From assembly GCA_003246255.1 (NCBI GenBank), contig QKAX01000027.1:1-34932 (forward strand): a stretch of DNA of 34,932 bases, read 5' to 3'. A program made the position numbers and the translations under genes. The notes under the pieces were generated by a model, which was not told the DNA's origin, did not search any database, and saw only the letters and a program-made list of their open reading frames with translations. The number at the start of each line of letters is the position of its first letter. The stretch's first letter is position 1. Of this stretch, positions 1 through 34,932 are shown one piece after another. The DNA comes from Demequina lutea (GTDB lineage Bacteria > Actinomycetota > Actinomycetes > Actinomycetales > Demequinaceae).

Positions 1-78
1 CGCGCCTGAGGCCCCTGGCGTCGCCTTTTTGCGCCCGGCCCTCGCCCCGCGTGGTGCGGCGCGAGTCCCTGGACCGCC

Positions 79-84
79 TAGGCT
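79..84 (+). promoter_or_regulatory. -10 box of a leaderless promoter for thiL
   Basis: The hexamer TAGGCT fits TANNNT and ends 7 nt before the GTG chosen as the thiL start, with no Shine-Dalgarno sequence between. That spacing places the transcript start on or next to the GTG. No convincing -35 box is seen. The rest of 1-78 holds no gene; a T-run at 26-30 after a weak GGC/GCC pairing may be the tail of a terminator for a gene outside the window. Confidence 0.45.
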
Positions 85-91
85 TTCTCGG

Positions 92-1033
92 GTGACGAGC
101 ATCGGCGACATTGGCGAGGACGCGCTCATCGCGCTCTTTGCCCCACGACTGCCCGAGTCCGACGCGACGATTCTTGGCCCCGGTGACGACGCCGCGGTGC
201 TGAGCGTGGACGGGGACCTGGTGGTCTCCTCCGACGTGCTGATCGAGGGAAGGCACTTTCGCCGCGACTGGTCCAGCCCGTCAGACATCGGCTGGCGAGC
301 CGCCGTGCAGAACCTCGCCGATATCGACGCGATGGGCGCGGTGCCTACGGCGCTGCAGGTGACGCTCGCGATGCCCCCGGACACCGACGTCGAGTGGGTC
401 TTGGGATTTGCCGACGGCCTGCGCGAGGCATGCGCGCCGCACGGCGTGGGCGTGGTGGGCGGCGACCTATCCTCCTCGCGCGACATCGCGGTATCCGTGA
501 CGGTGCTGGGGGAGACACACGGCGTGGACCCGATCACCAGGGCCGACGCCCAGCCCGGCGACGTCGTGGCGGTGTCCGGGCCGCTGGGCGCGTCAGCGGC
601 GGGGCTTGCGGCGCTCACGGCGGGCATCGGTGAGCACTCCGGCGCGGCGGAGCTGTTCCGCCGTCCCCAGCCGCGCATCGGCGCCGGGCTTGAGGCCGCG
701 CTGCGCGGGGCGACCGCCATGATGGACATCTCGGACGGCCTGCTGCGCGACGCCGGCCGCATCGCGCGGGCGAGCGCCGTGGGCATCGAGCTCGAATCGG
801 GCCTGGTGCCAGTGCACCCCGCCGCCGTGGACGCGGCCGCCGAGTTGGGCGTGGACCCCAAGCCGTGGGCCCTCACCGGCGGCGAGGACCATGCGCTGCT
901 CGCGACCTTCCCGCCGAGCGCGTTCGTCCCCGATCGCTGGGTGGTCGTGGGCCGCGTGTCCGGCGACTTCCAGGGGCTTCGCCTGGACAGCGAGATTCCC
1001 GATGCCTTGGGATGGGACCACTTCGGGGCGTAG
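92..1033 (+). CDS. thiL: Thiamine-monophosphate kinase
   Basis: ThiL phosphorylates thiamine monophosphate with ATP to thiamine diphosphate, the last step of thiamine cofactor synthesis, in the cytoplasm. The 313-residue product begins VTSIGDIGEDALIALF, the usual family N-terminus. It carries the Mg/ATP motif GPGDDAAV at residues 29-36, a second metal/substrate motif around SSDVLIEGRHF (about 47-56), NLADIDAMGA and GGDLSSS. This is the AIR-synthase/SelD-like fold at normal length. The frame is open upstream to position 29, but those residues are Arg/Pro-rich and unlike the family, while GTG 92 has a leaderless -10 box. No other thiamine gene is next to it; thiL near rpmB and recG is common in actinobacteria. 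Confidence 0.95.
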   Translation: MTSIGDIGEDALIALFAPRLPESDATILGPGDDAAVLSVDGDLVVSSDVLIEGRHFRRDWSSPSDIGWRAAVQNLADIDAMGAVPTALQVTLAMPPDTDVEWVLGFADGLREACAPHGVGVVGGDLSSSRDIAVSVTVLGETHGVDPITRADAQPGDVVAVSGPLGASAAGLAALTAGIGEHSGAAELFRRPQPRIGAGLEAALRGATAMMDISDGLLRDAGRIARASAVGIELESGLVPVHPAAVDAAAELGVDPKPWALTGGEDHALLATFPPSAFVPDRWVVVGRVSGDFQGLRLDSEIPDALGWDHFGA

Positions 1034-1052
1034 CGCGGCGTAGTGTCGCCTC

Positions 1053-2183
1053 ATGGGAATGACGGCCGACGCGCTGCTCGCCGGCCCGCGCGGGCGCGGT
1101 CTCTTGATCGCTCTGCTGCGCAACAGCGACGTGTACCGCCTCGTCATGCGAGCGGATCACGCAGGCAGCGGCGGGCGTTCTGCCGCGTTCAGCATGGTGT
1201 CCATGGGGGAGGTGGATGGCCTGTCCCGTGTGCGTATCGCGCGCGAGGTGAAGCGTGAGTGCAAGCGCATCGAGCGTGAGTTTGCGGCACCCGTGGCGGT
1301 CGGCGATCTTGCTCGTACGGTCGAGGCCGCCGTGCGCGACGCGCGCCTCAGCGAGTCAGCGTTGATCGATGCCCTTGCGCATACTGTCGGCGCGGCGAAG
1401 GCGTATCAGCCGCCAGACGCGAGCGAGGCGCTCGTCGCGGCGCCCGCGGTGGTCGAGGCGTTGCGGCCGCTCGCCGAGCAGGTGGTCTTCTTGCCTCTAG
1501 TTCAGCGGTGGGTCGCTTCGGCTGCGAGCGAGCAGTGGCTCGTCACGCGCCCCGAGCGAGCCGCTGGGGTCGGGGCCGGGTTGGACCCGGCGGAGGTCCT
1601 CGAAGCGTGGCATGTCGAGGTGGCGGATGAGGAGAGCCGTGCCCGGCGCGAGCATGCGCGCGGTGAGCGGGTGGGCGGCACGTGGTGGTCGTCGCCGCCG
1701 CACCCCCTGGCGCGCACTACCGGCGCTCAACCGGATCTCGGCCCCACCGGGCTGTACGCAGAGGAAGACTCGTCTGGGGGTGACGATGCCGTGGTCACTC
1801 CCGTCGGGCCCGCCCCCACGAGGACCTATGAGATCTCCGGCATCGCGGCGTGGGTAGAGTTGTGCGCTCGCTTTCCGCTGGATGTCACCGAGTCGCGGAG
1901 CATGGTGTGGGACGAGGCTCTGGGGGGTGAAGGTCCCTGGGTGATCCCAGACTGGCGCGCGGTAGCTGTCGAGTACGACGCCGTGCACCTCACGGTGGCC
2001 GGTTACCTCGAGGGGGCAACACGGCGCATCGAGGTGCCCGGAGTGGGCCTGAGCGGCATCGCTGGTTTCGATCCCGATCTGACGGTGTGGCTCACGCGGC
2101 ATCCCGTGGCGACGGGAGATGCGAAGGCGTGGTCGCGCGGTGATACGACGGGCTGGCGATCCATCGGCACCCCACCGCGTTAG
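1053..2183 (+). CDS. Conserved-looking protein of unknown function (376 aa)
   Basis: I do not recognise this protein. The N-terminal part (about 1-200) is helical and charged, opening with DALLAGPRGRGLLIALLRNS, and contains a basic patch VKRECKRIEREF near residue 67. A Pro/Gly-rich linker (about 210-260, including TWWSSPPHPL) leads to a Trp-rich C-terminal part that looks beta-rich (PWVIPDWRAVAVEYDAVHL, then DLTVWLTRHP). There is no signal peptide, membrane segment or nucleotide-binding motif, so it is probably cytoplasmic. The start is ATG 1053, 6 nt after TAGTGT (1041-1046), fitting a leaderless transcript; ATG 1059 is a weaker alternative. It lies between thiL and a patatin gene, but each has its own -10 box, so the neighbourhood says little about its role. 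Confidence 0.8.
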   Translation: MGMTADALLAGPRGRGLLIALLRNSDVYRLVMRADHAGSGGRSAAFSMVSMGEVDGLSRVRIAREVKRECKRIEREFAAPVAVGDLARTVEAAVRDARLSESALIDALAHTVGAAKAYQPPDASEALVAAPAVVEALRPLAEQVVFLPLVQRWVASAASEQWLVTRPERAAGVGAGLDPAEVLEAWHVEVADEESRARREHARGERVGGTWWSSPPHPLARTTGAQPDLGPTGLYAEEDSSGGDDAVVTPVGPAPTRTYEISGIAAWVELCARFPLDVTESRSMVWDEALGGEGPWVIPDWRAVAVEYDAVHLTVAGYLEGATRRIEVPGVGLSGIAGFDPDLTVWLTRHPVATGDAKAWSRGDTTGWRSIGTPPR

Positions 2184-2186
2184 CCT
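2181..2186 (+). promoter_or_regulatory. -10 box of a leaderless promoter for the patatin gene
   Basis: TAGCCT lies 6 nt before the GTG start at 2193. Its first three bases are the stop codon of the preceding gene. No Shine-Dalgarno sequence is present between the box and the GTG. Confidence 0.4.
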
Positions 2187-2192
2187 GAACCC

Positions 2193-3134
2193 GTGGCAGT
2201 AGTCGACAGCCCCAAGCGCATTGCGCTCTCGTTGGGCTCAGGGGGAGCGCGCGGGTACGCGCACATCGGCGTGATCGAGGAGATCGAGAAGCGCGGGTGG
2301 GAGATCATCGGCATCGCGGGCAGCTCGATGGGCGCCGTGGTGGGCGGCCTGTACGCGGCGGGCGGCATGACCGCCTACGCCGACTGGGCCAAGGAGCTCA
2401 CGCGCCGCGACGTGCTGCGCCTCATGGACCCCACGGTGCGCGGCGCGGGCCTGCTGCGGGCCTCCAAGGTCATGTCCGTGGTGCGCGAGCACATCAACGA
2501 CGCCCGCATTGACGATCTCCCCATGCCCTTCACGGCCGTCGCCGTTGACCTGCTCACGCAGCGCGAGGTGTGGTTCACGTCCGGCCCGCTCATCGAGGCC
2601 ATGCGCGCGTCCTTCGCCATTCCGTCGGTGTTCACGCCCCTGGAGACCAAGGGCATGGTGCTGGCCGACGGCGGCCTCCTCAACCCTGTGCCCGTGGTGC
2701 CGCTGGCCGACCTGCACGCCGACGCGATCATCGCCGTGAACCTCTCGGGCGCCACGATGGGTGAGCCGCTGCAAGACGAGCCGGTGGGCGGCCTGCGCCT
2801 TCCCAAGTTCAAGCTGCCCGCCATGCCGCAGATGATGGAGCCGGCGCTGCGTGCCCTGATGCCCGGCCAGCGCCGCCACGAGGACGATCCTGTCCCGGCG
2901 AAGGGCATCAACATCAACACGCTCGAGGTGGTGGACCGCTCCCTGCATCTGATGCAGGCCACGATCCGCCGTTACCGACTCGCCGGTTACCCGCCCGATG
3001 TTCTCGTTGACGTCCCGCATGACGCGTGCGGCACCATGGACTTCCACCGCGCCGAGTCGATGATCGAGTTGGGCAGGCAGCGCGCGTCCGAGGCCTTCGA
3101 CGCATGGGAGAACGGCGCGCCGGTCAAGATCTAG
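2193..3134 (+). CDS. Patatin-like phospholipase (RssA/NTE family)
   Basis: A 313-residue serine hydrolase of the patatin family, expected to cleave acyl esters of phospholipids or lysophospholipids with a Ser-Asp dyad. The oxyanion-hole motif GSGGARG is at residues 15-21, the nucleophile elbow GSSMG at 43-47 (Ser45), and the catalytic Asp in DGG at 159-161. The catalytic domain covers about residues 9-190. The C-terminal 120 residues hold a Pro/Met-rich linker and a helical end. There is no signal peptide or membrane helix, so it is cytoplasmic or peripheral. The GTG start directly precedes AVVDSPKRIALSLGSGG, as in bacterial homologues. The natural substrate cannot be read from the sequence. 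Confidence 0.92.
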   Translation: MAVVDSPKRIALSLGSGGARGYAHIGVIEEIEKRGWEIIGIAGSSMGAVVGGLYAAGGMTAYADWAKELTRRDVLRLMDPTVRGAGLLRASKVMSVVREHINDARIDDLPMPFTAVAVDLLTQREVWFTSGPLIEAMRASFAIPSVFTPLETKGMVLADGGLLNPVPVVPLADLHADAIIAVNLSGATMGEPLQDEPVGGLRLPKFKLPAMPQMMEPALRALMPGQRRHEDDPVPAKGININTLEVVDRSLHLMQATIRRYRLAGYPPDVLVDVPHDACGTMDFHRAESMIELGRQRASEAFDAWENGAPVKI

Positions 3135-3180
3135 GCGGCCCCGGCGTCGGCCGTGCGGACACAGCAGGCCCGGACACAGC

Positions 3181-3214
3181 AAAACGGGCGCCCTCCGCAG
3201 GGGAGGGCGCCCGT
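3181..3214 (-). terminator. Rho-independent terminator of rpmB
   Basis: A perfect 13-bp stem pairs 3184-3196 with 3202-3214 around a 5-base loop. Read on the minus strand it follows the rpmB stop codon and is trailed by TTTT (3184-3181). On the plus strand it lies about 50 nt after the patatin stop without a T-tract, so it may also stop that transcript weakly. Confidence 0.85.
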
Positions 3215-3233
3215 CTGGCGCTTGGCGCGAAAC

Positions 3234-3425
3234 TTAGACGTTGCGCGTGACCTTGCCGGCCTTGAGGCACGAGGTGCACACGTTCAGGCGCTTGGGGGAA
3301 CCGGCGACAACGGCGCGCACGCGCTGGATGTTCGGGTTCCAGCGGCGCTTGTTGAGGCGGTGAGAGTGCGAGATGGAGTGGCCGAACGAGGGGCCCTTGC
3401 CGCAGACGTCGCAGTTGGCAGCCAC
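3234..3425 (-). CDS. rpmB: 50S ribosomal protein L28
   Basis: A 63-residue protein of the large ribosomal subunit, full length for the family. Two CXXC pairs, C5-C8 (CDVC) and C50-C53 (CTSC), make the zinc-binding (C+) form. The core HSHRLNKRRWNPNIQ is typical of L28. The start is GTG 3425, with an AGGAG ribosome-binding site at 3433-3437. A much longer minus-strand open frame runs upstream across the next gene and is not coding. It is transcribed alone, against its neighbours, from the promoter at 3508-3537 to the terminator at 3181-3214. No second, cysteine-free L28 copy is in the window. Confidence 0.97.
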   Translation of the reverse strand: MAANCDVCGKGPSFGHSISHSHRLNKRRWNPNIQRVRAVVAGSPKRLNVCTSCLKAGKVTRNV

Positions 3426-3507
3426 GATGAATCTCCTAAGAAAAGTGTGTGTGTTGGCGCTCCGCTGAGGCGCGCCACGGTCCTGCCCGCGTGCGGGCAA
3501 CCGCATT

Positions 3508-3537
3508 AGGGTATCCGAGAAGGGGCCAACTTGCCAA
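3508..3537 (-). promoter_or_regulatory. Sigma-70-type promoter of rpmB
   Basis: On the minus strand, TTGGCA (3537-3532) and TACCCT (3513-3508) are separated by 18 bp, giving a transcript start near 3501 and a leader of about 75 nt. The plus-strand hexamer TAGGCT at 3539-3544, a possible -10 for the kinase gene, lies just beyond the -35, so the two divergent promoters are nearly back to back. Confidence 0.65.
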
Positions 3538-3578
3538 CTAGGCTGTTCCAAGGACCCGCCGCCCACCCCAGGAGGACC

Positions 3579-5156
3579 ATGACGCCCGCCGAGCCGCACG
3601 ACCTGCGTCGCTGGCTTTCCGCCGGTGCCCAGGCACTGAAGCGCGCACGCGGCAGGCTCGACGCCATCAACGTGTTCCCTGTTCCTGACTCGGATACGGG
3701 CACCAATATGTACCTCACGATGCAGGAGGGCAACCGCGCGGTGGCCAAGCTGCCCGCATCGGCATCGCACCGCGAGGTGGTGGCGGCGTTCGCGCGCGGG
3801 GCCCTGTTGGGCGCGCGCGGCAACTCGGGCGTGATTGTCTCGCAGTACCTGAGCGCCTTCCTGACGCGGATCGACGCTGAGGGCGGGCTCACCGACGCCA
3901 AGCCGCGTGGGATCGCCGCGGCGCTGAGCGATGCCGCCTCCGCCGCCTACGCGGCGGTGGGCCAGCCCGTGGCCGGGACGATCCTCTCGGTCGCCGAGGG
4001 AGCCGCCAAGGGCGCAAACGCCGCCGCTCGGGCAAGGGGTGCCCGCCGGGCCGACGTCGTCGTGGGGGCGGTGTCTGCCGCCAGGGCGTCGCTGCGCGCC
4101 ACCACGGAGCAGCTGCCCGAGGCGGGCGCCGCAGGCGTGGTGGACGCGGGCGCGGCCGGGCTGCTGTTGCAACTCGAGATGCTCGCGGAGATTGTGGCGG
4201 GGGCTGATGCTCTGGACGGGCTCGACGAGGTGGCGTGGGAGCTCGCGCCCACCGAGCGAGGGTTCGCAGTTGTCGAGGCGCGACACCCGCACGCGCCGGG
4301 GGGCGCCTATGAGGTGATGTTCGTGGCCAGCGACGGCGGCGACGCGGCAACTCGAATGGGTGACCTGCGTCAAGACCTCACGGCGCTTGGTGACTCGGTA
4401 GCGGTGACTGGCACGCACGGCCTGGTCCAGGCCCATGTCCACACTGACGATCCCGATTCCGCCGTCGAGGTGGGAATCGGCGTGGACGCGCGGCAGATTC
4501 TTGTGAACTCGCTGCGGCTAGGCGCCGGCCACCATGACCTCGAGGCCCCTTCGGAGGCGCAGGCCGCCCACGCCGCCGCGTCGGGTGGGGCCGCCGGGGT
4601 CGTTGCCCTGACATCGTGCCCCGGGCTTGCCGCGCCGCTCGCCGACGCAGGCGCCGTGGTGCTCGTGGTGCCGGATCCGCTCAAGCTCAAGCGCCGCGAG
4701 CTGCGCCGCGCCGTGCGCGACGCGTGGGGACGCGGCAACGGTGTGGTGATCGCGGCGGGCAACGTGCCGCTGCGCAACGTGGCCGAGCGCATAGTTCAGC
4801 GCAAGCCCACCGCGGGTGTGACGGTGCTGCCAGCCGAGCACGAGGCCCAGGTGATCGCCGCCGTCGCCGCTGGTGCGATGGCTACCCCGGGTGAGCCGCT
4901 CGCCGCCGTGATGCGCGAGGCCGTGGAGCGGTGCAAGACGGCCGCCACCAGCGTCGACGCGATCGACGACGACGTGGATCGCCTGCTCACGCCCGATGCC
5001 GAGATCATCACCGTGATCTTGGCGCGGGGCGTCCCCGAGTCCGTCGCGGACTCCGTGAGGCTCTCCGCCGCGGCCGTGTGCCCCGCCGCCGATGTGGTGG
5101 TCTACCAGGGCGGTCACGGAGAGCCCGGCGTGCTGGTGGGCGTCGAGACCGCATGA
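3579..5156 (+). CDS. DAK2/DhaL-domain kinase (FakA/YloV-like)
   Basis: A 525-residue member of the family of fatty acid kinase FakA. The N-terminal DhaL domain carries the metal/ADP motif VFPVPDSDTGTNM at residues 32-44 (Asp37, Asp39) and GARGNSGVIVSQ near 85-96. A middle domain has the HVHTDDP motif, and the C-terminal domain (about 330-525) is the usual extension. In Firmicutes such proteins work with a DegV-like partner (FakB) to phosphorylate fatty acids; no degV-like gene is in this window, so the substrate is inferred only. The start is ATG 3579 because AGGAGG lies just upstream; the frame extends to 3531 without family resemblance. Its stop codon overlaps the recG start (ATGA), so the two are translationally coupled. 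Confidence 0.9.
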   Translation: MTPAEPHDLRRWLSAGAQALKRARGRLDAINVFPVPDSDTGTNMYLTMQEGNRAVAKLPASASHREVVAAFARGALLGARGNSGVIVSQYLSAFLTRIDAEGGLTDAKPRGIAAALSDAASAAYAAVGQPVAGTILSVAEGAAKGANAAARARGARRADVVVGAVSAARASLRATTEQLPEAGAAGVVDAGAAGLLLQLEMLAEIVAGADALDGLDEVAWELAPTERGFAVVEARHPHAPGGAYEVMFVASDGGDAATRMGDLRQDLTALGDSVAVTGTHGLVQAHVHTDDPDSAVEVGIGVDARQILVNSLRLGAGHHDLEAPSEAQAAHAAASGGAAGVVALTSCPGLAAPLADAGAVVLVVPDPLKLKRRELRRAVRDAWGRGNGVVIAAGNVPLRNVAERIVQRKPTAGVTVLPAEHEAQVIAAVAAGAMATPGEPLAAVMREAVERCKTAATSVDAIDDDVDRLLTPDAEIITVILARGVPESVADSVRLSAAAVCPAADVVVYQGGHGEPGVLVGVETA

Positions 5157-7390
5157 CCCAGGCGCTGGAGCAGACCCTCGCCAAGGTGCTGGGCACCCGT
5201 ACCGCAGGGACGCTTGAGAAGTTGGGGCTCGTCACTGTCGAGGACCTGCTGCGTCACTACCCGCGCAGGTACGGTACCCCCGGCGAGTTCACCGACATGT
5301 CGCGCCTCACGCGGGGCGAGCACGTCACAGTGATGGCGGAGGTGCGCACCACCACCGTGCGCCAAATGCGCTCGCGCGGGGGCGCGATGCTCGAGGCGAT
5401 CGTCACGGACGGCCGCGACACCCTCCAGCTCACGTTCTTTGCCAAGCGGGCCGGCGTGCTGCGCATGCACGAGGACAAGCTGCGCCCCGGCCGCACTGGC
5501 CTCTTCACTGGCACCGTGGGCGACTATCGCGGTCGCCGCCAACTGGTGCACCCGGACTACCTGATCGTGGGCGTGGACGCGACCGACGCCGACGAGGCTG
5601 TGCTGGAGGCTTCCCGGCCCATCCCGATCTACCCGGCCGCGGCGTCGGCGCCCACGTGGCGCATCGCCAAGGCCGTGCGCACGGTGCTCGACCCGCTGCT
5701 GGAGGCCGACGTGCCCGACCCAGTTCCGGCTGCGCTGCGCGAGAAGCACGGGCACGGCACCCTGCTCGAGGCCCTGCGAGACGTCCACGTGCCCGACGAC
5801 GAGGCCGCAGCCACGCGCGGCCAGGCGCGCCTCACATACGAGGAGGCGCTGGTACTGCAGACGTCGCTCGCGCGCCGCAAGGCGGATCGCGAGTCGCACG
5901 CCGCGGTCGCGCGCGCCGGGCGGTCGGGCGGCCTGCTGGACGCCTTCGACGCGCGCCTGCCGTTCCCGCTCACCGCCGGGCAGATATCGGTGGGCGACGA
6001 GATCGCCGCAGATCTTGCCCGCGAGACGCCGATGCTGCGCCTGCTCCAAGGCGACGTGGGCGCCGGAAAGACCATCGTGGCGCTGCGGGCCATGCTGTGC
6101 GTCGTCGACTCGGGCGGCCAGGCGGCGATGCTCGCGCCCACCGAGGTGCTCGCGGCGCAGCACGAGCGGACCCTGCGCGCCCTGCTCGGCCCGCTCGCCG
6201 AGGGAGGCATGCTGGGCGGCGCGGAGAACGCGACCCGCGTGACGCTGCTGACCGGTTCCCAAGGTGCGGCCGCGCGGCGGCAGGCGCTGGGGGAGGCAGC
6301 ATCGGGCTCCGCTGGCATCGTGGTGGGCACTCACGCGCTGCTGAGCGACACCGTGCAGTTCGCGGATCTCGGCCTGGTAGTGGTGGACGAGCAGCACCGC
6401 TTTGGCGTGGAGCAACGCGACGCCCTGCGCTCGCGGGCCGAGCGCGTGCCCCACACCCTGGTGATGACGGCCACGCCCATCCCGCGCACCGTGGCCATGA
6501 CGGTGTTCGGCGACCTCGAGACGTCGCAGCTCACCGACAAGCCGGCCGGGCGCGGCGAGATCACCACACACGTGGTGCCCGCCGACAACGCCGCATGGAT
6601 GACGCGCACGTGGTCGCGCGTGCGCGAGGAGGTGGATGCCGGGCGGCGCGTGTACGTCGTGGCGCCCCGCATCGACGCCGACGTACCGGAGGACGACGAC
6701 GCGCTCGACCCGTCGCTGGCGGACGCCGATGCGGGCGCGGCTTCCGACGCGGGGGAGGGCGGCAAGGCCGCCAAGCGCCCGCTCGAGGCCGTCACGGACG
6801 TCGCCGAGCGCCTGCGTGCGCTTCCCGCGCTTGCTGGAGTGAGCATCGGCGTCATGCATGGCCGCCTACCGGCGGATCAGAAGGACGCCGCGATGGCCGC
6901 GTTCGCGGATGGTCGCACGCCCGTGCTCGTGTCCACCACCGTGATCGAGGTGGGCGTGGACGTGCGCGAGGCGAGCGTCATGGTGGTGCTGGACGCGGAT
7001 CACTTTGGCATCTCGCAGCTGCACCAGTTGCGCGGGCGCATCGGACGCGGCAACCTCCCGGGCCTGTGCCTGCTGGTCACACACGCGGAGGACGGCACGC
7101 TCGCGCACGAGCGCCTCACCGCCGTCGCGGCCACCACGGACGGCTTCGAGCTTGCCGAGAAAGACCTCGAACTGCGTCGCGAGGGCGACGTGCTGGGCGC
7201 CGCACAGTCGGGCGGGCGCAACTCGCTGCGGCTGCTTCGGGTCATGAGGGACGCCGACGTGCTGGCCCAGGCGCGTGAGGACGCAGCCGCGCTGATCGGC
7301 GACGACCCGACCCTCGCGTCGGCTCCCGAACTTGCTGCGGCGATCGACGCGTGGCTGGGGGAGCGCGAGGAGTTCCTCGAGCGCTCGTAG
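5153..7390 (+). CDS. recG: ATP-dependent DNA helicase RecG
   Basis: A 745-residue helicase that remodels stalled replication forks and branched recombination intermediates. The N-terminal wedge/OB part spans about residues 50-200. Helicase motifs follow: Walker A GDVGAGKT at 300-307, DEQH at 412-415, TATPIPRT near 441, and motif VI QLRGRIGRG near 625, then the usual C-terminal region. The start is the ATG overlapping the upstream stop; an upstream extension of the frame is Arg-rich and spurious. Between the two helicase lobes there is an acidic, Ala-rich insertion (DVPEDDDALDPSLADADAG, near residues 507-540) that looks disordered. No terminator is evident in the 140 nt downstream. Confidence 0.96.
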   Translation: MTQALEQTLAKVLGTRTAGTLEKLGLVTVEDLLRHYPRRYGTPGEFTDMSRLTRGEHVTVMAEVRTTTVRQMRSRGGAMLEAIVTDGRDTLQLTFFAKRAGVLRMHEDKLRPGRTGLFTGTVGDYRGRRQLVHPDYLIVGVDATDADEAVLEASRPIPIYPAAASAPTWRIAKAVRTVLDPLLEADVPDPVPAALREKHGHGTLLEALRDVHVPDDEAAATRGQARLTYEEALVLQTSLARRKADRESHAAVARAGRSGGLLDAFDARLPFPLTAGQISVGDEIAADLARETPMLRLLQGDVGAGKTIVALRAMLCVVDSGGQAAMLAPTEVLAAQHERTLRALLGPLAEGGMLGGAENATRVTLLTGSQGAAARRQALGEAASGSAGIVVGTHALLSDTVQFADLGLVVVDEQHRFGVEQRDALRSRAERVPHTLVMTATPIPRTVAMTVFGDLETSQLTDKPAGRGEITTHVVPADNAAWMTRTWSRVREEVDAGRRVYVVAPRIDADVPEDDDALDPSLADADAGAASDAGEGGKAAKRPLEAVTDVAERLRALPALAGVSIGVMHGRLPADQKDAAMAAFADGRTPVLVSTTVIEVGVDVREASVMVVLDADHFGISQLHQLRGRIGRGNLPGLCLLVTHAEDGTLAHERLTAVAATTDGFELAEKDLELRREGDVLGAAQSGGRNSLRLLRVMRDADVLAQAREDAAALIGDDPTLASAPELAAAIDAWLGEREEFLERS

Positions 7391-7530
7391 TCGCTCGGCC
7401 AGTGATCTTTGTCTCGCGTCGCCACGCGGGCACGAGCGAGGGCTCAACAACAGTCCACCACAGTCGATGGATTGCCTGAGCGTGACGGCAATCCGTGGTC
7501 GCGTCGAGTCCCCCTATCCCGAGGTGTCCC

Positions 7531-9123
7531 TTGAAGCTCAATTCGCGTGCCCGCATGATTCCGCTGGGCGTCAAGCTCGGCGCAGTCGTCGCGCTGTTGG
7601 CGATCGTGTCCATTAGCGTCGGGGTGCTGTCGACAGCGCGGATGTCGACGCTCTCGGCCCAGCAGACGGAGATGAAGGTGCAGGCCGCCGAGCCTCTGCT
7701 CGCACTCGTGGCGCTGAGCCGCGACTTTGGCGCGTTGCGCGCCCGCTTTGGCAACATCCTGTGGCAGGGCGGCGACGATCTCGACACGACGATCGGCGAG
7801 GCCGAGGACCTCATGGCCCAGGTCGACGCGGACGTCGAGGCATATCGTCCGCTCGCTCGAGACCAGGAGGGCGTCGATGCGATGGTCGCCGCGCTGCACG
7901 AGTACTTTGACACCGTGCGCCAGGCGGGTGACTTCGCTAACTCGGGCCAGTCCCAGCGTGCGCACGAGATGGCGAACCAGGCGACGGAGATCGCGACGAC
8001 GGCGAATGACCTGATGCAGAAGGAGGCCGGCGAGCTGGCCGACCTTTCAGATCAGATCGATGCCGCGGGCACCAACGCTTACGTCGCCGGCGTGATCATC
8101 ATGTGGGTCGCGCTCGTGGCCGCGCTTGTGGCGGCGCTTGTCCTGGCGCTGGTCGTGGTGCGCGGCGTGACGCGCGCCGTGCAGTCGGTGGGTCGTTCGA
8201 TTGAGGCGCTCGGTCAGGGCGATCTCACTGTTGACCCCAAGGTCGCTTCGCGCGACGAGCTGGGCCAGATGGCCGCTGCTCTCACCGACGCGCTGGGTAA
8301 CCTGCGCGGTGCGATCTCGTCAGTGGTGAGGACCGCCCGTGAGGTGGACCAGTCCGCTGTGGGGCTCTCTGCCTCTTCCACCCAGGTGGGAGCGGGCGCC
8401 GAGGAGACCTCAACGCAGGCGGGAGTTGTTGCGGCCGCTGCGGACCAGGTGTCTCGCAATGTGCAGACAGTGGCCGCAGGCGCCGAGGAGATGGGCGCGT
8501 CGATCAGCGAGATCGCCAAGAACGCCAACAACGCCGCCGAGGTCGCGGCTCGCGCCACCAAGGAGGCCGCGGAGGCCAACGACCAGATTTCGCGCTTGGG
8601 AGCGTCCTCGCAGGAGATTGGTGCCGTGGTGAAGACCATCACGACCATCGCGGAGCAGACAAACCTGCTGGCCCTGAACGCCACGATCGAGGCCGCTCGT
8701 GCCGGCGAGGCAGGCAAGGGCTTTGCCGTGGTGGCAGGCGAGGTCAAGGAGCTGGCACAGGAGACGGCTCGCGCCACGGAGGACATCGCCCGCCGCGTCG
8801 AGGCGATTCAGGCGGATTCCTTTGGCGCAGTGGAGGCCGTGTCGCGCATCGGTGAGATCATCGCCCAGATCAACGACTTCCAGCTCACCATCGCTTCTGC
8901 GGTGGAGGAGCAGACGGTGACCACGCAGGAGATGTCCCGCAGCGTCGTGGAGGCGGCTGCAGGCTCCGGCGAGATCGCGGCCAACATCACGGGTGTGGCA
9001 ACGGCCGCGGATGACTCCTCCCGCGTGGTGACAGACATGGGTCGTTCTGTGTCTGACCTGGCACGGCTCGCGACCGAACTGCGCGAGCAGGTGGCCACCT
9101 TCACCTACGAGACCTCAGCGTGA
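7531..9123 (+). CDS. Methyl-accepting chemotaxis protein
   Basis: A 530-residue chemoreceptor. A first membrane helix (about 14-35) is followed by an external, mostly helical ligand domain of about 145 residues resembling the four-helix-bundle type, a second membrane helix (about 184-212), a HAMP domain (about 213-265) and a long cytoplasmic coiled coil. Its hairpin tip, EQTNLLALNATIEAARAGEA and what follows (375-410), binds CheA and CheW. No C-terminal CheR-binding pentapeptide is present. The start is uncertain: TTG 7531 has GAGGTG (7521-7526) upstream and is preferred; GTG 7495 and ATG 7555 are alternatives. Upstream (7391-7530) there is only an ATTGCC/GGCAAT inverted repeat at 7471-7492. 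It sits between recG and rsmD, which are normally closer, so it looks like an insertion with the next gene. Confidence 0.93.
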   Translation: MKLNSRARMIPLGVKLGAVVALLAIVSISVGVLSTARMSTLSAQQTEMKVQAAEPLLALVALSRDFGALRARFGNILWQGGDDLDTTIGEAEDLMAQVDADVEAYRPLARDQEGVDAMVAALHEYFDTVRQAGDFANSGQSQRAHEMANQATEIATTANDLMQKEAGELADLSDQIDAAGTNAYVAGVIIMWVALVAALVAALVLALVVVRGVTRAVQSVGRSIEALGQGDLTVDPKVASRDELGQMAAALTDALGNLRGAISSVVRTAREVDQSAVGLSASSTQVGAGAEETSTQAGVVAAAADQVSRNVQTVAAGAEEMGASISEIAKNANNAAEVAARATKEAAEANDQISRLGASSQEIGAVVKTITTIAEQTNLLALNATIEAARAGEAGKGFAVVAGEVKELAQETARATEDIARRVEAIQADSFGAVEAVSRIGEIIAQINDFQLTIASAVEEQTVTTQEMSRSVVEAAAGSGEIAANITGVATAADDSSRVVTDMGRSVSDLARLATELREQVATFTYETSA

Positions 9124-9128
9124 GGTAG

Positions 9129-9147
9129 GCGGGGCGAGTAGCCCCGC
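9129..9147 (+). repeat. GC-rich hairpin after the chemoreceptor gene
   Basis: A 7-bp perfect stem (GCGGGGC / GCCCCGC) around the loop GAGTA begins 6 nt after the stop codon. It has no T-tract and probably protects or assists the stronger terminator 12 nt downstream. Confidence 0.4.
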
Positions 9148-9158
9148 ACAGCGCCGGA

Positions 9159-9196
9159 GTAAGGGTTTCTCAGAATTTCTGGGAAACCCTTACTTT
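9159..9196 (+). terminator. Terminator after the chemoreceptor gene
   Basis: GTAAGGGTTTC (9159-9169) pairs with GAAACCCTTAC (9183-9193). The stem extends inward through a T-G pair and CAGA/TCTG, leaving an ATT loop, for about 16 bp in total. TTTG follows. It is strikingly AT-rich for this genome. It would separate the receptor from the next gene. Confidence 0.75.
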
Positions 9197-9269
9197 GCGT
9201 CTCCGAAGGTCGATGCAGCACGTGGGCGATCATCTGTGAAGGGGATATCGGGCGCGAAAGGAACGGCCC

Positions 9270-9746
9270 ATGTCCAGCGTCACGGCGGCGACCCTGTCCT
9301 CGGGGATGTCCACGGCCTCAATGAACCTTCAGGCGCAGGTCAGGCAACTGCAACGTCAGCAGTCCACCCTGCAGCGTGAGCTGTCATCCCTTGCCTCCTC
9401 GCAGCAACCCTCGGATGTCAAGCAGCAGCGCCAACAGTCCATCACCGCGCAGATCCAGGCGGTGAGCGCGCAGCTCGAGCGGTTGCAGCGCGCTCAGGAG
9501 TCGCAGCGCCTTGTCGAGACCGAGCGCCGTCAAGCGAGTCAGGCGACCTCTTCCGCGAGTGGGGCCGGTGCCACCGGTGCCGCCGAGCGTCCTGCCGTCG
9601 CGTCGACAGCGTCGACCCAGGCAAGCTCGGCCCGACGGGATGTGGAAAGCTCCGCCGAGGCCTCCGAGGCAGACTCACGGTTGGCCCGCTCCGGCCGCCT
9701 GTTCACTGCCGATGGCGCAGGCAACTACATCGACATCGAGCTGTAA
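9270..9746 (+). CDS. Small coiled-coil protein (FlxA-like), function unknown
   Basis: A 158-residue protein with no assigned function. Residues about 18-95 form a Gln-rich coiled coil (NLQAQVRQLQRQQSTLQREL and similar heptads). A Ser/Ala/Thr-rich disordered stretch (about 92-140) and a short conserved-looking end (LFTADGAGNYIDIEL) follow. There is no signal peptide or membrane helix. The architecture resembles FlxA-like proteins, which are often encoded near flagellar genes in actinobacteria. Lying beside a chemoreceptor supports a motility link, but this is inference. AAAGGA (9257-9262) is upstream of ATG 9270. I saw no flagellar-sigma-factor promoter. Confidence 0.82.
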   Translation: MSSVTAATLSSGMSTASMNLQAQVRQLQRQQSTLQRELSSLASSQQPSDVKQQRQQSITAQIQAVSAQLERLQRAQESQRLVETERRQASQATSSASGAGATGAAERPAVASTASTQASSARRDVESSAEASEADSRLARSGRLFTADGAGNYIDIEL

Positions 9747-9758
9747 CGCCCCACGGCT

Positions 9759-9764
9759 TACGCT
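9759..9764 (+). promoter_or_regulatory. -10 box of a leaderless promoter for rsmD
   Basis: TACGCT ends 7 nt before the rsmD ATG and no Shine-Dalgarno sequence lies between. This matches the leaderless spacing seen at thiL, coaD and proA. Confidence 0.45.
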
Positions 9765-9771
9765 AGGGCGC

Positions 9772-10323
9772 ATGACGCGCATCATCGCAGGTGAGTTTGG
9801 GGGCCGTTCCCTGACGGTGCCGAAGACCGGCACCCGACCCACCTCTGACCGTGTGCGCGAGGCGATCTTCTCGCGCCTCGATCACTCGGACTCGCTACGC
9901 AGCGCGCGCGTCATCGACCTCTATGCAGGGTCCGGCGCGTTGGGCCTCGAGTCGCTGAGCCGGGGGTCCGCCTCTGCGACGTTTGTGGAGGCGGCCACGC
10001 CCGCGACGCGCGTGATCGAGGCGAATATCCGCGAGTTGGGGCTCGGCTCGCGCTCCTCGGTGGTGCGCGAACGCGCGCTGCCGTACCTCGAGCGCTCCAC
10101 GGCGGCCTTCGATCTCGCCTTCCTTGATCCCCCCTACGACATCGCGGACGGTGACCTCATCGCCGTCCTCGTGGCGCTCGAGCCGCGCCTTGCGAGCGGC
10201 GCGCCGGTCGTACTTGAGATGTCGAGCCGCAAGCGCCACCCCGAGTGGCCGGTGGGACTCCAACTGGTCCAGAGCAAGTCGTATGGCGAGACCACAGTGC
10301 TCTACGCGGAACACGTGAGGTAG
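9772..10323 (+). CDS. rsmD: 16S rRNA (guanine(966)-N(2))-methyltransferase
   Basis: A 183-residue SAM-dependent enzyme that methylates G966 (E. coli numbering) of 16S rRNA during 30S assembly. It starts with the family-typical MTRIIAGEFGGRSL. The SAM-binding loop is DLYAGSGALGLE at 49-60 and the catalytic motif DPPY is at 119-122. An open frame runs upstream to 9511, but that part is Arg/Pro-rich and overlaps the preceding gene, so ATG 9772 is taken. It is followed within 10 nt by coaD, the common rsmD-coaD pairing. Confidence 0.96.
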   Translation: MTRIIAGEFGGRSLTVPKTGTRPTSDRVREAIFSRLDHSDSLRSARVIDLYAGSGALGLESLSRGSASATFVEAATPATRVIEANIRELGLGSRSSVVRERALPYLERSTAAFDLAFLDPPYDIADGDLIAVLVALEPRLASGAPVVLEMSSRKRHPEWPVGLQLVQSKSYGETTVLYAEHVR

Positions 10324-10333
10324 GTTGCGGACC

Positions 10334-10813
10334 ATGGCGACAGTCGTCTTTCCAGGCTCTTTTGACCCCATCACGCTGGGTCACGTGGACGTTGCTGTGC
10401 GCGCGCGTCAGGTCTTTGACCGCGTCATCATCGCCGTCGCCCATAACTCGCAGAAGAGCCCGCTACTCACAGTTGATCAGCGAGTGGAGCTCGCGCGGCT
10501 CGCGGTCTCGCATGTCGACGGCATCGAGGTGCAGCCCACCGACCAACTCCTTGTCGACTATTGCGCGTCAGTGGAAGCCGATGCCATCGTGAAGGGCCTG
10601 CGCGGCGGGGCCGACTACGACATGGAGCGCCCCATGGCGCTCATGAATCGCTCGCTGACGGGAATCGAGACGGTGTTCATCACCGGTGACTCGGCGCTGG
10701 CCCACATTGCCTCGTCGCTTGTGCGCGACGTCGCCAGGCATGGGGGAGACATCTCCCCGTACGTGCCGCCAGGCGTCGAACAGGCCGTCTTGGCGGCGCT
10801 GCGAGGCGAGTAA
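10334..10813 (+). CDS. coaD: Phosphopantetheine adenylyltransferase
   Basis: CoaD transfers AMP from ATP to 4'-phosphopantetheine, the penultimate step of coenzyme A synthesis. The 159-residue protein has full family length. The nucleotidyltransferase signature GSFDPITLGH is at residues 8-17, KGLRGGADYDME near 91, and the C-terminal ATP-binding helix begins SSLVRDVARHGGD. ATG 10334 is used rather than TTG 10325. TAGGTT (10321-10326) lies 7 nt upstream and contains the rsmD stop codon, so coaD may be transcribed leaderless as well as by read-through. Confidence 0.97.
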   Translation: MATVVFPGSFDPITLGHVDVAVRARQVFDRVIIAVAHNSQKSPLLTVDQRVELARLAVSHVDGIEVQPTDQLLVDYCASVEADAIVKGLRGGADYDMERPMALMNRSLTGIETVFITGDSALAHIASSLVRDVARHGGDISPYVPPGVEQAVLAALRGE

Positions 10814-10879
10814 GAGCGGCTCGTCCCCGCCCGGCCGACGCCGGCGTCGGCGGCGCTCGAGACTGACCGCCGTGCCAGG

Positions 10880-10909
10880 TTGTGAGCAGGCCGCTCTATC
10901 CCGTAGAAT
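10880..10909 (+). promoter_or_regulatory. Promoter of the yceD-rpmF-rnc-mutM operon
   Basis: TTGTGA (10880-10885), an 18-bp spacer and TAGAAT (10904-10909) form a good housekeeping promoter, giving a leader of about 60 nt before GTG 10977. The coaD-yceD gap (10814-10976) otherwise holds only an 18-bp GC palindrome at 10834-10851 without a T-tract. Confidence 0.65.
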
Positions 10910-10976
10910 CGTTCGCTGGCCCGCCGGTCGCGACTGGCGCCGAGGTCCAACGGACCGCTAGGACTTGGAGGAGCGT

Positions 10977-11546
10977 GTGACCCACACTCCCGGTGTCGAC
11001 TCGCCGTTCCGCCTTCATGTGCGGGATCTGGTGCGTCGACCGGGTACTCACCGCGAGTACTCCATCGACCTGACGGTTCCCGAGGCTCTTGGCACCGACG
11101 TGATCGCGGTTCCCGAGGGCGCCCCCGCCGCGCTGCACGTGCAGTGCGAGGTGGTGACCGACGGAATTTGGGTTAATGGCAACTTCACCGCGCGTGCGGA
11201 GGGAGAGTGCAGCCGCTGCCTCGACGAGGTCCTCATGGACCTGGACGTCAAGGTGCAGGGGCTGTTCCTGTATCCCGACGCCTCGTACGGGGAAGATGAC
11301 GAGACCGACGACGTCTACGAGTTTGATGGTGAGTCCATCGACCTTACGGACATCGTGCGGGACGCGGTGGTGATAGTTCTGCCGTTCACCCCGCTGTGCG
11401 ACCCGGATTGCCCCGGGCTGTGCGACCAATGTGGCGCGCGGCTCGTGGACGAACCGGGTCACTCGCATGAGATACTCGACCCTCGTTGGTCGTCACTAGA
11501 GAGTGTGATAGACAGCCTGGGGCTGTCTGAAAAGGAAGAGAGTTAG
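10977..11546 (+). CDS. yceD: YceD/DUF177 family protein
   Basis: A 189-residue protein of the YceD family, almost always encoded just before rpmF and linked to 23S rRNA accumulation or large-subunit assembly. It has an N-terminal beta-rich domain, an acidic central stretch ([14 protein letters not shown]), and paired cysteines in GECSRCL and [15 protein letters not shown] that probably bind metal. The start is GTG 10977, with GGAGGAG at 10967-10973; TTG 10965 is within that site and unlikely. It is separated from rpmF by 2 nt, so the two are coupled. Confidence 0.93.
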
Positions 11547-11548
11547 CC

Positions 11549-11743
11549 GTGGCTGTTCCCAAGCGCAAGATGTCGCGCAGCAACACCCGCTCGCGTCGTT
11601 CGCAGTGGAAGACCACTGCCGCCAACCTGACGACGTGCCCCTCGTGCAAGGCCGACAGGCTCGCGCACCAGGCGTGCCCCTCGTGCGGTGCCTACAACGG
11701 TCGCCAGTACGCCGAGGCGCTGCGCACCGAGCACGAGGCGTAA
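11549..11743 (+). CDS. rpmF: 50S ribosomal protein L32
   Basis: A 64-residue large-subunit protein with the family N-terminus [17 protein letters not shown] and two CPSC pairs (residues 30-33 and 43-46) that form a zinc ribbon. It starts with GTG; GGAAGAG lies upstream within the end of yceD. It belongs to the widely conserved yceD-rpmF-rnc cluster. Confidence 0.97.
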
Positions 11744-11759
11744 GCCCCTTATCTGACGC

Positions 11760-12455
11760 GTGAGCGTTCCTGGTCTAGAAGCCGCCACCGCCCTCACGGG
11801 GCGGCTTGGCGTGCCCATTGACCCGGAGTTGTTGGTGCTTGCACTGACGCACCGCTCGTTTGCGTACGAGAACGGCGGCCTTCCCACCAACGAGCGCCTG
11901 GAGTTTCTGGGCGACTCAGTGCTGGGCATCGTGGTCACCGACAAGCTGTACCGCGATCACCCTGAGCTCCCCGAGGGCGACCTCGCCAAGATGCGGGCCT
12001 CATGCGTCTCGCAGCGTGCGCTCGCGACCATTGCCAGGGAGATCGGCCTCGGCTCGTTCATCCTGCTGGGCAAGGGCGAGATCGCCACGGGCGGCCACGA
12101 CAAGGATTCGATCCTGTGCGATGGCCTCGAGGCCATCTTTGGGGCCGTGTACCTGACGCATGGCATCGAGGTGTCGCGCGACGTCATTCTGGGCCTCGTG
12201 GGTCCGTCCCTTGAGCGCGCCGCCACCGCAGGCGACGCGCTCGACTGGAAGACGGCTTTGCAAGAGGCGTGCGCCGCGCACGGCCTGCCTGCCCCCGTCT
12301 ACGAGGTCGTGGGCGAGGGTCCAGACCATGCGCGCACCTTCACCGCTACCGTGATGCTCGCGGGCGAGGCTCGCGGATCCGGCAAGGGCACCGCCAAGAA
12401 GCACGCCGAGCAGGCCGCAGCCGAGCAGGCGCACGGCTACCTCGCCGCGCTGTAG
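11760..12455 (+). CDS. rnc: Ribonuclease III
   Basis: A 231-residue double-strand-specific endoribonuclease that processes rRNA precursors and cuts structured mRNAs. The signature NERLEFLGDS is at residues 44-53 with metal ligands Glu48 and Asp52, and the second pair Asp121 and Glu124 lies in CDGLEAIFGAVYL. A C-terminal dsRNA-binding domain (about 160-231) ends with GKGTAKKHAEQAAAEQA. The start is GTG 11760. There is no clear ribosome-binding site, and TTATCT (11749-11754) 5 nt upstream could be a leaderless -10. It lies 16 nt after rpmF and 17 nt before mutM. Confidence 0.96.
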   Translation: MSVPGLEAATALTGRLGVPIDPELLVLALTHRSFAYENGGLPTNERLEFLGDSVLGIVVTDKLYRDHPELPEGDLAKMRASCVSQRALATIAREIGLGSFILLGKGEIATGGHDKDSILCDGLEAIFGAVYLTHGIEVSRDVILGLVGPSLERAATAGDALDWKTALQEACAAHGLPAPVYEVVGEGPDHARTFTATVMLAGEARGSGKGTAKKHAEQAAAEQAHGYLAAL

Positions 12456-12472
12456 CTCCCGGGCCTCCGCAG

Positions 12473-13402
12473 ATGCCCGAGCTTCCCGAGGTCGAAACCG
12501 TCCGCAGCGGCCTCGCCTCCCTGATTCTCGGCTCCCAGATCGAGTCGGTCGAGGTGTATCGCGCCTCATGCGTGCGGCTGCAGCCCGGCGGCGAGGGCGA
12601 ATTCGCCGAGGTGCTCGTGGGCGCCAGGATCGATGAGATCGTACGACGCGGCAAGTTCCTGTGGATGCCCCTCTTTGGCCCCCAGGAGGCCCCACAGGGC
12701 GCGCTGAGCGCGCATCTGGGCATGTCGGGGCAGTTCCGCGTGTTCGTGGACGATGCCCCGGAACCCCACGCGCACTGCCGCGCCCGCATCGGCCTGTTGC
12801 GCGACGGCCGCCCCCTCACTCTCGACTTCCTCGACCAGCGCACGTTTGGCTACCTGTTCGCCGAGCCGCTCGTGCCCACGGCCGACGCCGGAGCGGCGGG
12901 GCAGGGGAGCGACCTGCCGCTGCTCCCGGCATCCGTGTCCCACATCGGGCGGGACGCGTTGGATCCCTTGCTCGATGAGGCCGCCGTGGTGAGGCGGTGG
13001 CGGCGCGGCACCAGGGGCATCAAGCAGGTGCTGCTGGATCAGACCGCCGTGAGCGGCATTGGCAACATCTACGCGGACGAGGCGCTGTGGCTCGCGGGGA
13101 TTCACCCGCAGCGGCCAGCCGAGCGACTCACGGCGGCGCAGGCTCGCACCCTGCTGGACGCCGTCCGCACAGTGATGCTGAGCGCGCTGTCGCAGGGCGG
13201 CACGAGCTTCGATGCGCTGTACGTGAACGTCAATGGCGAGTCCGGCTACTTCTCTCGGGACCTCGAGGCATACGGTCGCGGAGGCGAGCCCTGCTCGCGG
13301 TGCGGGACGCTCATCTCGCGGGCCGTCGTGGGTCAGAGGTCTACCCACTGGTGCGCCAGGTGCCAACCCGCGCCTCGTCGCCAAAGGATGACCCGGGACT
13401 AG
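12473..13402 (+). CDS. mutM: Formamidopyrimidine-DNA glycosylase
   Basis: A 309-residue bifunctional glycosylase/AP lyase that removes 8-oxoguanine and formamidopyrimidines. After Met removal the N-terminus PELPEVETV supplies the catalytic Pro and Glu. RRGKF contributes the beta-hairpin lysine, LLDQTAVSGIGNIYADE is the helix-two-turn-helix, and the C-terminal zinc finger runs CSRCGTLISRAVVGQRSTHW to CARC with the DNA-contacting Arg. The start is fixed by this N-terminus. It is slightly longer than E. coli Fpg because of an insertion near residues 130-150. It closes the yceD-rpmF-rnc-mutM operon. Confidence 0.97.
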   Translation: MPELPEVETVRSGLASLILGSQIESVEVYRASCVRLQPGGEGEFAEVLVGARIDEIVRRGKFLWMPLFGPQEAPQGALSAHLGMSGQFRVFVDDAPEPHAHCRARIGLLRDGRPLTLDFLDQRTFGYLFAEPLVPTADAGAAGQGSDLPLLPASVSHIGRDALDPLLDEAAVVRRWRRGTRGIKQVLLDQTAVSGIGNIYADEALWLAGIHPQRPAERLTAAQARTLLDAVRTVMLSALSQGGTSFDALYVNVNGESGYFSRDLEAYGRGGEPCSRCGTLISRAVVGQRSTHWCARCQPAPRRQRMTRD

Positions 13403-13474
13403 GACACCCGGACGAGAGGCCCACCGGGCGTCGGCGTGTCGCGTCGAAATCACGGTGAACGCCACACAGGACCC

Positions 13475-13488
13475 GGGACCTTCGCCCC
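13475..13488 (+). promoter_or_regulatory. Putative DevR/DosR-type operator upstream of the regulator gene
   Basis: GGGAC-CTTC-GCCCC matches the DosR-box core GGGAC-N4-GTCCC with one mismatch. Its centre, 13481.5, is 42.5 bp upstream of the first base of the regulator ATG, the inferred leaderless start. Further half-sites GGGAC lie at 13499-13503 and inside the end of mutM. The second half-site is imperfect, so confidence is moderate. Confidence 0.45.
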
Positions 13489-13510
13489 GCGAACGCCTGG
13501 GACCTGCGGA

Positions 13511-13516
13511 TAGCCT
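13511..13516 (+). promoter_or_regulatory. -10 box of the response-regulator gene
   Basis: TAGCCT lies 7 nt before ATG 13524 with no Shine-Dalgarno sequence, as expected for a leaderless transcript. No recognisable -35 box is present; the putative operator at 13475-13488 occupies that position. Confidence 0.5.
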
Positions 13517-13523
13517 TACTGAC

Positions 13524-14141
13524 ATGAGCAATGTCAGGGTTTTGGTGCTGGATGACCACGAGGTGGTTCGCCGGGGTATCTGCGACATCCTTGACCGCGC
13601 CGACGGCATCGAGGTCGTCGCCGAGGCCGGGACCGTCGCTCAGGCTGTTCGTCGGGCCGACGCTGTGCGTCCCGACGTGGTGCTGTCCGACCTCCGTCTT
13701 CCCGACGGCACGGGTCTCGAGCTGATCGCGCACGTGCGCCGCACGCTGCCCGACGCACACATCGTGGTCCTCACGTCGTACGACGACGACGAGGCCCGCT
13801 CGGCCGCCCGCACAGCTGGTGCCGACATGTTCCTGCCCAAGACCGCCGGCTCGCAGCAGGTGGTCGAGGCTGTGCGCCTCGCGGCCGCCGGCAAGGAGCA
13901 CGGTCAGCACATTCGCGTGCGCGATGACGAGGTGCTGAGCCGCCTCACTCCCATGGAGCGGCGCGTCGTGGAGCTCGTGGGCCAGGGTCTCGCCAACCGC
14001 GAGATCGGCGACGAGCTCGGCATTGCCGAGAAGACAGTGAAGAATCACGTGACGAGCGTGCTGTCCAAGATGGGACTGCAGCGCCGTACTCAGGTTGTGG
14101 CGTGGGCTACCCGCCGACACGCTGCTTCGTTCCGCGGCTAG
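13524..14141 (+). CDS. DevR/DosR-like response regulator (NarL/LuxR family)
   Basis: A 205-residue two-component regulator. The receiver domain (about 3-120) has the acidic pair Asp10/Asp11, phospho-acceptor Asp56 in SDLRLPDG, Thr84 and Lys106. The LuxR-type helix-turn-helix (about 140-200) contains EKTVKN at 169-174, the motif through which mycobacterial DosR contacts GGGAC half-sites. LDDHEVVRRG and LTSYDDDEA also resemble DosR. It should activate genes when phosphorylated by the convergent DosS-like kinase at 14315-15913. An in-frame start at 13455 exists, but ATG 13524 fits both the family N-terminus and the -10 box. Its targets probably include the cyd operon and itself. Orthology to DosR is inferred from motifs, not from a search. 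Confidence 0.9.
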   Translation: MSNVRVLVLDDHEVVRRGICDILDRADGIEVVAEAGTVAQAVRRADAVRPDVVLSDLRLPDGTGLELIAHVRRTLPDAHIVVLTSYDDDEARSAARTAGADMFLPKTAGSQQVVEAVRLAAAGKEHGQHIRVRDDEVLSRLTPMERRVVELVGQGLANREIGDELGIAEKTVKNHVTSVLSKMGLQRRTQVVAWATRRHAASFRG

Positions 14142-14230
14142 CGGCTACACCCTCCAGTCGCTAGCGCCAACGAGGCGCGACATGACCGAGCCGGATTAAC
14201 GGCCCGCGCTCGGATCGTCGCACAGGCAGC

Positions 14231-14265
14231 ACAGGGGCCCCCTTCGGGGCCCCTGTCGTCGTTTT
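14231..14265 (+). terminator. Terminator of the response-regulator gene
   Basis: An 11-bp perfect stem pairs 14231-14241 with 14246-14256 around CTTC, followed by CGTCGTTTT. It lies 90 nt after the regulator stop. On the minus strand it has no T-tract, so it does not clearly end the cyd-kinase transcript; 14266-14314 holds only GC-rich palindromic sequence. Confidence 0.8.
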
Positions 14266-14314
14266 AGGGGTCTCTTGCCCGCGCGCTAGCTCGCGGCGCG
14301 CGCGTGCCAGCCGA

Positions 14315-15913
14315 CTACTGGCCGCCGACCGCCACGTTCCAGGTCGCGCGCGAGCCGGGCTTCTCTGCGCCCTCGTTGACGGCCTCGAGCGCGAAGGATC
14401 CGCGCCGGCGCAGCGCGCGGTTCGCGAGGTTGGACGTGCCCGAGTGACGCGAGTATGCCCCCGACGGTCCGATGCCGTTGTCCACGATCGTCACGCTCAG
14501 GCGACCGTCGTGGGCCGAGATGGACACCGAGGCGGCGGTGGCGTCGGCGTGGCGAGCGGTGTTTGACAGCGACTCGCGCACCACGGCGATGATGTCGTCT
14601 GACAGGGTCGGATCCTGCTCCACCGCTGCCGAGGCCGCGGCCCAGTCATCCACCGTGAGAGACGCGACAAAGCCCAGCGAGTCCTGCGCAAGCAGGAGCT
14701 CCCGGCGCACGCGCTCGCCGAGCGGCTCAGAGGTACGTTCGCCCTGCAGCTGGCCCATCACGCCGCGCACCTCACGCTGCGCGCGCTTCACGTGCTCAAG
14801 GGTGGACAGCAGGCGGTCCTTGACGGTGTCTGGCACGTCCTCCGAGATCGACTCAATCTGCATCGCGGTGGCAAAGAGCTCCTGCGACACGAAGTCGTGG
14901 AGGTCGTCGGCGATGCGTTCGCGCTCCTCCAGCAGGTTTGACACGTTCCGCACGTGCGCGAGCTCGGCAAACTGCAGCGCGAGCGCCGCCTGGTTGGAGA
15001 AGCGCTGCGCGGTGCCGAGGTCGTGATCGTCGAACGGAGGGTGATGCTTCTCGCGCCACAGCATGAGCAGGCCCAGCACGCGCGCGCCCGAGAGCAGGGG
15101 AGCGTAGAGGGTTGGCCCGAAGTCCTTGACGGGCTCCAGGATCGTGGGACCGGGCGGCTCGTCTGCGATGGTGCCGGAGCTCGAGCGAATGACCTGCATG
15201 GCGAAGCCCTCGTCGGGCAGCACGAGGCCCAGCAGCGCGTCGGCGTTCTCGCCGTCAGTGAACTCCATGACCCACTCGTCGTCCACACCGGGCAGCACGA
15301 GCGCGGCCGCTGCCGCCCCCGAGAGGTCGCGTGCGGAGGTCACGATGCGCGCGATGGTGTCCTCGTCGCCAGGATTGGCGAGCAGCGCGGTGGTGATGGC
15401 CTGCGACGCCGCGAGCCAGTTCTCGCGCTCGAGGGACTCCTCGAACAGTTGCGCATTGTCGATCGCGACCGACGCCGCGGAGGCGAGTGCCGCCACTGTG
15501 GCCTCATCGACCTCGGTGAAGCCGCCCTCCTTCGACGCGAGATACAGGTAGCCGAAGACCGAACCGCGGGCGCGCAGCGCGCAGCCGAGGAAGGAGCCGA
15601 GCGGGGGGTGGCCGGGCGGAAGTCCCTGGAACGCAGGGTGCTCGGTGATCTCGTCGATCACCAGGGCGCCCTCGACGGGGATCTGCGCGAGGGTGCCCAC
15701 GCCGTTCGGTGCTCGGCCGATCTTTGACATGATCGCCTCGTCCACGCCCTGGTAGTGGAACTCGATCGACCTGCCGGCCTCGTCCAGCACGTTGATGGCG
15801 GCGAGCGGTGCGCCGGTGGTGTCCTGCGCCGCCTCCAACATCTTGCCTAGTACGGAAGGCAAATCGAGCTGACGGTTGAGCGCGAGGATGGCATCGGTGA
15901 CCGCATCCGACAT
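14315..15913 (-). CDS. DevS/DosS-like GAF-GAF sensor histidine kinase
   Basis: A 532-residue soluble kinase: GAF-A (about 15-155), GAF-B (about 165-318), a HisKA_3 dimerisation domain with ERERIADDLHDFVSQELFA (phospho-His339), and an HATPase domain with VRESLSNTARHA (Asn451) and VDNGIG (478-483). In GAF-A the motif HPPLGSFLG (His102) is followed 22 residues later by Tyr124 in YLYL, the spacing of the haem ligand His149 and distal Tyr171 of M. tuberculosis DosS. A haem-based O2/NO/CO or redox sensor is therefore likely. The start is ATG 15913, whose ribosome-binding site AAGGAG overlaps the cydC stop codon; the frame's earlier start is inside cydC. It is the fifth gene of the cydABDC operon and faces the DosR-like regulator gene. 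Confidence 0.93.
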   Translation of the reverse strand: MSDAVTDAILALNRQLDLPSVLGKMLEAAQDTTGAPLAAINVLDEAGRSIEFHYQGVDEAIMSKIGRAPNGVGTLAQIPVEGALVIDEITEHPAFQGLPPGHPPLGSFLGCALRARGSVFGYLYLASKEGGFTEVDEATVAALASAASVAIDNAQLFEESLERENWLAASQAITTALLANPGDEDTIARIVTSARDLSGAAAAALVLPGVDDEWVMEFTDGENADALLGLVLPDEGFAMQVIRSSSGTIADEPPGPTILEPVKDFGPTLYAPLLSGARVLGLLMLWREKHHPPFDDHDLGTAQRFSNQAALALQFAELAHVRNVSNLLEERERIADDLHDFVSQELFATAMQIESISEDVPDTVKDRLLSTLEHVKRAQREVRGVMGQLQGERTSEPLGERVRRELLLAQDSLGFVASLTVDDWAAASAAVEQDPTLSDDIIAVVRESLSNTARHADATAASVSISAHDGRLSVTIVDNGIGPSGAYSRHSGTSNLANRALRRRGSFALEAVNEGAEKPGSRATWNVAVGGQ

Positions 15914-15926
15914 GGGCTGATTCTCC

Positions 15927-17609
15927 TTACCGAGGGGATGTACTGCCATCGAGACTAATCACCTCCCCCACCACATCGAGGATTCCCAGGTCGTGCGTCA
16001 CGATGATCACTGTCCGTCCAGCGGCCCTCATGGCCGCCACAAGAGCCCTCAGGGCGTCGATGCCGTCGGTGTCGAGATGCTCCGCAGGCTCGTCGATGAG
16101 GTGAATCGGAGCGGGGGACAGCAGGGCGCGTGCGAGAAGCAGTCGGCGTCGCTCGCCGCCGGACACCGTGTGCCCGCCCGAGCCGAGTTCGGTGTCCACG
16201 CCCGCCGGCTGTGCGGCGAGCCACGAGCCCAGACCCACGGCCTCGAGCGCGTCTCGAGCCTCGTCCTCGGTGACGTCGCCACGAGCGACGCGCAGGTTCT
16301 CCAGCACGGTGGTGCCGAACACGTGGGCGTCCTCGGGGGTCACGGCGACCGTGCGGCCGAGGGTTGCGCGCGTCACGGGGGTCCCCCCCACGGACACGCG
16401 GCCCGATGCTGGGGCGAGCGCGCCCGCGATGGTGAGCAGCAGCGTGGTCTTGCCGATGCCCGAGCGGCCCACAATTGCGAGGGCGCCCCCTGGCTCCACG
16501 GTGGCCGACGCGGGGCGCGTGGGCGTCATTCCTGGCCAGGCGGCGCTGACGGAGTCGAGCACGAGTGTCGCGTCCGATGGGGCCGCGACGTCGGTGTCGA
16601 TGTCTGACGCGTCGTCGTCCTCGGGGGCTGTGGCGAGCACGCGACGCGCGGCAGCGGCCGAGCGGAACGCCTGCATCACGGCGGTGGGGACCGCAGACAC
16701 TGCCTCAAAGGCGCTCAGCGGCAGCAGAGCCACCACCGCGGCCGACATCGGGCTCAGCCCGTGATCGCGCGCGGCGAGTACGCCCAGCGTCAGGGCCGCC
16801 ACGAGCGCGAGGCCCTGAGCAGCCTGCAGTGCAGCCGCACCCCATGCTGCCGGGAAGGCGGCGCGATCGGCGGCGTGCTCGGCGTCGGCATCGGCCTCGC
16901 GAAGCTCGGCCGCCGCGTCGCCGCTGCGTCCCCAGATGCGGTGCTCCACAGCGCCGTCGATCGCCTCGAGGGTCGCAGTTGAGACGCGTGCCGCGGCCTT
17001 GGTACCCAGTTCCGCCGCGCGCTGTGCGGAACGCCACGTGCCAAGACCCGAGACGAGCGCCGCGATCAGCAGGAACGCGAGGAGAGCCACTCCCGCCCAC
17101 GGGAGCATGAACGCGGTGATAACCACGGCGATGAGGCTGACGGTGGCGGCCACTCCCAGCGGGATGATCGAGCGCACCACTGCGTCGCCCATGGCGTCGA
17201 TGTCGCCGCCCATGCGCGCCACCACGTCGCCTCTCTTGAGGCCCAGCACGCGCTCGGCGCCGGAGCGCGCGACGCGCTCGTACGTACGTGTCCTGAGAGC
17301 GACGACCCCTCCGAGCGCCGTCTCGTGGCTCTGCAGGCGCTCGAGGTAGCGGAACACTCCGCGCGCGATGCCAAAGAAGCGCACGGCCACAGCCGCAATG
17401 GCGAGGTCGGCGGGGGAGGGCAGCTGTGCAGCCTTCGCGATGAGCCATGCGGCCACCGCGCCAAGGCCCACGGCGGAGCCGATGGCCATGGTGCCCGCCG
17501 CGATCGACAGGATGATGGCCCACTTGCCTACCTCGGCCTCAGCCAGCAGGGCTCGCAGGCGCACGCGCGGCGCGGCGGCGGGCGTCTGCGACTCGGGGAT
17601 CGCGGTCAT
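15927..17609 (-). CDS. cydC: CydC, subunit of the heterodimeric CydDC ABC transporter
   Basis: A 560-residue ABC exporter half with an N-terminal six-helix membrane domain (about 28-320) and a C-terminal ATPase: Walker A GRSGIGKTT (381-389), signature VSGGE (482-486), Walker B LIDE (504-507), switch His539. CydDC moves thiols and/or haem across the membrane and is needed for assembly of cytochrome bd. A short acidic, disordered linker (APEDDDASDIDTDVAAP, about 328-344) joins the two domains. The start ATG overlaps the cydD stop (ATGA), with GAGGAGGTG upstream. It is followed by the sensor kinase gene after 13 nt. Confidence 0.94.
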   Translation of the reverse strand: MTAIPESQTPAAAPRVRLRALLAEAEVGKWAIILSIAAGTMAIGSAVGLGAVAAWLIAKAAQLPSPADLAIAAVAVRFFGIARGVFRYLERLQSHETALGGVVALRTRTYERVARSGAERVLGLKRGDVVARMGGDIDAMGDAVVRSIIPLGVAATVSLIAVVITAFMLPWAGVALLAFLLIAALVSGLGTWRSAQRAAELGTKAAARVSTATLEAIDGAVEHRIWGRSGDAAAELREADADAEHAADRAAFPAAWGAAALQAAQGLALVAALTLGVLAARDHGLSPMSAAVVALLPLSAFEAVSAVPTAVMQAFRSAAAARRVLATAPEDDDASDIDTDVAAPSDATLVLDSVSAAWPGMTPTRPASATVEPGGALAIVGRSGIGKTTLLLTIAGALAPASGRVSVGGTPVTRATLGRTVAVTPEDAHVFGTTVLENLRVARGDVTEDEARDALEAVGLGSWLAAQPAGVDTELGSGGHTVSGGERRRLLLARALLSPAPIHLIDEPAEHLDTDGIDALRALVAAMRAAGRTVIIVTHDLGILDVVGEVISLDGSTSPR

Positions 17610-19204
17610 GCCTGCACCTCCTCGTCCGCGACGCGGGCCGCCGTGACGTCCACGACCGCGTCGGCCGCGTCGGCCAGCAGGGTGTCGTGTGTGGCCGCCA
17701 CCACCGTGGCACCCGAGCGCGCCGCCGCGACGATGCGCCCCACGAGGGCCTCGCGTGCGGCGCCGTCGAGGTGTGCGGTGGGCTCGTCAAACATCAGCAC
17801 GGGGCGTTCGGCTGCGAACGCACGATCGTAGGCCACAAGCTGGCGCTGGCCGAGGCTCAACGTGCGCCCCTCGACGCCAAGGTCGGGGCGCTGTGGCACG
17901 TACGCGACCTGCGCCATCCAGGCATCGGCATCGCAGTCGGCCAGCTGGACGGCGGAGCCGTCCACGACTGCCTCGATCGAGCCGCGCTCGGGGACGATCA
18001 GGCCCGCGAGGGCGAGCATCGCGGTGGACTTGCCCTCGCCGTTGGGCCCGCGCAGCACCGTGAGGCAGCCGGGCAGCGCCTCGACCGACAGATCGGCTGG
18101 CGCGTAGCGCGCGCCGTCAGGCGTCGCCACCGACACAGAGTCGAGACGTAGGGGCGCGCCGCGCAGCGATGGGGCGAGGCCGCCCGGCGTACCCACCACC
18201 ACTGGCTTCTCGTCCAACACGTCGAACGCGCCGTCGGCCGCTGCCATGCCGTCGGCGGAGGCGTGGAAGTGTGTGCCGACGTTGCGCAGCGGCAGGTAGA
18301 TCTCGGGGGCGAGGATCAGCACGGCGAGCGCGGTCTCGATGGACACGTCGCCCGCACGCAGGCGGAAGCCAAGGGACACGGCCACGATCGCGACCGAGAG
18401 GGTCGTGAGGAGCTCGAGGACCATGCCGCTGAGGAACGCGATGCGGAGCGAGCCCATCGTGGCGCGCCGCGCCGCGTCTCCCAGCTCGCGCACGCGTGCT
18501 GCCGGGCCGCGCTCGCGTCCCAGCGCACGCAGCGTCGGCACGCCAGCGATGAGGTCCAGCACGCGGGCGCCGAGGCGCTCCATGGCCTCGAGGTGCTTGG
18601 CCGACCTCTCGCGCGTGAGCAGGCCCACCAGGATCATGAAGATGGGCACCAGCGGGATGGTCAGCGCCACGATGAGCGCCGACAGCCAGTCAATCCCCAG
18701 CACCACCACCAGCATCAGCGGCGTCACCGTGGACGCGAGCATCAGCTGTGGGAGGTAGCGCACAAAGTAGGGGAGCAGCCCCTCGAGGCCGCGGGTCACG
18801 GTGGTGACCACCTCGGCACCCTTTCCCGACGCGATCCAGCGCGGGCCAAGGCGCGTCGCGTGCTCCACGACGGCCTCGCGCAGATGCGACACCACCTGCG
18901 TTCCGGCGCGGTGGGCCAGGCGCTCCTGGATCCACACCGCGCCGACGCGCAGCACCACCACGGCGATCAGCCACGGCACGCCTGCCCCTAGGTCGCGCGC
19001 GCTGACGGGCACGAGCCACGCCAGGTGCGCGATCCCATCGGCCACCAGGGGCGATGGTGCGAGCACCGGCGCGAGCATGCGCGACACAAGAAGGGCCTGA
19101 ACGAGGATGGTGAAAGCGGTCAGAAAACCAAGCACCGCCGTCACGATCACGTAACGGCGGGCTGGTCCGATCCGCGCAATCAGCCGCGGGTCGAGTGGTT
19201 TCAT
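17606..19204 (-). CDS. cydD: CydD, subunit of the heterodimeric CydDC ABC transporter
   Basis: A 532-residue ABC exporter half, partner of CydC. The membrane domain covers about residues 18-310. The ATPase has Walker A GPNGEGKST (386-394), a family-typical signature LSLGQ (449-453) and Walker B VLMFDEP (Asp473, Glu474). It starts with MKPLDPRLI and has AAGGAACC just before the ATG, 7 nt after cydB. CydD and CydC are separate genes here, not fused as in some actinobacteria. Confidence 0.94.
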   Translation of the reverse strand: MKPLDPRLIARIGPARRYVIVTAVLGFLTAFTILVQALLVSRMLAPVLAPSPLVADGIAHLAWLVPVSARDLGAGVPWLIAVVVLRVGAVWIQERLAHRAGTQVVSHLREAVVEHATRLGPRWIASGKGAEVVTTVTRGLEGLLPYFVRYLPQLMLASTVTPLMLVVVLGIDWLSALIVALTIPLVPIFMILVGLLTRERSAKHLEAMERLGARVLDLIAGVPTLRALGRERGPAARVRELGDAARRATMGSLRIAFLSGMVLELLTTLSVAIVAVSLGFRLRAGDVSIETALAVLILAPEIYLPLRNVGTHFHASADGMAAADGAFDVLDEKPVVVGTPGGLAPSLRGAPLRLDSVSVATPDGARYAPADLSVEALPGCLTVLRGPNGEGKSTAMLALAGLIVPERGSIEAVVDGSAVQLADCDADAWMAQVAYVPQRPDLGVEGRTLSLGQRQLVAYDRAFAAERPVLMFDEPTAHLDGAAREALVGRIVAAARSGATVVAATHDTLLADAADAVVDVTAARVADEEVQA

Positions 19205-19211
19205 TGGTTCC

Positions 19212-20264
19212 TTACTTGAGGCCCGCAGGCGTCTTGAAGGTCAGCTCGTTGTGCTCGGGCATGTGCTCCTCGCTGAGGCGACGCTTGAAGACCCAGTACG
19301 TCCAGGCCTGGTAGGCCAGCACGATCGGGGTGAGGATCACAGCGACGACAGTCATCACGCCGAGCGTGTAGCTCGACGAAGCGGCCACGATGCCACCGTC
19401 GCCGTGGACCACGAGGCTCATGCCGTCGGCAAGGGTCGTGGGCATGACGTTGGGGAACAGCGAGCCGAAGATCAGCGTCACGGCACCGGCGATGGCCACC
19501 ACGTTCGCGATGAACGCGTAGCCAAAGCGCTTGGCGAAGCTGAAGTAGGCGGCACCGATGAGGCCCAGGGCGGCCACCACGAGCGCGCCCCACGTCCAGG
19601 TGTTGTTCGAGTAGGCGAGCTGCATCCACAGCGCCCACACGGCACCGGTCACGACAGCGCCGATGGACGCGTTGAGCGCCCACTTCTCGGCACGAGCGTG
19701 CACCTCGCCAGTGGTCTTGAGGGCCAGGTAGATCGCGCCGTGGCTGAGGAACAGCACGAGCGTCACCACGCCGCCAAGCAGGGCGAAGGGGTTGAGCAGG
19801 TTGAAGAAGCCACCCACGTAGGTGCCCTCGGCGTCGATCGGCACACCGCGCACGATGTTGGAGAACGCCACGCCCCACAGGATCGAGGGGATCCACGAGG
19901 AGATCATGATGGCGAGGTCCCACCGGTCGCGCCACTGCTGGTCGTTGATCTTGGAGCGGTACTCAATGGCGACGGCGCGCACGATGAGGGCCAGCAGGAT
20001 CAGGAACAGCGGCAGGTAGAAGCCGGAGAACAGGGTGGCGTACCACTCGGGGAACGCAGCGAACGTGGCGCCACCTGCGGTGAGCAGCCACACCTCGTTG
20101 CCGTCCCAGACCGGGCCGATCGAGTTGATCAGCACGCGCTTGCCCTTGGCGGTCTTGCCCACGAACGGCATGAGCATGCCCACGCCAAAGTCGAAGCCCT
20201 CAAGGACGAGGTAGCCCGTCCACAGGACGCCGATCAGGATGAACCAGAAAGTTGCGAGATCCAT
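19212..20264 (-). CDS. cydB: Cytochrome bd ubiquinol/menaquinol oxidase subunit II
   Basis: A 350-residue membrane protein with about eight or nine transmembrane helices, the second core subunit of cytochrome bd. The N-terminus DLATFWFILIGVLWTGYLVL, the conserved GFDFGVG and GPVWDGNEVWLL motifs and FPEWYATLFSG are all family signatures. AAAGGAAC lies upstream of the ATG, 21 nt after cydA. The oxidase reduces O2 to water with high affinity and does not pump protons. Confidence 0.97.
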   Translation of the reverse strand: MDLATFWFILIGVLWTGYLVLEGFDFGVGMLMPFVGKTAKGKRVLINSIGPVWDGNEVWLLTAGGATFAAFPEWYATLFSGFYLPLFLILLALIVRAVAIEYRSKINDQQWRDRWDLAIMISSWIPSILWGVAFSNIVRGVPIDAEGTYVGGFFNLLNPFALLGGVVTLVLFLSHGAIYLALKTTGEVHARAEKWALNASIGAVVTGAVWALWMQLAYSNNTWTWGALVVAALGLIGAAYFSFAKRFGYAFIANVVAIAGAVTLIFGSLFPNVMPTTLADGMSLVVHGDGGIVAASSSYTLGVMTVVAVILTPIVLAYQAWTYWVFKRRLSEEHMPEHNELTFKTPAGLK

Positions 20265-20285
20265 GATGATGAGTTCCTTTCTGGC

Positions 20286-21818
20286 CTAGTACGCGAACGA
20301 CAGCGGCTTGTCCGCGTCGTCGTCCTTGGTGGGCTCGGTGTACTCCACCTGCGGCGCGCCCTCCTGGGCGTAGCGGCGGATGAGGCGGAACCAGAACACG
20401 CCGAGGATCGCGTAGATCAGCGTGAAGACGACCATCGTCAGTCCGACCTCCCACGCCGACACAGCCTCGGAGACGCCGTGCTTGGTGAGCAGGTAGACCA
20501 TGTCAACGCCGTCGCCCATTGCGCTGGGGTTCGGGGCCACGATGAAGGGCTGACGGCCCATCTCGGTGAAGATCCAGCCGAACGACGCGCCGATGAACGG
20601 GGCGGCGATTGACCACACGGCAAGCTTGGAGAACCAGGGCTTGTCCGGCGTGGCACCCTTACGCGTGAACCAGAAGCTCAGCAGAGCGACGGCGGCGGCG
20701 AAGGCGGCGAAGCCGATCATGAGGCGGAACGACCAGTAGGTCACTGCCAGGTTCGGACGCAGGTCGCCAGACACGTCGGCGCCATTCTCGTCCACGAGCT
20801 GGTAGTCGGGCAACGCCGGCACCACGGGGTCAGCGGCGTCGGACACGCCTGCGTACTGCTTCTGCAGCTCCTCGACGCCGTACACGGTGTCGTCGAAGTT
20901 GCCGGTGGCGAGGTACGAGGTCAGGCCGGGGATCGTGATGAGGTGCTTCACCGACGCCGGGTCATCACCGGCGAGGTTGCCGATGGTGAACAGCGAGAAC
21001 GCCGCGCCATCCTCGGTCTCGATGATGCCCTCGGCCGCCGCCATCTTCATGGGCTGCTGCTGGAACATCAACTTGGCCTGAATGTCACCCGTGATGATGA
21101 TGCCCACACCCGAGATGAGCATCACGAGGGCGCCGAAGCGCAGCGCGGTGCGGTACATCGGGAGGTCGGCGTCGTCCTTGTTGGCGCGGACCTTCTTGAC
21201 AAGCCAGTACGCGGCGATGCCTGCGACAAAGCCGCCAGCCACGAGGAATGCTGTCGAGATCACGTGGGGGAACGTCACCAACGTGGTGTTGTTCGTGAGC
21301 ACCGCGAGGATGCTTGTCATCTCGGCGCGGCCCGTCTCCGGGTTGTACTCAGTGCCCACGGGGTGCTGCATCCACGAGTTGGCGGCGAGGATGAAGTACG
21401 CGGACAGGTTGGTGCCGATGGCGAACAGCCACACGCTCATGAGGTGGAGCTTCTTCGACAGGCGATCCCATCCGAAGATCCACAGGCCCAGGAAGGTGGA
21501 CTCGAGGAAGAACGCGAGGAGCGCCTCCATCGCCAGCGGGGCGCCAAAGATGTCGCCCACGTAGCGGGAGTACTCGGACCAGTTCATGCCGAACTGGAAC
21601 TCCTGCACGATGCCGGTCGCAACGCCGAGGGCGAAGTTGATCAGCAGCAGCTTCCCGTAGAACTTGGTCAGTCGCAGCCACTTTTCCTTGCCCGTACGCA
21701 CCCAAGCCGTCTGCATGATCGCAACAAGGATCGACAGACCGATGGTCAGCGGGACAAGGACAAAGTGATAAACGGTAGTGATACCGAATTGCCAGCGCGC
21801 AAGGTCGAGCGCCTCCAT
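20286..21818 (-). CDS. cydA: Cytochrome bd oxidase subunit I
   Basis: A 510-residue membrane subunit that oxidises quinol and carries haems b558, b595 and d. His18 in TVYHF and His185 in TFPHVIS are at the positions of the E. coli haem ligands H19 and H186. Glu98 and Glu106 (AMEALLAFFLES) match the proton-path glutamates. GDIQAKLMFQQQPMKMAAAE is the quinol loop and GRQPFIV the GRQPW-like motif. The start ATG 21818 has AAAGGAGG upstream; the frame stays open to 22076 but that part is unlike CydA. It is the first gene of cydA-cydB-cydD-cydC-kinase, with a promoter and putative DosR-type operator directly upstream. Confidence 0.97.
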   Translation of the reverse strand: MEALDLARWQFGITTVYHFVLVPLTIGLSILVAIMQTAWVRTGKEKWLRLTKFYGKLLLINFALGVATGIVQEFQFGMNWSEYSRYVGDIFGAPLAMEALLAFFLESTFLGLWIFGWDRLSKKLHLMSVWLFAIGTNLSAYFILAANSWMQHPVGTEYNPETGRAEMTSILAVLTNNTTLVTFPHVISTAFLVAGGFVAGIAAYWLVKKVRANKDDADLPMYRTALRFGALVMLISGVGIIITGDIQAKLMFQQQPMKMAAAEGIIETEDGAAFSLFTIGNLAGDDPASVKHLITIPGLTSYLATGNFDDTVYGVEELQKQYAGVSDAADPVVPALPDYQLVDENGADVSGDLRPNLAVTYWSFRLMIGFAAFAAAVALLSFWFTRKGATPDKPWFSKLAVWSIAAPFIGASFGWIFTEMGRQPFIVAPNPSAMGDGVDMVYLLTKHGVSEAVSAWEVGLTMVVFTLIYAILGVFWFRLIRRYAQEGAPQVEYTEPTKDDDADKPLSFAY

Positions 21819-21846
21819 GGCATGTCCTCCTTTGGCTCGTGCGCCC

Positions 21847-21852
21847 AACTTA
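21847..21852 (-). promoter_or_regulatory. -10 box of the cyd operon
   Basis: On the minus strand TAAGTT (21852-21847) fits TANNNT and predicts a start at about 21840, giving a 22-nt leader that contains AAAGGAGG before the cydA ATG. No normal -35 box is present: the operator at 21876-21889 occupies positions -49 to -36. Confidence 0.55.
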
Positions 21853-21875
21853 CTTTTGGGCTCGGGATGCCGGAT

Positions 21876-21889
21876 GGGACCAGGGTCCC
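21876..21889 (-). promoter_or_regulatory. Putative DevR/DosR-box operator of the cyd operon
   Basis: A perfect inverted repeat GGGAC-N4-GTCCC, identical in its ten defined positions to the core of the mycobacterial DosR box. Its centre, 21882.5, is exactly 42.5 bp upstream of the start predicted from the -10 box, the usual place for a DosR-activated proximal site. Function is inferred. Confidence 0.6.
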
Positions 21890-21914
21890 GGATATCCGTG
21901 ACTTCGGTGCCGGG

Positions 21915-21946
21915 GTCCCGGGTTTGTGTCCCGGGTGAGTCCCGGG
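21915..21946 (-). repeat. Three GTCCCGGG direct repeats upstream of the cyd promoter
   Basis: GTCCCGGG occurs at 21915-21922, 21928-21935 and 21939-21946; on the minus strand each reads CCCGGGAC and so contains the GGGAC half-site. The starts are 13 and 11 bp apart. A fourth near copy (GTCCCGGA, 21885-21892) is part of the palindromic operator. They may be extra, lower-affinity regulator sites. Confidence 0.5.
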
Positions 21947-22142
21947 CGGGCGAGCGCACGTATGAATGATGTAGGCCTAGCGAAGCGGGTGCGATCGCAC
22001 ACCCGCCCCGTCGGCGCCGCTCAGGTCCCGAGGCAATCGTGGGACCATGGCGTGGACACGCGCCTGACCAACCCATCGTGACATCTCAGAAGTGAAAACG
22101 CGACAGCCGGGCGGCGTGTCACTGGGCGCGCGGCACACTGAA
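21947..22142. other. Divergent intergenic region between cydA and rne
   Basis: No credible gene is seen in the 560 nt between the cydA and rne starts. An inverted pair GGTCCC (22024-22029) / GGGACC (22041-22046) with an 11-bp gap repeats the regulator half-site theme. A plus-strand open frame across 22092-22382 has no domain or ribosome-binding site and is not called. Confidence 0.5.
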
Positions 22143-22172
22143 TTGCCCCGTACAGGGCGACATCGTTATAGA
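22143..22172 (+). promoter_or_regulatory. Candidate promoter of rne
   Basis: TTGCCC (22143-22148), an 18-bp spacer and TATAGA (22167-22172) predict a 5' leader of about 200 nt before the rne GTG. A long leader would fit the autoregulation of RNase E through its own 5' UTR known in E. coli, but no specific structure was resolved here. Confidence 0.4.
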
Positions 22173-22378
22173 TGTGTCACAATGGTCCCAGGTCAGCGCC
22201 CCCACACGGGCGCGCACCGCGCGACTGACGTCACGGCCATGGCAGCCGGCGGCCACCCCGCCAGGCGCCTTCCCCGGTACGTTTGCCGCGACCATCAGAC
22301 TTCCGTCACCGCGAGTGACGACCGACGAGGACGCCGGGCCGGACGTGTGGTCGGCTTGACGCTATTGAGGTACCCGCT

Positions 22379-24646
22379 GTGAGCGAGGACAACACCACCA
22401 ACCCGAATGCAGTGATCTTCCAGGCACCCCAGCCGGCGCCGGAGACTCCTGCGGAGAAGCCCAAGCGCGCACCGCGGAGGGCCTCGGCCCCTGCTGGGCC
22501 GCCCGTCGCCAACGACGAGGCAAAGGCCCCCACCTCGAGTCGATCCAGGGCCACCGCCGCGTCCGACGCCGCCCCTGCGGACGCCGAGAAGGCCGAGAGG
22601 CCAGCGACCAAGACCCGCACCACTCGCTCCCGTGCCAAGAAGGCGGCGGCGACAGACGATGCGCCCGCGTCAGAGGCCGCTGAGACGCCCAGCGAGAGCA
22701 CTGAGGGTTTCGGCGACGACGGCATGGACGATGACTCGGCCGCAGGCAAGCGTCGCCGACGCCGTGGCGGCCGCGGACGCGGCAAGAGGCGCGGCGAGGG
22801 CGAGCCAGGCGATGGGATGGATGGTGCCGACGAGGCGTCGGACGATCAGGACCAGGCGGACGACGCCGTAGCCGACGCCGAGGACGGCGGCGAACAGAGC
22901 GAGGGCGGCACGTCGTCACGTCGCCGTCGGCGTCGTAGCCGCGGGTCGCGCACATCGTCCGGAGCGGCGTCGTCCTCCACCACGAGCGATGACCAGTTGC
23001 AGGGCTCCACGCGACTGCAGGCCAAGCGCCAGCGTCGCCGCGAGTCACGCGACGGCCAGCGCCGACGCCCCGTGATCTCCGAGGCCGAGTTCCTCGCGCG
23101 CCGCGAGTCGGTCAAGCGCGACATGGTGGTGCGCGAGAAGGACGGCCGCGTTCAGATCGCCGTGCTCGAGGATGACGTGCTGGTGGAGCACTACGTGTCC
23201 CACCAGGCCCAGCAGTCCATGGCGGGCAACGTGTACCTGGGTCGAGTTCAGAATGTGCTGCCCGGTATGGAGGCCGCGTTCGTGGACGTGGGCCGCGGGC
23301 GCAACGCCGTGCTGTACGCAGGCGAGGTCAACTGGGATGCCGCCGGGCTCGAGGGTCGCCCCAAGCGCATTGAGCTCGCGCTCAAGCCGGGCGACACGAT
23401 CATGGTGCAGGTCACCAAGGACCCGATCGGCCACAAGGGCGCGCGCGTCACGTCGCAGATCTCGCTCGCCGGACGCTTCTTGGTGTACGTGCCCGGTGGG
23501 GGCGTGACGGGCATCAGCCGCAAGCTGCCCGACACGGAGCGCAACCGCCTCAAGAAGCTGCTGCGTGAGGTCATCCCTGCCGATGCTGGGGTGATTGTGC
23601 GCACGGCCGCCGAAGGGGCGTCAGAGGAGGAGCTGCGCGCCGACGTCGAGCGTCTGAAGCGCCAGTGGGAGTCGATCGAGGCCGAGGCCTCGCGCGGCAA
23701 GGCCCCGGCGTTGCTGCGTGGCGAGCCCGACATGGCGATCCGCGTGGTGCGCGACATCTTTAACGAGGACTTCGAGTCGCTCACGATTCAGGGTGACGAC
23801 ACCTGGAACTCGCTGAGCGCCTACGTGGGTCAGGTGGCGCCGGATCTGGCGGCCCGTCTGCACAAGTTCGTGGGCGACGGCGACGTCTTCGCCTCGCACC
23901 GCATCGACGAGCAGCTCGCCAAGGGCATGGACCGCAAGGTGTGGCTGCCCTCGGGTGGCTCGCTCGTGATCGACCGCACCGAGGCCATGACAGTCATTGA
24001 CGTCAACACCGGAAAGTTTGTGGGTAAGGGCGGCACTCTCGAAGAGACGATGACGCTCAACAACCTGGAGGCGGCCGAAGAGATCGTGCGCCAGCTGCGT
24101 CTGCGCGACATCGGCGGCATCATCGTGGTCGACTTCGTGGACATGCTCCTCGAGGCCAACCGCGATCGTGTGTTGCGCCGCCTCATCGAGTGCCTCTCGC
24201 GCGATCGCACCAAGCACCAGGTGGCCGAGGTCACCTCGCTTGGCCTCGTGCAAATGACGCGCAAGCGCGTGGGACAGGGCCTTGTCGAGGCGTTCTCGAC
24301 CACGTGTGAGTGCTGCAAGGGTCGTGGCTTCCTGGTGCACGGTGAGCCTGTGGGTGAGGCAAGCGAGAAGCAGCCCGAGCCGTCGTCTCGCCGCCGCGGT
24401 GCCCGCTCCAAGGCCAAGCCGGAGGAGCAGGCGCCCCAGCAGCAGGCGGTCGAGGAGGCCGCCGAGACTCACGCCCTTGACGACCGGGAGGAGGCGCGCG
24501 CGGCGGTGAAGGCCACGCTCGCATCCATCGCGGCGGCTGCCGAGAAGGCGCATCACGCGCACGACGAGGTGGTCATCGAGGGTGAGGTGGTGCAGGCTGA
24601 CGCAGGCGCCGCCACTGAGGACGACGCGCCCGCCGAGTCCAATTGA
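22379..24646 (+). CDS. rne: Ribonuclease E/G family endoribonuclease
   Basis: A 755-residue single-strand-specific endoribonuclease for rRNA/tRNA maturation and mRNA decay. A disordered N-terminal extension (about 1-230) contains Arg-rich RNA-binding patches (KRRRRRGGRGRGKRRGEGE). The S1 domain starts near residue 284 (NVYLGRVQNVLPGMEAAFVD). The DNase I-like catalytic core has Asp541 (VIDVNTG) and Asp585 (IVVDFVDM), 44 residues apart as in the family. The zinc link CECC is at 643-646, followed by KGRG. The C-terminal tail is acidic and Ala/Glu-rich. The long N-terminal and short C-terminal extensions are the actinobacterial arrangement. The GTG start has GAGG at 22367-22370. Confidence 0.95.
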   Translation: MSEDNTTNPNAVIFQAPQPAPETPAEKPKRAPRRASAPAGPPVANDEAKAPTSSRSRATAASDAAPADAEKAERPATKTRTTRSRAKKAAATDDAPASEAAETPSESTEGFGDDGMDDDSAAGKRRRRRGGRGRGKRRGEGEPGDGMDGADEASDDQDQADDAVADAEDGGEQSEGGTSSRRRRRRSRGSRTSSGAASSSTTSDDQLQGSTRLQAKRQRRRESRDGQRRRPVISEAEFLARRESVKRDMVVREKDGRVQIAVLEDDVLVEHYVSHQAQQSMAGNVYLGRVQNVLPGMEAAFVDVGRGRNAVLYAGEVNWDAAGLEGRPKRIELALKPGDTIMVQVTKDPIGHKGARVTSQISLAGRFLVYVPGGGVTGISRKLPDTERNRLKKLLREVIPADAGVIVRTAAEGASEEELRADVERLKRQWESIEAEASRGKAPALLRGEPDMAIRVVRDIFNEDFESLTIQGDDTWNSLSAYVGQVAPDLAARLHKFVGDGDVFASHRIDEQLAKGMDRKVWLPSGGSLVIDRTEAMTVIDVNTGKFVGKGGTLEETMTLNNLEAAEEIVRQLRLRDIGGIIVVDFVDMLLEANRDRVLRRLIECLSRDRTKHQVAEVTSLGLVQMTRKRVGQGLVEAFSTTCECCKGRGFLVHGEPVGEASEKQPEPSSRRRGARSKAKPEEQAPQQQAVEEAAETHALDDREEARAAVKATLASIAAAAEKAHHAHDEVVIEGEVVQADAGAATEDDAPAESN

Positions 24647-24672
24647 CCTGGGGCCCGCCGAACACGTATAGT
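24643..24672 (+). promoter_or_regulatory. Strong promoter of rplU-rpmA
   Basis: TTGACC (24643-24648), an 18-bp spacer and TATAGT (24667-24672) are the best housekeeping promoter match in the window. The -35 box overlaps the rne stop codon. The start is predicted near 24679. Confidence 0.8.
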
Positions 24673-24678
24673 TGTCTG

Positions 24679-24785
24679 TCGGCGCGTTAGCGTCTAGCCC
24701 TGCCTGCGCCCTCTCACGGGAGCGGCTGCGGCGGGAGAAACCGGCCCCTTAGGGGCCATCGAACGAGCTTCAAGAGGAACTCATC
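24679..24785 (+). promoter_or_regulatory. Structured 5' leader of rplU
   Basis: The leader of about 107 nt contains a perfect 6-bp hairpin GGCCCC-TTA-GGGGCC (24743-24757) 28 nt before the ATG, preceded by further GC-rich complementary stretches, and AGAGGA just before the start. Ribosomal operons headed by L21 often carry autoregulatory leaders; whether this is one cannot be shown from a single sequence. Confidence 0.4.
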
Positions 24786-25094
24786 ATGGTGTACGCGATT
24801 GTGAAGGCCGGCGGCCGACAGGAGAAGGTGTCGGTTGGCGACATCGTCGTTGTCGACCGCATGCAGGCCGACGCCGGCTCGACGATCGAGCTGTCGGCCC
24901 TGCTGGTTGTGGACGGCGAGAAGGTCACGTCGGCCGCCAAGGACCTTGCCAAGGTCAAGGTGACCGCCGAGGTCGTGGGCAACGAGCGTGGCCCCAAGAT
25001 CCACATCCTCAAGTACAAGAACAAGACCGGCTACAAGAAGCGCATCGGTCACCGCCAGGACCTGACCCGTCTCAAGGTCACGGGCATTAAGTAA
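24786..25094 (+). CDS. rplU: 50S ribosomal protein L21
   Basis: A 102-residue large-subunit protein of normal length, starting [15 protein letters not shown] and ending with the conserved [16 protein letters not shown] signature. AGAGGA precedes the ATG. It is followed by rpmA after 14 nt; rplU-rpmA-obgE order is near universal. Confidence 0.98.
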
Positions 25095-25108
25095 GCGAGG
25101 AATAGCTC

Positions 25109-25363
25109 ATGGCACACAAGAAGGGCGCGAGCTCCTCGCGCAACGGTCGTGACTCGAACCCCCAGTACCTCGGCGTGAAGCGCTTCGGCGGTCAGGTCGT
25201 CAACGCTGGCGAGATCATCGTGCGTCAGCGTGGCACCCACTTCCACCCCGGCAACAACGTCGGTCGTGGCAAGGACGACACCCTGTTCGCCCTCGAGGCC
25301 GGCGCTGTGTCGTTCGGTCAGCGTCGTGGCCGCAAGTACGTGGACATCGTCGCCGCCAACTAA
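25109..25363 (+). CDS. rpmA: 50S ribosomal protein L27
   Basis: An 84-residue protein whose N-terminal tail reaches the peptidyl-transferase centre. It begins [17 protein letters not shown] and carries GVKRFGGQ and [10 protein letters not shown]. It has the mature-type N-terminus, without the cleavable extension found in Firmicutes. GAGGA lies upstream of the ATG. Confidence 0.98.
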
Positions 25364-25376
25364 GTTTTGTCTTCGC

Positions 25377-25413
25377 ACAGGGGCGTCACCGCGGGTGGCG
25401 CCCCTGTTGCTTT
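25377..25413 (+). terminator. Terminator between rpmA and obgE
   Basis: A 14-bp stem (one T-G pair) joins 25377-25390 to 25394-25407 around GCG, followed by TGCTTT. It lies 13 nt after the rpmA stop and only 16 nt before the obgE ribosome-binding site, so it would partly separate abundant ribosomal mRNA from obgE. Confidence 0.75.
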
Positions 25414-25428
25414 ATGTAAGGAGCCCTC

Positions 25429-26952
25429 ATGGCCACGTTCGTTGACCGCGTGACGCTGCACGTCACCGCTGGCGCGGGCGGCCACGGCGTCGCCTCCGTG
25501 CACCGCGAGAAGTTCAAGCCGCTGGGCGGGCCCGACGGCGGCAACGGCGGGCGTGGCGGCTCGGTGATTCTCGTGGTGGACGCGCAGATGACCACGCTGC
25601 TCGACTACCACCACGCACCCCACCAGAAGGCGGCCAACGGCAAGCAGGGCGCCGGTGACATGCGTCACGGCGCGAATGCTGACGATCTGCGCCTCAGCGT
25701 GCCCAACGGCACGATCGTGCGTGATTCCGCGGGTGAGGTGCTCACCGACCTCGTGGGTGACGGCGCCGAGTTTGTGGTGGCGGAGGGTGGCCGTGGGGGC
25801 CTCGGCAACGCGGCCCTCGCCACGACCAAGCGCAAGGCTCCCGGCTTCGCGCTGCTGGGAGAGCCCGGCGAAGAAGCGACAGTTGTTCTTGAGCTCAAGT
25901 CCATCGCCGACGTCGCGCTCGTGGGCTACCCGAGTGCGGGCAAGTCGTCGCTGATCGCCGCGATGAGCCGCGTTCGTCCCAAGATTGCCGACTACCCGTT
26001 CACCACGTTGGTGCCCAACCTGGGCGTCGTGTCGGCGGGTTCGGCGCGCTTCACTATGGCCGATGTGCCGGGTCTGATCCCCGGGGCTTCGGAGGGCAAG
26101 GGTCTCGGACACGACTTCTTGCGCCACATCGAGCGCTGCTCTGTCATTGTGCACGTGCTCGACACGGCGACCCTCGAGTCCGACCGTGACCCCCTGGGCG
26201 ACCTCGAGGCGATCGTGCACGAGCTGCGCGCCTACTCGGGCGATGCTCACATCGCAGGCACGCCGCTGGCGGAGCGTCCTCAGGTGATCGTGCTCAACAA
26301 GATCGATGTGCCGGATGGACGCGAGCTTGCCCAGATGGTGCGTCCCGACCTCGAGGCGCTAGGCATGCCGGTCTTTGAGGTGAGCGCGGTGAGCCACGAG
26401 GGGCTCAAGGAGCTTGGATTCGCCCTCGCCGAGATGGTGCAGGCGGAGCGCGACAAGGCGCCGGTGCTGGAAAAGGCGCCGATCGTGCTGCGCCCCAGGG
26501 CAGTGGACGATGGCGGCTTCACCGTGCGGCATGTGCGCGACGGCGCAGAGGACTACTTCGAGGTGCGCGGAGCCAAGCCCGAGCGGTGGGTGCGTCAGAC
26601 GAACTTCACGAATGACGAGGCCGTGGGCTACCTCGCAGACCGTCTGGCCCGCCTCGGCGTGGAAGACGAGCTGTTCAAAGCCGGCGCCGTCCCTGGTGCA
26701 CAGGTGGTCATCGGCACACGCGGCACCGGAGTGGTGTTCGACTGGGAGCCCACGATGTCCGCTGGCGCCGAGCTGCTCGGCCGCCGTGGCACGGACCAGC
26801 GCATCGAGGACTTCGACCGCGCCCCTCGCGCCACGCGTGCGGAGAAGCGCCAGGAGTTCAAGGACAAGATGGACGGGAAGGCCGCCGCGCGTCAGGAACT
26901 GTGGACCGAACGCGATGCGGGACACTGGACAGATCCCAGCAGCGACGAGTAA
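25429..26952 (+). CDS. obgE: GTPase Obg (ribosome assembly / CgtA)
   Basis: A 507-residue Obg GTPase for 50S assembly and stress control. The glycine-rich OBG domain (about 1-158) has [15 protein letters not shown]. The G domain follows with G1 GYPSAGKSS (166-174), G3 [16 protein letters not shown] and G4 NKID. A C-terminal OCT domain (about 350-430) and a charged tail are typical of actinobacteria. AAGGAG lies before ATG 25429. It is 11 nt from proB and probably co-transcribed with it. Confidence 0.97.
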
Positions 26953-26963
26953 TCGGAGGGTCA

Positions 26964-28079
26964 GTGGGTCAGCAGCGTGCCGTCATCGCCTCGGCGAGGC
27001 GCGTCGTCGTCAAGATTGGTTCATCGTCGCTGACGGGACCGGACGGGCGCCTGTCGCCTGACCGCGTGACCCGCCTTGCCGACGTCCTGGCCGCGCAGCA
27101 CGACGCGGGCAGGCAGATCGTGCTGGTGACGTCCGGTGCCATTGCTGCCGGGATCGGGCCGCTGGGCCTGCCCGCGCGTCCGCGCGACCTCGAGCTGCAG
27201 CAGGCTGCCGCGTCGGTGGGCCAGGGAATCCTCGTGGCCGCGTACTCGGCCGCGTTCGCCGCCCACGAGATCACCGTGGGCCAGGTGCTCCTCACGACCG
27301 ACGACATGGTGCGCCGCCAGCACTTTGGCAACGCGCAGCGGGCATTCAATCGCCTTCTTGATCTGGGCATCGTGCCCATCGTCAACGAGAACGACACAGT
27401 CGCCACCGACGAGATTCGCTTTGGCGACAACGATCGCCTTGCGGCGCTCGTGGCCACGGTGGTGCACGCGGACGCGTTGCTGCTGCTCACGGACGTCGAC
27501 GGCCTCTACACGGCGGCCCCCGATAGCCCGGGTGCAGAGCGCATCTCCGAGGTGCTGAGGCCCGAGGACGTGGCCGGGATTGACATCTCGCGCCGTGGGT
27601 CGGCCGTGGGCACGGGAGGCATGGTCACCAAGCTCGAGGCCGCGTCCCTCGCGACGGCATCGGGCATCCCCGTGGTGCTCGCTGGCGCTGCCGACGTCGA
27701 GGGCGCGATCGCGGGCGAGGACGTGGGCACGCTGTTCCACATCACTGGCAAGCGCGACACCACACGCCTCCAGTGGCTGGCGTACGCGGCGCGCGTGCGC
27801 GGGGAGATCGTGCTCGATGACGGCGCCGCGCGTGCGGTGGCCGGGCGTCGCGCGTCGCTGCTCGCTGCCGGCGTGGTCGAGGTACGCGGGTCATTCGAGG
27901 CGGGGGAGCCCGTTGACCTCGTACGTCGCGACGGCGCTGTGGTGGCGCGGGGCTTCGCGGGCTTCTCGGCCGAGGAGGCGAGCCGTATGAAGGGCCTGTC
28001 GACCGACGCTCTGCGGGAGGCGCTCGGCGAGCACTACGCGCGCGAGCTCATCCACATCGACGATCTTGTGGTGGTCTAG
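26964..28079 (+). CDS. proB: Glutamate 5-kinase
   Basis: ProB makes gamma-glutamyl phosphate from glutamate and ATP, the first and feedback-inhibited step of proline synthesis. The 371-residue protein has the amino-acid-kinase domain with KIGSSSLTG near residue 17, VNENDTVATDE from 140 and FGDNDRLAALVA, then a C-terminal PUA domain (about 275-365). The start GTG 26964 has CGGAGG just upstream; an earlier in-frame start lies inside obgE. Its partner gene proA is 700 nt away, separated by an oppositely oriented esterase gene. Confidence 0.96.
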   Translation: MGQQRAVIASARRVVVKIGSSSLTGPDGRLSPDRVTRLADVLAAQHDAGRQIVLVTSGAIAAGIGPLGLPARPRDLELQQAAASVGQGILVAAYSAAFAAHEITVGQVLLTTDDMVRRQHFGNAQRAFNRLLDLGIVPIVNENDTVATDEIRFGDNDRLAALVATVVHADALLLLTDVDGLYTAAPDSPGAERISEVLRPEDVAGIDISRRGSAVGTGGMVTKLEAASLATASGIPVVLAGAADVEGAIAGEDVGTLFHITGKRDTTRLQWLAYAARVRGEIVLDDGAARAVAGRRASLLAAGVVEVRGSFEAGEPVDLVRRDGAVVARGFAGFSAEEASRMKGLSTDALREALGEHYARELIHIDDLVVV

Positions 28080-28699
28080 CGCGCGAGGAACGCCCTCACG
28101 TCCGCGAGCTCGGCGTCGTTGACCGAGTGACCCATGCCCGCGTAGACGTGGAAGTCGAGCGTGGCGTGCTCGCGCAGGAACGACTCGACGTGCTGCTCCA
28201 TCACATCCATGATCACGGGGTCTGAGTCGCCGCGACCATAGAAGACGCGCGGGCGAGACTCGGCGAGCACGGCATCGGCCGGCATCGGGTCCTCGAGCAT
28301 GAGGCCTGAGAAGACCACGGTGCGGTGAATGCGCTCCGGGTGCGTGCGCAGGAGTTGCGACGCCATCATGCCTCCCTGCGAGAAGCCCACAGTGATGAGC
28401 GACGCTGAGGCCGGGACGTTCGCGTCAACCCATTCCCAGATGGCGTTCGTGGACGCCATGATCGGCTCGGGGTCCCGCCACGCGAGAGGGTTGGCAGGCA
28501 ACGGGAACCACGCGTGGGCGCCAAAGCCCATCTCGAGCGGCGCACGCAGCGAGGCCCACGGGGTGTCTCCCAGGATCATCGGCGCAAGCGAGGGCAGGTC
28601 CCGCTCGTTTGAGCCGTAGCCATGCATGAACAGCGCGACGTGCGGGGCGTCGGCAACGGCGGTGGGAAAGTCGGGGCTGGTGATCGCTGTGAGAGCCAT
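28076..28699 (-). CDS. Alpha/beta-hydrolase, phospholipase/carboxylesterase family
   Basis: A 207-residue serine esterase of the YpfH/acyl-protein-thioesterase type. The oxyanion region is FMHGYGSNERDL (24-35), the nucleophile elbow GFSQGG has Ser107, and Asp160 (GDSDPV) and His191 (GMGHSV) complete the triad. There is no signal peptide. Its stop codon overlaps that of proB in the palindrome CTAG. The start ATG 28699 is preceded on the minus strand by GATACT, 6 nt upstream, a possible leaderless -10. The physiological substrate is unknown, and there is no evident link to proline synthesis. Confidence 0.93.
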   Translation of the reverse strand: MALTAITSPDFPTAVADAPHVALFMHGYGSNERDLPSLAPMILGDTPWASLRAPLEMGFGAHAWFPLPANPLAWRDPEPIMASTNAIWEWVDANVPASASLITVGFSQGGMMASQLLRTHPERIHRTVVFSGLMLEDPMPADAVLAESRPRVFYGRGDSDPVIMDVMEQHVESFLREHATLDFHVYAGMGHSVNDAELADVRAFLAR

Positions 28700-28745
28700 G
28701 GCTCCAGTATCGCGGCAGGCACCGGCCGGAGGTGCCAGACGCCCC

Positions 28746-28775
28746 CTGACCGGCCCACACGCATGCGCCTACACT
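28746..28775 (+). promoter_or_regulatory. Leaderless promoter of proA
   Basis: CTGACC (28746-28751), an 18-bp spacer and TACACT (28770-28775), which ends 6 nt before the proA ATG. No Shine-Dalgarno sequence is present, so the transcript very probably starts at or next to the ATG. This is the clearest of the leaderless promoters here because it also has a -35-like box. Confidence 0.6.
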
Positions 28776-28781
28776 TGCGGC

Positions 28782-30068
28782 ATGACTGACACCGCCATCA
28801 ACGCCGACGTCGAAGCGGCAGTTCTCGAGTCGTGCCGTCGCGCGAAGGTCGCATCGCGTGCGCTCGCTACCGCCACGCGTCTGACAAAGGATGAGGCGCT
28901 TGAGGCGATGGCGGTGGCGCTGACGGACCAGGCCGACCGCATCATCGCCGCCAACGCGGTGGACGTGGAGCGCGAGCGCGCCAACGGCATGAGCGAGGGT
29001 CTGCTGGATCGCCTGACGCTGACGGCGGCGCGGCTCGAGGACATCGCAGGCGCCTTGAGGTTTGTGGCGTCGCTGCCCGACCCGGTCGGGGAGGTCAAGC
29101 GAGGCTCGACGCTTCCCAACGGCCTGCGCCTCGTGCAGAAGGCGGTGCCGATGGGTGTGGTGGGCATGATCTACGAGGCTCGTCCCAACGTCACTGTGGA
29201 CGCTGCCGCCCTGTGCCTCAAGTCTGGCAATGCGGCGGTACTGCGTGGGGGCTCGGCCGCGCAGTCGAGCAACGAGGTGATCGTGGCCGTGCTGCAGGAT
29301 GCTCTCGAGTCAGTTGGCCTGCCCCGCGACGCCGTGCAGTCGATCGACGCATACGGCCGCGAGGGCGCGCGCGTGTTGATGGGGGCCCGCGGCCTCGTGG
29401 ACGTGCTGGTGCCGCGCGGAGGCCGCGACCTCATCCAGACAGTGGTGCGTGAGTCCACGGTGCCCGCGATCGAGACGGGCGAGGGCAACTGCCACGTCTA
29501 TCTCGATGCCTCCGCACCCGTGCAGCGCTCCGTGGACATTGTGCTCAACTCCAAGACTCAGCGCCTGGGCACGTGCAACACCGCCGAGACGCTGTTGGTT
29601 CACAAGGATGCCGCAGCGCGGGTGCTGCCGGCGGTGATGGAGGCGCTCGCGGCCAAGGACGTGACGCTCCACGCGGACCATGCCGCGACGGCGCTCGCTC
29701 CCGAGGCGGCCCGCATCATGGCCGCCACAGAGCAGGATTGGGCGACCGAGTACCTCTCGGCGGATCTCGCCGTCAAGATCGTGGACAACATCGACGATGC
29801 GATGGAGCACATTCGCCGCTACTCGACGGGCCACACGGAGGCGATCGTCACCGACGACATCGGCGCGGCGGACAGGTTTGTGGCGGGTCTCGACTCGGCC
29901 GCGATCATGGTGAACGCCTCGACGCGCTTCACTGACGGCGGGCAGTTTGGGCTGGGCGCCGAGATTGGCATCTCCACCCAGAAGTTGCACGCGCGCGGAC
30001 CGATGGGCCTGGCAGAACTCACCACGACCACCTGGATCGTCTACGGCGACGGCCACATTCGCCCCTAG
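28782..30068 (+). CDS. proA: Gamma-glutamyl phosphate reductase
   Basis: ProA reduces gamma-glutamyl phosphate with NADPH to glutamate semialdehyde, the second step of proline synthesis. The 428-residue protein has full family length, with MGVVGMIYEARPNVTVDAAA, PRGGRDLI, and the catalytic cysteine in LGTCNTAETLL (near 266). The upstream frame is open to 28626 but unlike ProA. It is transcribed from its own promoter, apart from proB. Confidence 0.97.
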   Translation: MTDTAINADVEAAVLESCRRAKVASRALATATRLTKDEALEAMAVALTDQADRIIAANAVDVERERANGMSEGLLDRLTLTAARLEDIAGALRFVASLPDPVGEVKRGSTLPNGLRLVQKAVPMGVVGMIYEARPNVTVDAAALCLKSGNAAVLRGGSAAQSSNEVIVAVLQDALESVGLPRDAVQSIDAYGREGARVLMGARGLVDVLVPRGGRDLIQTVVRESTVPAIETGEGNCHVYLDASAPVQRSVDIVLNSKTQRLGTCNTAETLLVHKDAAARVLPAVMEALAAKDVTLHADHAATALAPEAARIMAATEQDWATEYLSADLAVKIVDNIDDAMEHIRRYSTGHTEAIVTDDIGAADRFVAGLDSAAIMVNASTRFTDGGQFGLGAEIGISTQKLHARGPMGLAELTTTTWIVYGDGHIRP

Positions 30069-30145
30069 CGCACACGCTGGCCAGACGTCCCGGACGAGGG
30101 CCACCGCGTGACATACTGGTCCGAACGAATGGACAAGGAGTCACC

Positions 30146-30301
30146 GTGACCACGATCCTCGCAGCTGCCGTCGAGAGCGCGCACGCCGAGTCGTCGATCC
30201 CGCCCGTGGCCGTTGGCCTGCTGGCGTTCGCCGGCCTCATGGGCCTGTTGTTCGTCACCTATGCCTTTAGGAGCGTCGGTACCCGTCATCAGGGTGAGTG
30301 A
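30146..30301 (+). CDS. Small single-pass membrane protein (51 aa), unknown function
   Basis: A short gene starting with GTG and preceded by AAGGAG (30135-30139) at ideal spacing. The product has a short polar N-terminus ending in ESAHAESSIPP, one hydrophobic helix (about 20-41, VAVGLLAFAGLMGLLFVTYA) and a basic end FRSVGTRHQGE. Small proteins of this kind directly before nadD recur in Micrococcales genomes, from memory of that locus, which supports it being real. It overlaps nadD by 8 nt. No function is known to me. Confidence 0.78.
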   Translation: MTTILAAAVESAHAESSIPPVAVGLLAFAGLMGLLFVTYAFRSVGTRHQGE

Positions 30302-30881
30302 CCGCCGCGTCGGCGTTCTGGGGGGAACGTTCGACCCGATTCACCTGGGGCACCTGGTTGTCGCCAGCGAGGTACACGCGGCCCTCGCGCTGGATACCGT
30401 CATCATCGTGCCCACGTTGCAGCAACCCTTCAAGGGGCCGTCGGCGGCTACACCCCAGCAGCGGCTCGATATGTGCCGGCTTGCAGTGATGGACGATGAC
30501 CGTCTTGAGGTGTCGGATGTGGACATCGCGCGCGGCACCGAGACCTTTACAGTCGACACCCTTGCGGACCTGCACGCGCAGTTGCCGGATGCGGAGCTCT
30601 TCTTCATTGCCGGGGCCGATGCGCTTGCCCGGCTGGACGAGTGGCGCGATGCGAGCCGCCTGAAGGAGCTCGCCCGATTCGTTGGAGTTGCCCGTCCCGG
30701 GCACGGCGAACCACGCTCGGATGCGACTCACGTAGTGGTCGAGACCCCCGAAGTGGGGGTATCCTCGACGGTTGTTCGGCGCAGGGCCGCAACCGGGGCT
30801 CCTTTGAGGTACCTGGTTCCGGATCGTGTTGCCGAGTACATCGTTGAGCATGGGCTATACCTCGGAGGACTTGATGGCTGA
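30294..30881 (+). CDS. nadD: Nicotinate-nucleotide adenylyltransferase
   Basis: NadD converts nicotinate mononucleotide and ATP to deamido-NAD, the central step of NAD synthesis. The 195-residue protein has GGTFDPIHLGH near its start, the FIAGADALARL motif, and ends PDRVAEYIVEHGLY. GTG 30294 is the only start close to the conserved N-terminus; it overlaps the upstream small gene by 8 nt and has little ribosome-binding sequence of its own, suggesting coupled translation. It overlaps the next gene by 8 nt. Confidence 0.95.
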   Translation: MSDRRVGVLGGTFDPIHLGHLVVASEVHAALALDTVIIVPTLQQPFKGPSAATPQQRLDMCRLAVMDDDRLEVSDVDIARGTETFTVDTLADLHAQLPDAELFFIAGADALARLDEWRDASRLKELARFVGVARPGHGEPRSDATHVVVETPEVGVSSTVVRRRAATGAPLRYLVPDRVAEYIVEHGLYLGGLDG

Positions 30882-33024
30882 CGCGCCGTTGTCGCGCCGC
30901 GAACGCCGCGCCCTCGAAGAAGCGGCCGCGGGCGTGTCAGCAGCGCGCCCATTTGACGAGGCCCACGCACCGGAGGATGCCCCGTTGGTGGACCCGAACC
31001 ACCTGTCGCGCCGCGATCGTCGCCGCCTCGAGCGCCTCAACAACCCCATGGAGACGTGGACGGCTGAAGAGGAGATGATCGCAACCGGTCAGATCCCCGT
31101 CCTTACGCCGGAGCGCATCGCCGAGCAGGAGAAGCTGGCGCGCGAGAAGGCCGAGAAGGCGGCGCACGATGCCCTGCTGGCCTCGCAGGAGTTCCGCGTG
31201 GTCACGCCCGAGGACCTCGCTCCCCGTCACCCCGCGCGACCCGAGGCGTTCCCCGAGCCCCAGGCGCCGTCCTGGCAGCCCGCGGGCCGTGAGCAGGAGC
31301 CAGTCGAGCCCGTACGCGATGCGTTTGAGCCCCCGGCTGAGTTGACGGCCGAGCCGGTCACTCCTTCGTACGCACCCGAGGCTTTCGCGCCGCCAGCCAC
31401 CGCGGACGCCCCGGCGTCCGATGTCTTCGCGCCACCTGCCGCCGAGCCTGCGCGTGAGGACTTTGCGGCGCCGTGGGCGCAGCGAGCCCCTGACGCGACG
31501 TCGCCCTCGCCGAGCTTCTGGGCACCGCCGACGGCTGAGCCTGCCCGCCAGTGGCGTCAGCAGGACCTCGAGTCGACGTGGACAGTGACGAGCCCATCGA
31601 ACGACGCAGAGGACGATTGGGATCCTTTTGGCGAGCGCGAGGTGGCGCGCCAGCAGGTGCACGCCGCCGAGCCTGCTGAATCCTTATGGACCCCGCCGGC
31701 AGCCCCCGAGTCGTTCGACGCTGAGCCCGACGACGTGGTCGAGCCCGCCGATGACGAGCCCGCGGGCGCCGACGTGCCCGCCGACGAGGCATCGGCCCAG
31801 GCCGACTCCGCTGAGCTGTCGCAGGACGAGGACTCGGCCCCGGCTGTCTACACGCCCACGTTCGACTTCGCCGACGACGTTCGCTCCGAGGCCGGTGCCG
31901 AGGCGCCGTCGCTGTCGGTTCCGGTTCTTGGTGAGGCAGAGCCCGACGTTGCGGACGACAGGGAGGCTCGCGCACGCCTCTTTAGCGGCCTCTTCGCTGG
32001 TCAAGTGCCCACGTCGCCTGCGGACGATGCGGCTGTCGCCGACGCTGTGCCTGCGCCCGTGGAGGAGTCCAGCGAGGCGGCGGCCGACACGTCGGACGCG
32101 GCAGCGCCGGTTGAGGAGGCGCTGAGTGGCGCCGACGAGATTCGGCGGCTTGCCGAGGAGGCGATGTCCGGCCTTGAGCGAGCCTCAGGGAGCCTGAACG
32201 ATGGCCCGCGTCCCGCTACCTGGGGCGAGGTGGTGCCCGCGAGCGAGCCCGAGCGGGCGAGTGACGAGTGGTCCGAGGACGACGACTCCGACCTCGGCGA
32301 TACCATCGCTGTCGCACCGCGCGAGTCGGAGTTGGACCAGGCGTCGCTCGGCCAGTGGAGCCCCGCAGACTGGGCCGCGCAGCCGCCGCTGCCAGCGCAG
32401 CAGGACTCCGCCCGCTGGGGCGAGCCCGTCGAGCACCCGACCCGGGATCCCGAGGTCGCGGAGGAAGCCGACCCGTTCTCATGGGCCGAGGCTCTCGCGG
32501 CGTCGAGCGGTGATGTGCCGCAGGTGCAGCAGCGGGCTACCCCCGCATGGGGCGCGGTGACCGAGGTTCCGGCGCAGCCGGAGCCCTCTCCCGTCAGCGA
32601 GGCGCCTTCTCCGGCCTGGCACCCTCTCGAGGCGGCCCCCACTCCCGTCACGGATGTGAATGACTTCACTCCCGTGGCGGAGGCCCCCAGGCCCGACTTC
32701 AGCCAGCTGTATCAGACCGGCCAGATCCCTCCCGTGTCTGGTGGCGTGACCCCTGCGTCGGGCCAGTTGCCCACCGCGGGTCAGTTCCCAGCGGCTACCG
32801 GGGCGCAGCCCACTGTGGCGTTCCCCGGCGTCGGCACCCCGGCCGGCGGCGTGCCGGGCGAGGCCGGCTACACGACCGATGTGACGGCGACGGGCTCAAT
32901 CCGCCGCCTCGAGGTCCCCACCCAGCCCGAGGCACGCGAGTTCAAGTGGCTCCACCTCGGCGTGATCGGAGCTCTTGTGTTTGTTCTTGGCGTGGTCATC
33001 TACAACGTGACGATGAACGGATGA
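30874..33024 (+). CDS. Large disordered, tail-anchored acidic protein, unknown function
   Basis: A 716-residue protein I cannot assign. The N-terminus has two related basic motifs, LSRRERRALEE and LSRRDRRRLERL, then a charged helical segment (about 60-105) with ATGQIPVLTPERI. Residues about 115-640 are low-complexity, rich in Ala, Pro, Glu, Asp and Ser and poor in hydrophobics. Near the end the motif TGQIP recurs (YQTGQIPPVSGG, then related SGQLP, AGQFP). One membrane helix closes the protein (about 690-712), leaving only NVTMNG after it, so the bulk should be cytoplasmic. It starts at ATG 30874 after GGAGG, overlaps nadD by 8 nt and rsfS by 4 nt. Sitting between nadD and rsfS is common for such a gene in actinobacteria. 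A scaffold role is only a guess. Confidence 0.85.
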   Translation: MADAPLSRRERRALEEAAAGVSAARPFDEAHAPEDAPLVDPNHLSRRDRRRLERLNNPMETWTAEEEMIATGQIPVLTPERIAEQEKLAREKAEKAAHDALLASQEFRVVTPEDLAPRHPARPEAFPEPQAPSWQPAGREQEPVEPVRDAFEPPAELTAEPVTPSYAPEAFAPPATADAPASDVFAPPAAEPAREDFAAPWAQRAPDATSPSPSFWAPPTAEPARQWRQQDLESTWTVTSPSNDAEDDWDPFGEREVARQQVHAAEPAESLWTPPAAPESFDAEPDDVVEPADDEPAGADVPADEASAQADSAELSQDEDSAPAVYTPTFDFADDVRSEAGAEAPSLSVPVLGEAEPDVADDREARARLFSGLFAGQVPTSPADDAAVADAVPAPVEESSEAAADTSDAAAPVEEALSGADEIRRLAEEAMSGLERASGSLNDGPRPATWGEVVPASEPERASDEWSEDDDSDLGDTIAVAPRESELDQASLGQWSPADWAAQPPLPAQQDSARWGEPVEHPTRDPEVAEEADPFSWAEALAASSGDVPQVQQRATPAWGAVTEVPAQPEPSPVSEAPSPAWHPLEAAPTPVTDVNDFTPVAEAPRPDFSQLYQTGQIPPVSGGVTPASGQLPTAGQFPAATGAQPTVAFPGVGTPAGGVPGEAGYTTDVTATGSIRRLEVPTQPEAREFKWLHLGVIGALVFVLGVVIYNVTMNG

Positions 33025-33383
33025 GCGCCACCGACCGCGCCCTGAGCGTCACCGAGACCGCCGCGCGCGCAGCCGCAGACAAGAAGGCCGAGGACCTCGT
33101 CGCTCTCGACGTCAGCGCGCAGATGCCGCTGGCGGATGTGTTCTTCATGGCCACCGGCACCAACGAGCGTCAGGTGGTCGCGATCGCCGAGGGGATCGAA
33201 GAGGAACTGCTCAAGCAGGGAGTCAAGGCGGTGCGCCGCGAGGGCGTGCGCGAGGGCCGCTGGGCGCTGCTGGACTTCAACGACGTCATCGTGCACGTCA
33301 TGCACCAAGAGGATCGCGCGTACTACGCGCTCGAGCGCCTCTGGAAGGACTGCCCCGTGGTGGCCCTTCCCGAAGACCTGTGA
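33021..33383 (+). CDS. rsfS: Ribosome silencing factor RsfS
   Basis: A 120-residue factor that binds L14 and blocks 30S-50S joining when nutrients are short. The family core is complete: KKAEDLVALDVS near residue 21, DVFFMATGTNERQV, and LLDFNDVIVHVM near 83. ATG 33021 overlaps the preceding stop (ATGA), and its own stop overlaps the next GTG (GTGA). nadD-rsfS-phosphatase is a conserved actinobacterial order. Confidence 0.96.
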   Translation: MSATDRALSVTETAARAAADKKAEDLVALDVSAQMPLADVFFMATGTNERQVVAIAEGIEEELLKQGVKAVRREGVREGRWALLDFNDVIVHVMHQEDRAYYALERLWKDCPVVALPEDL

Positions 33384-34021
33384 CCCGCCTGACGCTCGTC
33401 CGTCACGGCCAGACGGACTGGAATCTCCAGCACCGCATTCAGGGCTCGTCCGACATCCCGCTCAACGACACGGGTCGCGCGCAGGCCGCCGCCGCGCGCC
33501 ACGGCCTGTGGGCCGAGCTCACTCCCAGCGTCACCGTGGTCTCGTCTCACCTTGGCCGCGCGCAGGAGACCGCGCGCATCCTGTGCGAGGGCCGCGACGT
33601 CACGATCCACACGGACGAGCGCCTCGCGGAGCGCGCGTACGGCGTGTGGGAGGGCATGCTCTCGGACCAGCGCGCGATGGATTTCCCGGAGGAGTTCGCG
33701 CGGTGGCAGTCCGGCCGCGAGCCGCGCATCGAGGGCTACGAGACGCACTACGAGCTCGCCTCGCGCGTGCAGCAGGCGGCGCTCGATTGGGCCGATCGCG
33801 TGGGCGATGGGGGAGAACTGCTGTTCGTCTCCCATGGCTCGGCCGGGCGCATGCTGTTGCTGGAACTTCTCGGCTTGCCCCTCACGGGGCTCACGCTGGG
33901 CCACCTCGAGAACACGGCGTGGTCGCGCGTCGCGCGCAGCCGCGAGGGTCGCTGGACGCTCGAGCGGCACAACGCGGGCGCAGGCGCGGTGCCCACCGGA
34001 CCGGCGGGACCGATCTATTGA
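33380..34021 (+). CDS. Histidine phosphatase family protein (first of two)
   Basis: A 213-residue enzyme of the phosphoglycerate-mutase-like superfamily. The phospho-acceptor motif LVRHGQTDWN places His9 in the active site; other marks are RIQGSSDIPLNDTGRAQA, SSHLGRAQETA, RAYGVWEG and a second His in FVSHGSAGR. In mycobacteria the gene after rsfS encodes the glucosyl-3-phosphoglycerate phosphatase GpgP; the same role is possible here but unproven. The GTG start overlaps the rsfS stop by 4 nt. Confidence 0.9.
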   Translation: MTRLTLVRHGQTDWNLQHRIQGSSDIPLNDTGRAQAAAARHGLWAELTPSVTVVSSHLGRAQETARILCEGRDVTIHTDERLAERAYGVWEGMLSDQRAMDFPEEFARWQSGREPRIEGYETHYELASRVQQAALDWADRVGDGGELLFVSHGSAGRMLLLELLGLPLTGLTLGHLENTAWSRVARSREGRWTLERHNAGAGAVPTGPAGPIY

Positions 34022-34632
34022 CCACCATCATCCTCGTTCGCCACGGCGCCACCGCGTACAACGCTGAGGGCCGCCTGCAGGGCTCCCTCGACGTGCCGCT
34101 GGGCGACGCGGGGCGCGCGCAGGCCGCCGCGACGGCGCAGGCGCTCATGAGCGAGTACGGCGCCCCCGACCTGCTCCTCACGTCTCCCTTGTCGCGAGCA
34201 CGCGAGACGGCCGATGCCCTGGCCTCGGCGTCGGGTGTGGAGCTTCACGCCGACGAGCGGCTCACGCAGCGCTCCTACGGCGAGTGGGAGGGGCTCACGT
34301 GGGACGAGATTCGCGAGGGCTGGCCCGACGAGTACGCGCGGCGGCATGCAGGCCTGGACCCGCGCATCGCCGGCTGGGATAGCTCGGCGACCGTCGCGGC
34401 CCGCGTGGCCTCGTGCCTGGATGAGCTGAGCGACTATCTGGGGCTCGTGATCGCCGTGAGCCATGGAGGTGCGATCACGGCCGGAACTCTCGCATTGATG
34501 GGCCTCGACGCCTACTCCACGACGCTCGGAAAGCTTGAGCACGGGCGCTGGAATGTGTTGCGCAAGCGCGGCAATGCGGCGTGGTCGCTCGAGCGCTACG
34601 CGATCGGGCCGTCGGCCGTTCGCTCGCTGTGA
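34018..34632 (+). CDS. Histidine phosphatase family protein (second of two)
   Basis: A 204-residue paralogue of the preceding gene: LVRHGATAYN (His9), RLQGSLDVPLGDAGRAQA, TSPLSRARETADA, QRSYGEWEGLTWDE and VSHGGAITAGTLAL. The start is TTG 34018, overlapping the previous stop as TTGA; an open frame much further upstream is spurious. The two proteins share the same motif order and much of their N-terminal half, so this looks like a tandem duplication. Either could be a phosphoglycolate, sugar or GpgP-type phosphatase. Confidence 0.9.
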   Translation: MTTIILVRHGATAYNAEGRLQGSLDVPLGDAGRAQAAATAQALMSEYGAPDLLLTSPLSRARETADALASASGVELHADERLTQRSYGEWEGLTWDEIREGWPDEYARRHAGLDPRIAGWDSSATVAARVASCLDELSDYLGLVIAVSHGGAITAGTLALMGLDAYSTTLGKLEHGRWNVLRKRGNAAWSLERYAIGPSAVRSL

Positions 34633-34648
34633 CGGGGTGGGCCGCCGA

Positions 34649-34679
34649 TTAACACTTGTCGCGAAACATCGGCTAGTAT
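34649..34679 (+). promoter_or_regulatory. Candidate promoter of tRNA-Ala
   Basis: TTAACA (34649-34654), a 19-bp spacer and TAGTAT (34674-34679). The start would be near 34686, about 30 nt before the mature tRNA. TTGTCG at 34656-34661 is an alternative -35, but only 12 bp away. Confidence 0.4.
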
Positions 34680-34715
34680 CGTCTAGCCCTCAGGGGCACG
34701 GGATCGCAAGATCAC

Positions 34716-34788
34716 GGGGCTGTGGCGCAGCTGGTAGCGCACCTGCATGGCATGCAGGGGGTCAGGGGTTCGAGTCCCCTCAGCTCCA
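34716..34788 (+). tRNA. tRNA-Ala, anticodon GGC
   Basis: A 73-nt cloverleaf. The acceptor GGGGCTG (34716-34722) pairs with CAGCTCC (34781-34787), discriminator A at 34788. The anticodon stem CCTGC/GCAGG (34742-34746, 34754-34758) encloses ATGGCAT, giving GGC. The T arm is AGGGG-TTCGAGT-CCCCT. CCA is not encoded and must be added. Confidence 0.97.
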
Positions 34789-34805
34789 CGAGCGATTGAG
34801 CCGAG

Positions 34806-34898
34806 GGCAGTGAAAGCGTGCTTTCAACTGCCGAGGCGATTGAGTTCGTAGAGCAACAACCGCAGGTTGTTGCGAATACGTGGTGTGGAGACAGCACC
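34806..34898 (+). ncRNA. Structured region downstream of tRNA-Ala, possible small RNA
   Basis: Three hairpins follow one another: 34806-34832 (11 bp, one bulged A, loop CGTG), 34853-34873 (9 bp perfect, loop GCA) and 34882-34898 (6 bp with one bulge, loop GAGA). The 9-base direct repeat GCGATTGAG flanks the first (34792-34800 and 34836-34844). No open frame is evident. With the terminator below, the run from the tRNA looks like one transcript. Whether it is a stable RNA or only a tRNA trailer cannot be told. Confidence 0.35.
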
Positions 34899-34902
34899 GC
34901 AG

Positions 34903-34927
34903 AAGCCGCTCTTCGGAGCGGCTTTTC
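34903..34927 (+). terminator. Terminator with a TTCG tetraloop
   Basis: A perfect 9-bp stem joins AAGCCGCTC (34903-34911) to GAGCGGCTT (34916-34924) around the stable tetraloop TTCG, followed by TTC. It ends the tRNA-Ala transcription unit. Confidence 0.88.
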
Positions 34928-34932
34928 GCGTT

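Follow-up and report, generated by a model that had tools for sequence, protein, structure and literature searches.

A predicted tail-anchored, mostly disordered protein encoded between nadD and rsfS in Demequina carries conserved arginine boxes

The gene between nadD and rsfS

The window, by which we mean the whole analyzed stretch of 34,932 nucleotides from Demequina lutea, carries near its end three overlapping forward-strand genes, the middle one of which encodes a protein of 716 residues. Its neighbors were identified by Pfam as nadD (PF01467, 2.6e-23, with the translation of 30279-30881) and rsfS (PF02410, 3.9e-31, with the translation of 33024-33383). The nadD gene has an uncertain start codon (30261 or 30294) and a stop codon at 30879-30881, and it overlaps the start of the middle frame by 8 nt; at the other end, an ATGA at 33021 joins the stop of the middle frame to the start of rsfS. 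We call the position between nadD and rsfS the slot, and the features of the locus are as follows.

30261..30881, + strand: nadD, the upstream partner
30874..33024, + strand: slot protein of 716 residues, mostly disordered, with a C-terminal membrane helix (translation, AlphaFold)
30892..30909, + strand: first arginine box, SRRERR, residues 7-12, fitting the GpsB-docking consensus (S/T)RxxR(R/K)
31006..31023, + strand: second arginine box, SRRDRR, residues 45-50, with R46, R49 and R50 invariant and a predicted helix from residue 46
31045..31131, + strand: PMETWTAEEEMIATGQIPVLTPERIAEQE block, residues 58-86, with residues invariant across 35 rows
31108..31197, + strand: predicted long helix, residues 79-108 (AlphaFold; 79-105 in the shorter model)
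31204..32853, + strand: acidic, mostly disordered middle, residues 111-660, net charge -83 (AlphaFold, composition)
32125..32190, + strand: conserved middle helix, residues 418-439, holding ADEIRRLAEEAMSGLERAS (conservation island and AlphaFold)
32605..32637, + strand: W..HPL island, residues 578-588 (conservation)
32674..32718, + strand: PxPDFS island, residues 601-615 (conservation)
32944..33015, + strand: C-terminal membrane helix, residues 691-714 (AlphaFold; profile matches in families f9 and f13)
33021..33383, + strand: rsfS, the downstream partner

The original prediction had placed a 716-residue reading frame between nadD and rsfS and described its product as acidic and rich in proline and alanine. 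Translation, the overlapping gene ends and the Pfam matches of the neighbors bear out the first point, and the composition agrees with the second, as the net charge is -89 and P, A, E, S and D together make up 57% of residues. No Pfam or NCBIfam model matched the protein at E-values up to 1 (the HMMER filters lose most matches above about 0.1), and membership in a known family was rejected on this basis. Our literature search covered mostly open-access papers and found nothing on the protein, so an earlier description is possible.

The full-length AlphaFold model, built from a 32-row alignment, has a mean pLDDT of 52.8, with 452 of the 716 residues below 50. Helices are predicted at residues 8-23, 46-56, 64-70, 79-108, 418-439 and 691-714, and confidence is limited to the N-terminus, one island in the middle and the membrane segment, with ten-residue means of 83-94 around helix 79-108 and up to 96 at the membrane helix. 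Modeling the N-terminal part alone gave nearly identical helices and a pTM of 0.33, and because of this value we do not claim a packed N-terminal domain. A known fold for this module was likewise rejected, as a Foldseek search against the PDB returned no match with E below 0.001 (best 4.5). The sole hydrophobic helix of the model ends two residues before the C-terminus, which is the arrangement of a tail-anchored protein and agrees with the single C-terminal membrane helix proposed from the sequence; the N-terminus would then lie inside the cell.

Conservation in Demequinaceae and the slot in other families

Of 36 other genomes of the genus, 34 contain the full protein, which was found in none of 22 genomes from other families, and a profile of its N-terminal part gave one strong match in each of 47 Demequinaceae genomes. 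A second match in one of these (G013, E 0.001) falls where there is no clear gene. All 34 fetched loci have nadD adjoining; rsfS is present in 31, and the fetched stretch of the other three holds no rsfS match.

The N-terminal motifs are strictly kept. All 35 N-terminal rows contain [ST]RxxRR twice together with TGQ[IVLM]P, and SRxxRR stands near the start in every one, so the duplicated basic boxes reported at the outset are a constant feature. The invariant residues are S7, R8, R11 and R12 in box 1, R46, R49 and R50 in box 2, and W62, T63, E66, A70, T71, G72, Q73, P75, T78, P79 and E86 in the PMETWTAEEEMIATGQIPVLTPERIAEQE block. The window protein has the TG-x-hydrophobic pattern at residues 71 (TGQIP), 615 (TGQIP) and 673 (TGSI), and TGQIP-type motifs had been proposed for both ends; the N-terminal copy is universal (35/35), but the C-terminal one occurs in only 19 of 32 rows, and we rejected a copy at both ends as a general feature. 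Conserved ends with a fast-evolving middle had also been expected, which is true overall, except that the middle contains short conserved islands, namely an LFPPGS-type motif (31 of 32 rows, missing solely from the Demequina lutea window copy), the EIRRL helix, W..HPL and PxPDFS. The membrane region is kept as well. The terminal motifs and the helix, when checked for a lack of conservation among orthologues, thus proved conserved apart from the patchy C-terminal TGQIP type, and together with the predicted disorder they support the idea of a membrane-tethered scaffold with motifs at its ends.

With a cutoff of E 0.02, profile A4 of the N-terminal module matched 28 of the 119 genomes searched, and as the matches outside Demequina were mostly short arginine-rich stretches, we treated them as chance and rejected the presence of the module in many other genes. 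Two A4 matches outside Demequina fall in slot genes by their coordinates (G080, G120). The window genome itself gave two weak extra matches (E 0.3 and 3.2), by eye in an MscS-like channel and a ParB N-terminus, which were also taken as chance.

The slot itself is variable across families. By our own calls of slot type, 37 of 80 regions of other genomes held a C-terminal-helix protein like that of Demequina (one from a sister genus), 12 held a protein of LCP type and 24 were empty; in 2 the protein had only an N-terminal helix, 4 had prs/glmU in this place and 1 was truncated at a contig end. A second set of twenty regions contained 12 proteins of Demequina-like shape, 3 of LCP type by eye, 4 empty slots and 1 unclear case. 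One of the prs/glmU regions (L143) has no nadD in its stretch. Because 0 to 57 residues follow the membrane helix in the slot proteins of other families, the name tail-anchored suits these only loosely. A Pfam scan of 52 slot proteins matched PF03816 in 13 and PF13399 in 11; L132, L135 and L150 were confirmed singly, with a match covering only about positions 50-147 of the PF03816 model, and L216-L218 (f18) were assigned to the LCP type by eye, outside the Pfam scan. The motif counts given below exclude L186 (contig end), L134, L143, L159 and L160 (prs/glmU), L208 and L211 (N-terminal helix), L232 (no clear gene) and empty slots, among them L168, L182, L190, L204, L219 and L220, where the ORF picker gave rsfS or a short frame.

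On a tree of NadD and RsfS, most families with the Demequina-like shape lie near one another, family f11 lies apart among the empty-slot families, and LCP types are found in f2, f5 and f16 of the order as well as in other orders. Since this tree is built from two short proteins with long branches and a midpoint root, the direction of change in the slot can only be inferred. Scored with a membrane-region profile from Demequina, 6/6 slot proteins of f9 and 2/6 of f13 exceeded all 1920 decoys, those of other families falling among the decoys or slightly above them; the LCP-type membrane regions were not distinct from decoys (best 7.6 bits, reached by about 1% of them). A further motif, RRxVVRPP..TGxL, is shared by members of f3, f9, f12 and f13, is faint in f6 and f7, and was not found in Demequina. 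It recurs as RRxVVRPP...TGxI in L150, the only clear LCP-type case, where 1 of 1280 decoys was as good. The f11 slot proteins have only shape and position in common with the Demequina type.

The arginine box and its candidate partner

In Bacillus subtilis PBP1, a SRxxR(R/K) motif docks GpsB, with Ser7 capping a helix and Arg8 and Arg11 making contacts, and a Listeria variant reads TRxxYR (PMC6335420); the Staphylococcus aureus form is (S/T/N)RxxR(R/K) (PMC10914604). The invariant positions of the Demequina boxes coincide with the published docking positions, and all 35 Demequina rows carry two copies of (S/T)RxxR(R/K) on what would be the cytosolic side. In the AlphaFold model, the predicted helices begin at R8 and at residue 46, as a capping serine would lead one to expect.

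The box is also common in the slot outside Demequinaceae. Among 48 slot proteins of Demequina-like shape, [ST]Rxx[RYLIMFV][RK] occurs in the cytosolic part of 39, compared with a shuffle mean of 3.9 and no shuffle in 300 reaching that count, where a hydrophobic fifth position beyond Tyr is our own widening, likened to the Listeria TRxxYR. The strict B. subtilis form occurs in 15 of the 48 (shuffle mean 1.5). By family, the box was present in 6/6 proteins of f3, 6/7 of f6, 5/5 of f7, 6/6 of f9, 1/1 of f12, 6/6 of f13, 7/7 of f19, 2/4 of f20 and 0/6 of f11. Seven of 14 LCP-type cytosolic tails are boxed (shuffle mean 1.25, 0/300), six of them in the strict form, L217 being outside this count as its tail is not within the called ORF; the hydrophobic-only form, found once against a mean of 0.5, is no commoner there than in shuffles. 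As background, 8 of 123 mechanically called ORFs from 12 named Demequina loci are boxed, and all 8 are the slot protein (11 of 123 with the published strict consensus). In the window, 4 of 25 such ORFs are boxed, the slot protein and three others, the one at 9559-10323 coding for a methyltransferase-like protein. A chance origin of the motifs was rejected from the shuffles and the ORF background, where the shuffles preserve composition only, the regular expressions of one test were written after the proteins had been seen, and the motif classes were partly shaped after data inspection.

A second boxed protein came from eight weak off-target matches of the N-terminal profile. Four of these are proteins with two transmembrane helices (2-TM; L096, L099, L100 and L101), which carry the box in their tail and whose genes are divergent to an adjacent DivIVA-domain gene. 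The others are two box proteins whose fetched stretches of 3.1 kb contain no DivIVA motif (L097, L098), a protein judged by eye to be CdsA-like (L102) and one match without a clear gene (L103). Among 12 loci around DivIVA-domain genes, 10 have a 2-TM/DivIVA pair and the box is present in 9 of these 10 2-TM proteins (L288 and L289 read by eye), spanning three families including Demequina, where 4/4 loci are boxed; L291 has the pair without a box, and L292 and L297 have no such pair. The independent count is 5/6 (L286-L291), because the box was already known in the genomes that supplied L293-L296. A regular-expression search of the 101 ORFs at the DivIVA loci marks 8 as boxed, 7 of them the 2-TM protein.

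Because the boxes fit the published motif and a boxed 2-TM protein stands beside DivIVA-domain genes, we propose a DivIVA/GpsB-family protein as the candidate partner. GpsB binds through Tyr25, Asp31, Asp35 and Glu17, and Y25F and E17A each lower its affinity more than 8-fold (PMC6335420). Mapped by eye, the main DivIVA of 4/4 Demequina genomes keeps both Asp residues and has F for Tyr25 and A for Glu17. The GY(D/E), EVD and FLD motifs are kept in 6/6 loci of other families, Demequina having GFD in 4/4, and Glu17 is replaced in all ten main DivIVAs; a second Demequina DivIVA-domain protein (GYDRDAVAAHVKRLE) lacks both acidic residues by eye. With only part of the GpsB residues present, Demequina DivIVA, if it is the partner, must make a contact unlike that of GpsB. 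The unboxed slot proteins of f11 and half of f20, the unboxed 2-TM protein of L291, the box proteins L097 and L098 and the three other boxed ORFs of the window likewise count against the proposal.

Several characterized proteins offer parallels. FacZ of S. aureus, whose (S/T/N)RxxR(R/K) motif binds GpsB, likewise has one membrane helix and is mostly cytosolic with a boxed disordered region (PMC10914604), but FacZ, at 18 kDa, has a coiled coil and carries its helix at the N-terminus, whereas the Demequina protein is much longer and has its helix at the C-terminus. YpbE and YrrS of B. subtilis are membrane proteins that were identified by SRxxR(R/K) in a cytosolic N-terminus and bind GpsB (PMC6335420); they differ in having outer domains and short tails, and the putative partner in Demequina is a DivIVA-family protein. 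In Corynebacterium glutamicum, the DivIVA domain of Wag31 is reported to be necessary and sufficient for septal localization, with partners partly unidentified, and is thought to be recruited via protein contacts at the septum; the partners RodA and GlpR are discussed there, and unlike for the Demequina protein, the passages on them mention no docking motif of the box kind (PMC12393619).

A possible role and origin of the slot protein

The best explanation, which we hold tentatively and at slightly less than even confidence, is that the 716-residue protein serves the cell-wall machinery as a tail-anchored scaffold in the cytosol, that its boxes dock a DivIVA/GpsB-family scaffold and that its gene descended from an LCP-LytR_C slot protein. 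Both boxes would bind in the arginine-finger mode of GpsB clients at the poles or septum, and the long middle would extend from the membrane and bind further partners through its other islands. We infer a cell-wall protein that has lost its outer domains because the slot of related families holds a protein of the same shape, an LCP-LytR_C protein or nothing. The gene of PdtA, an LCP-LytR_C protein of Streptomyces coelicolor (SCO2578), adjoins nadD as the 716-residue gene does and has been suggested to be co-transcribed with it (PMC7831098). This nadD-linked position is a feature of PdtA, not of the LCP family as a whole, and the likeness is drawn from position and the LCP-type slot proteins, not from PdtA's own sequence. 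Those slot proteins have a cytosolic N-terminal part ahead of their membrane helix, as does the Demequina protein; unlike PdtA, the latter has no LCP (PF03816) or LytR_C domain, and its helix stands at the extreme C-terminus after a long disordered cytosolic part. The cytosolic tail and membrane helix of the ancestor would thus have been kept and the outer domains lost. We infer this descent mostly from position and motifs, and loss rather than gain of outer domains from the NadD and RsfS tree, whose rooting is poor and whose two proteins are short.

It is also conceivable, if doubtful, that the place between nadD and rsfS was taken over by an unrelated disordered protein after loss of the LCP gene. 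The membrane regions of both types align no better than decoys, and turnover of the slot is common since 24 of 80 regions are empty, but the two types share their position, a cytosolic part before the helix and the box (7/14 LCP tails), and the LCP-type L150 has the RRxVVRPP...TGxI motif of other slot proteins, which only 1 of 1280 decoys equaled.

Co-production with NAD-synthesis and ribosome-silencing proteins had been put forward at the outset, and the gene order agrees with it. As a statement about function the link is probably wrong, because other families have an LCP-LytR_C cell-wall protein at this position and because the boxes match a docking motif of cell-wall and division proteins. 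The boxes could instead bind anionic membrane, RNA or the ribosome, a reading that would agree with co-expression with rsfS; the protein would then hold ribosomes or nucleic acid close to the membrane. We consider this rather unlikely: the boxes are basic, the frame overlaps rsfS and Demequina DivIVA has only part of the GpsB-like contact residues, yet only particular arginines and the Ser/Thr cap are invariant while their neighbors vary, residues 1-60 have a net charge of -1 and do not form a polybasic tail, the slot elsewhere is filled by an LCP cell-wall protein, and the box recurs next to DivIVA-domain genes. A phospho-switch in which a kinase phosphorylates Thr71 of TGQ(I/V/L/M)P and an FHA-domain protein recognizes it accords with kinase and FHA-domain site preferences, given the invariant T71, a hydrophobic +3 residue in 35 rows and upstream acidic residues, but is very improbable, as G72, Q73 and P75 are invariant beyond the needs of such a site and AlphaFold sets T71 in a turn between helices.

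Some reports on LCP proteins bear on the favored docking to DivIVA. CglA, an LCP-LytR_C protein of Streptomyces venezuelae, is reported to need its intracellular part for function and to show no binding to DivIVA, Scy or FilP in two-hybrid assays, and S. aureus LCP proteins gave a putative GpsB interaction by the same kind of assay.

The gathering of cell-wall proteins by actinobacterial DivIVA at the pole and septum is only partly known, and further partners remain (PMC12393619). If the box is a docking signal, it offers specific residues for mutation, two protein families for study and a sequence query for further clients. More broadly, and with considerable doubt, (S/T)RxxR(R/K) may be an old, general address tag for the DivIVA family in Actinobacteria; in one branch, a wall-polymer ligase would have shed its catalytic outer part, its tag and anchor growing into a long multivalent scaffold, and an unrelated DivIVA-adjacent membrane protein would use the same tag. 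The slot position together with the box suggests an enzyme reduced to an address label, and the Demequina protein would, if this is true, be an example of an enzyme cut down to its targeting part. The six Demequina genomes that we searched each carry two or three full LCP genes elsewhere in the genome.

The slot between nadD and rsfS

An LFPPGS-type motif is retained in 31 of the 32 aligned Demequina proteins of this slot, and the sole decayed copy is that of the window's own protein:

31978-32010, decayed LFPPGS-type motif, reading LFSGLFAGQVP

In the LCP-type cell-wall proteins that hold the slot at L132, L135 and L150, the Pfam match to PF03816 is limited to model positions ~50-147, and the preceding part is therefore either too diverged or missing.

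Arginine boxes in other proteins

The (S/T)RxxR(R/K)-type arginine box was also found in the window gene at 9559-10323, whose product matches PF03602 (methyltransferase-like); here SRRQRR lies at residue 14, as numbered from the longest frame, and the true start may exclude it.

A gene block recurring around DivIVA-domain genes (L286-L290 and L293-L296; e.g. L286:5166-6122) comprises the following members, the later genes outside L286 being assigned from position and first residues only:

coiled-coil gene with a DivIVA domain
2-TM protein, encoded divergently to the DivIVA-domain gene, its C-terminal tail bearing an arginine box
lipoprotein-like gene
thioredoxin-TPR protein, in L286, identified by Pfam

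A Pfam scan of the 2-TM protein from L286 and L294 returned no match.

Further likenesses and a neighboring frame

The same motif pair as in the window protein, SRRARR and TGQLP, occurs in the N-terminal tail of a protein from family f13 (L102:1501-1713) that by eye is CdsA-like. In the window's genome, a protein judged by eye to be ParB (L152:1501-1557) carries TGAIPQVTAEALAQQE close to its N-terminus, similar to TGQIPVLTPERIAEQE (E 3.2), which is perhaps a chance match.

Immediately 5' of nadD, a short reading frame (window ~30140-30301) with the C-terminal end ...PPVAVGLLAFAGLMGLLFVTYAFRSVGTRHQGE looks like it encodes a small membrane protein.
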